Shown piece by piece: positions 1 through 64,000 of a DNA stretch of 64,000 nucleotides. Position numbers and translations under genes: made by a program. Each line of letters starts with the position of its first letter. Position 1 is the first letter of the stretch. The notes under the pieces were generated by a model. It saw nothing but the letters and a program-made list of their open reading frames with translations. It was not told where the DNA came from and made no database searches. The DNA is taken from positions 2,682,501 through 2,746,500 of the forward strand of contig NZ_JAIWOU010000001.1 of assembly GCF_021295395.1 (NCBI RefSeq). The letters are read 5' to 3'. The stretch comes from Komagataeibacter sp. FNDCR2. Its GTDB lineage: Bacteria > Pseudomonadota > Alphaproteobacteria > Acetobacterales > Acetobacteraceae.

Positions 1-1
1 C

Positions 2-388
2 ACCATGTCGTCCGACCAGATCCAGGCAAGCGAGCGCAAGCTGCAGGAACGCGTGATCGCGGCGCAGAAGGATTTCCGCAACCGCAACCGCATCATTCAG
101 GAAGCGGCGCAGGTCTCGCTGGGGCAGATCGAGCGTGAACTGGTCCAGATCATCCGGCAGGTTGCGGCCAGCCATGGCATGAACCTCGTGCTGCACCGTG
201 AGCAGGTCGCCCTGAGCCAGGAAAGCCTCGATATCACGCAGCAGGTGGCCAGCCAGCTCAACGCGGTGCTGCCCACGGTGTTTATCCCCGCCGCAGATGT
301 GGACCCCGAGGTCCTGGCCAAATCGGGCACCATGCCCACCACGGCCGATGCCGGCACCCCCGCCCCGGCCGCGCCCGCCAAGCATTAA
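2..388 (+). CDS. OmpH/Skp-family periplasmic chaperone, C-terminal part
   Basis: The reading frame is already open at the left edge, so only about the last 128 residues are present. The visible part is a charged alpha-helix (ASERKLQERV, FRNRNRIIQEAAQ) followed by a region ending in an Ala/Pro-rich tail. This matches the helical tentacle and C-terminus of Skp/OmpH proteins, which hold unfolded outer-membrane proteins in the periplasm and pass them to the BAM machinery. The position directly before lpxD-fabZ-lpxA is the classical bamA-skp-lpxD order, which supports the call. The gap to lpxD is only 10 bp, so the genes are probably co-transcribed. The Met at position 5 is internal, not the start. 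Signal peptide and true N-terminus lie outside the window. Confidence 0.85.
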   Translation, partial: TMSSDQIQASERKLQERVIAAQKDFRNRNRIIQEAAQVSLGQIERELVQIIRQVAASHGMNLVLHREQVALSQESLDITQQVASQLNAVLPTVFIPAADVDPEVLAKSGTMPTTADAGTPAPAAPAKH

Positions 389-398
389 GGTCTGTTTG

Positions 399-1484
399 AT
401 GACAGTGACGCCGGATAACGTACCGGGCGATTCGCGGTTTTTCGTAACGCACGGACCCTTCGGGCTGGAGGCCCTGGCGCAGTGCAGCGGGGCCGACCTG
501 CGCGCGGCGGCGGATGGCGCGGGCGCTGACCGCAGGTTTACGGGCATCGCGCCGCTTCAGTCCGCCACGCGCGATCAGGTCAGTTTCCTTGATAACCGGC
601 GCTACCTGCCCCTGCTTGAGGGAACGGGCGCGGGCGCGGTGATCGTCGCCCCCGCCTTTGCCGACAAGGTGCCGGGCCACGCGGCGGTTCTCGTGTCGCG
701 CACGCCCTATCTGGCGTGGGCGCGCGTCGCCACCCTGTTCTACCCGCCGCCGCCGGTGCGGCCGGGCATCCACCCCACGGCGGTGGTGGGGGTGGAGTGC
801 GAGATCGACCCGACCGCCGCCATCGGTCCCTTTACGGTGCTGGGTGAGCGGGTGCGTATTGGCGCGGGCGTGGATATCGGGTCGCATGTCACCATCGGCG
901 CGGGCGTGGAAATTGGCGCGCGCTGCCGTATCGGCGCGCATGTGGCCATATCCCACGCCCTGCTGGGCGAGCGCGTGACGCTCCTGCCCGGTGCGCGGAT
1001 CGGGCAGGAGGGGTTCGGCTTCGCCGTGACACCGGAAGGATTCGAGAGCGTGCCCCAGCTTGGCCGCGTCATTCTGGAAGACGGGGTCGAGATCGGGGCC
1101 AATTCCACGGTGGATCGTGGCTCGATCCGTGATACGGTGATCGGCGCTGGCTCACGCCTCGACAATCTGGTGCAGATTGGCCATAATGCGCGGCTGGGGC
1201 GCTGTTGTATCGTTGTGTCCCAGGCTGGTATTTCCGGTTCGACCGAACTGGGTGATTTCGTGACGGTCGCGGCGCAGGCCGGGCTGATCGGACATATCAG
1301 GATCGGTGCCAAGGCCCGGATCGGGGCGCAATGTGGTGTCATGTCCGATGTGGAGGCCGGGGCCGATGTGATCGGCAGTCCGGCAATGCCATTTCGGGAA
1401 TTTTTCCGGAACGTGGCGTTTCTGCGTCGGATGGCCAAAAAAACGACGCAGGATGGAGGTAGCGAAAAGGCTGACAAAGCCTGA
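399..1484 (+). CDS. lpxD: UDP-3-O-(3-hydroxyacyl)glucosamine N-acyltransferase
   Basis: LpxD adds the second 3-hydroxyacyl chain, from acyl-ACP, to UDP-3-O-acylglucosamine in lipid A synthesis (cytoplasm). The 361-residue protein has an N-terminal uridine-binding domain and, from about residue 110, the hexapeptide-repeat left-handed beta-helix (IGPFTVLGERVRIGAGVDIG and many I-G-x-x-x-x turns). Family members are about 340-360 residues. The ATG at 399 (MTVTPDN) is preferred over an upstream in-frame start that would run back through ompH. The catalytic-type His of LpxD is compatible with the segment LVQIGHNARLG near residue 260. The gene sits between ompH and fabZ, as in most Proteobacteria. 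Confidence 0.95.
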   Translation: MTVTPDNVPGDSRFFVTHGPFGLEALAQCSGADLRAAADGAGADRRFTGIAPLQSATRDQVSFLDNRRYLPLLEGTGAGAVIVAPAFADKVPGHAAVLVSRTPYLAWARVATLFYPPPPVRPGIHPTAVVGVECEIDPTAAIGPFTVLGERVRIGAGVDIGSHVTIGAGVEIGARCRIGAHVAISHALLGERVTLLPGARIGQEGFGFAVTPEGFESVPQLGRVILEDGVEIGANSTVDRGSIRDTVIGAGSRLDNLVQIGHNARLGRCCIVVSQAGISGSTELGDFVTVAAQAGLIGHIRIGAKARIGAQCGVMSDVEAGADVIGSPAMPFREFFRNVAFLRRMAKKTTQDGGSEKADKA

Positions 1485-1567
1485 TTGCCTGTCGCTATCA
1501 GATATTCAACCGGTAGGAGGTTCCTGTTCCGTCTGGTGGCAGGGTTCCCTCATGACCGAACAAGTGG

Positions 1568-2062
1568 TTGGACGACGTGGATAAAGAAGTAGAGGCAGTG
1601 CCCGCGGACGCAATACCCGCGACCCTGGCATCGATTGACATCATGCGGATCATGGAGGCGATTCCCCATCGCTATCCCTTCCTGCTGATTGATCGCATGG
1701 TCGATATCGTGATGGGGCAGTCGGCGGTCGGCATCAAGAATGTCACGGTGAACGAACCGCATTTCCAGGGCCACTTTCCGGCGCGCCCAGTCATGCCGGG
1801 TGTCCTGATCATCGAAGCCATGGCCCAGACGGCGGCCACCCTTGTGGTGCTGACGCTGGGGCAGGCGTTTGAAGGCAAGCTGGTCTATTTCATGACGATA
1901 GACGGCGCGAAATTCCGCCGTCCCGTCGGGCCGGGCGACCAGTTGCGCATTCATGTCGAAAAAGAACGCAGCCGGGCCAATGTCTGGAAGTTCAAGGGCG
2001 TGGCGCGGGTTGATGGCGTATCGGTCGCCGAGGCGACATTCAGCGCCATGATCATGGGGTAA
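1568..2062 (+). CDS. fabZ: 3-hydroxyacyl-ACP dehydratase
   Basis: FabZ dehydrates 3-hydroxyacyl-ACP in type II fatty acid synthesis and competes with LpxA/LpxD for the same 3-hydroxyacyl-ACP pool, which explains its place inside the lpx operon. The hot-dog fold signature is clear: [16 protein letters not shown], the catalytic His in [11 protein letters not shown] and the catalytic Glu in VLIIEAMAQ. The start is doubtful. In this frame the only starts before the conserved core are TTG 1568 and GTG 1577, neither with a clear Shine-Dalgarno. The ATG at 1552 (MTEQVV...) is out of frame by one base and stops after ten codons. Removing a single G near 1570 would join it to this frame, so the N-terminus may be frameshifted. 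The core enzyme is intact. Confidence 0.92.
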
Positions 2063-2197
2063 GTCCGCGGGAAACGGGCCGCGACCGTCGCCTTGCCCAA
2101 AGGGGAGGGGGCGGGTTGCCGGCCCTGGGCCTGTAGCCCACGGTTACTTGCGGCGAGGGAGGCTATTCTGGCAGGAAGTTCACCTAACGGTACCCAG

Positions 2198-3049
2198 ATG
2201 GATGAACGGCGTGGGAAGTCGCCTGAAATCCATCCGTCATCCATCGTGTCCAGTCGCGCCCGGATTGGCAGCGGGGTCCGTATCGGCCCGTGGTGCACGG
2301 TCGGGCCGGATGTCGTGATCGGGGATAATGTCGAACTGATCTCGCATGTGGTCGTCGACGGCCACACCACGCTGGGCGAGGGTGTCGTATGCTTTCCCTT
2401 CACCAGCGTGGGCATGGCGCCGCAGGATCTGAAATACAGGGGCGAGCCGACCGGCTGCACCATCGGGGCGCGCACCACCATCCGCGAACATGTGACCATC
2501 CATCGGGGCACGGCCACCGGCACGGGCATGACCCGCATCGGTAGCGATTGCCTGATCATGGCCAATTCCCACGTGGCGCATGACTGTACGCTGGGCCGGG
2601 GCGTGATCATCGTGAACAACGTGGTCATGGGGGGCCATGTGGTGATCGGCGATGACGCGCGCATCATGGGGGCCGCCGCCCTGCACCAGTTCGTGCGTAT
2701 TGGCCATGCGGCGCTGGTGGGCGGCGTATGCGGGGTCGAGGCCGACGTGATTCCCTATGGCAGCGTGCTGGGCAACCGGGCGCGGCTGGTGGGGCTGCAC
2801 TGGATCTGGCTGCGGCGCAACGGCGTCCAGCCTGACGAGGTGCGCCGCATGCGGCAGGCCTTCCGCGCGCTGTACCCCAAGGTGGCGCATGCCACCGGCG
2901 CGGTCTTTCAGGACCGTCTGGAACATGTGCGCCAGACCTATGCCGATGATGCCCGCGTGGTCGAGATCCTTGATTTCATTGCGGCTCCCAGCCATCGCGG
3001 CCTTGTGCGTGTCCAGAGCGGGGACATGATCGAGAGCGATGGCGCCTGA
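2198..3049 (+). CDS. lpxA: Acyl-ACP--UDP-N-acetylglucosamine O-acyltransferase
   Basis: LpxA catalyses the first step of lipid A synthesis, moving a 3-hydroxyacyl group from ACP to the 3-OH of UDP-GlcNAc. The protein is a hexapeptide-repeat beta-helix (IGSGVRIGPWCTVGPDVVIG) with the family C-terminal alpha-helical domain. LMANSHVAHDC carries the conserved His pair region and RNGVQPDEVRRMRQAFRALY matches the C-terminal domain. From ATG 2198 it is 283 residues, slightly longer than E. coli LpxA (262). An in-frame upstream TTG (2093) would add 35 residues with no family support. An AGGAAG lies about 14 bp before the ATG. The 3' end overlaps lpxI by 11 bp. Confidence 0.95.
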   Translation: MDERRGKSPEIHPSSIVSSRARIGSGVRIGPWCTVGPDVVIGDNVELISHVVVDGHTTLGEGVVCFPFTSVGMAPQDLKYRGEPTGCTIGARTTIREHVTIHRGTATGTGMTRIGSDCLIMANSHVAHDCTLGRGVIIVNNVVMGGHVVIGDDARIMGAAALHQFVRIGHAALVGGVCGVEADVIPYGSVLGNRARLVGLHWIWLRRNGVQPDEVRRMRQAFRALYPKVAHATGAVFQDRLEHVRQTYADDARVVEILDFIAAPSHRGLVRVQSGDMIESDGA

Positions 3050-3902
3050 ACCGGCGCGCCCGGAGCCAGCCTGTGTGGGTATCCTGGCCGGTGGCGGCCC
3101 GCTGCCCGGTCAGGTCGCCCGGGCGGTGGCGCGGGCAGGCGGGCGGGTTTTCATTGTCGGGTTCCAGGGCTTTGCCGAACCCGATGTGATCGGCCCCTGG
3201 CCGCACCGCATGATCCGGCTTGCCGCGGCAGGTGAAATCCTGTCCGCGCTGCACGCGCATGGATGCCGAGATCTTGTGCTGATCGGCCCGGTACGGCGGC
3301 CCTCACTTCTCAACCTGCGGCCCGATGCGACGGGGGCACGGATTCTGGCGCGTATCGGCAAGGCGCTGTTCGCGGGGGATGACGGGCTTCTGGGCGCGAT
3401 CGTGCGGGTACTGGGGGAGGAAGGCTTCACCATCCGGGGCGCGCATGAATATCTGGCGGGTTCCGTGGCGCGTCACGGCGTGATGGGACGGGTCACGCCG
3501 GATGACGTTGCCCATGCTGACATCGCCCTTGGCCAGAAGGTCGTGCGCCAGCTTGGCGCGCTGGATATCGGTCAGGGCTGCGTGGTGCAGGGCGGGCTCG
3601 TGCTGGCGGTCGAAGCGCTTGAAGGCACCGACCGGATGCTTGAACGTGTCGCGGCCCTGCGGCAACCTGACCGTCCCGGTGGTGTTCTGGTCAAGATGGC
3701 CAAGCCGGATCAGGAGCGACGCGCCGACCTGCCCACCATCGGGCCACGCACCGTTGCCGGCGCGATGGCGGCGGGGCTGCGTGGCATCGCCCTTGAGGCC
3801 GGGGCGACGCTCATGACCGATCCCGACGCCTGCATCGCCATGGCGGATGAGGCGGGACTGTTCCTGATGGGCGTGGGCGGCGGGAGTGAAAAAATAACCT
3901 GA
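3039..3902 (+). CDS. lpxI: UDP-2,3-diacylglucosamine pyrophosphatase, LpxI type
   Basis: LpxI hydrolyses UDP-2,3-diacylglucosamine to lipid X and UMP; alphaproteobacteria use it in place of LpxH. The 287-residue product matches the former DUF1009 family: an N-terminal GILAGGGPLPGQVARA segment, then GCRDLVLIGPVRRPSL, and a C-terminal domain with GQGCVVQGGLVLAVEALEGTD and PTIGPRTVAGA. It starts inside lpxA (11 bp overlap), so translation is probably coupled. In many relatives lpxB follows, but here the next gene is gloA, so the disaccharide synthase must be encoded elsewhere. Confidence 0.92.
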   Translation: MAPEPARPEPACVGILAGGGPLPGQVARAVARAGGRVFIVGFQGFAEPDVIGPWPHRMIRLAAAGEILSALHAHGCRDLVLIGPVRRPSLLNLRPDATGARILARIGKALFAGDDGLLGAIVRVLGEEGFTIRGAHEYLAGSVARHGVMGRVTPDDVAHADIALGQKVVRQLGALDIGQGCVVQGGLVLAVEALEGTDRMLERVAALRQPDRPGGVLVKMAKPDQERRADLPTIGPRTVAGAMAAGLRGIALEAGATLMTDPDACIAMADEAGLFLMGVGGGSEKIT

Positions 3903-3918
3903 AGGGAGAACGTAAGAA

Positions 3919-4308
3919 ATGGGAACCTACCTGCATACGATGGTGCGCGTGCGCGACCTTGATGCAAGCCTTGCCTTTTACCGCCTGCTGGGCATGCACG
4001 AACTGCGCCGCAAGGACGTGCCGGAAGGGAAGTACACCCTCGTCTTCATCGGTTATGGCGATAACGCGGCCGGTCAGGCCGAAATCGAACTGACCTATAA
4101 CTGGGGCCAGGATGACGGCTATGACGTCGGCACCGGATTCGGTCATTTCGCGGTGGGGGTGCCCGATGTCGCGGCCCTGGTGGAAAAGGTGCGCGCGGGT
4201 GGCGGCAAGGTCACGCGTGAGGCGGGGCCGGTCAAGTTCGGTACCACCGTCATCGCCTTTGTGGAAGATCCGGACGGCTACAAGATCGAACTGATCGAAA
4301 AACGCTGA
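3919..4308 (+). CDS. gloA: Lactoylglutathione lyase (glyoxalase I)
   Basis: Glyoxalase I isomerises the hemithioacetal of methylglyoxal and glutathione to S-lactoylglutathione, a cytosolic detoxification step. The 129-residue protein is a complete single VOC-fold unit. Visible family marks are [18 protein letters not shown] with the N-terminal metal His, IELTYNWG with a metal-ligand Glu, [12 protein letters not shown] with the second His, and [14 protein letters not shown] with the final Glu. An AAGGGAG stretch about 8 bp before the ATG is a good ribosome site. It follows lpxI by 16 bp and may be read from the same transcript. The window also carries gshB (glutathione synthetase), but far away. 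Confidence 0.95.
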
Positions 4309-4340
4309 AGCCCGCGGGATCAGTCAACAGGGTCAGCCCG

Positions 4341-4592
4341 TCAGGGCTGGCCCGTGCCCAGCAGGCGGCGCATGGCGGCCAGTTCGCGCGTGGCGGCGTC
4401 CAGCGCGTCAAGAATGGCCTGCGCGGCGTCGCGCGTGCGGGCATCCTTGCTGAGGGCAAGCACATCCGCCTGCAGCATGGCGGGCGAGAGGTGGCCCCGG
4501 ATATCGTGGATATGCCGCCGCAGCGTTTCATCCATGGCGGGGGCAGAGTCGCGGGCGGGGCTGGTCATGAAATCCATCCGGTTGGGGCTCAA
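4341..4592 (-). CDS. Small protein with a histidine-kinase H-box-like segment
   Basis: An 83-residue protein that I cannot assign to a named family. It is nearly all helical. Residues 27-45 read HIHDIRGHLSPAMLQADVL, which resembles the H-box of histidine-kinase dimerisation/phosphotransfer domains (H-D-[IL]-R-x-x-L), with His29 as the candidate phospho-acceptor. The C-terminal half is a second Ala-rich helix (AAQAILDALDAATRELAAM). There is no catalytic ATPase domain, so if the resemblance is real it would be a stand-alone helical-hairpin phosphotransfer or dimerisation module. Met6 and Met9 are alternative starts. It is convergent with gloA and divergent from the rpmH promoter. Function unknown. 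Confidence 0.6.
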   Translation of the reverse strand: MSPNRMDFMTSPARDSAPAMDETLRRHIHDIRGHLSPAMLQADVLALSKDARTRDAAQAILDALDAATRELAAMRRLLGTGQP

Positions 4593-4605
4593 GGACGCGG
4601 CAGCA

Positions 4606-4634
4606 TTGACGTTGCCGGAAAGCGGCAGTATAAG
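4606..4634 (+). promoter_or_regulatory. Sigma-70-type promoter of rpmH-rnpA-yidD-yidC
   Basis: TTGACG (4606-4611) and TATAAG (4629-4634) are separated by exactly 17 bp, close to the housekeeping consensus. The predicted transcript would begin near 4641, giving an untranslated leader of about 80 bases before rpmH. Highly expressed ribosomal protein genes normally have promoters of this strength. Confidence 0.7.
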
Positions 4635-4719
4635 GCGCCGCTCAGGCCTTCCGTATTATGCGGGGCCTGTGGAATTTATTCCGTAACCTGTCTGTCATTG
4701 TCAATCTGGGAGTGCCGTT

Positions 4720-4854
4720 GTGAAGCGCACGTATCAACCCTCGAAGCTGGTCCGCAAGCGTCGCCACGGCTTCCGTTCGCGTATGGAAACCGTTGGTGGC
4801 CGTAAAGTTGTTGCAAACCGTCGCAGCAAGGGCCGCAAGCGTCTTTCTGCCTGA
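4720..4854 (+). CDS. rpmH: 50S ribosomal protein L34
   Basis: A 44-codon gene starting with GTG, with GGGAG about 7 bp upstream. The product is very basic and matches L34 from end to end: the N-terminus is (M)[19 protein letters not shown], then [19 protein letters not shown], ending RLSA. L34 is a component of the large ribosomal subunit. It heads the conserved rpmH-rnpA-yidD-yidC order and is preceded by a strong promoter. Length is exactly that typical of the family, so the GTG start is secure. Confidence 0.97.
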
Positions 4855-4929
4855 GGCAGGTGACGTCTGTACGTTCCGGGTGCCTTCGTGCCCGGAACCG
4901 TGAATGTCTCTACAAAGGGGCGGCTTAAA

Positions 4930-5280
4930 GTGGCCGACAAGTCCACGCGTCTTAAAAAACGTGCCGAGTTCCTGCGGGTTGCGGCAAAAGGCCGCAAGGC
5001 TCCCGTGCCGGGACTGGTGCTTCAGGCGCTTGAACGCGGTGACACGGAAGCTGCCCGGTACGGTTTTACCGTTACCAAGAAAGTGGGCAATTCCGTCGTG
5101 CGTAATCGCGCGCGGCGACGCCTGCGTGAGGTTGTAAGGCTGGTCGGCCGCGAATGGGCGCCTGCGGGTGTTGATATCGTGGTCATTGGCCGGTCCGGCA
5201 CGTGCGGGCGGCGGTTCGACGCCCTTGTCGGGGATTACCGCAAGGCCCTGCGCAAGGCCGGAGTAAAGGAAGAATCGTGA
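4930..5280 (+). CDS. rnpA: Ribonuclease P protein component
   Basis: RnpA is the protein cofactor of RNase P, which removes 5' leaders from pre-tRNAs. The family hallmark is visible as GNSVVRNRARRRLRE (the RNR motif on the RNA-binding helix), preceded by RYGFTVTKKV. The GTG at 4930 is chosen because AAAGGGG lies about 10 bp upstream and the product (VADKSTRLKKRAEFLRV, 116 residues) begins where the family does. A GTG at 4888 would add 14 residues with no family support. The stop overlaps the yidD start (GTGA), so translation of the two is probably coupled. Confidence 0.95.
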   Translation: MADKSTRLKKRAEFLRVAAKGRKAPVPGLVLQALERGDTEAARYGFTVTKKVGNSVVRNRARRRLREVVRLVGREWAPAGVDIVVIGRSGTCGRRFDALVGDYRKALRKAGVKEES

Positions 5281-5573
5281 GTACGTCTTCCCCAGGCCTG
5301 GCCGCCCATGTGCTGCGCGCGTTCATCCGCGCGTATCAACTGGTGATCCGCCCGTTATGGGGCGCGCATTGCCGCTTCGTTCCTTCATGCAGTCATTACG
5401 CACGCGACGCCATCGCCCGGCATGGGGCGATGCGGGGCAGTGTGCTGGCCGGGTGGCGCATCCTGCGCTGCAACCCGTGGAATGCGGGTGGTCATGACCC
5501 CGTTCCCGGCGCGGCCTGCGGGTGTGACATGCATGACTCCATAAAAAACAGTAAAAGTCTGGCGGGTCGCTGA
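5277..5573 (+). CDS. yidD: Membrane protein insertion efficiency factor
   Basis: YidD is a small amphipathic, membrane-associated protein that helps YidC-dependent insertion of inner-membrane proteins. The 98-residue product carries the family signature: an N-terminal amphipathic helix (AFIRAYQLVIRPLWG), CRFVPSCSHYARDAI and GWRILRCNPWNAGGHDPVP with the conserved cysteines. GTG at 5277 overlaps the rnpA stop by four bases, and the gene ends TGATG onto yidC. An in-frame upstream start inside rnpA is ignored because it adds only shadow-frame residues. Confidence 0.95.
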   Translation: MSTSSPGLAAHVLRAFIRAYQLVIRPLWGAHCRFVPSCSHYARDAIARHGAMRGSVLAGWRILRCNPWNAGGHDPVPGAACGCDMHDSIKNSKSLAGR

Positions 5574-7321
5574 TGGATATCAAGCGTTTTATGGTGGCAA
5601 CATTACTGTCTGCCGTGGTGCTGGTTGGTTTTGAGTATTTCCTGCCTCAGCAGAACCATAAGACGGTGGAACAGCAGGCCCCCGCGACCGCGCCCGCCCT
5701 GCCGCCGGCGGCAGGCACCGGCACGGCTCCGGCCGCCGTCGCGGCGGATGACGGCCAGCCCGACCCGCGCGTGGCGATCGATGCCGACCGCGTTCATGGC
5801 TCGCTCGACCTGCGTGGCGCCCGTCTCGATGACCTCGTGCTCAAGAACTATCATGAGACCGTAAAGGACGGCAGCCCGCTGGTGCGCGTGCTGGAACCGC
5901 GTGGAAAGGAGCAGCCCAACCTTGTCGAAGTCGGCTGGGCCAATGTCAGCGGCGCGCAGGTGCGCGTGCCGGATGCCGGCACCCTGTGGACCGCGGACCA
6001 TGACACCCTGACACAGGCGCAGCCCGTGACCCTGAGCTGGGACAACGGACAGGGCCAGGTGTTCGAGATCACCGTTTCCATCGACCATGACTACATGTTC
6101 GCGGTGACGCAGAAGGTGATCAACCACGGTGGCGAGGCGGTCTCGCTATATCCCTTCTCCCGCGTGGAGCGTGGCTATACGCCGGTCGAGACGGGTGGCT
6201 ATCTCGTGCATGAAGGGCCGATTTCGGTCATTGACCACAGGCTGGATGAAAGCTCGTACAAATCGCTGCGCAAGGCCGCCGTGCCGCCGGGCAACATCGC
6301 ATGGAGCAAGTCGGGCCAGGGCGGCTGGGCCGGCATTACCGACAAGTACTGGCTGACCGCCGTGATCCCGCAGCAGGATAGCGATGTGGCGGGCAACTAT
6401 GCCTACCAGTCCGCCGGTGGCGACAAGGGGAATTATGATGTCGGCTTCACCGCGCGCGCGCCGCTGGTGATCGCGGCGGGTGGCGAAGCCTCCAGCGCCA
6501 GCCATGTCTTCGCCGGTGCGAAGGAAGTGCCGCTGCTGGAAAAATATGAAGCCAGCCTGCACATCCCCGATTTCTGGAAAGCGGTGGATTTCGGCTGGTT
6601 CGCGTTCCTGACCCGCCCGATCTTTACCGTGCTGGACTGGCTGAACACCATGCTGGGCAATTTCGGCCTCGCCCTTATGGCGTTCACCCTGCTGGTCAAG
6701 GCGCTGTTCTTCCCGCTGGCGACCAAGCAGTTCCATTCCATGGGTAAGATGCGCCAGCTCCAGCCCAAGATCAAAGCCCTGCGTGAGCGCTACAAAGATG
6801 ACCAGATGGCGCTCAACCAGCAGATGATCGGGCTGTACAAGCAGGAAGGCGTCAACCCCGCCAGCGGCTGCCTGCCCATGCTGTTGCAGATTCCGGTGTT
6901 CTGGTGCCTGTACAAGGATCTGTACGTCACGATCGAGATGCGGCATGCGCCCTTCTTCGGCTGGATTCATGATCTTTCGGCATTCGACCCGACAAACCTG
7001 TTCACCCTGTTCGGGCTGATCCCGTGGGATCCTTCGGTCATCTCGCCCATGCTTCAGCTTGGCCTGTGGCCCATCGCGTTCGGGCTGACCATGTTTGCCC
7101 AGCAGCGTCTCAACCCCGCACCCGCGGCGGATCCGGCGCAGCAGAAGATGTTCCAGTTCATGCCGGTCATCTTCACCTTCTTCATGGCGCGCCAGCCCTC
7201 CGGCCTGGTGATCTACTATTGCTGGAACAACCTGCTCACCATGGCGCAGCAGACGGTGATCCAGCGCCGCATGAACCGTGGCGCGGCCAGCAAGCCCAGG
7301 CTTCCGGCCGGGAAGAAATAA
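5573..7321 (+). CDS. yidC: Membrane protein insertase YidC
   Basis: YidC (582 residues) inserts and folds inner-membrane proteins, alone or with SecYEG. The order of parts is typical of Gram-negative YidC. There is one N-terminal membrane helix (residues about 6-22), a Pro/Ala-rich linker, a large periplasmic beta-sandwich domain (about 70-340), then the conserved 60KD insertase domain with five helices. The latter contains FLTRPIFTVLDWLNTMLGN and the charged cytoplasmic hairpin FHSMGKMRQLQPKIKALRER. GVNPASGCLPMLLQIPVFW is the best-conserved stretch. The tail is basic (KPRLPAGKK), as expected for ribosome contact. The ATG overlaps the yidD stop. Confidence 0.97.
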   Translation: MDIKRFMVATLLSAVVLVGFEYFLPQQNHKTVEQQAPATAPALPPAAGTGTAPAAVAADDGQPDPRVAIDADRVHGSLDLRGARLDDLVLKNYHETVKDGSPLVRVLEPRGKEQPNLVEVGWANVSGAQVRVPDAGTLWTADHDTLTQAQPVTLSWDNGQGQVFEITVSIDHDYMFAVTQKVINHGGEAVSLYPFSRVERGYTPVETGGYLVHEGPISVIDHRLDESSYKSLRKAAVPPGNIAWSKSGQGGWAGITDKYWLTAVIPQQDSDVAGNYAYQSAGGDKGNYDVGFTARAPLVIAAGGEASSASHVFAGAKEVPLLEKYEASLHIPDFWKAVDFGWFAFLTRPIFTVLDWLNTMLGNFGLALMAFTLLVKALFFPLATKQFHSMGKMRQLQPKIKALRERYKDDQMALNQQMIGLYKQEGVNPASGCLPMLLQIPVFWCLYKDLYVTIEMRHAPFFGWIHDLSAFDPTNLFTLFGLIPWDPSVISPMLQLGLWPIAFGLTMFAQQRLNPAPAADPAQQKMFQFMPVIFTFFMARQPSGLVIYYCWNNLLTMAQQTVIQRRMNRGAASKPRLPAGKK

Positions 7322-7333
7322 CCAGGAACCAAG

Positions 7334-8011
7334 ATGGTGGATTTCTCATCTCCCGCACCGACACCGGAAGAACGTGAGCGTGACCGGGAAATCGGGCGCG
7401 TGCTGTTCTCGGGTGAGTTCAATTTCGTTTTTGGTGCCCAGAAGCTGGGCCAGCTTCCCGACCCGCTCCTGCCCGAAATCGCGTTCGCGGGCCGCTCCAA
7501 CGTGGGCAAGTCCAGCCTGATCAACGCGCTGACCGGGCGGCGCGCCCTGGCGCGCGCGTCCTCGCAGCCGGGACGGACCAAGCAGCTCAATTTCTTTGAA
7601 CTGGCCGACCGGATGACACTGGTCGACATGCCGGGCTACGGATTCGCCAAGGCGGCGAAGGATGTGAAGGAAGACTGGCAGGGGATGATGTTCTCCTACC
7701 TGCGTGGCCGCCCCACGTTGCGCCGCGTCGTGCTGCTGCTGGACAGCCGGGTGGAGGTCAAGGCGTCGGACAGGGAAATCATGAAGCTGCTGGACCGCGC
7801 CGCCGTGACATTCCAGGTAGTGCTGACCAAATGCGATGCGCCAAAGCCCGGTGCGCTGGCGGCCAAGGAGCGCGAGGTCGGTGAAATCGTGCGCACGCAT
7901 GCCGCCGCCTTTCCCGAAGTGCTGGCGACCAGCAGCGAGACCGGCATGGGGATCGAGGCGCTGCGCGCGGAACTGGCCCGGCTGGCCAATCCGGCGCGGG
8001 CGGGCATGTAG
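7334..8011 (+). CDS. engB: Ribosome biogenesis GTPase YihA/YsxC (EngB)
   Basis: A 225-residue TRAFAC-class GTPase needed for late assembly of the 50S subunit. All GTPase motifs are visible: G1 AGRSNVGKSS, the G2 Thr in QPGRTKQLNFF, G3 DMPGYGFAK, G4 TKCD and G5 TSSETGMG. The N-terminal 25 residues are a charged extension. It lies 12 bp after yidC, as in many alphaproteobacteria, with AGGAACC as the likely ribosome site. Probably part of the same operon as yidC. Confidence 0.96.
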   Translation: MVDFSSPAPTPEERERDREIGRVLFSGEFNFVFGAQKLGQLPDPLLPEIAFAGRSNVGKSSLINALTGRRALARASSQPGRTKQLNFFELADRMTLVDMPGYGFAKAAKDVKEDWQGMMFSYLRGRPTLRRVVLLLDSRVEVKASDREIMKLLDRAAVTFQVVLTKCDAPKPGALAAKEREVGEIVRTHAAAFPEVLATSSETGMGIEALRAELARLANPARAGM

Positions 8012-8071
8012 ATCCGGCTACGCCTTGGCGTGGCCATCGACCATGGATACAGGAGCGAAGGGACCGTTCGG

Positions 8072-8977
8072 ATGACAGGAACAGGACCGGGCGACCGGGA
8101 AGCACAGGCACGGGCCGAGGTTCTGGCCAGGGCGTTGCCTTATCTGCGCCGCTACGCGGGTGATACGATCGTGGTGAAATATGGCGGCAGCGCGATGGTT
8201 GACACCTCGCTCTCCACCGCGTTCGGCCATGACATCGCCCTGCTCAAGCAGGTGGGCGTCAACCCCGTCGTGGTTCATGGCGGCGGCCCGCAGATCAGCG
8301 CCATGCTCAAGCGGTTGCAGATTGAATCGACCTTTATTGACGGCCTGCGCGTGACCGACGCCGCCATGATCGACGTGATCGAGATGGTGCTGGGCGGCAA
8401 GGTGAACAAGCAGGTGGCGGGTCTCATCAACCGTGCCGGTGCGCTGGCGGTAGGCATTTCCGGCCTTGACGGGGGCCTGATTTCCGCCCGCAGGCTCCAG
8501 CGCCATGCGCGTGAATCCGGTGTCGAGACCGATCGCCTGCTGGATCTGGGCTTTGTGGGGGAGCCGACGCGCATTGACCCGCGCGTGATCTATGCGCTGT
8601 CCGGTTCCGGGCTGATCCCGGTCATCGCCCCCATCGGGGCGGGCGAGCAGGGCGAGACCTACAACATCAATGCCGACACGGCGGCGGGCGCGATCGCGGG
8701 CGCGGTCAACGCCAGCCGCCTGCTCATGCTGACGGACGTGCCCGGCGTGCTCGATGGCGATGGCCAGCTGATACCTGAGCTGACGGCAGAAGACGCGCGC
8801 CGCGGCATCGCCAGCGGCATGATTTCGGGCGGCATGATCCCGAAGGTGGAAACCTGCCTCGAGGCCGTGCGCGCGGGCGCGCGGGCCGCCGTCATCCTTG
8901 ATGGTCGGGTGCGGCATTCCTGCCTGCTTGAACTGTTTACCGAAGCCGGACCGGGCACGCTGATACGCGGCGCCTGA
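8072..8977 (+). CDS. argB: Acetylglutamate kinase
   Basis: ArgB phosphorylates N-acetylglutamate in the second step of arginine synthesis. The product has the amino-acid-kinase fold: VVKYGGSAMVD (phosphate-binding Lys-Gly-Gly), VNPVVVHGGGPQIS, GLRVTD, and NINADTAAGAIAGAV. I choose ATG 8072 (MTGTGPGDREAQARAEV, 301 residues, close to the family's usual ~300) with GGAGCGAAGGG upstream, rather than GTG 8030, which would add 14 residues. It follows engB by 60 bp; this engB-argB pairing is seen in other Acetobacteraceae-type genomes as far as I recall. Confidence 0.95.
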   Translation: MTGTGPGDREAQARAEVLARALPYLRRYAGDTIVVKYGGSAMVDTSLSTAFGHDIALLKQVGVNPVVVHGGGPQISAMLKRLQIESTFIDGLRVTDAAMIDVIEMVLGGKVNKQVAGLINRAGALAVGISGLDGGLISARRLQRHARESGVETDRLLDLGFVGEPTRIDPRVIYALSGSGLIPVIAPIGAGEQGETYNINADTAAGAIAGAVNASRLLMLTDVPGVLDGDGQLIPELTAEDARRGIASGMISGGMIPKVETCLEAVRAGARAAVILDGRVRHSCLLELFTEAGPGTLIRGA

Positions 8978-9114
8978 GGCGTTTTGCACGCAGCATGGGG
9001 GATCGGGGCAATCGTTGACATTGCCCATGATCCTTCGCATGGTCCGCAGTCAAACTGATCCAGCCTCCGGCGGTTCCCGCCGTGGCGGCCAGCCCCATAC
9101 AGGATTTTGCAAAC

Positions 9115-9963
9115 ATGACCGATACATCCCTCCAGAGCCAGATCGAGGCCCTGTGGGAGCGTCGCGAGACGCTGTCCACCGCTACCATCGGCGCCGACCG
9201 TGATGCCGTCGAGGCCGCGCTGGCGGCGCTGGATTCCGGCACGCTCCGTGTCGCCACGCCGGGGGCCGGGGGCTGGGTTGTCAATGAATGGCTGAAGAAG
9301 GCGGTGCTTCTGTCCTTCCGCCTCAATGATAACCGCGTGGTCGAGGGCGGTGGCGCGGGTGCGCCGAGCTATGACAAGGTGCCGCTGAAATTCGCGGGCT
9401 GGGACCAGGCGGCGTTTGGCGCGGCGGGTTTCCGCGCCGTGCCCGGTTCCATCGTGCGCCGTTCCGCCTTCATCGCGCCCGGCGTGGTGCTGATGCCGAG
9501 CTTCGTCAACGCCGGTGCGTATGTCGATAGCGGCACGATGGTCGATACCTGGGTCACGATCGGCAGTTGCGCGCAGATCGGCAAGAACTGCCACATCAGC
9601 GGTGGCGTGGGTATTGGCGGCGTGCTGGAGCCGTTGCAGGCCGCGCCCGTCATCATCGAGGATGGCTGCTTTATCGGCGCGCGTTCCGAAGTGGCGGAAG
9701 GTGTCGTGGTCGAGCGTGGCAGCGTGCTGTCCATGGGCGTGTTCCTGGGCGCGTCCACCAAGATCGTCGACCGCACGACGGGCGAGGTCTTCATGGGTCG
9801 CGTTCCGGCCTATTCCGTGGTCGTGCCCGGCACGCTGCCGCCGCGCCAGGCGACCTCGGCCGACGGGAAGCCGCTGCCGTCGCTCGACTGCGCCGTGATC
9901 GTCAAGCGCGTGGATGAGCGCACCCGTTCCAAGACGTCGATCAACGACCTGCTGCGCGGCTGA
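9115..9963 (+). CDS. dapD: 2,3,4,5-tetrahydropyridine-2,6-dicarboxylate N-succinyltransferase
   Basis: DapD succinylates tetrahydrodipicolinate, committing it to the succinylase branch of lysine/meso-diaminopimelate synthesis. At 282 residues from ATG 9115 it has the normal family length. The N-terminal helical domain ([16 protein letters not shown]) is followed by a hexapeptide beta-helix ([50 protein letters not shown]). A GTG at 9082 in frame would only add eleven non-conserved residues. It is followed five bases later by dapE, so the two sequential pathway enzymes are co-transcribed. Confidence 0.97.
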
Positions 9964-9968
9964 ACGGC

Positions 9969-11138
9969 ATGAGCGATGACGGAATGGCCGCCATGGAGCA
10001 GGACCCCGGTGGTGTTGTCACCCTCGCGCGGGATCTGATCCGCTGCCCTTCCGTCACGCCGGATGATGGCTGCGGCATCACCGCCCTGGCCAGGGTTCTG
10101 GAGGGGATGGGGTTCAGCGTCACCCTTCTCCCGTTTGGGGAGGGAGCGGCCCGGACTCCCAACCTGTTCGCGCGCCTGGGCACGGGCCAGCCGCATCTGT
10201 GCTTTGCCGGGCATACGGATGTGGTGCCCGTTGGGGATGCGGCGTGGAGTCATGACCCCTTTGGCGGGGAAATCCATGACGGCGTGCTGTTCGGTCGTGG
10301 CGCATGCGACATGAAGGGGGGCATCGCCGCCTTTGTCGCGGCGGTCCGGCTGTATCTGGACCGGCATCCACAGCCGCGTGGTTCGATCAGCCTGCTGATT
10401 ACGGGTGATGAGGAAGGCCCGGCCACGAACGGCACCGTGCGTGTGCTGGAATGGATGGAAAAGCAGGGGCAGATACCCGATTTCTGCCTTGTGGGCGAAC
10501 CGACCAATCCCGCCGGAATGGGCGAGGTGATCAAGATCGGCCGGCGCGGCAGCCTTAATGCCCATATCACCGTTCATGGCACGCAGGGCCATGTGGCCTA
10601 TCCGCACCGCGCGGACAATCCCGTCCATCGCCTGCTGGCGCTGCTGGGTGAACTGACGGCGGTCCCGCTGGATGCGGGCAGCGAATGGTTCGAACCCTCA
10701 AGCCTTCAGGTCACGAGCATTGACGTGGGCAATACGGCCACCAATGTCATTCCCGCCCGTGCCGGGGCGCGGCTGAACATCCGTTTCAACGACCTGCATA
10801 CCGGCGCGGATTTGACGGGCTGGATCCGCACCGTCGTCGCCCGCCATGCGCCGGGGGCCGAGATCCATATCGCGATCAGCGGGGAATCCTTCCTGACCGA
10901 GCCCCATGCGCCGGTCGAGGCGCTGCGTGCCGCCGTGCGGGCCGTGACCGGCCATGTGCCCCGGCTTGATACGGGGGGCGGCACGTCCGATGCTCGCTTT
11001 ATCAGCCGCTACTGCCCCGTTGCCGAATTCGGCCTGGTGGGGATGAGCATGCACAAGGCGGACGAGCATGTCAGCCTGGCCGACCTCAGGCAATTGACGG
11101 CGATCTATGCCGGTTTTCTTGAAAAGGTAATGCGCTAA
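9969..11138 (+). CDS. dapE: Succinyl-diaminopimelate desuccinylase
   Basis: DapE removes succinate from N-succinyl-LL-diaminopimelate, a di-zinc M20-family metalloenzyme. The 389-residue protein shows the metal and catalytic motifs: CFAGHTDVVPVGD (first His ligand plus Asp), FGRGACDMKGG (bridging Asp), TGDEEGPATNG (catalytic Glu pair) and DTGGGTSDARF. MSMHKADEHVS near the C-terminus gives the last His. It follows dapD by five bases and its stop overlaps the ATG of the next gene (TAATG). ATG at 9969 gives a slightly long N-terminus compared with relatives that start near Met6 or Met9. Confidence 0.97.
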   Translation: MSDDGMAAMEQDPGGVVTLARDLIRCPSVTPDDGCGITALARVLEGMGFSVTLLPFGEGAARTPNLFARLGTGQPHLCFAGHTDVVPVGDAAWSHDPFGGEIHDGVLFGRGACDMKGGIAAFVAAVRLYLDRHPQPRGSISLLITGDEEGPATNGTVRVLEWMEKQGQIPDFCLVGEPTNPAGMGEVIKIGRRGSLNAHITVHGTQGHVAYPHRADNPVHRLLALLGELTAVPLDAGSEWFEPSSLQVTSIDVGNTATNVIPARAGARLNIRFNDLHTGADLTGWIRTVVARHAPGAEIHIAISGESFLTEPHAPVEALRAAVRAVTGHVPRLDTGGGTSDARFISRYCPVAEFGLVGMSMHKADEHVSLADLRQLTAIYAGFLEKVMR

Positions 11139-11782
11139 TGTCTGAACGCGGCCCATCTCCCGACCCGAATGTAGCGGGGTTAGGCGGTATCCTGCGCGGA
11201 ATGCTGCTGCTGGGCCGGGGCCGTGCGGAAGGCATCGCCTATTTCGGCAATACGCGCGATTCCGTGCTGTCCGCGCTGGCGCCCCGTCTGGCGCTGTGGC
11301 TGGTTGGCGGCGGGCTGACCATCGGTTACGCCCCGCAGGCCATTAGCGGGGTCAAGGTGCTGTTCGCCCTGTGCCTTATCCTGCTGCCCGCGGTGGTGAC
11401 GCATGCGCTGGCGCGGCGGTGGAAGCGCGAGGGACTGTGGCTGCGCTATATCACCGCCGCATGGTGGACGGACTGGGTCACACTGCTTGTGGGGCTGGTG
11501 GTGGCGCTGCTGATGGCGTTGTCCTCCCCCCGGTTGCTTGAATCACCCATGGGGGAGCTGATCCTCAACGGCACCGAGTTCGCCTACAGCCTGTGGCTGA
11601 CATGGTACGTGGCGCGCGTGGGCCTGCTGCTGCGGCGGGGGCAGGCCGTGGTCATGGTGCTGGCTATTATCGGCAGCCTTGGCCTGCTGGCTGGTGTTAC
11701 GGCGCTGTTTTCACCCGATCAGCGCGCGTGGCACGAATTCCTGTATCCACTGCTCATGCAGCAGGGCAGCGGCGCCCACTGA
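11138..11782 (+). CDS. Unknown polytopic inner-membrane protein
   Basis: A 214-residue protein I cannot name. After a short polar N-terminus it has about five hydrophobic helices, for example LALWLVGGGLTIGY, VLFALCLILLPAVVTHALA, WVTLLVGLVVALLMALSS, FAYSLWLTWYVARVGLLL and VVMVLAIIGSLGLLAGVTA. There are no catalytic or transport motifs I recognise. The ATG overlaps the dapE stop, so it is translationally coupled to lysine/peptidoglycan-precursor genes, but that does not by itself give a role. A two-hairpin repeat that may act as a terminator follows it. Confidence 0.8.
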   Translation: MSERGPSPDPNVAGLGGILRGMLLLGRGRAEGIAYFGNTRDSVLSALAPRLALWLVGGGLTIGYAPQAISGVKVLFALCLILLPAVVTHALARRWKREGLWLRYITAAWWTDWVTLLVGLVVALLMALSSPRLLESPMGELILNGTEFAYSLWLTWYVARVGLLLRRGQAVVMVLAIIGSLGLLAGVTALFSPDQRAWHEFLYPLLMQQGSGAH

Positions 11783-11800
11783 TGCCAGCCCCAAAAGAAT

Positions 11801-11880
11801 AAAAGTTTTCGGATGCCGCCTTTTTCACGAAGGCGGCGCTTCCTGAAGCTTTTTGAAAAAAGCTTCACCAAAAACTTTCT
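11801..11880. repeat. Two-hairpin palindromic repeat, copy 1
   Basis: An 80-bp element with three nested pairings. An outer stem of 11 positions (10 paired) joins 11802-11812 to 11868-11878. Inside are hairpin A (11815-11837, GCCGCCTT/AAGGCGGC) and hairpin B (11845-11866, a perfect 10-bp stem GAAGCTTTTT with a 2-base loop). A related copy lies at 40531-40611. Both copies are between the 3' ends of convergent genes, so they could act as bidirectional terminators. The A/T-rich tracts suit that role. Confidence 0.75.
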
Positions 11881-11928
11881 TATGATTTGTGGAATATTCG
11901 CTGGTGGCGGGAGAGCGGAGAAGCTCTC

Positions 11929-12750
11929 CTAACGGGTAAAGGGATTGTCCTCGTACCCCACTTCCGTCAGGCACAGCCCGTCTGGCGGTGCGGTGGGGCC
12001 AGCGGCCCGGCGGTCACGCGCGGCGAGGGCCTGTTCGACGCGACCCGGTTCCCACCGGCCTTCCCCCACCAGTTTCAGCGTTCCCGCCATGTTGCGCACC
12101 TGATGGTGCAGGAAGGAGCGGGCTCGGGTTTCAATCACGACATATTCGCCTTCTCGCCGCACATCGAGCTGGTCGATCGTGCGCACGGGGCTCCGGGCCT
12201 GGCAGGCCGTGGCGCGGAAGGATGTGAAATCATGCCGCCCCGTCAGCGACAGGGCGGCCTGCCGCATGAGGGTCACGTCCAGCGGTGACCTGACGTGCCA
12301 TACGCGCCCTTCCTCCAGCGCGGGCCGTGCCGCGCGGTTGAGGATGCGGTAGCGATAGGCGCGCGCATTGGCGGAGAAGCGGGCATTCCAGTGCGGCAGG
12401 ACCGGGCGCGCCATGACGACCACCACCGGATGCGGCTTCATGTAGAAATTCAGCCCATCGCGCACCGTCGCGCTGGACAGCGTGACATCGGCGGGAAAGT
12501 CCAGATGCGCGACCTGTCCGCTGGCATGCACCCCCGCATCGGTCCGGCCGGCGGTGATGCTGGGCACGGTTCGCCCCGCTGTCAGCTTGCGCGCGGCCCC
12601 TTCCAGCAGGCCCTGTATGGATATGAGGCTGTCCACCGGCTGGCGCTGCCAGCCGATGAAGTCCCGGCCATCATATTCCATCAGCACGGCCCACCGGCAG
12701 ACGGAAGGCGGCGCGGCGTCACCCGGCCGGGGGGCGGGGGTCTCAGGCAT
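11929..12750 (-). CDS. truA: tRNA pseudouridine(38-40) synthase
   Basis: TruA converts U38-U40 in the anticodon stem-loop of many tRNAs to pseudouridine. The product matches the family: [14 protein letters not shown] near the N-terminus, the catalytic Asp71 in [23 protein letters not shown], and the C-terminal [14 protein letters not shown]. The ATG at 12750 gives 273 residues and overlaps the fmt stop by 8 bp. A TTG at 12768 would add six residues. The def-fmt-truA order ties together protein start formylation/deformylation and tRNA modification, a common arrangement in related genomes. Confidence 0.96.
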
Positions 12751-13678
12751 CGGGTGGCTCCATGCCAAGGCGCGTGCCGGGGGGAATGGCCTGCCCGCGC
12801 AGGAAGTCGGCGGCGTCCATCATGCCGCGCCCGGGGCGTTGCAGGCGGTTGATGCGCAGCAACGTGCCCGCGCCGCAGGCCACCAGCAGGTCGTCATCCG
12901 TAATGGTGCCCGGCGGGGCCTGCGTCGTGCCCGGCACGGGTGTGGCCGCGCCGATCTTGATGACCTGCCCCGCGAGCACGGTGAAGGTGCCGGGCCACGG
13001 GGTCAGGGCGCGGATCTGCCGGTCGATGCGGGTGGCGGGGGCAGTCCAGTCAATGCGCCCGTCCTCCCGGCTCAGCCGCTGTACGTAGGTGACGCCGGTT
13101 TCGGGCTGGGGAGTGCCGGGGGCAGGGATCTGGCGCAGGGCGTCCACGATCAGGCGGCCCCCCATGGCGGCCAGATCATCATGCAGGCTGGTCGCGGTGG
13201 TACGGTCTGTCAGCGCCACACGGCCGCGCAGCAGCATGGCGCCCGTATCCAGCCCGGCATCCATCTGCATGATGGTGACGCCACTTTCGCTGTCGCCCGC
13301 CAGAATGGCGGCCTGTATGGGGGCCGCGCCGCGCCAGCGTGGCAGCAGGCTGGCATGGATGTTCAGGCACCCGTGGGTGGGGGCGTCGAGCATCCCGACC
13401 GGCAGGATCAGTCCGTACGCGGCGACCACGGCGACATCCAGATGCAGGGCGCTGAAATAGGCCTGTTCCGCCGCATTGCGGCGCAGGCCCGGTGGCGTGC
13501 GGACGGGAATGCCCAGAGCCTCCGCCGCGCGATGTACCGGCGAGGGACTCAGTTTCTTGCCCCGCCCCGCCGGGCGGGGGGGCTGGCTATAGACGGTTAC
13601 GATGTCATGCCCGGCCTCGTGCAGGGCATGCAGGGCCGGTACCGCGAAGTCGGGCGTGCCCATGAAGGCCAGTCGCAT
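12743..13678 (-). CDS. fmt: Methionyl-tRNA formyltransferase
   Basis: Fmt formylates Met-tRNA(fMet) with 10-formyl-THF. The 311-residue protein has the N-terminal Rossmann-type formyltransferase domain ([16 protein letters not shown]), the catalytic region [19 protein letters not shown] and [14 protein letters not shown] with the conserved Asp. A C-terminal OB-fold domain ([22 protein letters not shown]) follows. It lies between def (76 bp upstream) and truA (8-bp overlap). Length and start agree with the family. Confidence 0.97.
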
Positions 13679-13754
13679 GTGGTGGGGGGTCCGTTCAGGC
13701 TGGGCCGGAACCGTCCGCTCACGTCAGGTTCCGGCAGGGTGGGCGCGGGTGGGC

Positions 13755-14297
13755 TCAGTGCTTCTGGCGCTGTTCCTTGGCCAGCCGGCGCATGATCATG
13801 TTGCGCTTGAGCGTGGACAGGTGATCGACGAACAGGATGCCCTCCAGATGGTCGATCTCATGTTGCAGGCAGGTGGCCAGCAGGCCATCGGCCTCCAGTT
13901 CCTGCCGCTTCCCTTCCATGTCCTGGTAGCGCACGCGCACGGCCTCGGGGCGGATGACCTCGGCATACTGGTTGGGCAGGGACAGGCAGCCTTCCTCACG
14001 CGCGGCCATGCCGTCGGTCTCGGCTATGACTTCGGGGTTGATCAGCACGATCGGGTTGCGGCCTTCATCCCTGTCTGACACGTCCACAATGGCGAAGCGC
14101 AGGCTCAGCCCCACCTGCGGGGCCGCCAGCCCGATGCCGGGGGCCTGGTACATGGCGGAGAACATGCGGGGGATGGTGGTGCGCAGCTCGCTCATGTCCT
14201 CCGGGCGGACAAGGCGGGTTTTCTGGCGCAGGACCGCCTGGGGCGCGACCAGGATCGGCATGGGGGTCGCCTGAGCGATGACATCATGATCAATCAT
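13755..14297 (-). CDS. def: Peptide deformylase
   Basis: Def removes the formyl group from nascent chains. All three metal/catalytic motifs are present: PGIGLAAPQVG, REEGCLSLP (Cys104 ligand) and QHEIDHLEG (His146 and His150 ligands, Glu147 catalytic). The ATG at 14297 (MIDHDVIAQ) gives 180 residues. The open frame continues far upstream, but that part lies in the divergent promoter region of hsp20 and has no family similarity. Functionally paired with fmt downstream. Confidence 0.96.
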   Translation of the reverse strand: MIDHDVIAQATPMPILVAPQAVLRQKTRLVRPEDMSELRTTIPRMFSAMYQAPGIGLAAPQVGLSLRFAIVDVSDRDEGRNPIVLINPEVIAETDGMAAREEGCLSLPNQYAEVIRPEAVRVRYQDMEGKRQELEADGLLATCLQHEIDHLEGILFVDHLSTLKRNMIMRRLAKEQRQKH

Positions 14298-14392
14298 AAT
14301 TCGCCATTTAGCGTTTCCGTCCACGCGATGCCAGTGGTGATGGAACCAAAATGCCGATGGCGGTGCCGTTCGCCTTTCGTAAGGGTCCTCCC

Positions 14393-14420
14393 CTTGCGTA
14401 TGGCTATTGTTCTCCCATAT
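14393..14420 (+). promoter_or_regulatory. Sigma-32 (RpoH)-like heat-shock promoter of hsp20
   Basis: CTTGCG (14393-14398) and CTCCCATAT (14412-14420) with 13 bp between them resemble the RpoH -35 (CTTGAA) and -10 (CCCCATnT) elements. They lie about 78 bp upstream of a small heat-shock protein gene in the right orientation. No other match is needed in this divergent region. Prediction from pattern only. Confidence 0.5.
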
Positions 14421-14497
14421 CGTGAAGGGACGGGAAGCAGATGCCGTTTCGGGTCCGTTTTTCCGTTTCTTGTCTCGCTCGAGCAGAGGAGGCCGAT

Positions 14498-14998
14498 TTG
14501 TCGGGAAGAGTTTTCGGGTCGCCCATGTTTCTGGGGTTCGACCATCTGGAGCAGATGCTGGAACGCGCATCAAAAAATGCGTCGGACGGGTATCCGCCCT
14601 ATAACATAGAGCAGGTCAGCCCAACGACGCTGCGCATCACGCTGGCCGTGGCCGGGTTCGTGATGGAAGACCTGCACATCACGCAGGAAGACAACCAGCT
14701 CGTCATTCGCGGGCGGCAGAGTGATGACGGTCAGGGCCGCATTTTCCTGCACCGTGGCATAGCGGCGCGCCAGTTCCAGAAGGCCTTTGTCCTGGCCGAG
14801 GGAATCGAGGTTGGTGGCGCGTGGCTTGACAACGGGCTGCTGCATATCGAACTCCAGCGCCCGCAGCCTGAAGTACGTGTACGCAAGATCGAGATCACCC
14901 GCCCCCCCACCGCGCCGTCGCATGAACGTGTGCCGCCGGTGGTGGATGTGCCCGCCGGGCGCAAGCAACGTGTCGTGAGGGTGATTGACGAGGAGTGA
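14498..14998 (+). CDS. Small heat-shock protein, Hsp20/IbpA family
   Basis: An ATP-independent holdase that binds unfolding cytosolic proteins during stress. The alpha-crystallin domain is clear: YPPYNIEQVSPTTLRITLAV, AGFVMEDLHITQEDNQLVI and the conserved GIAARQFQKAF/LDNGLLHIEL segments. The N-terminal MFLGFDHLEQMLERA resembles IbpA. I place the start at TTG 14498 because AGAGGAGG ends 5 bp before it, giving 166 residues. An in-frame ATG at 14441 lacks such a site. The C-terminal tail is Pro/Arg/Val-rich and longer than in E. coli IbpA. A sigma-32-like promoter precedes it and a DUF1150 gene follows. Confidence 0.93.
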   Translation: MSGRVFGSPMFLGFDHLEQMLERASKNASDGYPPYNIEQVSPTTLRITLAVAGFVMEDLHITQEDNQLVIRGRQSDDGQGRIFLHRGIAARQFQKAFVLAEGIEVGGAWLDNGLLHIELQRPQPEVRVRKIEITRPPTAPSHERVPPVVDVPAGRKQRVVRVIDEE

Positions 14999-15081
14999 CA
15001 GCCTGCGCCGTAATGTAACGACCCATGTTGCGATGCAGATGGGAAGGGTGGTTCTCCCTTCATGATGCAGGAGATGACACG

Positions 15082-15345
15082 ATGAGAGTTACAACACAGA
15101 ATGGTCGGGTACTGCTGCATAACGAACCGGAAACGCCGGTCGGCAGCCCGCATGAAATCAGCATCGGTGAACTGCGTGGCCTGGGTGTGGAATCGGTGGC
15201 CTATATCCGGGCGGTCAAGGTCGATGGTGCGAACGCATTCACCATCCACGCGGCCGATGGCACGCCCATGGCCGTAACCGACGACCGGGATGCGGCGATC
15301 AACGCCATCCTCAGCCATGAGATGATACCGGTCCCCCTCCACTGA
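15082..15345 (+). CDS. DUF1150-family small protein
   Basis: An 87-residue protein of the DUF1150 type, which is found in alphaproteobacteria next to small heat-shock genes. Recognisable segments are ISIGELRGLGVESVAYIRAV and FTIHAADGTPMAV near the middle, then the C-terminal DRDAAINAILSHEMIPVPLH. No enzyme motif is visible and the biochemical role is unknown. ATG 15082 has AGGAG about 9 bp upstream; an in-frame ATG at 15025 would add 19 unrelated residues. It lies 83 bp behind hsp20 and ends before a strong terminator, so the pair is one heat-shock unit. Confidence 0.85.
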   Translation: MRVTTQNGRVLLHNEPETPVGSPHEISIGELRGLGVESVAYIRAVKVDGANAFTIHAADGTPMAVTDDRDAAINAILSHEMIPVPLH

Positions 15346-15370
15346 TTTTTTCATGATGCCCGATGGCATG

Positions 15371-15407
15371 ATGGCCCTGCCCCCTTTACCGGGGCAGGGC
15401 CATTTTT
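15371..15407 (+). terminator. Rho-independent terminator after hsp20-DUF1150
   Basis: A 13-bp perfect stem (15371-15383 with 15391-15403) with a 7-base loop is followed by TTTT. It separates the plus-strand heat-shock unit from the convergent hpf gene. Confidence 0.85.
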
Positions 15408-15425
15408 CATGTGCGCGGCGCGCCG

Positions 15426-16064
15426 TCAGTTATGCGGTCTGGCCGTGGGATCGAGCCAGCCGATATTCCCGTCCGGCCTGCGGTAGAGGACATTGACCGT
15501 ATCGGTCGTGCTGTCGCGGAAAAGCTGGATCTGACTGTCCGCCAGATCAAGGCGCATCACCGCCTCGCTCACGCTCAGCGTGGGAATTTCGGTGGGGTGT
15601 TCGGCAATGATGGTGGCGTAGGGGCCGGTTGCGGGCAGCGAGGCCTCTTCCTCCTCAAGCGGGGCTTCCCCGTCGATGGCGGCGGCGTCCATCGCGCCGT
15701 CCTGTGGCATGCCGGGGCGCAGGACATAGCCGCGACCTATTTCAGGCACCTGCTGCCGGGCCTTGAGGTGGCCATGGTTGGTGGCCTTGCGGTGGTAGCG
15801 GCGCAGGCGGCGGGCGATGTGTTCCGCCGCGTCGTCAAAGGCGGCATGGGCGTCGGCGGCCTCGCCCTCACCGCGCAGGGTCAGCCCGCGCGTGGCGTGG
15901 ATATTGATGTCACAGGTAAAAAACGAACGGGCGCGGCTGAAGGTGACGCGCGCTTCCATCGCCTGCCCGAAATACTTTTCCGAAATACGGTCCAGATGGG
16001 CGCTGACCCGGTGTTTCAGGGCATCGGACAGGTCGATCTGCTTTCCGGCAACACTGATGTGCAT
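15426..16064 (-). CDS. hpf: Ribosome hibernation promoting factor, long form
   Basis: Long HPF dimerises 70S ribosomes into inactive 100S particles in stationary phase. The N-terminal S30AE domain is visible (MHISVAGKQIDLSDALKHRV, TFSRARSFFTCDINIH, ADAHAAFDDAAEHIARRLRR). It is followed by an acidic linker (EEEEAS) and the C-terminal dimerisation domain (LSVSEAVMRLDLADSQIQLF, NVLYRRPDGNIGWLDP). ATG 16064 with AGGAG nine bases upstream gives 212 residues. In many Proteobacteria rpoN lies between lptB and hpf; here only about 280 bp separate them and rpoN is missing. Confidence 0.93.
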   Translation of the reverse strand: MHISVAGKQIDLSDALKHRVSAHLDRISEKYFGQAMEARVTFSRARSFFTCDINIHATRGLTLRGEGEAADAHAAFDDAAEHIARRLRRYHRKATNHGHLKARQQVPEIGRGYVLRPGMPQDGAMDAAAIDGEAPLEEEEASLPATGPYATIIAEHPTEIPTLSVSEAVMRLDLADSQIQLFRDSTTDTVNVLYRRPDGNIGWLDPTARPHN

Positions 16065-16195
16065 AAGGGGCAACTCCTTACATGATCACAGCGCAGTCAC
16101 GTGCGGGGAACGGAAAACCGTCACTCAGCTATTGCTATGGATAAAGGGGGACGTTCCTGCTCCCGTACGGCCTGCATGATAGTGGCTGTTGCGTT

Positions 16196-16228
16196 GTACC
16201 TGTCGGGCACACGGTCCCGAACGGGTAC
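16196..16228. repeat. Imperfect inverted repeat in the lptB-hpf gap
   Basis: GTACCTGTCGGG (16196-16207) pairs with CCCGAACGGGTAC (16216-16228) around an 8-base spacer, allowing one bulge and one G-U pair. It lies about 130 bp upstream of hpf and could be an operator or an RNA hairpin in the hpf leader. The remainder of 16065-16345 (about 280 bp) holds no gene I can support. Confidence 0.4.
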
Positions 16229-16345
16229 ATTTGGGCATGGTTGCACCGTGGCTGTCCATGCCTTCCTTGCATAAAAGGGCGCAGGTTTTTATTGGGGCGG
16301 GGGGCTTGCATACGGGCCTGCCGCCACAGGTCACGGGTTGTAACG

Positions 16346-17128
16346 CTAAAGGGTAAATTTTTCGCCAAGATAGACGCGGCGGACATCCTCGTTCGCCACG
16401 ATTTCCTCGGGCCGTCCCTCCGTCAGCACCTGCCCGCTATGCATGATGTAGGCCCGGTCGATCACTTCCAGCGTCTCGCGCACGTTATGGTCGGTAATCA
16501 GCACGCCGATGCCCCGGTCCTTCAGGTGGGCGACGAGATCACGGATTTCCCCCACCGCGATGGGGTCGATACCGGCCAGCGGTTCATCAAGCAGCACATA
16601 ATGCGGCTGGCTGGCCAGCGCGCGGGCGATTTCCAGCCGCCTGCGCTCACCACCCGACAGCGCGAGCGAGGGCGAATGGCGCAGCCGGGTAATGCCGAAC
16701 TCCCCCAGCAGGCCATCGAGCATGGTCTGCCGCCGGTCGGGGTCGGATTCGACGATCTCAAGGGCGGCCATGATGTTCTGCTCGACATTCAGACCACGGA
16801 AAATACTCGATTCCTGCGGCAGGTAGCCAATGCCCATGCGTGCGCGGCGGTACATGGGCAACTGGGTGATGTCCGCGCCATCAAGGGTGATGGTGCCCAT
16901 GTCGGGCCGTACCAGCCCCACGATCATGTAGAAGCTGGTCGTCTTGCCCGCGCCGTTCGGGCCGAGCAGGGCCACGGCCTCGCCACGCTGCACCTGCAGC
17001 GAGACATCGCGCACGACCTGCCGTTTCTTGTAGCTCTTGCCGATACCGCTTGCGATCAGTCCGGTGGAGGGGGGAACGACCTGCTGGTCGGTGGCTTCGG
17101 GGTCGCCTGCGGGGGCTGTGATGTTCAT
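16346..17128 (-). CDS. lptB: LPS export ABC transporter ATP-binding protein
   Basis: LptB is the cytoplasmic ATPase of the LptB2FGC complex that extracts LPS from the inner membrane. The 260-residue protein has Walker A LLGPNGAGKTTSFYM, the Q-loop YLPQESSIFRG, signature LSGGERRRLEIARALA, Walker B YVLLDEPLAGID and the switch His in LITDHNVRET. It has a 20-residue N-terminal extension compared with E. coli LptB. The start overlaps lptA by four bases (ATGA), so lptC-lptA-lptB are translationally coupled. Confidence 0.97.
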   Translation of the reverse strand: MNITAPAGDPEATDQQVVPPSTGLIASGIGKSYKKRQVVRDVSLQVQRGEAVALLGPNGAGKTTSFYMIVGLVRPDMGTITLDGADITQLPMYRRARMGIGYLPQESSIFRGLNVEQNIMAALEIVESDPDRRQTMLDGLLGEFGITRLRHSPSLALSGGERRRLEIARALASQPHYVLLDEPLAGIDPIAVGEIRDLVAHLKDRGIGVLITDHNVRETLEVIDRAYIMHSGQVLTEGRPEEIVANEDVRRVYLGEKFTL

Positions 17129-18456
17129 TTTGCTGATCCCTTGTCACCTTTGCTGGCCTGGTTCGGTATGACCAGACCACTGACCCGTGAGCCGGGGCTA
17201 TCCGTCAATGTGGCGATATCGGTGTGCATGTTCACAATGGCCGCCGCGCCACTGACCTGATTTTCCCCACGCGTGATATGCACGTTGCCCACCAGCCGGG
17301 CAATGCCCGTGTCCGGCACATAGACACCCCGGTCGCCCGTCACGGTTTCGGTGCGGGTGCGGATCACGATATGGCCGAACGCATTTACATGGTCCATCGT
17401 GCCCGCGCCGGGGGCGGGCCTGTCATTTGCCGCGGGGGAAGCGGCGACGGCCCCGGCAGGGTGGGCCGGTGCCGTATCGGGCACGGAGGCGTCGGGCACC
17501 GTGCCGGGGGCGGTGGTGGCGGCGGCGCGGGTTTCGTGGGGGTGGTCGCGCTGGGCCTTGGGCTTGTCGTAGCCGACAAGAACATCGGCACGGATCTGCC
17601 GCCCGTCATTGGTGGTCAGGGTCGCATCGCCACGGGCGACGGACATGTGTTCGTGCGAATGGTATTCCAGCACGTCGCGCGCGGTCAGGATATCCTGTGG
17701 CGCGGTCATTTTCAGGTGCTGGCCGGTCATGACCAGAATGGCCTGGTCCATATCGTACACCGCATGGTCGCCCCATGCCTGGTCGTTGGTGTTGAAGGCA
17801 TGGACATGGCCCGTGGCTTCAAGGCGATAGACCTCGCTCGCCCCGCCCGAGCCGCCGGAACCCGGCGCGCCGCCATTATTCGCATCCGCGCCCGCCGCTG
17901 CGTCACCGCCGGGCGCGCCCCTGGGGGCGGCGGTGTCGGGTATGGGCAGATCCTGCGGCAGCACGTCCGATGACGTGGCGAGGCTGGTATCCACATCCGG
18001 GTCGGTGGGCGACGCGGCCGCGCCGGCGGCGGGCGGCCCGTTGGGCTGGGGGGGCGTGGGCGTGCCCGCGGGCTGCGCCGTGTCCTCCACGATATGGGGG
18101 CGGCGGGTTTCGATCGGCGGGGCGATGCCCAGATGGGCGGAAAGCGGGGCGTCGGAACCTGGTGGCTGCGCCGCGGGCGTCGTGGACTGCGCCGAAGCCG
18201 TTGGGGCCGCCGCTTCCTTTTTACGGTAATAGGCGACCAGACGGTCCGCGCGTACGGTCAGATCGCCGCGCGTGGCCTGCGCCTGGTCGTAGGCGGTGAC
18301 GGTCTGCGCGTTCTGGTCCCAGTTGAAGCCACCGGCGGCGGTGACGTTGATCTGCTGCCCCTGGGACATGTCCAGCCCCTGCGCCATGGCCGGTCCCGCC
18401 GCGACCAGTCCGAGCACGATGCCGCCCAATGGCAGGTGAAGGGTTACGCGCGCCAT
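17125..18456 (-). CDS. lptA: LPS transport periplasmic protein LptA with two large insertions
   Basis: LptA forms the periplasmic bridge that carries LPS from LptC to LptD. At 443 residues this one is more than twice the usual ~185. It has a signal peptide (cut likely after AMA-Q near residue 26). OstA/LptA beta-strand segments occur in three blocks: residues about 27-80, 208-298 (RLEATGHVHAF, LTARDVLEYHSHEH) and 354-430 (VNAFGHIVIRTRTETVTGDR, ARLVGNVHITRGENQVSG). The blocks are separated by Pro/Ala/Gly-rich, probably disordered inserts at 81-207 and 299-353. Position between lptC and lptB supports the assignment. The core of the fold appears intact; whether the inserts are functional is unknown. 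Confidence 0.88.
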   Translation of the reverse strand: MARVTLHLPLGGIVLGLVAAGPAMAQGLDMSQGQQINVTAAGGFNWDQNAQTVTAYDQAQATRGDLTVRADRLVAYYRKKEAAAPTASAQSTTPAAQPPGSDAPLSAHLGIAPPIETRRPHIVEDTAQPAGTPTPPQPNGPPAAGAAASPTDPDVDTSLATSSDVLPQDLPIPDTAAPRGAPGGDAAAGADANNGGAPGSGGSGGASEVYRLEATGHVHAFNTNDQAWGDHAVYDMDQAILVMTGQHLKMTAPQDILTARDVLEYHSHEHMSVARGDATLTTNDGRQIRADVLVGYDKPKAQRDHPHETRAAATTAPGTVPDASVPDTAPAHPAGAVAASPAANDRPAPGAGTMDHVNAFGHIVIRTRTETVTGDRGVYVPDTGIARLVGNVHITRGENQVSGAAAIVNMHTDIATLTDSPGSRVSGLVIPNQASKGDKGSAK

Positions 18457-19188
18457 CTAGTTCGCTCTTTCCGCTGCGTTGAGGACCATGCGGCCGGGGC
18501 CGCGAAACATCATGATTCCGGCGCGCGTGTCCAGCATGCAGCCCGCCGCGTCCAGCACGCCCACCGGCCCTTCGGCATGTATCCAGCTATCGGACACGAT
18601 GATGTTGTGGCGCATGTCGATATCCGCGCTGGGGCTGAGCAGGATGGTCCCATCGGTGCGATAGAGTGTCACATCATGCGTCACGTCCAGCATCTGGCTG
18701 TGCTGGATATACACGCCATCGCGTGCCGTGACATACATCCAGTTCCGGTTGTCGAGCAATATGTCCGCCGCCGCGTTGGTCAGGTCGATCCGTTCGGGGG
18801 GGACCTGGCGCGCCTCATCGGCCGTGATCATGTAGGGATGGCCGTGGTCGTCCAGCCCGCGATAGGTGGGGTTGAGCATGCTGCCGCTTTTCACGCGCAC
18901 ATGGCTCATCTGCGCCATGGTGCCGGTATGCATGATCACCGCGCGCTCGACAGCGGGCCAGGCGGCGATGGAGCCAAGCAGGACAAGCGCCAGAAGCGGC
19001 AGCATCCATTTGGCCGAACGCAGGATCGTCTGCCGCCGCGCGAGGGATTCGGCATCGGGCAGCAGGCGCGCGCGGTCGGACAGGTTGAATATGCTGCGCT
19101 GGCGCTCGATATCGGCGGCGCTGCGGCTGTAGTCCTCGCGCTGGATCGGGTTGGGATCGCTTTCCCTGTCTTCAGGCCGTTCGGTCAT
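18457..19188 (-). CDS. lptC: LPS export protein LptC
   Basis: LptC (243 residues here) is anchored in the inner membrane by one helix (WMLPLLALVLLGSIAAWPAV, about residues 61-80) and passes LPS from LptBFG to LptA. A 60-residue cytoplasmic N-terminus of charged sequence precedes the helix; E. coli LptC lacks this. The periplasmic part has the expected beta-strand pattern (MITADEARQVPPERIDLTNA, GVYIQHSQMLDVTHDVTLYR, NIIVSDSWIHAEGPVGVLDA). The ATG overlaps the kdsD stop (ATGA) and its stop abuts the lptA start, so this is one coupled operon. Confidence 0.92.
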   Translation of the reverse strand: MTERPEDRESDPNPIQREDYSRSAADIERQRSIFNLSDRARLLPDAESLARRQTILRSAKWMLPLLALVLLGSIAAWPAVERAVIMHTGTMAQMSHVRVKSGSMLNPTYRGLDDHGHPYMITADEARQVPPERIDLTNAAADILLDNRNWMYVTARDGVYIQHSQMLDVTHDVTLYRTDGTILLSPSADIDMRHNIIVSDSWIHAEGPVGVLDAAGCMLDTRAGIMMFRGPGRMVLNAAERAN

Positions 19189-20240
19189 GCAACGCCGGCG
19201 CGCAGCAGGTCGTGCAGATGCACGATACCGACCGGGTGCCCTTCCTCATCCAGCGCGAAGATGCTGGAGATCGGGCGCGGTCGGTCATTCATGATGCGCA
19301 GGGCCTCGGCCGCCAGCACATCCGGCCCGATGGTCTGCGGGGCCGTGTTCATGATGTCCGCCGCACAGGTGTTTTCCAGATCCTGCTCCAGGGCGAGGCG
19401 GAGGTCACGGTCCGTGATCAGGCCGATCAGCCGGTTGCTTTCATCCACCACGCCCATGCAGCCAAAGGTCTTGCGCGTCATTTCCATGATGACCTGCCGC
19501 AGCGGCATGGCGGGGTGGCCCAGCGGCATGCGCTTGCCGTGATGCATGAGTTCATGCACGCGCCGCAACTGCGTGCCCAGCCGGCCACCGGGATGGAACA
19601 CGCCAAAATCATTGGCGTTGAACCCCCGGCGCTGCAACAGCACGATGGCCAGCGCATCCCCCAGCGCAAGCTGCATGGTGGAACTTGTGGTGGGGGCAAG
19701 GCCGATGGGGCAGGCTTCGGGCGCGCGGGGCAGGGGCAGCACGATATCCGCCGTGCGGGCCAGCGTGGATTCCATGCGCGAGGTCATGGCGATGAGCAGC
19801 AGCCCGAAGCGGCGCGCGTGGGAGATGATGTCGGCCAGTTCCGCCGTCTCCCCGGAATTGGAAATGGCGAGTACGGCGTCGCCTTTTTGCAGCATGCCCA
19901 GATCCCCGTGCGAGGCTTCGGCCGGATGCACGAAAATGGACGGCGTGCCGGTGGAGGCCAGCGTCGCCTGGATCTTGCGCCCGATATGGCCGGACTTGCC
20001 AATCCCCGTCACCACCACCCGCATGTGGCCCGACAGGATGCGCTCCACCGCCATGACAAAGGCAGGCCCCAGCCCGTCGGCCGCATCCGGCCCGGCGCTT
20101 TCCAGCGCCGTGATCATGGCCTGAAGCCCCGCGGATTCGGTGCGCAGCACGTTGCATGCCTGTTGCAGCATGTGGGCGCGCGACTGGGCTTCGCTTGCGC
20201 CGTTCATGGCCGTGAAGGAGGGTGAGAGGCTGCTGTTCAT
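19185..20240 (-). CDS. kdsD: D-arabinose 5-phosphate isomerase (KpsF/GutQ family)
   Basis: KdsD converts ribulose 5-phosphate to arabinose 5-phosphate, the first step to Kdo for LPS inner core. From ATG 20240 the protein has 351 residues. It has an N-terminal SIS sugar-isomerase domain (MRVVVTGIGKSGHIGRKIQA, HPAEASHGDLGML, ISNSGETAELADI) and two C-terminal CBS domains (MPLGHPAMPLRQVIMEM, GCMGVVDESNRLIGLITDRD). The longer open frame upstream is ignored because it has no similarity. Operon order kdsD-lptC-lptA-lptB is standard in Proteobacteria. Confidence 0.95.
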   Translation of the reverse strand: MNSSLSPSFTAMNGASEAQSRAHMLQQACNVLRTESAGLQAMITALESAGPDAADGLGPAFVMAVERILSGHMRVVVTGIGKSGHIGRKIQATLASTGTPSIFVHPAEASHGDLGMLQKGDAVLAISNSGETAELADIISHARRFGLLLIAMTSRMESTLARTADIVLPLPRAPEACPIGLAPTTSSTMQLALGDALAIVLLQRRGFNANDFGVFHPGGRLGTQLRRVHELMHHGKRMPLGHPAMPLRQVIMEMTRKTFGCMGVVDESNRLIGLITDRDLRLALEQDLENTCAADIMNTAPQTIGPDVLAAEALRIMNDRPRPISSIFALDEEGHPVGIVHLHDLLRAGVA

Positions 20241-20286
20241 GCCCGACCTTATCGTCGTGAATATCCCGCCTTGACCGGGCGCGCGC

Positions 20287-20934
20287 TCAGGCGGCCCGGT
20301 GCGCGAAGATATCGGGTTCCCCGTATCCAAGGATATCAAGGCGCGCGCGGGCGGGCATGAAATCGTAACAGGCCTGGGCCAGTTCGCGCCGTCCCTCGCG
20401 GTGCAGGAGTGCCTCCAGCTTTTCCCACAGGGCGTGCAGATACAGCACGTCGGATGCGGCATAGGCCAGTTGTTCGGGTGTCAGGTCCGGCGCGCCCCAG
20501 TCGGAACATTGCTGCTGCTTGCTCAGTTCCACCCCGACCAGTTCCCGGCACAGATGGGCCAGCCCGTGGCGGTCGGTATAGGTGCGTACCAGCTTGGAGG
20601 CGATCTTGGTGCAGATGACCGGGGCCACGGTAATATCCAGCGTGTATTGCAGGATCGCCACGTCGAAGCGGGCGAAATGCATGAGCTTGGTCAGGTCGGG
20701 ACGGGTCAGCACGTGTACCAGATGGGGGCAGTCCCCCGCCGTGACGCCAGCGGGCATCTGGACCACATGGGCATGGCCGTCCCCGCCGGAAAGCTGGACC
20801 AGGCACAGCCGGTCGCGATGCGGGTTCAGGCCCATCGTTTCCGTATCAACAGCGACCGCACCGGAAAAGGTCACATCGGCGGGCAGATCGCCGCGATGGA
20901 AATGGATGCGGTCGGATGTCGGGCTTGCAGCCAT
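20287..20934 (-). CDS. rnd: Ribonuclease D-like 3'-5' exonuclease, short form
   Basis: A DEDDy-type 3'-5' exonuclease domain of 215 residues that trims structured RNA 3' ends. Exo I is AVDTETMGLNPHRD, Exo II is LMHFARFDVAIL, and Exo III is LAYAASDVLYLHALWEKLE with the Tyr/Asp pair. The C-terminal HRDC domains of E. coli RNase D are absent, which is normal for the shorter alphaproteobacterial homologues. It lies 46 bp upstream of kdsD on the same strand and may share its transcript. Confidence 0.9.
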   Translation of the reverse strand: MAASPTSDRIHFHRGDLPADVTFSGAVAVDTETMGLNPHRDRLCLVQLSGGDGHAHVVQMPAGVTAGDCPHLVHVLTRPDLTKLMHFARFDVAILQYTLDITVAPVICTKIASKLVRTYTDRHGLAHLCRELVGVELSKQQQCSDWGAPDLTPEQLAYAASDVLYLHALWEKLEALLHREGRRELAQACYDFMPARARLDILGYGEPDIFAHRAA

Positions 20935-21103
20935 CTGGAAAATGCTCCGTCACGATATTCGGTTCACGGTGGCAGGTCTGGAACGCAACCGCAAGCAAGG
21001 CAAGCCGTTGCCGTTATCGCCCCACCGGATGCCGCCGGGGTGGGCCTGTACGTAATCTGTGTATTCGTGGGCGGTTTACACCAATTTGAACCGGCGAACA
21101 GGC

Positions 21104-21139
21104 AAAAAAGATAACGGGACAGTCCCCGAGGGGCTGTCC
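21104..21139 (-). terminator. Probable terminator of tRNA-Leu
   Basis: Read on the minus strand, GGACAGCCCC (from 21139) pairs with GGGGACTGTCC with one bulged base. A run of six T follows about six bases later. It sits about 45 bp downstream of the tRNA. Confidence 0.55.
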
Positions 21140-21183
21140 TGACCGGCCCCCGGAGGGGTGTGGTATCCAGTAATGTAAAGAGA

Positions 21184-21270
21184 TGGTGCCCAGAAGAAGA
21201 CTCGAACTTCCACGACCTTGCGGCCACAGGTACCTGAAACCTGCGCGTCTACCAATTCCGCCATCTGGGC
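21184..21270 (-). tRNA. tRNA-Leu, anticodon CAG
   Basis: On the minus strand an 87-base type II tRNA folds fully. The acceptor stem is GCCCAGA/TCTGGGC, the D-arm is GCG-GAATTGGTAGA-CGC, and the anticodon arm is CAGGT-TTCAGGT-ACCTG, giving anticodon CAG. A long variable arm (TGGCCGCAAGGTCG) precedes the T-arm GAAGTTCGAGTCTTC. CCA is encoded. The sequence and long variable arm identify leucine. Confidence 0.97.
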
Positions 21271-21311
21271 TCAGAGGCTCCCCGGCAGTGCGCCGGGGTG
21301 GTGTGAGGCGG

Positions 21312-21340
21312 TGTTTAGTCCGGCTGGCGGGGGCGGTCAA
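21312..21340 (-). promoter_or_regulatory. Probable promoter of tRNA-Leu
   Basis: On the minus strand TTGACC (21340-21335) and TAAACA (21317-21312) are 17 bp apart and lie about 42 bp upstream of the tRNA 5' end. The -35 element is good and the -10 element moderate. Confidence 0.5.
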
Positions 21341-21492
21341 CAGGCTAAATGCATTTTTTTGAAATCAGGCGCGTTTTTTCCGTATCGCCCATCCGCCGCG
21401 GCGGGAAGTCTGGGAAAATTGACTGTCTCCCCCCGCCGGGAAATGCGAAAAACGTGCAACGGACAATCACGGCCCCAATTCAGGAGCAGGCT

Positions 21493-22395
21493 ATGACGCG
21501 CAGGGTGGCGACGGTTTTTGGCGGGAGCGGGTTTGTGGGGCAGCCCGTGGTCGGGCGGCTGGCGCGCGCGGGCTACGTGGTGCGCGTGGCGGGGCGCAGG
21601 GCCACCATGGCGGCGCAACTGCGCATGCTGGGCGATGTGGGGCAGGTGGTGCCGGTGGTGGCGTCCGTGACGGATGAGGCGGCCTGCGTCGCCGCGATCG
21701 AGGGGAGCCACCTTGTCATCAACCTCGTGGGCATCCTCTCGCCCCGTGGCGCGGCCACGTTCGAAGCGATCCACGTGCAGGGGGCCGGGCGGATCGCGCG
21801 GCTGTGCGCGGCGTCGGGGGTGGAGCGGCTCATCCATGTCTCCGCGCTGGGCGCGCAGCCGGACAGCCCTTCGGCCTATGCCCGCAGCAAGGCGGCGGGC
21901 GAGGCCATTGTCAGCCAGTACATGCCCGAGGCGGTGATCGTGCGGCCGTCGCTCATATTCGGTCAGGGCGGTTCCTTTCCCAACATGTTCGCGCGCATGG
22001 CCCGGCTGCTGCCGGTCATGCCGGTCTTCGCCCCCGCTACCCGCTTCCAGCCGGTATGGGTGGGGGATGTGGCGGAGGGGATTTTCCGTCTCGCCGGGCA
22101 TGACGACGTGGCGGGCGCCATTTTTGAATTCGGTGGTCCGCAGGTACTGACCATGCGCGAGATCGTGGCGTGGGCCATGCGGTGGGGCGGGCATCTGCGG
22201 CCACTTTTCGCGGTGCCGCGCTGGCTGGCCAACCTTCAGGCCGGGGTGCTGGAGCACCTGCCCGGCAGGATGCTGACCCGCGACCAGGTGCGCCTGCTCT
22301 ATGTCGATAATGTCGTAGCCCCCGGCGCGCGCACGATCGAGATGCTGGGGATCACGCCCGCCCCCCTGGATCTGATCCTGACGGACGCGCCCTAG
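21493..22395 (+). CDS. NAD(P)-binding epimerase/reductase of the NDUFA9-like family
   Basis: A 300-residue short-chain dehydrogenase/reductase-like protein of the extended (atypical) type. The nucleotide-binding motif is ATVFGGSGFVGQPVVGRL; VINLVGILSPRG, LIHVSALGAQPDSPSAYARSK and VIVRPSLIFGQGGSFPN follow the pattern of complex I NDUFA9-related proteins of alphaproteobacteria. In mitochondria NDUFA9 is an accessory subunit of complex I; bacterial homologues often occur without nuo genes and their substrate is unknown. ATG 21493 has AGGAGCAGG just upstream. A terminator follows directly. Confidence 0.85.
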   Translation: MTRRVATVFGGSGFVGQPVVGRLARAGYVVRVAGRRATMAAQLRMLGDVGQVVPVVASVTDEAACVAAIEGSHLVINLVGILSPRGAATFEAIHVQGAGRIARLCAASGVERLIHVSALGAQPDSPSAYARSKAAGEAIVSQYMPEAVIVRPSLIFGQGGSFPNMFARMARLLPVMPVFAPATRFQPVWVGDVAEGIFRLAGHDDVAGAIFEFGGPQVLTMREIVAWAMRWGGHLRPLFAVPRWLANLQAGVLEHLPGRMLTRDQVRLLYVDNVVAPGARTIEMLGITPAPLDLILTDAP

Positions 22396-22396
22396 G

Positions 22397-22428
22397 GCCG
22401 GAATTCTGGTATTTTCCGGCTAATTTTT
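22397..22428 (+). terminator. Rho-independent terminator after the NDUFA9-like gene
   Basis: GCCGGAA (22397-22403) pairs with TTCCGGC (22414-22420), followed by TAATTTTT. It starts one base after the stop codon region, separating this gene from gltD. Confidence 0.75.
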
Positions 22429-22548
22429 CAGTAAGGTCAGTACTGCTGCCTTTTATTGGGCTGAGGTGTTGCGTAGACCTGTGCCCGTCGCGGGGCGCGT
22501 GCTGCGTCCGTCGCGTCCTTCACCTTCAAGCAGACCGGGGGCAGACCG

Positions 22549-24003
<1,455 letters not shown>

Positions 24004-24005
24004 GC

Positions 24006-28538
<4,533 letters not shown>

Positions 28539-28572
28539 TACGGGCGTGAGTTCCCGCCCCGATAAATGATGG

Positions 28573-28609
28573 CGGAGCCGGGCAGCAATGTCCGGCTCCG
28601 TCTGTTTTT
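28573..28609 (+). terminator. Rho-independent terminator after gltDB
   Basis: CGGAGCCGG (28573-28581) pairs with CCGGCTCCG (28592-28600) and is followed by TCTGTTTTT. It lies 35 bp after the gltB stop. Confidence 0.75.
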
Positions 28610-28734
28610 AGGGCTGAATCTGGTCCCGTGGGGTCGCACGCCGCGCCGTGACGCACTAGATTTGTGGCAATGAGAATCGCGGGGCCGGTGTGGATGCGCA
28701 GGTTCCGCCCGATCTGATGGGTGGTGCTCGATCA

Positions 28735-30585
28735 ATGTCCAAAGCGAATTTTTCGGCCTCCGTGGCGGGTGCCGCCACTGTCTCCACCGTGCGGGAGGAA
28801 GCGGGTCAGACCTCGGGCGGGCCCGGCCTTGCGGGACTGCCGCGCTGGGATCTGTCGGATCTGTATGACAGCCCGGACTCCACCGTGCTCGCCACCGACC
28901 TCGATCAGGCGGATGAGGACGCGCAGGCGTTCTCGCGCGCATGGCAGGGGCGTCTGGCCAGCCTGAAGGGCGGCGAACTGGCGCAGGCCATCGCGGAATA
29001 CCAGCGCATTGACGAAGTGCTGGGCCGGGCCGGATCCTATGCCCAGCTCCTGTTCGCGGCCAATACATCGGATTCGGGCGTGGGGCGTTTCGCGCAGTCG
29101 ATCAATGAACGGCTGACGGCCATTTCCACCCACCTGCTGTTCTTCACGCTCGAAATCAACCGTATCCCCGATGATGTGCTGGCCACCCAGATGCAGGACA
29201 CGGCGCTGGCGCATTGGGGGCCGTTCCTGCGCGACCTGCGGGTTTTCCGCCCCTATCAGCTCTCCGATGAGGTCGAGGCCGTCCTGCACGAGAAATCGGT
29301 CACGGGGGCGGCGGCATGGAACCGCCTGTTTGACGAGACGATGGCGGACATGCGGGTGCGGCTGGGGGGCGAGGAGGTCACGCTGGGCAGCGCGCTCGAT
29401 GTCATGTCCAGCCCCGACCGCACCCGGCGCGCGGCCGCCGCCCAGGCGATTGGCGATGTGCTGGGGCGCAATGTGAAGCTGTTTTCGCTGGTTACGAACA
29501 CGCTGGCGAAGGACAAGGCCATCGTGGACGGGCTGCGCCACTACCCACGCCCGACTTCGGCGCGCAACTGCGCCAACATGGTCGAGGACGAAGTGGTCGA
29601 TGCGCTGGTGCAGGCCGTGACCGAGGCCTATCCCCGCCTGTCCCACCGCTATTACGCGCTCAAGGCGAAGTGGCTCGGTCTGGAAAAGCTGGAATACTGG
29701 GACCGTAACGCCCCGCTGACCACGCAGGATGAGCCGCTGATTTCGTGGCGGCAGGCGACCGAGCAGGTCATGACGGCGTATGAGGGGTTTGATCCGCGCA
29801 TGGGGCAGGTGGCCCGGCAGTTTTTCGACCATGCCTGGATCGACGCCCCACCCGTGCCCGGCAAGGCGTCGGGCGCGTTCGCGCACCCGACCGTGCCGTC
29901 CGCGCATCCATATCTCCTGCTCAATTACCGTGGCCGCACGCGCGATGTCATGACGCTGGCGCATGAACTGGGCCATGGCGTGCATCAGGTCCTGGCGGGC
30001 GGGCAGGGCTATCTCATGTCCAACACGCCGCTGACGCTGGCCGAGACCGCCAGCGTGTTTGGCGAGATGCTGACCTTCCGCGCCATGCTGGATGCGCAGG
30101 CCGATCCCGCGCGCCGCAGGCTCATGCTCGCGGCCAAGGTGGAGGACATGCTCAATACCGTGGTGCGCCAGATCGCCTTCTACCGTTTCGAGACACTGGT
30201 GCATGACGAACGCCGCAAGGGGGAGCTGCTGCCCGCGCGCATTGGCGAAATCTGGCGGCAGACACAGGTGGAAAGCCTTGGCCCGGCCTTCAACTTCACG
30301 CCGGATTACGATGCTTACTGGACCTATATCCCGCATTTCATCCATTCGCCCTTCTATGTCTATGCCTACGCTTTTGGCGATTGTCTGGTAAACGCGCTAT
30401 ACGGGGTGTTCCGGTCCGGGCATCCCGGTTTTCAGGACAAGTACCTGGACATGCTCAGGGCTGGCGGGACCATGCGGCACCGTGAACTGCTCGCCCCCTT
30501 CGGGCTGGATGCGGCGGACCCGGGCTTCTGGCAGAAGGGGCTGGACGTGATCGCCGGATTTATTGATGAGCTGGAGCGTGTCTGA
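28735..30585 (+). CDS. pepF: M3-family oligoendopeptidase F
   Basis: A zinc metallopeptidase of family M3 that cleaves short peptides in the cytosol. The zinc site HELGH occurs in VMTLAHELGHGVHQVLAGG near residue 410, with the third-ligand Glu in LAETASVFGEMLTF about 25 residues later. The C-terminal YWTYIPHFIHSPFYVYAYAFG is the family's substrate-binding Tyr/His region. From ATG 28735 the protein has 616 residues; a GTG at 28690 would add 15. It is followed closely by a UbiB-type kinase gene, an order seen in several alphaproteobacteria. Confidence 0.93.
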   Translation: MSKANFSASVAGAATVSTVREEAGQTSGGPGLAGLPRWDLSDLYDSPDSTVLATDLDQADEDAQAFSRAWQGRLASLKGGELAQAIAEYQRIDEVLGRAGSYAQLLFAANTSDSGVGRFAQSINERLTAISTHLLFFTLEINRIPDDVLATQMQDTALAHWGPFLRDLRVFRPYQLSDEVEAVLHEKSVTGAAAWNRLFDETMADMRVRLGGEEVTLGSALDVMSSPDRTRRAAAAQAIGDVLGRNVKLFSLVTNTLAKDKAIVDGLRHYPRPTSARNCANMVEDEVVDALVQAVTEAYPRLSHRYYALKAKWLGLEKLEYWDRNAPLTTQDEPLISWRQATEQVMTAYEGFDPRMGQVARQFFDHAWIDAPPVPGKASGAFAHPTVPSAHPYLLLNYRGRTRDVMTLAHELGHGVHQVLAGGQGYLMSNTPLTLAETASVFGEMLTFRAMLDAQADPARRRLMLAAKVEDMLNTVVRQIAFYRFETLVHDERRKGELLPARIGEIWRQTQVESLGPAFNFTPDYDAYWTYIPHFIHSPFYVYAYAFGDCLVNALYGVFRSGHPGFQDKYLDMLRAGGTMRHRELLAPFGLDAADPGFWQKGLDVIAGFIDELERV

Positions 30586-30586
30586 C

Positions 30587-31957
30587 GTGGCGGATGAACG
30601 GAATCTCGACAATACCGGCCTGTTTGGCGAATTCCGCCGCATGGTGCGTACGTCGGGCACGGTTGGCGGCATCGCCGCGCGTATCGCGGGCCACAAGATG
30701 GGCTTCAGGTCCAACCCGCATGTCCATGCCGAAGACCTGAAAAGCGTGCTGGGCGGCCTCAAGGGGCCGCTCATGAAGGGCGCGCAGCTTCTCTCCACCA
30801 TTCCCGGCGCGCTGCCTGAGGAATACGCCAAGGAACTGGCCCAGCTCCAGGCTAACGCGCCCGCCATGGGCTGGAACTTCGTGCGCCGCCGCATGTCCGC
30901 CGAGCTGGGGCCGAACTGGGAGCGCAACTTCCGCGCCTTCAGCCGCGAGGCCTCGGCCGCCGCGAGCCTGGGTCAGGTACACCGCGCCATCCTGCCCGAC
31001 GGGCGGGAGGTGGCGTGCAAGCTGCAATATCCCGATATGCGCTCGACCGTGGAATCCGATCTCAAGCAGTTCCGCATGGCGGTCGGGCTGTTCTACCGGC
31101 TGGACAACACCATCCGTCAGGATGACGTTCTCGATGAGTTGCAGGACCGGCTGTACGAGGAACTCGACTACCAGCGCGAAGCCGCGAACATGCGGCTCTA
31201 TCGCCTCATGCTGGCGGGGGAGTCCGATGTCACCGTGCCCGCCCCCATCGATTCGCTGTGCACCCAGCGCCTGCTCACCATGGAATGGGTGAATGGCCGG
31301 GGGATCCAGAAGGTGCTGGACACCAATCCCTCGCAGGAGGCGCGCAACCGCATGGCCTGCGCGCTGTTCCGGGCATGGTATGTGCCGCTGTACCGTTACG
31401 GCGTCATCCATGGCGACCCGCACATGGGCAACTTCACCGTGCGCGACGATTACGGCATCAACCTGCTGGATTTCGGCGCCATCCGCATTTTCCCCTCCCG
31501 TTTCGTGCAGGGGATCATCGACCTGCATAAGGCCATCGAGACGGATGACGAGGATCTGGCCTATCAGGCGTATCAGGCATGGGGCTTTACCAACATGTCG
31601 CGCGATACGATGCGCGTGCTCAATGAATGGGCGCGGTTCATCTATGGCCCGCTGCTCGATGACCGCGAACGCTTCATTCAGGAAGATAACGACCCGCAAT
31701 ATGGCCGCGCCGTGGCCGAGCGTGTCTATGCCGGGCTCAAGCGCACGGGGGGCGTGCAGCCGCCGCGCGAATTCGTGCTGGTCGACCGTTCGGCCGTGGG
31801 GCTGGGCAGCGTGTTCCTGCGGTTGGGGGCCAAGGTCAACTGGCACCGGCTGTTTCAGGAAATGGCGGCCGATTTTGATGAGGCGGGCCTTGCGCAACGT
31901 CAGGCCGCCGCCCTGCGCGCCGCCCGCGTTCCCCCGCCGCTAGGCATGACGCCATGA
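30587..31957 (+). CDS. ABC1/UbiB-family atypical kinase (AarF domain)
   Basis: A protein-kinase-like protein of the ABC1/ADCK/UbiB family, about 456 residues. The family's N-terminal motif appears as [13 protein letters not shown] (a K-G-A-Q variant of the usual KxGQ), then the Ala-rich loop [16 protein letters not shown], the nucleotide-binding Lys in VACKLQYP, the catalytic HGDPHMGNF and the metal site LLDFGAIRI. Relatives support ubiquinone synthesis or lipid homeostasis, but this subgroup is distinct from UbiB proper, which has C-terminal membrane helices not seen here. GTG 30587 lies one base after the pepF stop; ATG 30566 and TTG 30563 are alternatives. Confidence 0.85.
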
Positions 31958-32027
31958 TGGGGGCGGGGACGGCCCACCCGAACGCGGCCCTTGCGCTGGG
32001 GCGGGTTTGTCCCCATTTTCCCTAGTC

Positions 32028-34274
32028 ATGGCGACAGTATCCCGCAGGAAGAAAAAGACCACCGACATCGACCCGGCGGACAGGCCCGTCCTGTTCCAGC
32101 CGGAACGTCAGGCCGCAAAGCCCAAGACAAACACATTCCGCGTCACCTCACCCTACGCGCCCGCGGGCGACCAGCCCACGGCCATTGCCGAACTGGTCCG
32201 GGGCGTGGGGGAAGGCGAGCGCGACCAGGTCCTGCTTGGTGTTACCGGGTCGGGCAAGACCTTCACCATGGCCAAGATCATCGAGGCCACGCAGAAGCCC
32301 ACCCTCATCCTCGCGCCCAACAAGACGCTGGCCGCCCAGCTTTACGCGGAAATGAAGCAGTTCTTTCCCGATAACGCGGTCGAGTATTTTGTCAGCTATT
32401 ACGATTACTACCAGCCGGAGGCCTACGTGCCCCGGTCGGATACGTATATCGAAAAAGACAGCCAGATAAACGAGCAGATCGACCGCATGCGCCATGCCGC
32501 CACCCAGGCGCTGCTGGAGCGTAACGATGTCATCATCGTGGCCTCGGTTTCGTGCATTTACGGTATCGGTTCGGTCGAGACCTATTCGCGCATGGTGGTC
32601 AAGCTCGAAAGCGGTGGCGAGATCGACCGCGACCGGCTGATAAAGGGACTGGTCGAACTGCAGTACCGCCGCAATGACGCGGCGTTCCAGCGCGGCACCT
32701 TCCGCGTGCGGGGCGAGACGATAGACGTCTTCCCCGTCCAGAACGAGGACCGGGCATGGCGTATCAGCCTGTTCGGTGACGAGATTGACGAAATCACCGA
32801 ATTCGATCCGCTGACCGGGGAGAAGACGGGCGATCTGGAATCCATCAGCATTTACGCCAACAGCCATTATGTCACCCCGCGCCCCACGCTGACACAGGCG
32901 ATGGGCGGCATAAAGCAGGAACTGCGCGACACGCTGGCCACCTTCACGGCCGATGGCAAGCTGCTGGAGGCCGAGCGCCTGCAGCAGCGCACCACGTTCG
33001 ACCTGGAAATGATCGAGACCACCGGCGTGTGTAAGGGGATCGAGAACTATTCACGCTACCTGTCCGGCCGCGCGCCGGGCGAGCCGCCGCCCACCCTGTT
33101 TGAATACCTGCCCGAGGATGCGCTGCTGATCGTGGATGAAAGCCATGTGACCGTGCCGCAGATCGGCGGGATGGAACGCGGGGACCATGCGCGCAAATCG
33201 GTGCTGGCGGAATTCGGATTCCGCCTGCCGTCTTGCCTCGATAACCGGCCGCTCACCTTCGCCGAATGGGATTCCTACCGTCCGCAGACCATATTCGTCA
33301 GCGCCACCCCCGGCCCGTGGGAAATGCGGCGCACGGATGGCGTGTTTGCCGAGCAGGTCATCCGCCCCACCGGGCTGATCGATCCCGTCACCATCGTCCG
33401 CCCCGTGGAGCATCAGGTCGATGACCTGCTGGCCGAGTGCCGCCAGACCATTGCCGATGGCGGGCGCGTGCTGGTCACCACCCTGACCAAGCGCATGGCC
33501 GAGGACCTGACCGAATACATGAACGAGGCGGGGATTCGCGTGCGCTACCTGCATTCGGACGTGGATACGCTGGAGCGCATCGAGATCATCCGCGACCTGC
33601 GTCTGGGCGCGTTCGATGTGCTGATCGGCATCAACCTGCTGCGTGAGGGGCTGGATATTCCCGAATGCTCCCTCGTCGCCATTCTCGATGCGGACAAGGA
33701 AGGTTTCCTGCGTTCGCGCACCTCGCTCATCCAGACCATCGGGCGCGCGGCGCGTAACGTGGATGGCCGCGTGCTGCTCTATGCCGACAAGATGACCGAC
33801 AGCCTGCGCTACGCCATCGAGGAAACGGCCCGCAGGCGCGAAAAGCAGAGCCTGTGGAACACCGAGCACGGCATTACCCCGCAATCGGTGCGCAAGCAGA
33901 TCGGGGATGTGATTTCCTCGGTGTTCGAGCAGGATTATGTCACCGTGGCCCCCACGGCGGATGGCAGCGTGCACGAAATGGTCGGCAAGGATTACAAGGC
34001 CGCCATCGCGGATCTGGAAAAGAAGATGCGCGAGGCCTCGGCCGAACTGGAATTCGAAACCGCCGCCCGCCTGCGCGACGAGATCCGCAGGCTCGAGGCC
34101 CTGGAACTGGGCATGGTCCCGCCCCCGCTGCCGCAGTCCAGCGCGGGCAGGCCCGGCACCAGCCCCAAGGCCATCGCGCGCCGCAACCGTGGCGGCCCGG
34201 TGCCGCTGGGGCCGGGCGGGGGCGGTTATGACCCACAACAGGCAAAGGGCAGGGGCAGACGGCGTGGACGATAG
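32028..34274 (+). CDS. uvrB: UvrABC excision nuclease subunit B
   Basis: UvrB verifies DNA lesions in nucleotide excision repair and recruits UvrC. The 748-residue product has Walker [14 protein letters not shown] near residue 72, the damage-probing beta-hairpin [20 protein letters not shown], helicase motifs ([43 protein letters not shown]) and a C-terminal UVR domain ([20 protein letters not shown]). The N-terminus before [16 protein letters not shown] is about 36 residues longer than in E. coli. ATG 32028 is chosen over TTG 32007. The C-terminal tail is Gly/Arg-rich. Confidence 0.97.
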
Positions 34275-35214
34275 GACCCAATCCTTCCAGCTTCCCTGTA
34301 CCGGCCAGCGGGAGCGTGAAATCTCGACCACGCTGGAGCTTAACGCGGGCGGGGCGACGTTGGGGCTTCTGCCCGACCTGGGCGGCAGCATCGCCTTCTG
34401 GCGCAGCGGCGGCATGGATTTCCTGCGCCCGGTCATCGACCCGCATCTGGTCGCGCAGCATGGGCGCGCGGTGGCGGGTTATCCGCTGGTGCCCTTTTCC
34501 AACCGCGTCGCGGGCGACCAGTTCCGATTCGAAGGTGTGGACTATCATCTCACGCCCAGCTTCGCGGGGGAGAACTGCGCCATCCACGGCAATGGCTGGC
34601 AGCGGCGCTGGCGGCTCGACATGCTTTCCGACAGCAGCGCGACACTCAGCCTCTACCACGCGCCCGTGCATGGACTGGCGGGCCAGTGGCCGTTCAGCTA
34701 CCGCGCCCAACTGCGCTACGACCTGCGTGAAAACGGCCTGTCCATCGGCATCATGGTGGAAAACGCCGATACGCGCGACCAGCCTGTGGGCATGGGCTTC
34801 CATCCGTATTTTCCGCGCCATGCGGGCCTGCGCCTGGGCTTTGTCGCCAGCAGCGTGTGGACCAACGGGCCGGACCACATGCCCGCCCTGCGCGTCCCGG
34901 CGGAAGGCGAGTGGTCGTTCGCCCATATGCGCGACGCGGGCCATGCGCCCATCGATAACTGCTATGCTGGATGGTCGGGCAGCGCCTTCCTGCGCTGGCC
35001 GCGCGAGGGATATGCCCTCACACTCGAAAGCAGCCCGGAACTGCGCCATCTGGTGCTTTTCACCCCACCGGAGCAGCCCTATATCGGCGTGGAGCCGGTC
35101 AGCAACATGAATGACGGCCTCAACCGCACCGTCATCGCCGATAGCGGCATCCGTGTTCTGGCGCCGGGGCAGAGGATGGAGGGGCATATCCGCATGACCG
35201 TGGCGCGATGCTGA
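34264..35214 (+). CDS. Aldose 1-epimerase family protein
   Basis: A galactose-mutarotase-like protein of 316 residues from GTG 34264, which overlaps the uvrB stop by 11 bp. Family marks are the substrate His in [12 protein letters not shown], the second His in [10 protein letters not shown] and the catalytic Glu in [28 protein letters not shown] matches the N-terminal sugar-binding loop. The natural sugar is unknown; the family also includes hexose-6-phosphate epimerases. It overlaps greB as well, so uvrB, this gene and greB are probably translated from one message. Confidence 0.88.
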
Positions 35215-35744
35215 CGGCCCGCTCACCTGCCGCGCCAAAAGGGAACGGGCCGGGCGCGGGCGGCCTGACATGTTATATTACACCCGGCGGTATTGCGGCC
35301 ATGCGGACGGAACTCAATGTCCTGCTGCGCGATGAACGCCCGAAGATTGTTGAAATCGTATCGTGGGCGGCGGGCAATGGCGACCGTTCGGAAAATGGTG
35401 ATTACCAGTATGGCAAGCGCCGCCTGCGCGAAATCGACCGCCGCATCCGCTTCCTGACAAAGCGGATCGATAACGCCATCATCGTCGATCCCGCCGCCCA
35501 GAAGCAGCGTGACCGCGTGTTTTTTGGCGCAACGGTTACGTACGCGACGGAAGCGGATGAGGAACGGACGGTCACGATCCTCGGCGTGGATGAGGCGGAC
35601 ATGGCGGCGGGGCAGATCAGCCTGGTCTCGCCCGTGGCGCGTGCGCTCATGCGCGCCAGCGTGGGCGATGAGGTCAGGCTCATGACCCCGCGTGGCGAGG
35701 AAATGATCGAGGTCATGGCCATCTCCTACCCGCCTTTGCCCTAA
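35208..35744 (+). CDS. greB: Transcript cleavage factor GreB
   Basis: GreB stimulates RNA polymerase to cleave backtracked transcripts. The coiled-coil N-terminal domain carries the acidic-tip region WAAGNGDRSENGDYQYGKRR and LREIDRRIRFLTKRID. The C-terminal FKBP-like domain includes VFFGATVTYA and QISLVSPVARALMRASVGDE. The match to GreB is closer than to GreA (DYQY and the RRLREIDRR run). It has about 20 extra N-terminal residues before TCYITPGGIAAM. The ATG overlaps the preceding stop (ATGCTGA). Confidence 0.93.
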   Translation: MLTARSPAAPKGNGPGAGGLTCYITPGGIAAMRTELNVLLRDERPKIVEIVSWAAGNGDRSENGDYQYGKRRLREIDRRIRFLTKRIDNAIIVDPAAQKQRDRVFFGATVTYATEADEERTVTILGVDEADMAAGQISLVSPVARALMRASVGDEVRLMTPRGEEMIEVMAISYPPLP

Positions 35745-35855
35745 TGGGGGGCTGGCCGTGTGGCTGAAGGCATATTATGACGATTAGTCGCTGAAGGTTT
35801 CAGTTCATGACACCCGGCGCAGACCGGCCCTGTTTCGTGCGGAGAAAGTGCTTAC

Positions 35856-36863
35856 ATGCCACGCCCCCTGAAGGTTGCCGTCCAGATGGACCCGCTAGGC
35901 GGTATCGACATCAATGGCGATTCAACCTTTGCCCTGATGCTGGAGGCGCAGGCACGCGGTTATGAGCTGTTCGTCTATCAGGTCGAGGCCCTGAGCCTGA
36001 GCGAGGGACGCAGTACCCCCCACGCCGCGCGCGCGGAGCGCGTTACGGCCCGGGCCCGCCCGGTCACGGTGCGGCGCAGGGCGGGGGACCATGCCGAATA
36101 CGGCGCGGAGCAGGTCATCGACCTGTCCACCATGGATGTGGTGCTGATGCGCCAGGACCCGCCTTTTGACATGGCCTACATCACCGCCACGCATATTCTC
36201 GAACATATCCACGGCGTGGGGCCGGACCGGGCGCTGGTGGTCAATAATCCCGCGGCCGTACGCAACGCGCCCGAAAAGATACTGGTCACGCATTATCCCG
36301 ATCTCATGCCCCCCACGCTGGTGACATGGGATGCGCAGGCCATAAAGGCCTTTCGCGCAAAATGGGGCGACATCATCGTCAAGCCGCTGTTCGGCAATGG
36401 TGGTGCCGGCGTGTTCCGCATCCAGCCCGGGGATCCCAACCTCAACTCCCTGCTGGAAATGCACTTCGCCCGCTCGCGCGAGCCGCTGATGATCCAGCGT
36501 TACGAACCCGCCGTGCGCAGGGGGGACAAGCGCATCATCCTGGTCGATGGCAGGCCCGTCGGCGCGATCGACCGCATCCCGGCGGAAGGCGAGACCCGGT
36601 CCAACATGCATGTGGGGGGTCGCCCCGTGCGGGCGGAACTGACCGCGCGCGACCATGAAATCTGTAACGCCATTGGACCGTTACTACGTGACGAGGGTCT
36701 GATTTTTGTAGGAATCGACGTGATCGGGGAGTGGTTGACCGAAATCAATGTAACATCCCCGACCGGATTGCAGGAGATCGACCGCTTTGATGGCGTCAAT
36801 ACGGCGGGCCTGATCTGGGATGCGATCGTATCCCGTCTGGTCACGGGCGGTGTGAACGCGTAG
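35856..36863 (+). CDS. gshB: Glutathione synthetase
   Basis: GshB ligates gamma-glutamylcysteine and glycine using ATP. The 335-residue ATP-grasp protein matches the family: [20 protein letters not shown] at the N-terminus, [17 protein letters not shown], the ATP-binding Gly loop [15 protein letters not shown], and [20 protein letters not shown] with TSPTGLQEI at the magnesium/substrate site. Length is slightly above E. coli GshB (315). It is preceded by a 111-bp gap that may hold its promoter. Confidence 0.96.
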
Positions 36864-36865
36864 GA

Positions 36866-37090
36866 ATGGAAACGGTATTGGGAACGGGCGCGATGGTCGC
36901 AACTGTCGTGCCATGCGGTTTGACATTTGATATGGATTGCATGCGGTCACGTGGGCCGATACGGCGCGCGGACAGGTCAGGTGGGATTGTAATGCAGCAG
37001 CACAACGGGATGGATTTGATCATGGCGGATGCAGCACGAAAGGGGGCGCAACGGGCCTTCTTTCATGGCCAGGGCATGGGAACAGCCTGA
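36866..37090 (+). CDS. Possible small ORF coupled to the methyltransferase
   Basis: A 74-codon open frame starts two bases after the gshB stop (TAGGAATG) and ends TGATG exactly on the start of the next gene. The product has no recognised domain and its third-position GC is visibly lower than in neighbouring genes, so it may not be a real protein. The tight junctions at both ends suggest either a small coding gene or a ribosome-loading leader for the methyltransferase, which lacks a strong Shine-Dalgarno of its own. A TTGACA at 36920 lies inside it without a convincing -10 element. Confidence 0.25.
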   Translation: METVLGTGAMVATVVPCGLTFDMDCMRSRGPIRRADRSGGIVMQQHNGMDLIMADAARKGAQRAFFHGQGMGTA

Positions 37091-37803
37091 TGAGCGACGT
37101 TCTGCATGATGAAGCATCCGAAAAGGTTGTGGAAATCCCTTCGCCCAAATCCGCGCTGGACGCGGCGGCGGTCAAGGCGGCGTACCGGCGCTGGGCCGGG
37201 GTGTATGACGCGCTGTTCGGCAGCGTTTCCGCCTTCGGGCGCAAGCGCGCGGTCGAGGCCGTGAACAGCCTGCCCGGCACGCGCGTGCTGGAAGTGGGCG
37301 TGGGCACCGGCCTAGCCTTGCCCTATTACCGCGCGAACAAGCATATTACCGGTATCGACCTGTCGGGTGACATGCTTGAGCGCGCGCGCCAGCGTGTGCG
37401 CCGCCTGCGGCTGTCCAACGTGGACAACCTGCTGGAAATGGATGCCGAGGCCACGCAGTTCGTCGATGGCACGTTCGACATCGCCGTCGCGATGTTCGTG
37501 GCGTCCGTCGTGCCGCACCCGCGTGCCCTGCTGGCCGAACTCAAGCGCGTGGTCAGGCCGGGTGGCCATATCCTGTTCGTCAACCACTTCCTGGCGCAGG
37601 GCGGTGTCCGGCTGGCGGTGGAACGCGGCATGGCGCGGGCGTCGCATTCGCTGGGCTGGCATCCGGATTTCGCCATCGAATCCCTGCTGCCGCCCGCCGA
37701 CCTGCGGCGTGCGACGCAGCAGCCGGTGCCGCCCGCCGGGCTGTTTACCCTTGTCACGCTGGAACGTGAGGCAGGCACCTGCGCCAGCCCCATGGTGGCC
37801 TGA
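37090..37803 (+). CDS. pmtA: Phosphatidylethanolamine N-methyltransferase family protein
   Basis: A class I SAM-dependent methyltransferase of 237 residues resembling bacterial PmtA, which makes phosphatidylcholine from phosphatidylethanolamine. AAYRRWAGVYDALFGSVSAF before the SAM site is the typical PmtA/UbiE-like entry. Motif I is VLEVGVGTGLALPYY and the post-I acidic end is HITGIDLSGDML. MFVASVVPHPRALLAELKRV and PGGHILFVNHF complete the fold. Phosphatidylcholine is a known major lipid of acetic acid bacteria, which supports the call; exact substrate is an inference. ATG 37090 overlaps the stop of a small upstream frame. Confidence 0.85.
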   Translation: MSDVLHDEASEKVVEIPSPKSALDAAAVKAAYRRWAGVYDALFGSVSAFGRKRAVEAVNSLPGTRVLEVGVGTGLALPYYRANKHITGIDLSGDMLERARQRVRRLRLSNVDNLLEMDAEATQFVDGTFDIAVAMFVASVVPHPRALLAELKRVVRPGGHILFVNHFLAQGGVRLAVERGMARASHSLGWHPDFAIESLLPPADLRRATQQPVPPAGLFTLVTLEREAGTCASPMVA

Positions 37804-37822
37804 GCACCCAGGCGCTGACAGG

Positions 37823-37847
37823 CAGCCCTGCCTTTCGGGCAGGGCTG
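37823..37847 (+). terminator. Hairpin after pmtA, terminator-like
   Basis: A perfect 10-bp stem (CAGCCCTGCC with GGCAGGGCTG) and a 5-base loop lie 20 bp after the pmtA stop. No clear T-run follows, so termination would be weak or factor-assisted. The rest of the gap to 37955 shows nothing else. Confidence 0.45.
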
Positions 37848-37955
37848 AAATGACATTTGCGCGACCACCAGAGCGGCCCACAGGGTCGTTTTTGTGTATA
37901 AGTCGCGGTATATGATGAAATCATGGTAACGATTGGCCATGCCGGATAGCGGCGC

Positions 37956-39341
37956 ATGGCAGCAGGGAGTGATCATATGCCCACAGGCACCGGGTTCGGG
38001 GCGGATGGCGTAAGGCAGGCGGGCGGAAACCGTGCCTACCGGACCATCGGCATGCTGTACCTCGTCATGGCGATTGTGGCGGGCCTGGCCGGTGGGCTGC
38101 TGGCCGTAAGCCTTCAGGCCGGCCTGCTGCCCCATGCCCTGCTCTCCGCCTGGGCGGGTGGGAATGTGGCGGGTGCTGTCGAGCGTATTGGCCGCCGCCA
38201 TGGCATGCTGATGGTGTTCTTCTGCGCCCTGCCGGCCCTGACCGGCGGGTTTGGCAACTGGTTCGTGCCGCTGCTGCTGCGTGCCCGCGCGCTGGCCTTC
38301 CCGCGCGTGGCGCTGGCGGGCTGGGCGCTTGTGGCGGCCAGCTTCATTGCCGTCATGGCCGGTCTTTCACCCGCCGTGCCCGGCTGGGTTTCCGTGCTCG
38401 CGCTGATGGGGTGGTGCCTGGGCATGCTGTTTCAGGCCATCACCATGGTCGCGACCGTGCTGAACATGGGACCGATTGGCCAGAAGCTGCGCGACCTGCC
38501 GATATTCGTATGGGCGCAGGGCCTGAGCGCGATGATGGCCGTCATGGTCATGCCGGTGCTGGCCGGTGGGCTGACCCGGATCCTGCTGGCCGGTGGCGAC
38601 ATGTCGCCGCATATCGATGCGCTGCTGCACGTCTTTACCGGCCCCGAGATCGCGCTGCTGCTGCTGCCCTCCATCGGGATCGTATCACAGATCATAGAGA
38701 CATTTTCCGCAACGCCGCTCCGGATGCCGCGCGTGGTGCTGGGGGCGCTGGTGGTCATGTCCGTGGGCGGGGCCTCGGTATGGGTGCATGACCTGCTGCA
38801 TGGCGGGCTGGTGGGCATGGTCGCCCCCATGGCCATGGTGCAGCTTGGGCTGATCGTGCTGCCGGTGCTGGCCGTGCTGGCGGCATGGGCGCGTACGGTG
38901 CGGGCGGGCCATATGCGCGCCGCCGTTCCGGTGGAATGGGCCGCCGGATTCGTGGCGCTGCTGGTGGTCGGTTCCATCATGTCGCTTCTGCCCGGCGGCA
39001 TGGCCGATGTGCATGCGGCAACGCTGTACGCCGCCATGTTCGCCATGTTCGCCGGGTTCTATTACTGGATCGGCAAGATGGTGGGCCATGTCGCGCCGGT
39101 CATGGCCAGCCGTGTCCATTTCGGGCTGACGGTAGGCGGAACCGCACTGTCGCTGCTGGCCTTTCACGGTATGCCGGGGGTGATGGGGGCCGTGCTCATG
39201 GGGCTTTCCATGCTGGTTTTTGCCGGTATCGTGGTGCAGGCCGGGCTGCGCCCGGCGGCGGCGCTGCCGGATAATTACTGGGGTCCGGGCGCTTATACGC
39301 CGGAATGGCGGACACCTTCCCCCACGCGCGGAGACGCCTGA
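37956..39341 (+). CDS. Degenerate cytochrome oxidase subunit I-like membrane protein
   Basis: A 461-residue polytopic protein (about 12 hydrophobic helices) homologous to COX1 but lacking most catalytic residues. It keeps the COX1 scaffold: RHGMLMVFFCALPALTGGFG, NWFVPLLL, AFPR, MPVLAGGLTRIL and FAMFAGFYYWIGKM. Low-spin-heme ligands are retained (His82 and His353). The HPEVY motif is GPEIA (residues 229-233), losing the CuB His and cross-linked Tyr. The CuB His-His pair is His278-Asp279. The high-spin-heme His is Asp351. The D-channel Asp of APDMAFPR is Ala, and the K-channel Lys is absent. It therefore cannot be a normal oxidase. ATG 37977 (GGGAG upstream) is an alternative start. It precedes ctaB by two bases. 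Frame is intact, so it is probably expressed. Confidence 0.85.
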   Translation: MAAGSDHMPTGTGFGADGVRQAGGNRAYRTIGMLYLVMAIVAGLAGGLLAVSLQAGLLPHALLSAWAGGNVAGAVERIGRRHGMLMVFFCALPALTGGFGNWFVPLLLRARALAFPRVALAGWALVAASFIAVMAGLSPAVPGWVSVLALMGWCLGMLFQAITMVATVLNMGPIGQKLRDLPIFVWAQGLSAMMAVMVMPVLAGGLTRILLAGGDMSPHIDALLHVFTGPEIALLLLPSIGIVSQIIETFSATPLRMPRVVLGALVVMSVGGASVWVHDLLHGGLVGMVAPMAMVQLGLIVLPVLAVLAAWARTVRAGHMRAAVPVEWAAGFVALLVVGSIMSLLPGGMADVHAATLYAAMFAMFAGFYYWIGKMVGHVAPVMASRVHFGLTVGGTALSLLAFHGMPGVMGAVLMGLSMLVFAGIVVQAGLRPAAALPDNYWGPGAYTPEWRTPSPTRGDA

Positions 39342-39343
39342 TC

Positions 39344-40309
39344 ATGAGCGGCAGTGCCACCACGCCCGATGCGGCACAGAGTGCCAGTGCCGCCATTACC
39401 TATGACGCCAGCCGTGTCGGCACGCTGGCGCGGGACTGGCTGGTGCTGCTCAAGCCGCGTGTCATCTCGCTGGTGGTCTTTACCGGGGCCGCCGGTCTGG
39501 CCATGGCGCCGGGACCGCTCAATCCGCTGGTGGCCGCTGTCAGCATCCTGTGCATCTGCATGGCCTCGGGTGCGGCGGGCGCCATCAATATGTGGTATGA
39601 CCGCGACATCGATGCGGTCATGAAACGCACGGTCACCCGCCCCATCCCCGATGGCCGGATCGGGGCGGAGGCCGCGCTGGGCTATGGCATCGGGCTGTCC
39701 ACCGCATCGGTCATTCTGATGTGGCTCGCGACCAACGCGCTTGCGGCGGGTATCCTGGCATTTTCCATTTTCTTCTATGCCGTGATCTACACGATGTGGC
39801 TCAAGCGTTCGACACCGCAGAACATCGTGATCGGGGGTGCCGCGGGCGCGTTCCCCCCCATGATCGGCTGGGCGGCGGCAACGGGATCCATGGCGATCAT
39901 GCCCGTGGTGATGTTCGGCATCATCTTTTTGTGGACGCCACCGCATTTCTGGTCCCTGTCGCTATATGCGTGCAAGGATTACGGGCGCGCGGGCATTCCC
40001 ATGCTGCCGGTGGTGCGGGGCGCGCGCCATACGCGCTGGCAGATCCTGTGGTACACGATCATGCTGATGGCCGTGTCGCTGGTGCCCTCGTTCACGCATC
40101 AGGCTGGCTGGCTTTATACGGCCGTGGCGACCGCGCTGGGGCTGGGTTTCATTTACTTCGCCATTCAGGTGCTGCGGGACAGGCAGGATGCGAACGGGGT
40201 CAGCCTGACAGGGGATCGTCCGGCCCGGTATTCCTTCCGCTATTCGCTGCTTTACCTGTTCCTGCTGTTCTGTGGCCTGCTGGCCGATCATGCATTTATC
40301 GCCCATTAA
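39344..40309 (+). CDS. ctaB: Protoheme IX farnesyltransferase (heme O synthase)
   Basis: CtaB attaches a farnesyl group to heme B, making heme O for haem-copper oxidases. The 321-residue membrane protein has the UbiA-family Asp-rich motifs: AINMWYDRDIDAVMKRTVTR and IYTMWLKRSTPQNIVIGGAA (with GAFPPMIGW), plus LWTPPHFWSLSLY. About eight to nine membrane helices are visible. ATG 39344 is chosen (MSGSATT); an earlier in-frame start lies inside the preceding gene. Acetic acid bacteria respire through a bo3 ubiquinol oxidase that needs heme O, which would explain why ctaB is intact although the neighbouring COX1-like gene is not a functional oxidase. Confidence 0.95.
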   Translation: MSGSATTPDAAQSASAAITYDASRVGTLARDWLVLLKPRVISLVVFTGAAGLAMAPGPLNPLVAAVSILCICMASGAAGAINMWYDRDIDAVMKRTVTRPIPDGRIGAEAALGYGIGLSTASVILMWLATNALAAGILAFSIFFYAVIYTMWLKRSTPQNIVIGGAAGAFPPMIGWAAATGSMAIMPVVMFGIIFLWTPPHFWSLSLYACKDYGRAGIPMLPVVRGARHTRWQILWYTIMLMAVSLVPSFTHQAGWLYTAVATALGLGFIYFAIQVLRDRQDANGVSLTGDRPARYSFRYSLLYLFLLFCGLLADHAFIAH

Positions 40310-40348
40310 GCGGCCGGAAAATTTTTCATTCTTACGGGAGTTGGGCTG

Positions 40349-40495
40349 ATGGAACAGGTTACCACCCTGCGCGCCACACCGCAGCAGGAAGCACAGGAAG
40401 CAGCCCGTCGGCATAAGGGGCGCATCCGTGGCGTGGCCATCACGCTCTCGGCGCTGGCGGTGGTCCTGTATGCGCTGAGCCTTGCGCATCTATAA
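40349..40495 (+). CDS. CoxF-like single-helix small protein
   Basis: A 48-codon gene with GGGAGTTGGG upstream of the ATG. The product has a charged N-terminal half (QQEAQEAARRHKGRIRG) and one membrane helix (VAITLSALAVVLYALSLAHL). In alphaproteobacterial oxidase operons a similar short protein, CoxF, lies directly after ctaB with the same layout of basic cytoplasmic stretch and single helix. Position (39 bp after ctaB) and architecture fit; the sequence itself is too short for certainty. It would be a surviving part of an oxidase assembly operon. Confidence 0.6.
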   Translation: MEQVTTLRATPQQEAQEAARRHKGRIRGVAITLSALAVVLYALSLAHL

Positions 40496-40530
40496 GACCC
40501 TGTTTGAAATAAGTGATTGATAGAAAAGAA

Positions 40531-40611
40531 TAAGAGTTTTTGGATGTCGCCTTTTTGCAAAAAGGCGGTGTTCTTAAATTTGCGGATCAGCCCCATCGGG
40601 CAAGCAAATTT
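40531..40611. repeat. Two-hairpin palindromic repeat, copy 2 (diverged)
   Basis: Shares its left arm with the element at 11801: TAAGAGTTTTTGGATG, then hairpin A (40548-40567, CGCCTTTTT with a GC loop) and GGCGGTGTTCTT. The second hairpin differs: AAATTTGC (40576-40583) pairs with GCAAATTT (40604-40611), enclosing an inner GCCC/GGGC stem. Like copy 1, it lies between two convergent genes. Confidence 0.7.
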
Positions 40612-40624
40612 CCCTCCATCACCA

Positions 40625-40656
40625 TAAAAAAAGCCTGCATCACAGGGATACAGGCT
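40625..40656 (-). terminator. Rho-independent terminator of the Tim44-like gene
   Basis: On the minus strand AGCCTG and CAGGCT pair around a 13-base loop and are followed by seven T. It lies about 30 bp beyond the stop codon of the minus-strand gene at 40685. Confidence 0.75.
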
Positions 40657-40684
40657 GGTACTTGAGGGTGTGGCGGGCGTGCTG

Positions 40685-41656
40685 TCAGCGGGGCGTTTGC
40701 TGGATGGCGGAGAGCAGCCAGCTTCCCGTTCCGGCCGAACGCACGAATGTCCAGAGTTCGGTTACGGTGGTGCGGTTGACGGGATCCCCCTCGATCACGC
40801 GACCGGTCATGTCGGTCGTGATGTCGATCATCGAATACCGCATTGCGACCGTTGCGTAATCAAACCCGTTTTCACGCCAGCTTTCCGCCAGATCGCCGCG
40901 TTCGAAGCGGATGTCCGACACGATATTACGTGCGCCACGGCTGGCCAGGCTGCTCAACTGGTTGTTGAAATAGGAGACCATCTCCGGCGTGGCCATGTGC
41001 TGCATGGCGCGCACGTCCTGCTGGCTCCATGCCGTCTGGATATTGATCAGCGCCTGCTGGAAGGCCTGATAATCGGCGGTGGTAATGGCGACCCCGACCG
41101 GCTGCTGGCGGCCCTGCGGTGGCGCACCGGCGGCCTGCGCCATGCCCCCCAGCGGATTGCCCAGCGGGGCGGCGCCCGCATTGCCACCCATGCCGCCAAA
41201 GCGGCGGATGGCCCAGCGCACGATGAAGAAGACCAGCGCCAACTGGATCAGCAGGCCAAGAAAGCCGCTTCCCCCCATGCCTGAGCCGAACATGCCATGC
41301 CCGAACAGCATGCCGAACAGGCCCGCGCCAATCAGCCCGCCCATGAACCCGTTCATGAACGGGTGGCGGGGACGCGCCATGGCCATGCCGCCCGCCCCAA
41401 AGGGCATGCGCGAGCCGTAGCCGGGCATCTGGCGTGGCGTCATCGTCTGCTGGAAGGGTGTTGCGCCATAGGGCGCGGTCTGGGATGGCGCAGGCGCGCT
41501 ATAGGTGCGTCCCCCACGGCTTCCCATGGAATAGCCACCGCCCGCACGGGCATCGGCCACATGGGGATGGGCCAGCAGCGGCAGCATGGTCAGGGCCGCG
41601 ACGGCGGCAAGGGCGAGGTTTTTACGCGGGGTTGCGTGGGGAGAAATTTTCTTCAT
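40685..41656 (-). CDS. Tim44-domain membrane protein with signal peptide
   Basis: A 323-residue protein with an N-terminal signal-like helix (KNLALAAVAALTMLPLLAHP), a low-complexity Gly/Ser/Pro/Met-rich stretch (residues about 38-95), and a Gly/Phe/Met-rich hydrophobic region ending in GLLIQLALVFFIVRWAIRRF. The C-terminal half is a Tim44-like domain (DYQAFQQALINIQTAWSQQD, EMVSYFNNQLSSLASRG, TVTELWTFVR). Such proteins are widespread in Proteobacteria (Tim44-like, YqeY-unrelated) and are thought to bind membranes or assist protein handling; the exact role is unknown. A second Tim44-domain gene lies at the right end of the window next to secB. Confidence 0.85.
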   Translation of the reverse strand: MKKISPHATPRKNLALAAVAALTMLPLLAHPHVADARAGGGYSMGSRGGRTYSAPAPSQTAPYGATPFQQTMTPRQMPGYGSRMPFGAGGMAMARPRHPFMNGFMGGLIGAGLFGMLFGHGMFGSGMGGSGFLGLLIQLALVFFIVRWAIRRFGGMGGNAGAAPLGNPLGGMAQAAGAPPQGRQQPVGVAITTADYQAFQQALINIQTAWSQQDVRAMQHMATPEMVSYFNNQLSSLASRGARNIVSDIRFERGDLAESWRENGFDYATVAMRYSMIDITTDMTGRVIEGDPVNRTTVTELWTFVRSAGTGSWLLSAIQQTPR

Positions 41657-41742
41657 CTGGGTCAGGGTATCTGTAATCCTGTGTCGGAACCATCTTTATC
41701 CGTGCGGCCCGTCCGTAATCCGGCCGCCTGTTCCAGATATAA

Positions 41743-41780
41743 GTAAGCCCATCCCCCCGTAACAGGGGGCATGGGCTTAC
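41743..41780 (-). terminator. Hairpin terminator after pmbA
   Basis: A 16-position stem with one mismatch (41743-41758 with 41765-41780) and a 6-base loop. On the minus strand it is followed by a weak TTATAT tract. It lies about 30 bp after the pmbA stop. Confidence 0.6.
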
Positions 41781-41809
41781 AGAAACATGAAATCACGGAA
41801 AGGCGGCTC

Positions 41810-43150
41810 TCAGGCCCCGGCAATCATCATGTCATCAATACGGATGGTGGGCGCGTTGGTGGACTGGCGGAAAGTCAGGTCGTTGGCCGCGACCAGCCGC
41901 ATGAACATGTCCGTCAGGTTGCCCGCCACCGTCAGTTCCGCAACCGGCTCGGCCAGTACGCCGTCACGGATCATGAAGCCTGCGGCCCCCCGGCTGTAAT
42001 CGCCGGTAATGCCGTTGATGGCGGAACCCATCATCTCGGTTATGTAAATCCCTTCGCCAATATCGGCCATGAGGGCGGCTGGCGTCAGGTTGCCCGGCGC
42101 CATGTACATATTGCCCAGTGACGGCGCGGGCGGCCCCGATGTGCCCCGGCTGGCGCAGCCATTGGGTTTGAGGCCCAACTGCCGGGCGGAGCGCGAGTCG
42201 AGCGCCCATGTTTTCAGCACGCCGTCTTCCACCAGCGTGTTGGCCGCGCTCAGCATGCCTTCCCCGTCAAACGGGCGGGCGCCGGTGCCGCGCACCCGGC
42301 GCGGATCATCAATAATGGTGATGCCCGCCGGCATGATGCGGCTGTCCATCGCGTCCTTGAGGAAGGACGTGCCGCGCGCGATGGCGACACCATTGATCGC
42401 ACCCGACAGGTGCCCGAGAATGCTGGTCGATACACGCGGGTCCAGTACGATGGGCATGCGTCCCGTGCGCGGACGCACCGGGTTGAGCCGCGCCACGGTC
42501 CGTTCCCCCGCGCGCCGCCCGATCAGGCCGGCATCTTCCAGATCTGACAGATGCACGGCGGAATGATAGTCGTAGTCACGCTGCATCGCGGTGCCGGAAC
42601 CCGCCACGGTGCTGACGGAAACCGAATGGCTGGTGCGGGCGTAGCGGCCTGAGAAACCGGCGGATGTCATGAGGATGATGTCCGACAGGCCAAAGCTGCT
42701 CGACGCGCCGTTGCTGTTGGAAACGCCCTTGACCGCCAGCGCCGCTTCCTCGGCCACGCGGGCGCGGGCGACCAGGTCGGTGGTCGTGGGTTCGGTGGGG
42801 TCGAACAGATCCAGCCCGGTGGCGTCGACAAAGCCGGTTTCGGCCTGCGCGCACAGCCCGGCAAAACGGTCTTCAGGCACGACACGGGCCATGGCGACGG
42901 CGCGCTCGGCCAGGGTATCGAAACGCGTGGGGTCCAGCGCCGTGGCCGAGACAATGGCCGCGCGCTGGCCCACGAACACCCGCAGGCCCAGATCGCATGT
43001 TTCGGACCGTTCAAGGTCTTCCGTCTGGCCATTGCGCACCTGCGCGCCATGGGCCGTACGGCTGATATAGGCGGCGTCCGCCGCATCGGCCCCGGCGGCG
43101 CGTGCGCGCGCGATCAGGGTGGAGATCTGGTCAATCGGGTCGGTACTCAT
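41810..43150 (-). CDS. pmbA: TldD/PmbA-family metalloprotease subunit
   Basis: PmbA (TldE) pairs with TldD to form a metalloprotease that degrades unfolded peptides and matures some modified peptides. The 446-residue product matches PmbA: AYISRTAHGAQVRNGQTEDL, RTGRMPIVLDPRVSTSILGH, GVAIARGTSFLKDAMDSRIM and the C-terminal GDYSRGAAGFMIRDGVLAEP. ATG 43150 overlaps the stop of the upstream M16 gene (ATGA). TldD itself is not in the window. In many alphaproteobacteria a tld-family gene and an M16-thrC pair border the cytochrome oxidase operon. Confidence 0.92.
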   Translation of the reverse strand: MSTDPIDQISTLIARARAAGADAADAAYISRTAHGAQVRNGQTEDLERSETCDLGLRVFVGQRAAIVSATALDPTRFDTLAERAVAMARVVPEDRFAGLCAQAETGFVDATGLDLFDPTEPTTTDLVARARVAEEAALAVKGVSNSNGASSSFGLSDIILMTSAGFSGRYARTSHSVSVSTVAGSGTAMQRDYDYHSAVHLSDLEDAGLIGRRAGERTVARLNPVRPRTGRMPIVLDPRVSTSILGHLSGAINGVAIARGTSFLKDAMDSRIMPAGITIIDDPRRVRGTGARPFDGEGMLSAANTLVEDGVLKTWALDSRSARQLGLKPNGCASRGTSGPPAPSLGNMYMAPGNLTPAALMADIGEGIYITEMMGSAINGITGDYSRGAAGFMIRDGVLAEPVAELTVAGNLTDMFMRLVAANDLTFRQSTNAPTIRIDDMMIAGA

Positions 43151-44412
43151 GCCGCCAGTGCCCCTGTAATGCTGTCGAGCGAGGGAAGATGCTGAATCGG
43201 GCCCAGCGATGTCAGTGTGGGCCTGCCACTGAAGATGCGGGTCGCCACGCGCTGCACGTCCTCGATCGTGACGGCATCGACCCGGCGCACCGTTTCCGCC
43301 GTGGGGATGAGACGGTCGAAAATCTGGAGCTGGCGGGCAAGCTGTTCGCACCGGCTTCCCGTGCTTTCCAGCGACATGAGCAGCGAGGACTTGAGCTGCG
43401 CCCGCGCCCGCGCCAGTTCGGCGGCCGTGACCGTATGGCGGACCTTGCCCAGTTCGTTCAGTGTTACGGGAATGAGGTCGGCTACCTGCGACTCTCCCGT
43501 TCCGGCATAGATGCCGAACAGCCCGCCCTGGCGGAAGGGCGCGTTGAAGGAATAGACGGAATAGACCAGCCCGCGTTTTTCCCGGATTTCCTGGAACAGG
43601 CGCGACGACATGCCACCGCCAAGCAGCGTGGACAGCAGCAGCGCGGGATAATAGTCCGGGTCGCCATAGGGCATGGAGGGGAAACCCAGCACGATATGCG
43701 CCTGATCCAGCTCACGCTCCTGGCTGAACTCACCCCCTACGTACTGCACGGCGGGCTGCGGGGGCACGACGCCGGTGGGCAGGTCACGGAAATGCTCCTG
43801 CACCAGATCCACCACGCGGGCGTGCTCAAGGTTGCCCGCCGCCGCGACAATGGTGTTTCCCGCCGTGTAGTGGGTGCCCATGTAGTTGACCAGTGTCGCA
43901 CGCGACATGGCGCGGATACCGGCTTCCGTGCCCAGCGTGGGGCGGCCCATGGGCTGGTCGGGGAAGGCGGTTTCCTGAAAATGGTCGAACACGATGTCAT
44001 CGGGCGTATCGTTCGCCTGCCCGATTTCCTGCAAGATCACGCCGCGCTCGCGTTCCAGTTCATCGGCGGCAAGGCTGCTATGGGTCAGGATATCCCCGAT
44101 GATGTCCGCGCCCAGCGCCAGGTTTTCCTTCAGCAGCTTGACGTAATAGGCGGTGTGCTCACGCGCGGTGTAGGCGTTGATATGCCCGCCGACATTCTCG
44201 ATCTCCTCCGCGATGCCGATGGCGGTGCGGGTGCCGGTTCCCTTGAAGGCCATATGTTCCAGAAAATGGGAAACCCCGTTTTCCTGCGCGGTTTCGTTGC
44301 AGGTGCCCGCGGCGACATACGCCCCGAGGGACACGGTCTCCACCCGTTCCATCCGTTCGGTCACGATGGTCAGGCCGGAGTCCAGTCGGGTCACATTGAT
44401 CAGGTCGGTCAT
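43147..44412 (-). CDS. M16-family zinc peptidase (processing-peptidase-like)
   Basis: A 421-residue pitrilysin-family protease related to the mitochondrial processing peptidase beta subunit. The inverted zinc motif HFLEH (His49, Glu52, His53) is complete. The downstream Glu lies in the ELERERGVILQEIGQANDTP stretch, which is also highly conserved. The R/Y pair region SSRLFQEIREKRGLVYSVYS is present. ATG 44412 (MTDLINVTRLDSGLTIV) is the start. The gene sits between thrC and pmbA, the common alphaproteobacterial arrangement. Confidence 0.94.
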   Translation of the reverse strand: MTDLINVTRLDSGLTIVTERMERVETVSLGAYVAAGTCNETAQENGVSHFLEHMAFKGTGTRTAIGIAEEIENVGGHINAYTAREHTAYYVKLLKENLALGADIIGDILTHSSLAADELERERGVILQEIGQANDTPDDIVFDHFQETAFPDQPMGRPTLGTEAGIRAMSRATLVNYMGTHYTAGNTIVAAAGNLEHARVVDLVQEHFRDLPTGVVPPQPAVQYVGGEFSQERELDQAHIVLGFPSMPYGDPDYYPALLLSTLLGGGMSSRLFQEIREKRGLVYSVYSFNAPFRQGGLFGIYAGTGESQVADLIPVTLNELGKVRHTVTAAELARARAQLKSSLLMSLESTGSRCEQLARQLQIFDRLIPTAETVRRVDAVTIEDVQRVATRIFSGRPTLTSLGPIQHLPSLDSITGALAA

Positions 44413-44488
44413 GCTGGTCCTGCGGGCCGCACGGCGCGGGATCGTGCCTGTGCCGCCCCCTTGTTGGCGTAAATGGAAGGAAAAAGGG

Positions 44489-45889
44489 TCAGTTCGCGTT
44501 GGAAAGAACGGCGGCGCGCACCTTGTCCTCAATCACGGTCAGATCCGCCGCAACTACACTGTAACGCTCGGGGCGGTCGTACAGATCAGCCAGCGTCGCG
44601 GGCAGGGCGGGGCGGATGCCGGTGGCCTGCGCCATGGCGTCGGGGAACTTGGCGGGGTGCGCCGTGGCCATGGCCACCATGGGAATCCCCGCCTCGCGGA
44701 AGGTGCGGCCCGCCGCGATGCCAATGGCGGTATGCGGATCGGCCAGGTAGTGGCTGCGGCTGTTCAGGGTGCGGATTTCCGCCAGCGTGGCCGCGTCATC
44801 CAGCGAGACGCCATGGAAGAGCGCATTGGCGCGGTCCCATACCGGGGTTGCGACCTTCATGACCCCGGTCTTGCGGAATTCGGTCATGATGCGCGCGCAC
44901 GCGGCCGCGTCGCGATCCAGCAGTTCGAACAGCAGGCGCTCGAAATTGGACGAGACCTGAATATCCATGGACGGTGACAGGCTGGGCACCACGCCATGGA
45001 TGCTCATGTCGTTTTCATTGAGGAAGCGGCTGAGGATGTCGTTGCGGTTCGAGCCCACGCACAGCGCGCGGATGGGCAGGCCCATGCGGCGGGCGACCCA
45101 TGCGGCCAGCACGTTGCCGAAATTGCCGGTCGGCACGGCGAACGAGACCTCACGGTCCGGCGCGCCAAGGGCGAGGGCCGCGTAAACATAATAGGGCACC
45201 TGGGCCGCGATGCGCGCCCAGTTGATGGAATTGACCGCCGAAAGGCGCATATCGGTGCGGAACGGCAGGTCCGCGAACATGGCCTTGACCAGATCCTGGC
45301 AGTCATCGAACGTGCCCTTGACCGCAAGGTTGGTCACGTTGGGTTCCCGCACCGTGGTCATCTGCCGGCGCTGTACTTCCGATGTCCGGCCTTCGGGGTG
45401 CAGGATGACCACGCGCAGCCGCTCGCGGCCACGGCAGGCCTCGATGGCGGCGGATCCGGTATCGCCCGATGTCGCGCCCACGATGGTCACGCTTTCATCG
45501 CGTTCGCTCAGCACATGGTCGAACAGGCGGCCCAGAAGCTGCATGGCCATGTCCTTGAACGCCAGCGTCGGGCCATGGAACAGTTCCTGCACGAACAAAC
45601 CGTCATCCACCTGCGTCAGCGGCACGATGGCCGGGTGGTCGAATCGGGCATAGGCCTCGCTGCACAGCCGTTTCAGCACATCGTGGGAAATGGCGCCTTC
45701 GGCAAACGGCGCGATGACACGGGCCGCCAGTTCCGGGTAGGGCAGGCCGCGCAGGGCGCGCCATTGCGATGCCGAAAGCTCGGGCCAGCTTTCGGGCAGG
45801 TACAGGCCACCGTCCTCTGCCAGCCCCGCCAGCAGAACGGACGAAAAATCGCGGACGGGGGCTTCCCCCCGGGTAGAAATATAGCGCAT
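44489..45889 (-). CDS. thrC: Threonine synthase
   Basis: ThrC converts O-phosphohomoserine to threonine with PLP. The 466-residue protein belongs to the longer (E. coli/fungal-like) class. The PLP Lys112 lies in FHGPTLAFKDMAMQLLG, the phosphate-binding site is VGATSGDTGSAAIEACRG, and VPTGNFGNVLAAWVARRMG is also typical. N-terminal MRYISTRGEAPVRDFSSVLL fits the ATG at 45889; the open frame extends upstream without similarity. The gap to the M16 gene is 76 bp. Confidence 0.96.
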   Translation of the reverse strand: MRYISTRGEAPVRDFSSVLLAGLAEDGGLYLPESWPELSASQWRALRGLPYPELAARVIAPFAEGAISHDVLKRLCSEAYARFDHPAIVPLTQVDDGLFVQELFHGPTLAFKDMAMQLLGRLFDHVLSERDESVTIVGATSGDTGSAAIEACRGRERLRVVILHPEGRTSEVQRRQMTTVREPNVTNLAVKGTFDDCQDLVKAMFADLPFRTDMRLSAVNSINWARIAAQVPYYVYAALALGAPDREVSFAVPTGNFGNVLAAWVARRMGLPIRALCVGSNRNDILSRFLNENDMSIHGVVPSLSPSMDIQVSSNFERLLFELLDRDAAACARIMTEFRKTGVMKVATPVWDRANALFHGVSLDDAATLAEIRTLNSRSHYLADPHTAIGIAAGRTFREAGIPMVAMATAHPAKFPDAMAQATGIRPALPATLADLYDRPERYSVVAADLTVIEDKVRAAVLSNAN

Positions 45890-45966
45890 TGCACCATCAT
45901 AATGCCAACTCACCGCCACGCGAAGGGGGCGTATGCCCCAGCCTTCGCAATTCCGCGCGTGGTGTG

Positions 45967-47118
45967 TCAGAATTTGGGCGGCGGCAGGTGGCTCAGGTTG
46001 ATGCGGTAGATATGGACCGGCCACTGGACGGCGTTATGGCCACCGTTGAATGGCGCGGTGCGGTCGAGCTGGGCGGCGGGGATATAAAGCTGCCCGTCCC
46101 GCGTGGCGAAGGAACCGCCGGGCCAGTGCAGGCGGCTGTCGGTGACGATTTTCTGGTACACGCGATCAGGCATCAGGCGGAAGATGCTGCTGGTGGAAAC
46201 ATCATTGAAATACAGCGTGCCATCCGGCCCCAGCGTGATGCCGCCCAGCGCGGGGGTCTTGTACCACAGGGTCGGCCCTTCCTCCAGTTCGATGGGGGTG
46301 ACGGCGGGATCGACCAGCAGGTCGGTATCGAGCTTGTAAACCGGGCCGCAGAGGGGCTCGAAATACAGCCACTGCCCATCGGGGCTGATTTCCATCTGGC
46401 TGATGTTGATGATGGCGGTATGGCCCGCCGGGTTGGTCATGACCCGGCCATCCACGGTAATGGGCTGGCCCGCCGTAAGCGCGGGTGTGTGTTCCATGAG
46501 CCGCCGCTGCCGGTTGGTGTCCAGCCGGACCACGATCATGGCCGGAATGCCGGAATCCCCGATAAAGGCATGGTCGCGCGCCACGCGCATGGTGGCGGGG
46601 CGGCTGCCCGCGCGCAGCATGGCGGGGTCGATGTCCCATGTCCGCACGACCTGCCCCGTATGGGTGTCGATCTTGACGATCTTGGGGCCGTTCGCGACGG
46701 GTTTCTTTGCCGGGTCGGGCTGTCCGCTATCGAGCACCCACAGCGTGCCATCGGGCTGGAGCTGGATATCGGCCGGGGCCACAAGGCGCTTTTCCGCCGG
46801 GGTAGCGGGATCGTTCCATGTGCCGTCGGGGTAGGGCTGGGGCGTGCCGCTGGCATCCAGCACCGCCAGCCCCGGCCCCGTATTGCCCGCCCAGGCGGGA
46901 AGTTCGACCAGTAGCCGCCCATCAGGCAGCACGGCCACCCGGTCCCATACGCTGGTGGTCGAGGAGACGACATCCTCCACCATCGCGGGCGGATCGAGCG
47001 GCGGGGCCGGTTTGGCGGCATGGGCGGCCTGTACGGCACCGAACAGAAGGGCGGCGCAGGCGGGCAGGAGCCCCGCATGGCGCGGGCGGCGGATGGCAGA
47101 TGGGAAATTCGCGTGCAT
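45967..47118 (-). CDS. Exported royal-jelly/SMP-30-like beta-propeller protein
   Basis: A 383-residue protein with a signal peptide (PACAALLFGAVQAAHA, cleavage probably before KPAPP) and repeated beta-propeller blades: SVWDRVAVLPDGRLLVELPA, PADIQLQPDGTLWVLDSG, ISQMEISPDGQWLYFEPLCG and GGITLGPDGTLYFNDV. The pattern matches the major-royal-jelly-protein/yellow family, relatives of gluconolactonase/SMP-30. The function of bacterial members is unknown; a periplasmic lactonase-like activity is possible in a sugar-oxidising acetic acid bacterium but is only inference. ATG 47118 is preferred. The frame continues upstream into an 8-bp tandem repeat. Confidence 0.82.
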   Translation of the reverse strand: MHANFPSAIRRPRHAGLLPACAALLFGAVQAAHAAKPAPPLDPPAMVEDVVSSTTSVWDRVAVLPDGRLLVELPAWAGNTGPGLAVLDASGTPQPYPDGTWNDPATPAEKRLVAPADIQLQPDGTLWVLDSGQPDPAKKPVANGPKIVKIDTHTGQVVRTWDIDPAMLRAGSRPATMRVARDHAFIGDSGIPAMIVVRLDTNRQRRLMEHTPALTAGQPITVDGRVMTNPAGHTAIINISQMEISPDGQWLYFEPLCGPVYKLDTDLLVDPAVTPIELEEGPTLWYKTPALGGITLGPDGTLYFNDVSTSSIFRLMPDRVYQKIVTDSRLHWPGGSFATRDGQLYIPAAQLDRTAPFNGGHNAVQWPVHIYRINLSHLPPPKF

Positions 47119-47175
47119 CGCGCGGTATCTCGTCACGAACCGGGGGAATTGGCAAGGGGATCGTGCGGCATACCG

Positions 47176-47222
47176 CCGATGCACCGATGCACCGATGCAC
47201 CGATGCACCGATGCACCGACGC
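47176..47222. repeat. 8-bp tandem repeat upstream of the propeller gene
   Basis: Five perfect copies of CCGATGCA (47176-47215) plus a diverged sixth (CCGACGC). It lies 58 bp upstream of the ATG of the minus-strand propeller gene, in the 139-bp gap behind the M32 peptidase gene. The unit length is not a multiple of three, so copy-number changes would alter spacing or the frame of any upstream start. Confidence 0.9.
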
Positions 47223-47257
47223 GGCGGGGGCGGGTCTTCCATCCTTACCCGCAGCCC

Positions 47258-48772
47258 TTACCCGCAGTAACGCTGGCGCAGGTGGCGCAGATACGACCCC
47301 GTGCCCGGCGCGGCCCCCGTGGCGTCGCGCACGATCTCGGGGGTGGAGGCCCCACTGGCGCGGGCGTGGATGCGTGGGCGCAGCCAGCCGAGCAGGGGGG
47401 CAAAATCGCCTTCGGCTATGGCGGACATCATGTGCGGCGTGTCGCGTTCCGCCGCCTCGCGAAGCTGGGCCGCGATGATCGCGCCCAGTGTATAGGTAGG
47501 GAAATACCCCCATGAACCCGATGGCCAGTGAATATCCTGCAGGCACCCCAGCCTGTCTTCGGGCACGTTCAGGCCCAGCAGGTCGTGAATGCGGGCATTG
47601 AAGGCCTCGGGCAGGTCGCGCAGCTTCATCCGCCCCGCGATCAGTGCGGTTTCCATCTCGTAACGCACGAGTATGTGGGCGGGATAGGTGATCTCATCCG
47701 CATCGACGCGGATGAAGCCGGGACGCACGCGGGTCACGAGCCGGTGCAGGTTGTCCGGGCTCCAGGCCCGGTCCCCTGTCGCGCCGCCAAAGGCCGCGCG
47801 CAGGCGTGGGGCCATCCACTCCATGAACGGGCGGGAGCGGCATATCTGCATTTCCATGAGCAGCGACTGGCTTTCATGCAGGCTCATGCCGCGTGCCTCG
47901 CCCACCGGCTGGGCGCGCCATGCCTCGGGCAGCCCCTGTTCATACAACGCGTGGCCGGTTTCATGCACGATGCCCATCAGGGCGTTGATGCAGTCATCCT
48001 CCTCATACCGCGTGGTGATGCGCACATCGTCTTCCGCCCCGCCGCAGAAGGGGTGAAGGCTGACATCCAGCCGCCCGCGCCGCATGTCGAAGCCAAGGGC
48101 GCGCATGGTCCCGCGCCCCAGCGTTTCCTGCGCCACCACGGGAAACGGGCCGGTCAGCGGCAGGGGGGCGGGCAGGCTTTTCTGGTGTTCCAGCGCCGTT
48201 GCGACCAGTTCGGGCAGTTCGCGGGCCAGTTCGGCAAAAACCGGGTCGATATCCGCCTGCCGGGTGCCGGGGTCATACTGGTCCAGCAGCGCGTCGTAGG
48301 GGGAAAGGCCAAGGGCCTCGGCCTTGGCGGCCGCGATCTCGCGCGTCAGGGACAGGACGGTTTCCAGTTCCGGCAGCAGCCCCGCGAAATCACTGTTCTG
48401 GCGCGCGGTGCGCCATGCCATTTCACAGCGTGACGCCGCGCGTGAAGCCGCCTCCACCAGATCGGCGGGCACGGCGGCGGCATGGGCGTGCTGGCGGCGC
48501 ATTTCATGCAGGTTGGCGCGCGCCATCGCATCTTCGGGCGGCTGGGCGCGCGCCAGCATTTCGGCCATGTCCGGCGCCGTCATGAGTTCGTGCGACAGGA
48601 CGGCGAGGGTCGCGATGCTTTCGGCCCGGCTGTCGCTGGCGCCCGTGGGCATCATCGTGTCCTTGTCCCAGCCCAGAATGCCCAGCGCGTTGCGGATCTG
48701 CCCCATGCGGGCAAAGCGGCGGCGCAATGTTTCATAGGCCTGCGGGCTGGTGTTGCCGGGCTGGAAATTCAT
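47258..48772 (-). CDS. M32-family metallocarboxypeptidase
   Basis: A thermostable-carboxypeptidase-1-like zinc enzyme of 504 residues that removes C-terminal amino acids. The zinc motif HETGH is in MGIVHETGHALYEQGLPE near residue 270, with the third-ligand Glu in SLHESQSLLMEMQICRS. VSLHPFCGG, ITTRYEE and the C-terminal DIHWPSGSWGYFPTYTLGA are family hallmarks. ATG 48772 (MNFQPGNTSPQAYETL) is chosen; upstream in-frame codons overlap the divergent gene's leader and lack similarity. Confidence 0.94.
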   Translation of the reverse strand: MNFQPGNTSPQAYETLRRRFARMGQIRNALGILGWDKDTMMPTGASDSRAESIATLAVLSHELMTAPDMAEMLARAQPPEDAMARANLHEMRRQHAHAAAVPADLVEAASRAASRCEMAWRTARQNSDFAGLLPELETVLSLTREIAAAKAEALGLSPYDALLDQYDPGTRQADIDPVFAELARELPELVATALEHQKSLPAPLPLTGPFPVVAQETLGRGTMRALGFDMRRGRLDVSLHPFCGGAEDDVRITTRYEEDDCINALMGIVHETGHALYEQGLPEAWRAQPVGEARGMSLHESQSLLMEMQICRSRPFMEWMAPRLRAAFGGATGDRAWSPDNLHRLVTRVRPGFIRVDADEITYPAHILVRYEMETALIAGRMKLRDLPEAFNARIHDLLGLNVPEDRLGCLQDIHWPSGSWGYFPTYTLGAIIAAQLREAAERDTPHMMSAIAEGDFAPLLGWLRPRIHARASGASTPEIVRDATGAAPGTGSYLRHLRQRYCG

Positions 48773-48886
48773 GAAGGATCCTGACTGAATCTTAATACTC
48801 TGTCCCGTATGGACGGTCCGTGAACTGTGCAGGAGCCTCTCGTACCTTGCAAGGGGCGCACCTTGCCGGGGAAGGGGGCGGACGCA

Positions 48887-50845
48887 ATGGGTGAAAGCCG
48901 GGACAGGGCGGCCACGCTGGCGCGGGGGTATGCGGCACTTGGGGCAGGGGACGCGGTGGGCGCGCGGGCCTGTTTCGCCAGCATGCGGGCCGTGGACGCG
49001 GCGGATCCCGACGCGCTGCATGGGCTGGCCTGCGTCGCGCTGGCCGCCGGGCGGCCGGACCTTGCCATCTCCCTTGCGGGCCGGGCGCTGCGTCATGCGC
49101 CCGGGGGGCATTATCATGTCGTGCTGGCCCGCGCGTTACTGGCGCGCGGACATGGGGATGCCGCCCGCGTGGCGATAAAACGCGCCATCGTGTCGCAACC
49201 CGGTAATGTCTCGGTCGTGCTGGCCTGGGCCGAGATAATGGAACGCACGGGCGACACGCTGGCGGCGGCGCGGGGGTTCGCGCGCGCGGTGCGCCTGTCC
49301 GGGCGGCATGACGGTGTCAGCCGCGCCCTGCATGCCCGGTTTTTATGGCGGCGGGGACGGCGGGCGACGGCGGTGGAACAGATGCGCCAGGCCGTGCAGC
49401 ACGCGCCGGATACCGGATCATACGCCCATGAACTGGTGGACATGCTGCGGGCATCGGGGCGGGAGGCGGAGGCCGAGGCCGTCTTGCGCGCGCGGCTGGA
49501 TCATGCGCCAGATGATGGCATGGCCCTGTCACTGCTGGGCACGCTGCTGTTCGCGCGCGGTGAGATGGGGCCCGCCGCCGGTCTGCTCCAGCGCGCCATG
49601 ACGGGTCATGCATGCGTGGAAACCTGCAACAATCTCGGCCTTGCCCGCATGGCGCTTGGCGACATGGCCGGGGCGGAGGCGGCATTGCGGCAGGCCCGGC
49701 ATATGCGGCCAGCCGATGCCCGCATCACCCTCAACCACCTGACGGGACTGTTCGAAAGCGGGCGGCACGCACAGGCCCGCACCGGCTACGAGGCCATGCT
49801 GGCCCGGAATCCGCCCCCCGATGCCGCCACGCTGGCCCGCGCGCGCTTCAACCTTGGCGTCGTGCGGCTGGCGCAGGGGGAACTGGCATCGGGCTGGGCG
49901 TTGTGGGAGTCCCGGCTGGCCTTCCTGCCGCCGCATCCCTGTGCCGCCGTGCTGCCGCGTTGGGATGGCCGGGCGCTACCGGCCGGGGGCAGGCTGCTGG
50001 TGCACATGGCGCAGGGGCTGGGCGACGCCATTCATTTCCTGCGCTATGTGCTGCTTGCGGCGCGGCGGGTGCCGGTTGTGCTGGAGGTGCCGCCCGCGCT
50101 GCGCAGGCTGGCCCTTACGCTGGGTGGGGCCATGCGGGAAACATGTCACCCGATAGAAATTATCACTCCTGACATAAATAATCATAGGTATGCATGCAGC
50201 CAGTGCGACCTGTTCAGCCTGCCGCATGTACTGGGCATGACGGAGGTGCCTGATTTTGCCCCCTATCTGGGCACGCACGCATGGCGGCCCGGCGGCGGCA
50301 GGACGGGAAAGCTGCGTGTCGGCCTGTGCCATGCGGGCAACCCGGCCTACCGTTTTGATGCACGCCGCTCCATTCCCATGGCCGCCCTTGCCCCACTGGC
50401 GGCGGTCAAGGATGTCACCTTCATATCCCTGCGCCCACAGGCGCGGGCGGAAGCGGAGCCGGGTTTTGTGCGCCGTGAATGCGCATCAGGCGGCGACCTG
50501 CTCGATACCGCGCGGCTGGTCGCCACGTTGGATCTGGTCATCAGCGTCGATACGCTTGCGGCGCATCTGGCCGGGGCGATGGGGTGCCCGGTCTGGCTGC
50601 TCAATCGTTTTGGGGGGGACTGGCGCTGGTCGCCCGCGTTCGATGCGCCGGCACCATTGCAGCCACGGCCCGATATAGGGGCGGCGGCCATGGCCGGTCA
50701 TTTCGGGAACCGGTGGTACCCTGGCCTGCGCCAGTTCCGCCAGCACCGGCTGGCGCCGCCGGAGCAGGCATGGTCCGAAGTGATGGAGGAAACCTGCGCC
50801 GCCCTGCGAACACTCGTGGCAGGGCGGAACGGGGGGCCTAGCTAA
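48887..50845 (+). CDS. TPR-repeat protein with glycosyltransferase-like C-terminus
   Basis: A 652-residue protein from ATG 48887. The first two thirds are about eight to ten TPR-like helix pairs (GYAALGAGDAVGARACFASM, LGLARMALGDMAGAEAALRQ). The C-terminal third resembles the GT-B sugar-nucleotide domain found behind TPRs in many bacterial proteins (MAQGLGDAIHFLRYVLLA, SQCDLFSLPHVLGM, VGLCHAGNPAYRFDARRSIP and VISVDTLAAHLAGAMGCPVW). A role in protein or polysaccharide glycosylation is possible but unproven. Around 50130-50190 an AT-rich patch with rare codons interrupts the GC-rich sequence. The 3' end overlaps glnD (opposite strand) by 8 bp. Confidence 0.82.
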   Translation: MGESRDRAATLARGYAALGAGDAVGARACFASMRAVDAADPDALHGLACVALAAGRPDLAISLAGRALRHAPGGHYHVVLARALLARGHGDAARVAIKRAIVSQPGNVSVVLAWAEIMERTGDTLAAARGFARAVRLSGRHDGVSRALHARFLWRRGRRATAVEQMRQAVQHAPDTGSYAHELVDMLRASGREAEAEAVLRARLDHAPDDGMALSLLGTLLFARGEMGPAAGLLQRAMTGHACVETCNNLGLARMALGDMAGAEAALRQARHMRPADARITLNHLTGLFESGRHAQARTGYEAMLARNPPPDAATLARARFNLGVVRLAQGELASGWALWESRLAFLPPHPCAAVLPRWDGRALPAGGRLLVHMAQGLGDAIHFLRYVLLAARRVPVVLEVPPALRRLALTLGGAMRETCHPIEIITPDINNHRYACSQCDLFSLPHVLGMTEVPDFAPYLGTHAWRPGGGRTGKLRVGLCHAGNPAYRFDARRSIPMAALAPLAAVKDVTFISLRPQARAEAEPGFVRRECASGGDLLDTARLVATLDLVISVDTLAAHLAGAMGCPVWLLNRFGGDWRWSPAFDAPAPLQPRPDIGAAAMAGHFGNRWYPGLRQFRQHRLAPPEQAWSEVMEETCAALRTLVAGRNGGPS

Positions 50846-53738
50846 TGCTTTCCAGCTCGGTGGAGCGGCGCTGGGCCGCCGCCTCGGCTTCCTGCAGGCC
50901 GGACAGCAGGGCGGCGCGGATGCGGTCGAGGCGTTCCTTGTCCGTGATCTTCAGCCCGAACAGATCCTTGACATAGAAGACGTCCACCGCCCGCACGCCA
51001 TAGGTGGTGATATGGGCGGAGGCGATCTGGAGCTTCTGTTCCCCCAGCGCCGCCGTGACATCGTGCAGCAGGCCGGGACGGTCACGGCCGTTGATCTCCA
51101 CCACCGTACAGGTATTGGACGCCCGGTTGTCCACCACCACGCGCGGCGGCACGTGAATGGCCCGCATGCGCCGCCCGCTCAGGCGGCGACCGCACTGCGC
51201 GATTTCACGGTCGATGTTGATGTGCCCCGTCAGCGCCTGCTCGATCAGCAGGGACAGGCGGCCAAGCTGCTGCGGTTCCTCGAACGCGGAACCGCCCGCG
51301 TCCTGGATCCACAGCGTATCGAGCGCCATGCCGTTGGTCATGGTATGGATGCGCGCATCCACGATGGACGCCCCCGCGATGGCCACGGCCCCCGCGATCT
51401 GGGAAAACAGGCCCGGATGGTCGGCGGCGTAGATGGTGACTTCCGTCACGCCACGGGCGGGAAGCGGCTGGGTCTCGACCGTAAGGGGCGAATGCACGCG
51501 TTCCGAATCGCTGATCAGCCGGGCATGGCGGGCATGGGTGTCGTGATCGAAGGACAGCCAGTAACTGCCATAGCCCAGTTGCATGAAGTGGGTGACATCG
51601 GCCTCGTTCATGCCGTCTTCCACCAGCCACTGGGCGGTAGCCGTCTTGGCGCGTTCCACGCGCACGTCGCGCTCGGTCGTGGCGAGGCTGCCCTCCAGCA
51701 CCTCGGCCACGCGCATGTACAGCTCGTTCAGCAGGGTGGCTTTCCACGCGTTCCATACGCGCGGCCCCACCGCGCGCATATCCACGATGGTCAGCAGCAG
51801 CAGCAGGCGCAGGCGCTCGGGTGACTGGATGATGTCCGCCAGGTCGAGGATGGTCTTGGGGTCGTCGATATCGCGCTGGAACGCCGTCTGGCTGAGCAGC
51901 AGGTGGTGCAGCACCAGCCACGAGACCGTTTCCGTCTCCTCGCTGTCCATGCCCAGTTCCGGGCAGACATACAGCGCGATCTGCGATCCGATTTCCGAAT
52001 GGTCGCCGCCCCGGCCCTTGGCGATGTCATGCAGCAGCACGGCCACGTACAGCGCCCGGCGCGAATGCAGGTTGAGCGCCAGTTCGTAGGCAAGGGGGAT
52101 TTCATCGGCCATCTGCCCATGTTCCACCCGGCCAAGGATGCGCAGCGCGTCGATGATGTGCTCATCCACCGTAAAGACATGGTAGGTGTCGAACTGCATC
52201 TGCCCCACGACGCGCGACCAGTCGGGCAGCAGGCGGCCCATGAGGCCGGTCTCGTTCAGGATATGCAGCCAGTAGGCGTTCCCCTTGCGCCGACCTTCGT
52301 CCATCAGGTGGAAGGTCTGGGGGGCGTCGGCCCGCTCCGGCGTGCTTTCGCCCGCGCGGGCCGCGCGCTGGGCGCGCGTGGGCGGCGCGCCGCACATGAG
52401 GTCGAGGAAGATGCGCGCCGTTTCCGGATCGCCGCGCAGGCTGGCGGCCTTTCGTTCCCAGCGGATCAACTGGTGCATGGCCAGCGGGTGGATGGGCAGC
52501 TTGCGCCGCTTGGCCCAGTCCAGCAGGCGCATCATCTGGATGGGTTCATCCTCGAACGACGTGCCGCGCTGGGGCAGGATGCGCCCGTCCAGCACGGTAA
52601 AGCCCGCGTCGCGCATCTGGCTGTCGGCCTCGGGCGCGTTGGCCACGGGGCCGAGCGCCTGGCGCAGCACGGCGGGTTCCAGCACCAGTGTCAGGCGCAT
52701 GACATCGCGCACGGTCAGGAAGTAGTGACGCATGAAGCGTTCCACGCCCACCTGCCGCCCGTGGCGCGTATAGCCCATGCGCCCGCCCACCACCGGCTGC
52801 ACGTCGAATGTCAGCCGTTCCTCGGCCCGGCCGGAAACGTAGTGCAGGTGAAAACGCACCCGCCACAGGAAATCCCACGCCCGGCGGGCGCGCTTGGCTT
52901 CCTGTTCCGTCAGCAGGCCCAGTTCGCTGAAGCCCGGGGCCAGCAGGTCGGATACGTGGCGGGTGCCGAAGGTGTAGCGGCACATCCAGTAAAGCGTCTG
53001 CAGGTCGCGCAGGCCGCCACGGCCTTCCTTTACATTGGGTTCGACAAGGTACGGGCTGTCGCCAAAGCGGTGATGGCGGGCGGCGCGTTCCTTGCGCTTG
53101 TCGGTAATGAAGCGGTCGGCCCCCGCCCGCACGCAGGCCACGATGTAGCGGGCCTCGAACATGGCGAACAGCGTGGCGCTGCCGGTCAGGAAACGGGCGT
53201 CGAGCAGCGTGGTGCGGACGGTGGTGTCGGCTTCCGCCTCGGCGATGCATTCATTGATGGTGCGGGTGGCGTGCCCGACCTTCAGCCCCAGATCCCACAG
53301 GAAATACAGGATATATTCCACACTGGCGCGAATATCGCCCGCCGGTGTGTCCGGTGTCAGGAACAGAAGGTCGATATCACTGAACGGGGCAAGCAGGCCG
53401 CGCCCGTACCCGCCGGTGGCCGCGACGGCGAAAGGGGCCTCATGCAGCGAGTCGATGCCCGTGTGCCGCATGGCGAAATCGCCCAGCACGCGGATCATTC
53501 CATCGGTATAGGCGGCGAGCAGCTTGCCCGCCTCCGCCCCGCCCAGGCGATGATGCTCGAATTCCTCGCGCACATGGGCCTGGTAGCGCGCCATGTGGCG
53601 ACGGAACAGGCCGATCGCCTCGTCGCGCGGCAGGCCGCGTGTGTCACCGTCTTTACCCCCCGATGGGAACAGGGCGGCGTGAAGGGCGTCGGTCATCGCC
53701 TCGGCGGAGGAGGCGCAGGGAAAATCAGCGTTCGACAT
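50838..53738 (-). CDS. glnD: Bifunctional PII uridylyltransferase/uridylyl-removing enzyme
   Basis: GlnD senses glutamine and adds or removes UMP on PII proteins, controlling nitrogen metabolism. The 966-residue product has the nucleotidyltransferase motif GGYGRGLLAPFSDIDLLFL (residues 109-127), and an HD hydrolase domain with VLLHDIAKGRGGDHSEIG near residue 565-580. Two C-terminal ACT domains follow (TEVTIYAADHPGLFSQIAGA, VVEINGRDRPGLLHDVTAAL). Length and order match. It lies 84 bp downstream of mutS on the same strand; glnD, mutS and murJ are neighbours in many alphaproteobacteria. Thematically linked to gltDB in this window. Confidence 0.97.
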   Translation of the reverse strand: MSNADFPCASSAEAMTDALHAALFPSGGKDGDTRGLPRDEAIGLFRRHMARYQAHVREEFEHHRLGGAEAGKLLAAYTDGMIRVLGDFAMRHTGIDSLHEAPFAVAATGGYGRGLLAPFSDIDLLFLTPDTPAGDIRASVEYILYFLWDLGLKVGHATRTINECIAEAEADTTVRTTLLDARFLTGSATLFAMFEARYIVACVRAGADRFITDKRKERAARHHRFGDSPYLVEPNVKEGRGGLRDLQTLYWMCRYTFGTRHVSDLLAPGFSELGLLTEQEAKRARRAWDFLWRVRFHLHYVSGRAEERLTFDVQPVVGGRMGYTRHGRQVGVERFMRHYFLTVRDVMRLTLVLEPAVLRQALGPVANAPEADSQMRDAGFTVLDGRILPQRGTSFEDEPIQMMRLLDWAKRRKLPIHPLAMHQLIRWERKAASLRGDPETARIFLDLMCGAPPTRAQRAARAGESTPERADAPQTFHLMDEGRRKGNAYWLHILNETGLMGRLLPDWSRVVGQMQFDTYHVFTVDEHIIDALRILGRVEHGQMADEIPLAYELALNLHSRRALYVAVLLHDIAKGRGGDHSEIGSQIALYVCPELGMDSEETETVSWLVLHHLLLSQTAFQRDIDDPKTILDLADIIQSPERLRLLLLLTIVDMRAVGPRVWNAWKATLLNELYMRVAEVLEGSLATTERDVRVERAKTATAQWLVEDGMNEADVTHFMQLGYGSYWLSFDHDTHARHARLISDSERVHSPLTVETQPLPARGVTEVTIYAADHPGLFSQIAGAVAIAGASIVDARIHTMTNGMALDTLWIQDAGGSAFEEPQQLGRLSLLIEQALTGHINIDREIAQCGRRLSGRRMRAIHVPPRVVVDNRASNTCTVVEINGRDRPGLLHDVTAALGEQKLQIASAHITTYGVRAVDVFYVKDLFGLKITDKERLDRIRAALLSGLQEAEAAAQRRSTELESIS

Positions 53739-53822
53739 CGTGGCCGGATGGCGTCCTGTAAATGGCGGTCAAGGTCTGGCGATGAGTGTGCCGCCGTTAA
53801 TGGGGTCAGGTCCAGTGCCGTA

Positions 53823-56447
53823 TCAGGGTTTCATCAGTTTTTTGAGTTTATAGAGCATTTCCAGCGCCGCGCGGGGGGTGAGCGCGTCGGGATCCAGCCC
53901 TTCCATCATTTCCGTCACGGCCGGGGGCAGGCCGGGCGGGGCGTCATCGCATGCGTCGGTCGGGTCCGGGTCCGGCGTGGGCTGGTGTTCGAACAGGGGC
54001 AGCGGCGGGGCCTGGCGGCCACGTTCCTTTTCCAGCATGGACAGGAGCCTGCCCGCGCGGCGCACCACGGGTTCGGGCACACCGGCAAGGCGCGCGACAT
54101 GCACGCCCCAGCTCCGGCGCGCGCAGCCGGGCACGACTTCGTGCTGGAATATGACCTGCCCCTTCCATTCCCGCACGCTCATGGTGTGGGGGGACAGGCG
54201 CGGCATGCTGTTGGCCAGTTCGGCCAGCTCATGGAAATGTGTGGCGAAGATCGCGCGGCAGCGCAGGGTGGAATGCAGCGTTTCCAGCACGGCCCATGCA
54301 ATGGCCAGCCCATCGAGCGTGGACGTGCCGCGCCCGATCTCGTCCACCACCACGAGGGAGCGCGGACCCGCCTGGTTGAGGATGGCCGCCGTCTCGGTCA
54401 TTTCCACCATGAAGGTCGAACGCCCGCGCGCCAGGTCATCGGCCGCGCCCACGCGGGAGAACAGACGGTCCACCACGCCGATGCGCATGTCCTGCGCCGC
54501 CACGGGCAGCCCCGCCTGCGCCAGGATGACCGCCAGCGCCGCCTGCCGCAGGAAGGTGGACTTGCCCGCCATGTTGGGGCCGGTCAGCAGCATGACGCGG
54601 TGGTCGGGCTCAAGGTCGCAGTCATTGGGGGTGAAGCGGGCGCTTGCGGGCAGCGCCGCCTCGACCACCGGATGGCGGCCCGCATGGATGACGAACGTGG
54701 TGTCGTCGCCCACCTGCGGGCAGCACCACGTCCCGCCCCCCGCCAGCACGGCGCAGGACTGCGCGATGTCGATGCCCGCCAGCGCCGCCGCCATGTCCGG
54801 CAGGGCGGCTTCGTCCAGAATCCGGCGCACGACCTGCGTGAACAGGTGGCGCTCCCGCAGGGCCGCGTTTTCAGCCGCCTGCGCGATCTGCTGGTCAAGC
54901 TCCACCAGCCGTTCGGTGGAAAAGCGGCTGGCGCTGGCCGTGCCCTGCCGCATGATCAGATCCGCGTGGCCGCGCAGTTGCGTGGCGGCGGTGGCGCGTA
55001 CCTCGATCACATAGCCAAGCTGGGCATGGTGGCGGATCTTGAGGTTGGGGATAGCGAAGCGTTCGGCATATTCGTGTTGCAGGGCCGCGATGATCCGGCG
55101 GCTTCCATCGCGCAGTTCGCGCTGGGCGTCGAGTTCGGCGTCGTAGCCGGGGGCGATGGTGCCGCCATCATCCATGCGCGCGGGCGGGTTCTCGGCCAGC
55201 GCGCGGGTCAGCAATTCCTCCAGTTCGTGCGCGCGGTCGAGATGTCCCGCCGCCAGCGCCAGAACGGGTGGCAGTCCTTCATGCCGGTTGAGGATCGTCC
55301 CGACCTCGCGCGCGACACCCAGGGCGAGGCGGATGGCCACCGCGTCGCGCGGCTGGCCCCGCCCGAGCGAAAGGCGACCCAGCGCGCGGGCCATGTCGGG
55401 GGCCGCGCGCAGGCTGGCGCGCAGGCCGTCGCGCAGGTCGGGCTTGTCCAGAAGCCATGTCCATCCGGCCTGGCGGCGCGCGATCGCGGCCGGATCCGTC
55501 AGGGGGGCTGCGATCCAGTCCGCCAGCATGCGGCTGCCCGCGGCGGTGACGGTGCGCGAGACGGCGGCGAACAGCGTGTGCTCCGTCGTGCCGTCGCGTG
55601 TGCGCAGCAGGTCGAGGCTGGCGCGGGTGGCGGGGTCAAGGCCCAGCACGTCCCGCGCGTTGCCGGGGCGGGGATGGGACAGGCGGGGCAACTGCCCCGC
55701 CTGGCTGCGGCGGACGTAATCAATGGCCGCCGCGCCCGCCATGGCTTCGGCATCGCTGAACGTGCCGAAGGCGTCGAGGCTGGCCACGCCGAAGGCCTCG
55801 GCCAGGCGCTGGCGGGCGGCCCCGGTGCTGGCGGGCAGCAGGACGGGTGTGCGCCGGTCCGTGAAATCCCCCAGATCCACGTCATCGGCGCATAGGATTT
55901 CCGCCGGGTCCAGCCGGCCCAGCAGGTCGTGCATGTCGCATGGGGGGACGCTGGCGGTCTCGAACAGTCCGGTGGAAATATCGATCCACGCCAGCCCCGG
56001 GTCGCCCCCGTTGCGGCCCGATGGGCGGACGATGCAGGCCAGCAGGTTCTGCCGCCCGGCTTCGAGCAGTTCATCTTCCGTCAGCGTGCCCGGCGTGATC
56101 AGCCGCACCACGGCGCGCCGTAGCGGGCCCTTGGCGGCGGCGCGGCCCTTGCGCGGCGCTTCCGTCTGTTCCGCGACCGAGACACGGAACCCCCGCCGGA
56201 TCAGCCGCGCCAGGTAGGACTGCGCCGCATGGACCGGCACGCCGCACATGGGAATGGGTTCGCCGCCATGCGTGCCGCGCGCGGTCAGCGAAATATCCAG
56301 CGCGGCGGCGGCGGCTTCCGCGTCATTGAAGAACAGTTCGTAAAAATCTCCCATCCGGAAAAACAGGAGGGCGTCGGGATGTTCGGCCTTGAGCGCGAAC
56401 CACTGCGCCATGGCGGGCGTGCTGCCTTCGGGGGATGGGAATGTCAT
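53823..56447 (-). CDS. mutS: DNA mismatch repair protein MutS
   Basis: MutS recognises mismatches and starts repair with MutL. At 874 residues it is full length. The N-terminal mismatch-binding Phe-x-Glu motif is FRMGDFYELFFNDA. The ATPase part has Walker A LLTGPNMAGKSTFLRQ near residue 620, DDLARGRSTFMVEMTETA, Walker B LVVVDEIGRGTSTLDGLAIA and FATHFHELAELAN. The C-terminal helix-turn-helix (GVPEPVVRRAGRLLSML) precedes a Pro/Asp-rich linker and tail. Confidence 0.97.
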   Translation of the reverse strand: MTFPSPEGSTPAMAQWFALKAEHPDALLFFRMGDFYELFFNDAEAAAAALDISLTARGTHGGEPIPMCGVPVHAAQSYLARLIRRGFRVSVAEQTEAPRKGRAAAKGPLRRAVVRLITPGTLTEDELLEAGRQNLLACIVRPSGRNGGDPGLAWIDISTGLFETASVPPCDMHDLLGRLDPAEILCADDVDLGDFTDRRTPVLLPASTGAARQRLAEAFGVASLDAFGTFSDAEAMAGAAAIDYVRRSQAGQLPRLSHPRPGNARDVLGLDPATRASLDLLRTRDGTTEHTLFAAVSRTVTAAGSRMLADWIAAPLTDPAAIARRQAGWTWLLDKPDLRDGLRASLRAAPDMARALGRLSLGRGQPRDAVAIRLALGVAREVGTILNRHEGLPPVLALAAGHLDRAHELEELLTRALAENPPARMDDGGTIAPGYDAELDAQRELRDGSRRIIAALQHEYAERFAIPNLKIRHHAQLGYVIEVRATAATQLRGHADLIMRQGTASASRFSTERLVELDQQIAQAAENAALRERHLFTQVVRRILDEAALPDMAAALAGIDIAQSCAVLAGGGTWCCPQVGDDTTFVIHAGRHPVVEAALPASARFTPNDCDLEPDHRVMLLTGPNMAGKSTFLRQAALAVILAQAGLPVAAQDMRIGVVDRLFSRVGAADDLARGRSTFMVEMTETAAILNQAGPRSLVVVDEIGRGTSTLDGLAIAWAVLETLHSTLRCRAIFATHFHELAELANSMPRLSPHTMSVREWKGQVIFQHEVVPGCARRSWGVHVARLAGVPEPVVRRAGRLLSMLEKERGRQAPPLPLFEHQPTPDPDPTDACDDAPPGLPPAVTEMMEGLDPDALTPRAALEMLYKLKKLMKP

Positions 56448-56512
56448 GCCCGGTGTCTAGCCGCTGGGGCGGGGGATTCGCCAGCCCGGATTTGGCGTGT
56501 CCCGTGCCGCCC

Positions 56513-58075
56513 CTATGCCGTGCGGCTCCGGCGCAGCCGCCGGGTCACGGCCGCCGTCACCTGCCGCATGTCGGCCACGCCCGTCACATGCAGCCCGCCC
56601 AGATAGAGGCCCATGCCCGCCATGATCATGACGCCCACATCCACAACGCGCATGAGCGGCCCGGCCACCATGGCGTTGCCCAGGGGCGTATATTCCAGCA
56701 TGAACAGCCCACCGGCCATAAGAGCCGCGCAACCCACCATGCCCGCAAGCTGGCGGCCCAGCAGGGGACTGGAAACCAGCGCCCCGCGCCGGCGGAGCAT
56801 GAACGCCAGCACGCCCGCGTTCACCATGGCGGCCAGGCTGCTGGCCAGCGGCGGGCCGATATGCGCCAGCCAGTGCATGAAGCTTAGGTTCAGGACGAAG
56901 TTCAGGAGCAGCGTGCCGATACCCACCAGCACCGGCGTGCGGGTGTCGCCGCGTGCGAAAAAGCCGGGCGAGAGTACCTTGACCAGAACGAAGGCGGGCA
57001 GTCCCACCGCGTAGGCCCGCAGTGACTGCGCGGCCAGAACGGCGTCCCGCGCCGAGAAATGCCCATGCCCGAACAGCGCCATCATCACCGGGGTCGCGGT
57101 GACCAGCAGCCCCGCCGCGGCGGGCAGCGTCAGGACAAGGGCGTAGGAAATGGCCCGGTTCTGCGTGGCATGCGCCCCGTCGGTATCGCCCGCCGCCAGT
57201 AAACGGGTCAGCACCGGCAGCAGCGTGGTGCCCGCCGCCGCCCCCAGCACGCCAAGCGGCAACTGGTTCACCCGGTCGGCAAAATACATGAGCGAGACAC
57301 TGCCCGCCGGAAGCAGGGTGGCGATGATGGTGTCCACCATGAAGTTGATCTGCGTGATGCCGCTGCCCACCAGCCCCACCCCCATGCGACCAAGCAGCGT
57401 GCGGATGCGCGGCGTCAGGCACGGGGTCACGAGCCGCAGCCGCATGCCCGCGCGCCGGGCGGCGTAAAGCAGGATCGCGAACTGGATCACGCCCGATGCG
57501 CTCACGCCCCACGCCGCCGCGTGCGCCACATCGCCCGTAAGGCGCGGCAGCAGTACGATGGCGGCGATGCCCACGACGTTGAAGCTGACATAGGCCGCCG
57601 CCGCCACGCCAAAGCGGTGCATCCCGTTGAGCACGCCCGACACCAGCGCCGCCCCGCAGATCAGGAACAGGTAGGGGAATGTGATGCGGCTGAGGGATAT
57701 GGCCAGCGAATCGCGCAGCCCCCCATGCGTGAATCCGGGTGCGATGACGCGCAGCACGCCGGGCATGAAAACCTCCCCCAGCACGGTCAGCAGCAGCAGC
57801 CACGACAGCAGCACGCTCATCGTCTCGCACGCGAAGCGCTGGGCCGTGGCCTTGCCCTCGCGCTCCAGCAGTGCCGCGAACAGCGGCACGAAGGCGGCGT
57901 TCAGCGCGCCCTCCCCGAACAGGCGGCGGAACATGTTGGGCAGGCGGCAGGCGATCTGGTACGCATCCTGTGCCGCGCCCGCGCCCAGGAACGCGGCGAG
58001 AAGCTGGTCGCGCACCAGCCCCAGCACGCGGCTGATCATGGTCCAGCCGCTTACGGTCAGGAAACCCTTCAGCAT
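56513..58075 (-). CDS. murJ: Lipid II flippase MurJ
   Basis: MurJ (520 residues) is a MOP-superfamily inner-membrane flippase moving lipid II to the periplasm for peptidoglycan synthesis. The N-terminus VSGWTMISRVLGLVRDQLLA is highly typical, as are ACRLPNMFRRLFGEGALNAA and the 13-14 hydrophobic helices. MYFADRVNQLPLGVLGAAAG and FFARGDTRTPVLVGIG are well conserved. It lies 65 bp upstream of mutS on the same strand. Confidence 0.96.
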   Translation of the reverse strand: MLKGFLTVSGWTMISRVLGLVRDQLLAAFLGAGAAQDAYQIACRLPNMFRRLFGEGALNAAFVPLFAALLEREGKATAQRFACETMSVLLSWLLLLTVLGEVFMPGVLRVIAPGFTHGGLRDSLAISLSRITFPYLFLICGAALVSGVLNGMHRFGVAAAAYVSFNVVGIAAIVLLPRLTGDVAHAAAWGVSASGVIQFAILLYAARRAGMRLRLVTPCLTPRIRTLLGRMGVGLVGSGITQINFMVDTIIATLLPAGSVSLMYFADRVNQLPLGVLGAAAGTTLLPVLTRLLAAGDTDGAHATQNRAISYALVLTLPAAAGLLVTATPVMMALFGHGHFSARDAVLAAQSLRAYAVGLPAFVLVKVLSPGFFARGDTRTPVLVGIGTLLLNFVLNLSFMHWLAHIGPPLASSLAAMVNAGVLAFMLRRRGALVSSPLLGRQLAGMVGCAALMAGGLFMLEYTPLGNAMVAGPLMRVVDVGVMIMAGMGLYLGGLHVTGVADMRQVTAAVTRRLRRSRTA

Positions 58076-58111
58076 TGCATCAGCCGGGCCATGCGCGGTG
58101 CGTGGGAAGCA

Positions 58112-58597
58112 TCAGTGATCCATGACCGCGCGTTCCACGGCCACCTGCACCCGACGCGATTCGGGCGATGTGATGGACGTGAACCAGTCCGTCAGCCGCC
58201 CGTCGCGCCCGATCAGGTATTTGTAGAAATTCCACCGGGGCAGCGACAGGAACCCCCCTTCGCGCGCCAGCCAGCGGAACAGGGGAATGGCCTGCGGCCC
58301 GCGCACATGGCTTTTGGTGGTGAGCGGAAAGGTGACGCTGTAATTGCGCTGGCAGAACGTGACGATCTCCTCGGGCGTGCCGGGTTCCTGCCTGCCAAAA
58401 TCGTTTGACGGCACGCCAATCACCTGCAGGTCGTGGCTGCGCCATGTCGTCCACAGGCTCTGCAATCCCTCGTATTGCGGCGTGAACCCGCATTTGGAGG
58501 CGGTGTTGGCGATCAGGATCGGCTTGCCCCGCAGGCGGGAGAAGTCGATTTCCGATCCGTCGAGGGTGGGCAGGATGAAGTCGTAGATTGTCGTCAT
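58112..58597 (-). CDS. Glutathione peroxidase family protein
   Basis: A 161-residue thiol peroxidase of the BtuE/GPx type. The catalytic tetrad is present: Cys in NTASKCGFTPQYEGLQ, Gln in PSNDFGRQEPGT, and Trp-Asn in PRWNFYKYLIGRDG. Bacterial members with Cys instead of Sec reduce peroxides using thioredoxin or glutathione. It lies 36 bp upstream of murJ and could be co-transcribed. Confidence 0.92.
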   Translation of the reverse strand: MTTIYDFILPTLDGSEIDFSRLRGKPILIANTASKCGFTPQYEGLQSLWTTWRSHDLQVIGVPSNDFGRQEPGTPEEIVTFCQRNYSVTFPLTTKSHVRGPQAIPLFRWLAREGGFLSLPRWNFYKYLIGRDGRLTDWFTSITSPESRRVQVAVERAVMDH

Positions 58598-58703
58598 TGG
58601 AAAGCTCGGTTCTGTCTGCGCGCCGGAAAGACCCGATTGCAGGGTGGGACGGTGGGGGTCAAGTCACCCGTTCGCGCGGGGGAGGGGGCAGGCCGGGCGC
58701 GGG

Positions 58704-59675
58704 TCATGCGAATTCATGCCCCACGGGGCGCGCCAGCAGCCGCCTGCCGGCCTCGGCCATGTCGATCGTGCCCGCCAGCAGGCTGGTCACGGTGGCGATG
58801 ACCGGCGTGCTGACCTCATGGCGCTGCGCCAGATGCTGAAGGGCGGGAGCCGTCGCCATGCCTTCCGCCACACCCTCAAGCGTCGCGACGGCTTCCGGCG
58901 CGGACGTGCCCCGCCCGATCGCCAGCCCCAGCCGGTAATTGCGCGAGGCAAGGCCCGTGCAGGTCAGGAGCAGATCCCCGATCCCCGCAAGGCCGGACAG
59001 GGTTTCGGGCCTGCCGCCCAGCGCGTGGGACAGGCGGGCCAGTTCCGCGATGCTGCGGGTGATCAGCGCGGCGCGGGCGTTTTCACCCAGCCGCGCGCCC
59101 ATGGTGGCCCCCGCCGCGATGGCGATCACGTTCTTGGCGGCCCCGCCAAGCTGCACGCCGGTCGGGTCGTCGCTGGCGTAAAGGCGGAAGGAGGGCGTGG
59201 TCAGCAGGTCGGCCAGCCTGCGGGCCTGCGCGCGCTCCGCACTGGCCAGCACGGCGGCGGCGGGCAGGCCGGCGGCGATCTCATGGGCGAAATTGGGGCC
59301 GGACAGGACGCCCAGCACACTATGGGGGAACAGTTCGGCCATGACCTGAAGCGGCATGAGGCCGCTTGCCTGCTCGATGCCCTTGCAGCACGCGATCATC
59401 GGCGCGCAGGGCGCGACCTGGCGCGCCGTGGCGCGCAGGTGCTGCATGGGGCAGGCCAGCAGGATCAGGTCGGACTGGCGCGGCAGGACATCGGTTACGG
59501 TAATGGCGTCGGGCAGGGCGAACCCCGGCAGGCGCGGCATGACCCGCCCGGCGGACATGGCGGCGGGATTACGCGCCCACAGGGTGACCTCCGCCCCGGC
59601 GCGCGCGGCCTGCATGGCCAGCGCCGTGCCCCATGCGCCTGCGCCGATCACGGCAATCCGCGCGATATGGGTCAT
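58704..59675 (-). CDS. gpsA: Glycerol-3-phosphate dehydrogenase [NAD(P)+]
   Basis: GpsA reduces dihydroxyacetone phosphate to sn-glycerol 3-phosphate for phospholipid synthesis. The 323-residue protein has the dinucleotide motif IAVIGAGAWGTALAMQ, the conserved ACCKGIEQASG, VLSGPNFAHEIAAGLPAAAV and the catalytic Lys in LGGAAKNVIAIAAG, then GLAGIGDLLLTC and RNYRLGLAIGRG. It is downstream of tsaD on the same strand (152-bp gap), a common alphaproteobacterial order. Confidence 0.96.
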   Translation of the reverse strand: MTHIARIAVIGAGAWGTALAMQAARAGAEVTLWARNPAAMSAGRVMPRLPGFALPDAITVTDVLPRQSDLILLACPMQHLRATARQVAPCAPMIACCKGIEQASGLMPLQVMAELFPHSVLGVLSGPNFAHEIAAGLPAAAVLASAERAQARRLADLLTTPSFRLYASDDPTGVQLGGAAKNVIAIAAGATMGARLGENARAALITRSIAELARLSHALGGRPETLSGLAGIGDLLLTCTGLASRNYRLGLAIGRGTSAPEAVATLEGVAEGMATAPALQHLAQRHEVSTPVIATVTSLLAGTIDMAEAGRRLLARPVGHEFA

Positions 59676-59827
59676 CCCTTCGTTCCCTTATGGTGGTGTG
59701 CCGTATCCGGCATTCTGTTGTGGCGTTAATCGCAATGCGCCTGTTGGGGTTGCCATGCAAGGGGCGGGCCGATGGCGTTGCGGTGATGTCGCATCCGCGT
59801 GGATCGGGCTCCCGCGCGGAGGGGCGT

Positions 59828-60922
59828 TCACGCCGTCATGCGTTCCGCCATTTCGGACAGCGGCCAGCGCGGGCGCGGGCGCAGGGCGATGTCATCGGGA
59901 ACGGGCAGGCCATGGGCAAGGCGCGCGCGCATGGTCTCGATCGCGGCCCACGCCACCATCACGGCGTTGTCGGTGCACAGCCGCAGCGGGGGGGCGGCGA
60001 AGGGAAGGTCATGCAAGCTGGCGAATTCCTGCAACCGCGCCCGCAGCACCCCGTTGGCCGCCACGCCACCAGCCACGACCAGCGTGGTGGGCCGGGGCAT
60101 CATGTCCAGCGCGTGGCCGAGACGGTCGATGACGATGTCACTCACCGCCTGCTGGAAGCTCGCGGCAAGGTCGGCCGCCTGCTGGCGGGAAAGGGCGGTG
60201 CGGACCTGCGCCGGAAGCTTCTGCGCCACGGCGGTCTTGAGACCGGAGAAGGAAAAATCGCAGCCCGGCCGCCCCATGAGCGGCCGGGGCAGGGCAATGG
60301 CGCAGGGGTCGCCTTCACGCGCCAGCCGTTCCACCGCCGGGCCGCCCGGCCAGCCAAGGCCCAGCATCTTGGCCACCTTGTCAAAGGCTTCGCCCGCCGC
60401 GTCGTCAATCGTGCCGCCCAGCCTGCGGTACCGGCCCACCCCTTCCACCGCGATGCACTGGCAGTGCCCCCCCGACACCAGCAGCAGCAGGTAGGGAAAC
60501 GGCGCGCCATTGGCCGCGATGCCGGGCAGGCGGGCGGTCAGGGCATGGGCCTCGATATGATTTACGGCAATGAAGGGCTTGTCCAGTGCAAGGGCCATGC
60601 CCTTGCCCATGTCAGCACCCACGATCAGCCCGCCGATCAGACCTGGCCCGCAACTTGCTGCAATGGCCCCGAGTTCATGCGGGCGCAGGCCAGCGGCCTT
60701 CAGCGTGTCGCGCACCAGCGCGGGCAGGGCGGACAGGTGGGCGCGGGCCGCGATTTCGGGCACGACACCGCCAAAAGGCACATGGCCGGATTGCGATAAT
60801 GTCGCATCTGCCAGGATCCGGCCATCGCCCGTAACGATGGCGCAGGCGGTGTCATCGCACGAAGATTCAATGGCCATAACGGGAGTTGGCATTTCGGGGG
60901 GAAGCTGTCTGGTGTCGGGCAT
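59828..60922 (-). CDS. tsaD: tRNA threonylcarbamoyladenosine synthase subunit TsaD
   Basis: TsaD transfers the threonylcarbamoyl group to A37 of ANN-decoding tRNAs. The 364-residue product carries MAIESSCDDTACAIV, the metal-binding HIEAH in IAVNHIEAHALTARL, LLLLVSGGHCQC, DDAAGEAFDKVAKMLGLGWP and VAGGVAANGVLR. It is slightly longer than E. coli TsaD. It is divergent from hemC with a 71-bp gap, a frequent arrangement. Confidence 0.96.
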   Translation of the reverse strand: MPDTRQLPPEMPTPVMAIESSCDDTACAIVTGDGRILADATLSQSGHVPFGGVVPEIAARAHLSALPALVRDTLKAAGLRPHELGAIAASCGPGLIGGLIVGADMGKGMALALDKPFIAVNHIEAHALTARLPGIAANGAPFPYLLLLVSGGHCQCIAVEGVGRYRRLGGTIDDAAGEAFDKVAKMLGLGWPGGPAVERLAREGDPCAIALPRPLMGRPGCDFSFSGLKTAVAQKLPAQVRTALSRQQAADLAASFQQAVSDIVIDRLGHALDMMPRPTTLVVAGGVAANGVLRARLQEFASLHDLPFAAPPLRLCTDNAVMVAWAAIETMRARLAHGLPVPDDIALRPRPRWPLSEMAERMTA

Positions 60923-60993
60923 GGCGCAATTTACAATCCGATTGTGCCGAATGTCATCTTTCCTTTATCGTGGTGTGGTAATAGACACGCGCA

Positions 60994-62070
60994 ATGGAGT
61001 CCGCAAAGCCATCCGCCCTGTTTCCGTCGTCCGCGCTACAAAAGGTCGCGGCCGAGGCCGCTGCCCGCCAGCGAAAGGAAGCCACGCAAGCCGAATCCCA
61101 CAGGCGGAAGCTGCCGCTCAGGGTCGGAACGCGCGCGTCTCCGCTCGCGCTGGTGCAGACGCGGGCCTTCCTGACGGTACTGACCCGTTTCTGCCCGGTC
61201 CTGCGCGACATGGGCGCGTTCCAGGAACACCAGATCAGCACCACGGGCGATCAGGTGCTCAATCGCAAGCTGGCGGAGATTGGCGGCAAGGGCCTGTTCG
61301 CCAAGGAAATTCACGACGCCCTGCTGGATGGCCGGATCGACTTCGCCGTCCATAGCCTCAAGGATCTGGAAACCACGCTGCCCCCTGGGCTGGTGCTGGC
61401 CTGCACGCTCAAGCGCGAGGATGCGCGCGATGTGCTGATCCTCGGGCCGGATTGCGACGAGCCGGACCCGGCCGATCCCTATTCGGGCCTGCCGGAGGGC
61501 GCGCTGGTGGGGTGCGCCTCCGTTCGCCGTCAGGCGCAGATGCTGCATGTGCGCCCTGACCTGCAGTTCGGCCTGCTGCGCGGCAATGTGCAGACCCGGC
61601 TGGACAAGCTGGCGGCGCGGCAGTGCGATGCGACGCTCCTGGCCTATGCCGGGCTGCGCCGCCTGGGCATGGAAGACCGGGCGGATGTGATTCTCGATCC
61701 CACCATCATGGTGCCGGCCGCGGGGCAGGGCATCGTGGGCGTTACGGTGCGTGAGAGCGATGTGGAACTGCGCGAGCTCCTGTCCGCGATCGAGGATTAC
61801 GAAGCCCGTGCCGTCGCCACCGCCGAACGCGCGCTGCTGGCGGAACTGGATGGCTCGTGCCGCACGCCCATCGGCGGGTATGCCCGTCTCATTCCGGTCG
61901 TGGCCGGGGGCGCGCCGGAACTGCACCTGACCGGACTTGTCGCGCGGGAGGACGGGTCGTTCCTGCTCAAGCGTTCCATAAGCGGCGCGCCATCCGACGC
62001 GGCGCGTCTGGGGCACGATCTTGGGCGCAGCCTGCGGGCGGACAGCCCGGCCGACATCTTTGCCGAATAG
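60994..62070 (+). CDS. hemC: Porphobilinogen deaminase (hydroxymethylbilane synthase)
   Basis: HemC links four porphobilinogens into hydroxymethylbilane in tetrapyrrole synthesis. The product is 358 residues, with about 40 extra N-terminal residues before the conserved LRVGTRASPLALVQTRA. IDFAVHSLKDLETTLPPGL holds the catalytic Asp, CASVRRQAQML the binding Arg pair, and LDGSCRTPIGGYA the dipyrromethane-cofactor Cys. VPAAGQGIVGVTVR is also typical. A later start could remove the extension, but no better codon with a ribosome site is obvious. Confidence 0.95.
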   Translation: MESAKPSALFPSSALQKVAAEAAARQRKEATQAESHRRKLPLRVGTRASPLALVQTRAFLTVLTRFCPVLRDMGAFQEHQISTTGDQVLNRKLAEIGGKGLFAKEIHDALLDGRIDFAVHSLKDLETTLPPGLVLACTLKREDARDVLILGPDCDEPDPADPYSGLPEGALVGCASVRRQAQMLHVRPDLQFGLLRGNVQTRLDKLAARQCDATLLAYAGLRRLGMEDRADVILDPTIMVPAAGQGIVGVTVRESDVELRELLSAIEDYEARAVATAERALLAELDGSCRTPIGGYARLIPVVAGGAPELHLTGLVAREDGSFLLKRSISGAPSDAARLGHDLGRSLRADSPADIFAE

Positions 62071-62107
62071 GCGGGCCGCGCCACCTCACGTCCCCGTCCG
62101 TAATGGG

Positions 62108-62827
62108 GTGATCATTACCCGTCCGCCGCCGGGGCTCGCCCCCACCATGGCGGCGGTGCAGGCCATGGGGCTGCAGCCTTTCGCGGCCCCCATGCTGCGT
62201 ATCGAACACTTCGCCCTGTCCACCGGCGCGTTCCGGCCCGATGCGCTGGTCCTGACCAGCGCGCAGGCCATTGCGGCCATCGACCGGCCCCAATGGCATC
62301 ATCTTCCCTGTTACGTGGTCGGCCACGCCACTGGCGTGCGCGCACGCGCCGTGGGGTTCCGCCATGTCGTGGCCGCCACGGGCACGGCGGATGACCTGCT
62401 GGGCCTGATCCGCGCCAGCGTGCCCGCCCGGAGCCGGGTGCTGCTGGCCGTGGGGCGCGGATATGGGTGCGAGATGGCGGACAGCCTGCGCGCGGGCGGA
62501 TTGCGGGTGCTGCGGCGGTGTGTCTATGCCGCCCGGCCCATTACGCGCCTGCCCCAGCCCGCGCGCACGGCCCTGCATGCGGGGCGGGTCGCGGCCGTGA
62601 TGCTCTATTCCGCCCGGACGGCGGAGGCTTTTCTCGCCGCGCTCGATGCGCCCCTTGCGTCCCGGCTGGACAGTGTGCGGGCCATCGTCATGTCACGCGC
62701 GGTCGCGGCGGCGCTGGCGGAGGGGCCATGCTGGGCCGCCATCCATGTCGCGTCCCGTCCGGACCAGGCGGCGATGCTGGCCTGCGTGGAACAGGCCTGC
62801 TGCTTTGGGCCGGACCATTCCCAATAA
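62108..62827 (+). CDS. hemD: Uroporphyrinogen-III synthase
   Basis: HemD closes hydroxymethylbilane into uroporphyrinogen III. The sequence is weakly conserved, as always in this family. The N-terminus VIITRPPPGLAPTMAAVQAM, DALVLTSAQAIAAI, YVVGHATGVRARAVGFRHVV and VMLYSARTAEAFLAAL give the typical two-domain pattern. Position 37 bp behind hemC supports it. The start is uncertain: GTG 62108 (240 residues) fits the conserved VIITRP, while TTG 62063 or 62021 would overlap or abut hemC. The ATG at 62103 is out of frame. Confidence 0.88.
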   Translation: MIITRPPPGLAPTMAAVQAMGLQPFAAPMLRIEHFALSTGAFRPDALVLTSAQAIAAIDRPQWHHLPCYVVGHATGVRARAVGFRHVVAATGTADDLLGLIRASVPARSRVLLAVGRGYGCEMADSLRAGGLRVLRRCVYAARPITRLPQPARTALHAGRVAAVMLYSARTAEAFLAALDAPLASRLDSVRAIVMSRAVAAALAEGPCWAAIHVASRPDQAAMLACVEQACCFGPDHSQ

Positions 62828-62855
62828 AAAAGGCCGGGAGCTTACGCCCCCGGCC
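62825..62855 (-). terminator. Rho-independent terminator of secB
   Basis: On the minus strand GGCCGGG (from 62855) pairs with CCCGGCC and runs into six or seven T at 62831-62825. It lies about 28 bp beyond the secB stop and touches the hemD stop codon on the other strand. Confidence 0.8.
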
Positions 62856-62882
62856 CGGTCGTCCGTTCGGGACGCCGCCTGT

Positions 62883-63404
62883 TCAGGCGTGGCCCGGCGT
62901 CTGGTCGAACGAGTTGCGCTTGGCCTGCCACAGCGACACGAAATCGATCGGCTGGAGCACGACGGGCGGAAAGCCGCCATCGCGCGTGACTTCGCTCAGG
63001 ATGTTGCGCACGTACGGGAAGATGAGGCGCGGCACTTCCACCAGCAGGATCGGCTCGATCAGTTCGGCGGGCGGGTTGTTCAGCGTCGCGATCGCGGCAT
63101 AGGTCAGCTCGGCGATGAAGACCGGGCGCCCGGCGGGGCCACCTTCCTGCTGCGGGGGTTCACTGGCTTCAGCCTTGACGGTCAGGAGTACCTCGAACAC
63201 CGGCTGTTCCTGCTCAAGGCGATTGGCCTGCACGTCGATATTGACCGAGATCTGCGGGCTGGAGCGCAGCGTCGCGAAGATTTCCGCGCCAGCGGGCACC
63301 TCGAACGAGAGATCCTTGATGTATTGCAGGTTGATCGCGAGCGGCAGGGCCGGAGGCGCGCCCTGGCCATCTTCTGTGGCGGGGGGCTGGGTCGTATCGG
63401 ACAT
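62883..63404 (-). CDS. secB: Protein-export chaperone SecB
   Basis: SecB keeps preproteins unfolded and delivers them to SecA. The 173-residue product matches alphaproteobacterial SecB: LAINLQYIKDLSFEVP, INIDVQANRL-type strand (VNIDVQANRLEQEQPVFEVL), AELTYAAIATLNN, VEVPRLIFPYVRNILSEVTR and DGGFPPVVLQPIDFVSLW. The tail is short and acidic-poor. It is divergent from a Tim44-domain gene, the usual neighbour in alphaproteobacteria. Confidence 0.96.
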   Translation of the reverse strand: MSDTTQPPATEDGQGAPPALPLAINLQYIKDLSFEVPAGAEIFATLRSSPQISVNIDVQANRLEQEQPVFEVLLTVKAEASEPPQQEGGPAGRPVFIAELTYAAIATLNNPPAELIEPILLVEVPRLIFPYVRNILSEVTRDGGFPPVVLQPIDFVSLWQAKRNSFDQTPGHA

Positions 63405-63606
63405 GCTTGTCTATGGTCTCCGCAGGTAACATGGAACAGGAAAACGGATATCGTGTTCTCTGGCCGTAGCATGGGCCAGCAGGCGATGCCATACCAGCCG
63501 CCGGAATTTTAACGGGGGTTGCGCATTGTGCTGGCTCCGGGCGTTGCCTATGTTGGGTGCAGGCTAATTTCTGGCAGGCTCGCCCGCCTGCGGTTCTGGA
63601 CGCGCG

Positions 63607-64000
63607 GCATGAATTTCTCTTTTGGTCATTTTCCTCTGGATCTGGTTATTCTGGGGCTGGTGGCTGTCTTCCTCGTCCTGCGCCTGCGTGGCATCCTGGG
63701 CCGGAGGGTCGGCGCGGAGCCGAGTGTCCGCCCCATGGCCCCGCCCCCGGTCAGCCAGCCCGTGGTGGAACAGGCCCCCGAACCCCCGCCCCCGGCCATA
63801 ACATACGAGATTCCCGGCTCCGACACGCGCGTGGGCGGCGTGCTGGCCCGTATCGCCACGCTTCAGCCCGGCTTTACGGCCGATGGGTTCGCCCACAGCG
63901 TGGAAAGCGCGTTCCGCCTGATCGTGGGGGCCTATGCCAGCGGGGATCTGACCGTACTGCGTGAACGGCTGACGGCCGCGACCTATGGCGCGTTCGAGGC
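63607..64000 (+). CDS. Tim44-domain membrane protein, N-terminal part
   Basis: The frame runs off the right edge after 131 codons. It begins MNFSFGHFPLDLVILGLVAV with one membrane helix (LDLVILGLVAVFLVLRLRGI), then a Pro-rich linker (APPPVSQPVVEQAPEPPPP) and the start of a Tim44-like domain (IATLQPGFTADGFAHSVESA, FRLIVGAYASGDLTVLRERL). In alphaproteobacteria such a Tim44/TimA gene lies divergent from secB, exactly as here. The family is related to mitochondrial Tim44, which tethers import motor components to membranes. The bacterial role is not settled. Confidence 0.85.

Follow-up and report, generated by a model that had tools for sequence, protein, structure and literature searches.

coxL, a COX1-derived gene beside ctaB in the Acetobacteraceae, keeps the low-spin heme ligands of aa3 oxidase under purifying selection

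Why would a bacterial family keep, directly before the heme O synthase gene ctaB, a COX1-like gene that has lost its site for oxygen reduction? We addressed this question with a window of 64,000 nucleotides from Komagataeibacter sp. FNDCR2 (NZ_JAIWOU010000001.1), whose own positions are used below. A 461-codon open frame on its forward strand (37956-39341) encodes such a protein, and we call the gene coxL, a name coined in this analysis. The genes needed for the argument are:

37977..39341, forward strand: coxL, a COX1-derived membrane protein, likely of 454 aa (461 aa if counted from 37956), recognized by its open frame, PF00115 and the common MPTGT start
39344..40309, forward strand: ctaB, heme O synthase, recognized by its frame and its junction with coxL; the single match in its own genome
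36937..37803, forward strand: a methyltransferase-like frame upstream of coxL, present in 109/109 loci; the name comes from reading the sequence only and no common function is claimed

coxL and its place before ctaB

The initial annotation had described an open frame of 461 codons. The frame is indeed open, but a shorter product is likelier: the Met of an MPTGT motif is common to all 19 genus members in the alignment and the codons 5' of it vary, so ATG 37977, which has a GGGAG seven bases upstream, is the more probable start and gives 454 aa. The protein scored 119.9 bits with the PF00115 profile (curated cut-off 34.8), placing it in that family, and 137.6 bits with the CtaD equivalog TIGR02891, far under the cut-off of 670.75. 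A PDB search returned aa3 subunit I chains as the closest solved structures, for example 3omi (E 1.1e-37) and 1ar1 (3.9e-33), which we take to be from Rhodobacter and Paracoccus, respectively.

We searched 100 relatives, 397 genomes of the family and a further 36 and 7 chosen genomes, and assembled 109 coxL sequences (101 first, 8 added) from 18 Acetobacteraceae genera, plus a fragment from a 19th. Among the 100 relatives, each of the 19 genomes belonging to the window's genus has an unbroken copy of the gene, with identities of 79-90% among genus members (80% for K. xylinus and K. intermedius). Between genera, the median identity was 26.8% (range 17.6-58.1%; 18 genus representatives). A scan of named genomes found mostly functional COX1, and coxL in three named species.

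A FastTree phylogeny of 64 sequences united the 46 coxL as a single clade with support 1.0, whose sister group is 16 functional alphaproteobacterial COX1 (support for the two together, 0.92). The tree is limited by its long branches and by an outgroup of just two sequences; in it, coxL is of single origin. Of 86 functional COX1 loci, 67 have ctaB downstream in the same orientation and the other 19 have none within the available flank, and coxL therefore occupies the place of ctaD.

The tight linkage to ctaB reported in the initial annotation is real: coxL ends at 39341 and the ctaB ATG lies at 39344 on the same strand, leaving two bases between them. ctaB is the next gene on the same strand in 108/109 coxL loci, the exception stopping at a contig end, and the gap is ≤16 bases in 100 of the first 101 loci. 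This adjacency says little, because the methyltransferase gene is equally constant (109/109) and the wider order greB, gshB, methyltransferase, coxL, ctaB, with labels assigned in this analysis, is widely conserved. That coxL acts purely as a translational leader of ctaB was also considered; a junction of two bases would suit such coupling, but the residue conservation described below would be left unexplained, and we rejected this idea.

Mean protein distance across genera was 1.83 for coxL versus 0.42 for ctaB, and a divergence about four times that of ctaB is more than a close partner would be expected to show. Between the two genes the partial rate correlation was 0.48; coxL has none higher, yet the value is modest, and such covariation is only suggestive of a link. 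The highest rate correlation of ctaB (0.67) was with a fast-evolving gene beyond it on the reverse strand (40685-41656), whose position is the same in most loci where the flank is long enough.

Heme, copper and channel residues

For COX1 positions we use residue numbers and residue roles that we take to be those of the R. sphaeroides enzyme, in which His82 and His353 presumably correspond to H102 and H421. The sites considered in the window protein are:

38199..38201, forward strand: codon of His82, first low-spin heme ligand; His in 108/108 testable orthologues (CAT 66, CAC 34 in the first 100)
39012..39014, forward strand: codon of His353, second low-spin heme ligand; His in 108/108 testable orthologues (CAT 82, CAC 18 in the first 100)
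38640..38654, forward strand: GPEIA (residues 229-233), HPEVY in functional COX1; His or Tyr kept in 0/109 orthologues
38787..38792, forward strand: His278-Asp279, the CuB His-His pair in functional COX1; first His in 54/109 and second in 10/109 orthologues
39006..39008, forward strand: Asp351, the high-spin heme His in functional COX1; His in 2/109 orthologues
38412..38414, forward strand: Trp153, gained in the coxL clade, Ala/Gly in functional COX1; Trp in 97/99 full coxL and 0/9 functional sequences

Alignment to functional aa3 COX1 agreed with the initial annotation that both axial ligands of the low-spin heme are present and that the D-channel Asp and the K-channel Lys are gone, replaced by Ala and Val, respectively. 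The binuclear centre had been called lost, and the GPEIA, His278-Asp279 and Asp351 replacements were all confirmed, but two of the three CuB His are missing rather than all, as His278 remains. This residue (38787-38789) is His in 19/19 genus members and may be either a leftover or serve a lineage-specific role. The window protein also lacks about 13 residues ahead of the Asp351/His353 pair, in the loop after residue 348, and the XI-XII loop that carries the propionate Arg pair, lost after about residue 404.

His82 was testable in 108 orthologues, the frameshifted copy lacking that region, and His353 also in 108, one copy stopping at a contig end. With gaps scored as losses, H284, Y288, K362, R481 and R482 were kept in none of the 109 sequences, so for these the loss in all orthologues asked about in the initial annotation holds; it does not for H419, H334 and H333, kept in 2, 10 and 54 sequences, respectively. 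Functional COX1 served as controls and kept all nine tested positions, low-spin His pair included, in 86/86 loci. A shift of ligands in the alignment, which would have undone the initial reading, was ruled out by three alignment runs with functional controls.

Only four of 446 columns are invariant across the 107 full coxL sequences, namely H82, W186, W276 and H353, and the same four were invariant in the first 99. The chance that two sites named beforehand land among four of 446 columns is 6e-5 by a simple draw that ignores site-rate differences, and 1.7e-4 when the draw is restricted to the 270 columns that do not vary among nine functional COX1. Both CAT and CAC are used at His82 and at His353, also inside several genera, and the DNA has therefore changed while His was retained. 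Thirteen His columns are invariant in the nine functional COX1; coxL keeps the two low-spin ligands at 1.00, and of the other 11 one (aligned with His388) stands at 0.90, H333 at 0.49 and nine at ≤0.22. In coxL the low-spin heme site has been retained; the K-channel Lys and the other ligands examined are either drifting or gone. The near-invariance of Trp153 is a constraint gained in coxL, and this residue may perhaps fill room freed by the lost active site.

Matsutani 2014 reportedly put the loss of ctaD function down to accumulated mutations. The Acetobacter gene next to ctaB that is in print as a "deranged COX1-like protein" (Matsutani 2014, cited in PMC10715153) is of the same kind and from the same family, and very likely orthologous to coxL; PMC5158111 gives A. 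pasteurianus ctaB and ctaD (APT_01775) adjacent locus tags. The initial annotation knew of no described function for such a protein, but PMC10715153 prints a suggestion, the stabilization of CtaB, and states that all cofactor ligands are lacking. Whereas the printed Acetobacter protein would be without ligands and perhaps structural, our copies, whichever of them are from Acetobacter, are under strong selection and retain the low-spin pair wherever testable, and this conservation casts doubt on the printed claim. The accessible parts of PMC4013037 and PMC4007555 make no mention of a coxL-type protein, and in the literature searched, mostly open papers and in part excerpts, no account turned up of conserved low-spin ligands in such a protein or of selection on it.

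Selection on coxL and frame integrity

We estimated dN/dS in eight genera by pairwise maximum likelihood (Goldman-Yang type, F3x4, own script) on stop-to-stop frames with poorly covered columns dropped. The medians were 0.056-0.124 for coxL, 0.026-0.052 for ctaB and 0.024-0.107 for the methyltransferase. For the 72 of 181 coxL pairs with 0.05<dS<2, omega ranged from 0.039 to 0.343 and omega=1 was rejected in every case, the smallest likelihood ratio being 15.7. Values near 1 would have counted against the initial annotation; those found lie far below.

Across the portion available, 108 of 109 coxL frames are unbroken. The sole frameshifted coxL seen (L095, G377:C21) comes from G377, a draft genome 85% complete, and reflects either a sequencing error or real decay. 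Early flags of an internal TGA in G055, G136, G398 and G305 were not reproduced in a second search, and the TGA flagged in G304 is the frame's own terminating codon. When the window frame was evolved neutrally in simulation, 39% of copies remained open at 0.05 changes per site and 12% at 0.1, but none of 300 at 0.3 or at 0.5. The initial annotation had argued for selection on a non-catalytic protein retaining its low-spin site rather than random decay; the low dN/dS, the intact frames and the invariant His pair uphold that argument, and coxL almost certainly encodes a selected, functional protein.

A possible role with CtaB and the bo3 oxidase

CyoB, CtaA, SURF1 and Cox11-type CtaG were sought in 42 genomes, hand-chosen rather than random, of which 36 carry coxL. 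CyoB was found in 37 of them, namely the 36 with coxL and G019, two matches lying just under the curated cut-off. The five genomes without CyoB are also without coxL and ctaB, except for one weak 25% ctaB match in G127. G027, which has a coxL fragment, has CyoB as well, bringing the tally to 37/37 coxL genomes tested. A bo3 partnership, one of the roles floated in the initial annotation, is consistent with this co-occurrence, but it runs one way: five genomes from three genera have CyoB without coxL (G019; G025; and G111, G235 and G303, with G111 matches under the cut-off), and 37 of the 42 CyoB genomes in the chosen sets carry coxL. G025 is a draft genome with ctaB at a contig end; G049, which lacks both coxL and CyoB, likewise has its ctaB at the end of a contig. 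ctaB directly follows the methyltransferase gene, with coxL absent, in G019 (L271, G019:C7:142000-155000) and G111 (L275, G111:C9:96000-109000), which with their CyoB-type oxidases are natural coxL-free cases. Because CyoB genomes without coxL exist and ctaB is kept without it in these two, coxL is dispensable for both bo3 and ctaB, and strict dependence is ruled out by G019, G111, G235 and G303 (for ctaB, by G019 and G111).

The window genome itself has a bo3 oxidase outside the window (CyoB, L292, motifs HPEVY and AHH). It also has, outside the window, a caa3-type oxidase (L291 6245-7894; G000:C1 about 2924744-2926393) with the motifs HPAVY, GHHMF and AHFHY, and the genes beside the latter look, on reading their sequence, like alternative complex III.

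CtaA was matched in 17 of the 42 genomes, all with coxL (17/36), and the remaining 19 of the 36 coxL genomes gave no match; SURF1 and Cox11-type CtaG gave none in all 42. A heme A carrier, another role proposed initially, is disfavoured by the 19 coxL genomes without a heme A synthase match. Judged from its ligands, coxL probably binds one low-spin heme; with CtaA absent from many coxL genomes, this would be heme B or O.

Known proteins act close to the step at which such a protein could work. According to PMC9145763 and PMC12224909, SURF1, CtaA and yeast Coa2 act at the handover of heme by CtaB/Cox10 to subunit I; coxL is likened to these by its putative function and not by sequence. PMC9145763 names heme O synthase as the only specific factor known for the assembly of E. 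coli bo3, and PMC12224909 says that in mitochondria the passage of heme from Cox10 to Cox15 "remains to be demonstrated". CyoB, subunit I of bo3, belongs to the coxL superfamily and is the likely user of the heme O made by CtaB; it is a separate gene, with HPEVY and AHH.

We tentatively favour, as the best overall explanation, a retired ctaD kept as a single-heme protein that works with CtaB and bo3. coxL resembles aa3 subunit I (CtaD/COX1, PF00115, TIGR02891) in its fold family, its sister clade, its place before ctaB and its low-spin ligands, and differs from it by lacking the oxygen-reduction site, the cross-linked Tyr, the K-channel Lys and the XI-XII Arg pair. It would thus be the family's old aa3 subunit I, still at the ancestral site before ctaB, which shed the heme a3-CuB site, the K-channel Lys and two loops and was retained as a membrane protein with one bis-His heme (B or O, not A) between the His82 and His353 helices. 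The absence of the propionate Arg pair and of the capping loops counts against this picture. As an ex-client of CtaB, it may still take heme at the low-spin site, presumably the one first filled in COX1 maturation, and hold it or hand it on, so that it could act together with CtaB in the synthesis or delivery of the heme O that bo3 uses. Gene order, the one-way co-occurrence and the weak rate correlation make a role linked to CtaB/bo3 conceivable, if short of probable. That coxL is a heme courier and not a mere stabilizer is doubtful, and so is the fuller picture of family-wide single-heme cytochromes derived from an oxygen reductase, in which coxL would carry or hold heme B or O for or from CtaB in the service of the replacement bo3.

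coxL might instead be an independent redox or sensor protein, whose one heme, more exposed now that two loops are missing, would exchange electrons with quinol or a periplasmic partner or sense the redox state or a ligand. The single bis-His site, the losses after residue 348 and about residue 404 and the purifying selection would all suit such a protein, and ctaB and bo3 exist without coxL, as expected if it had a separate job; however, every coxL genome tested has bo3 (37/37), and coxL is missing where ctaB and bo3 are missing, which fits assembly better, and we consider this explanation unlikely. Flanking genes were compared only against the window's own neighbours, which leaves room for another partner gene of coxL.

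The stabilizing role suggested in PMC10715153 would make coxL a scaffold for CtaB in the membrane, its His pair conserved for the sake of the fold, whether or not a structural heme is present. The presence of ctaB beside coxL in 108/109 loci and its rank as the top partial rate correlation of coxL agree with this, but a scaffold does not explain why, of 13 His columns, just the two heme ligands are fully invariant, and ctaB is kept without coxL in G019 and G111; we regard it as rather improbable. A decaying remnant, open by chance or through linkage to ctaB translation, could account for the lost catalytic residues, the fast evolution and the frameshifted draft copy in G377, but is very hard to reconcile with a dN/dS of about 0.1 in eight genera, 108/109 unbroken frames, the universal His pair and the absence of open simulated copies at 0.3 changes per site (though 12% at 0.1), which together rule out a pseudogene.

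If one heme is bound, as we favour, coxL would be a natural half-oxidase: a heme-copper fold with the electron-entry heme and without oxygen chemistry, maintained by selection in many genera within one family. In that case it would also offer a genetic handle on how heme O exits from its synthase.
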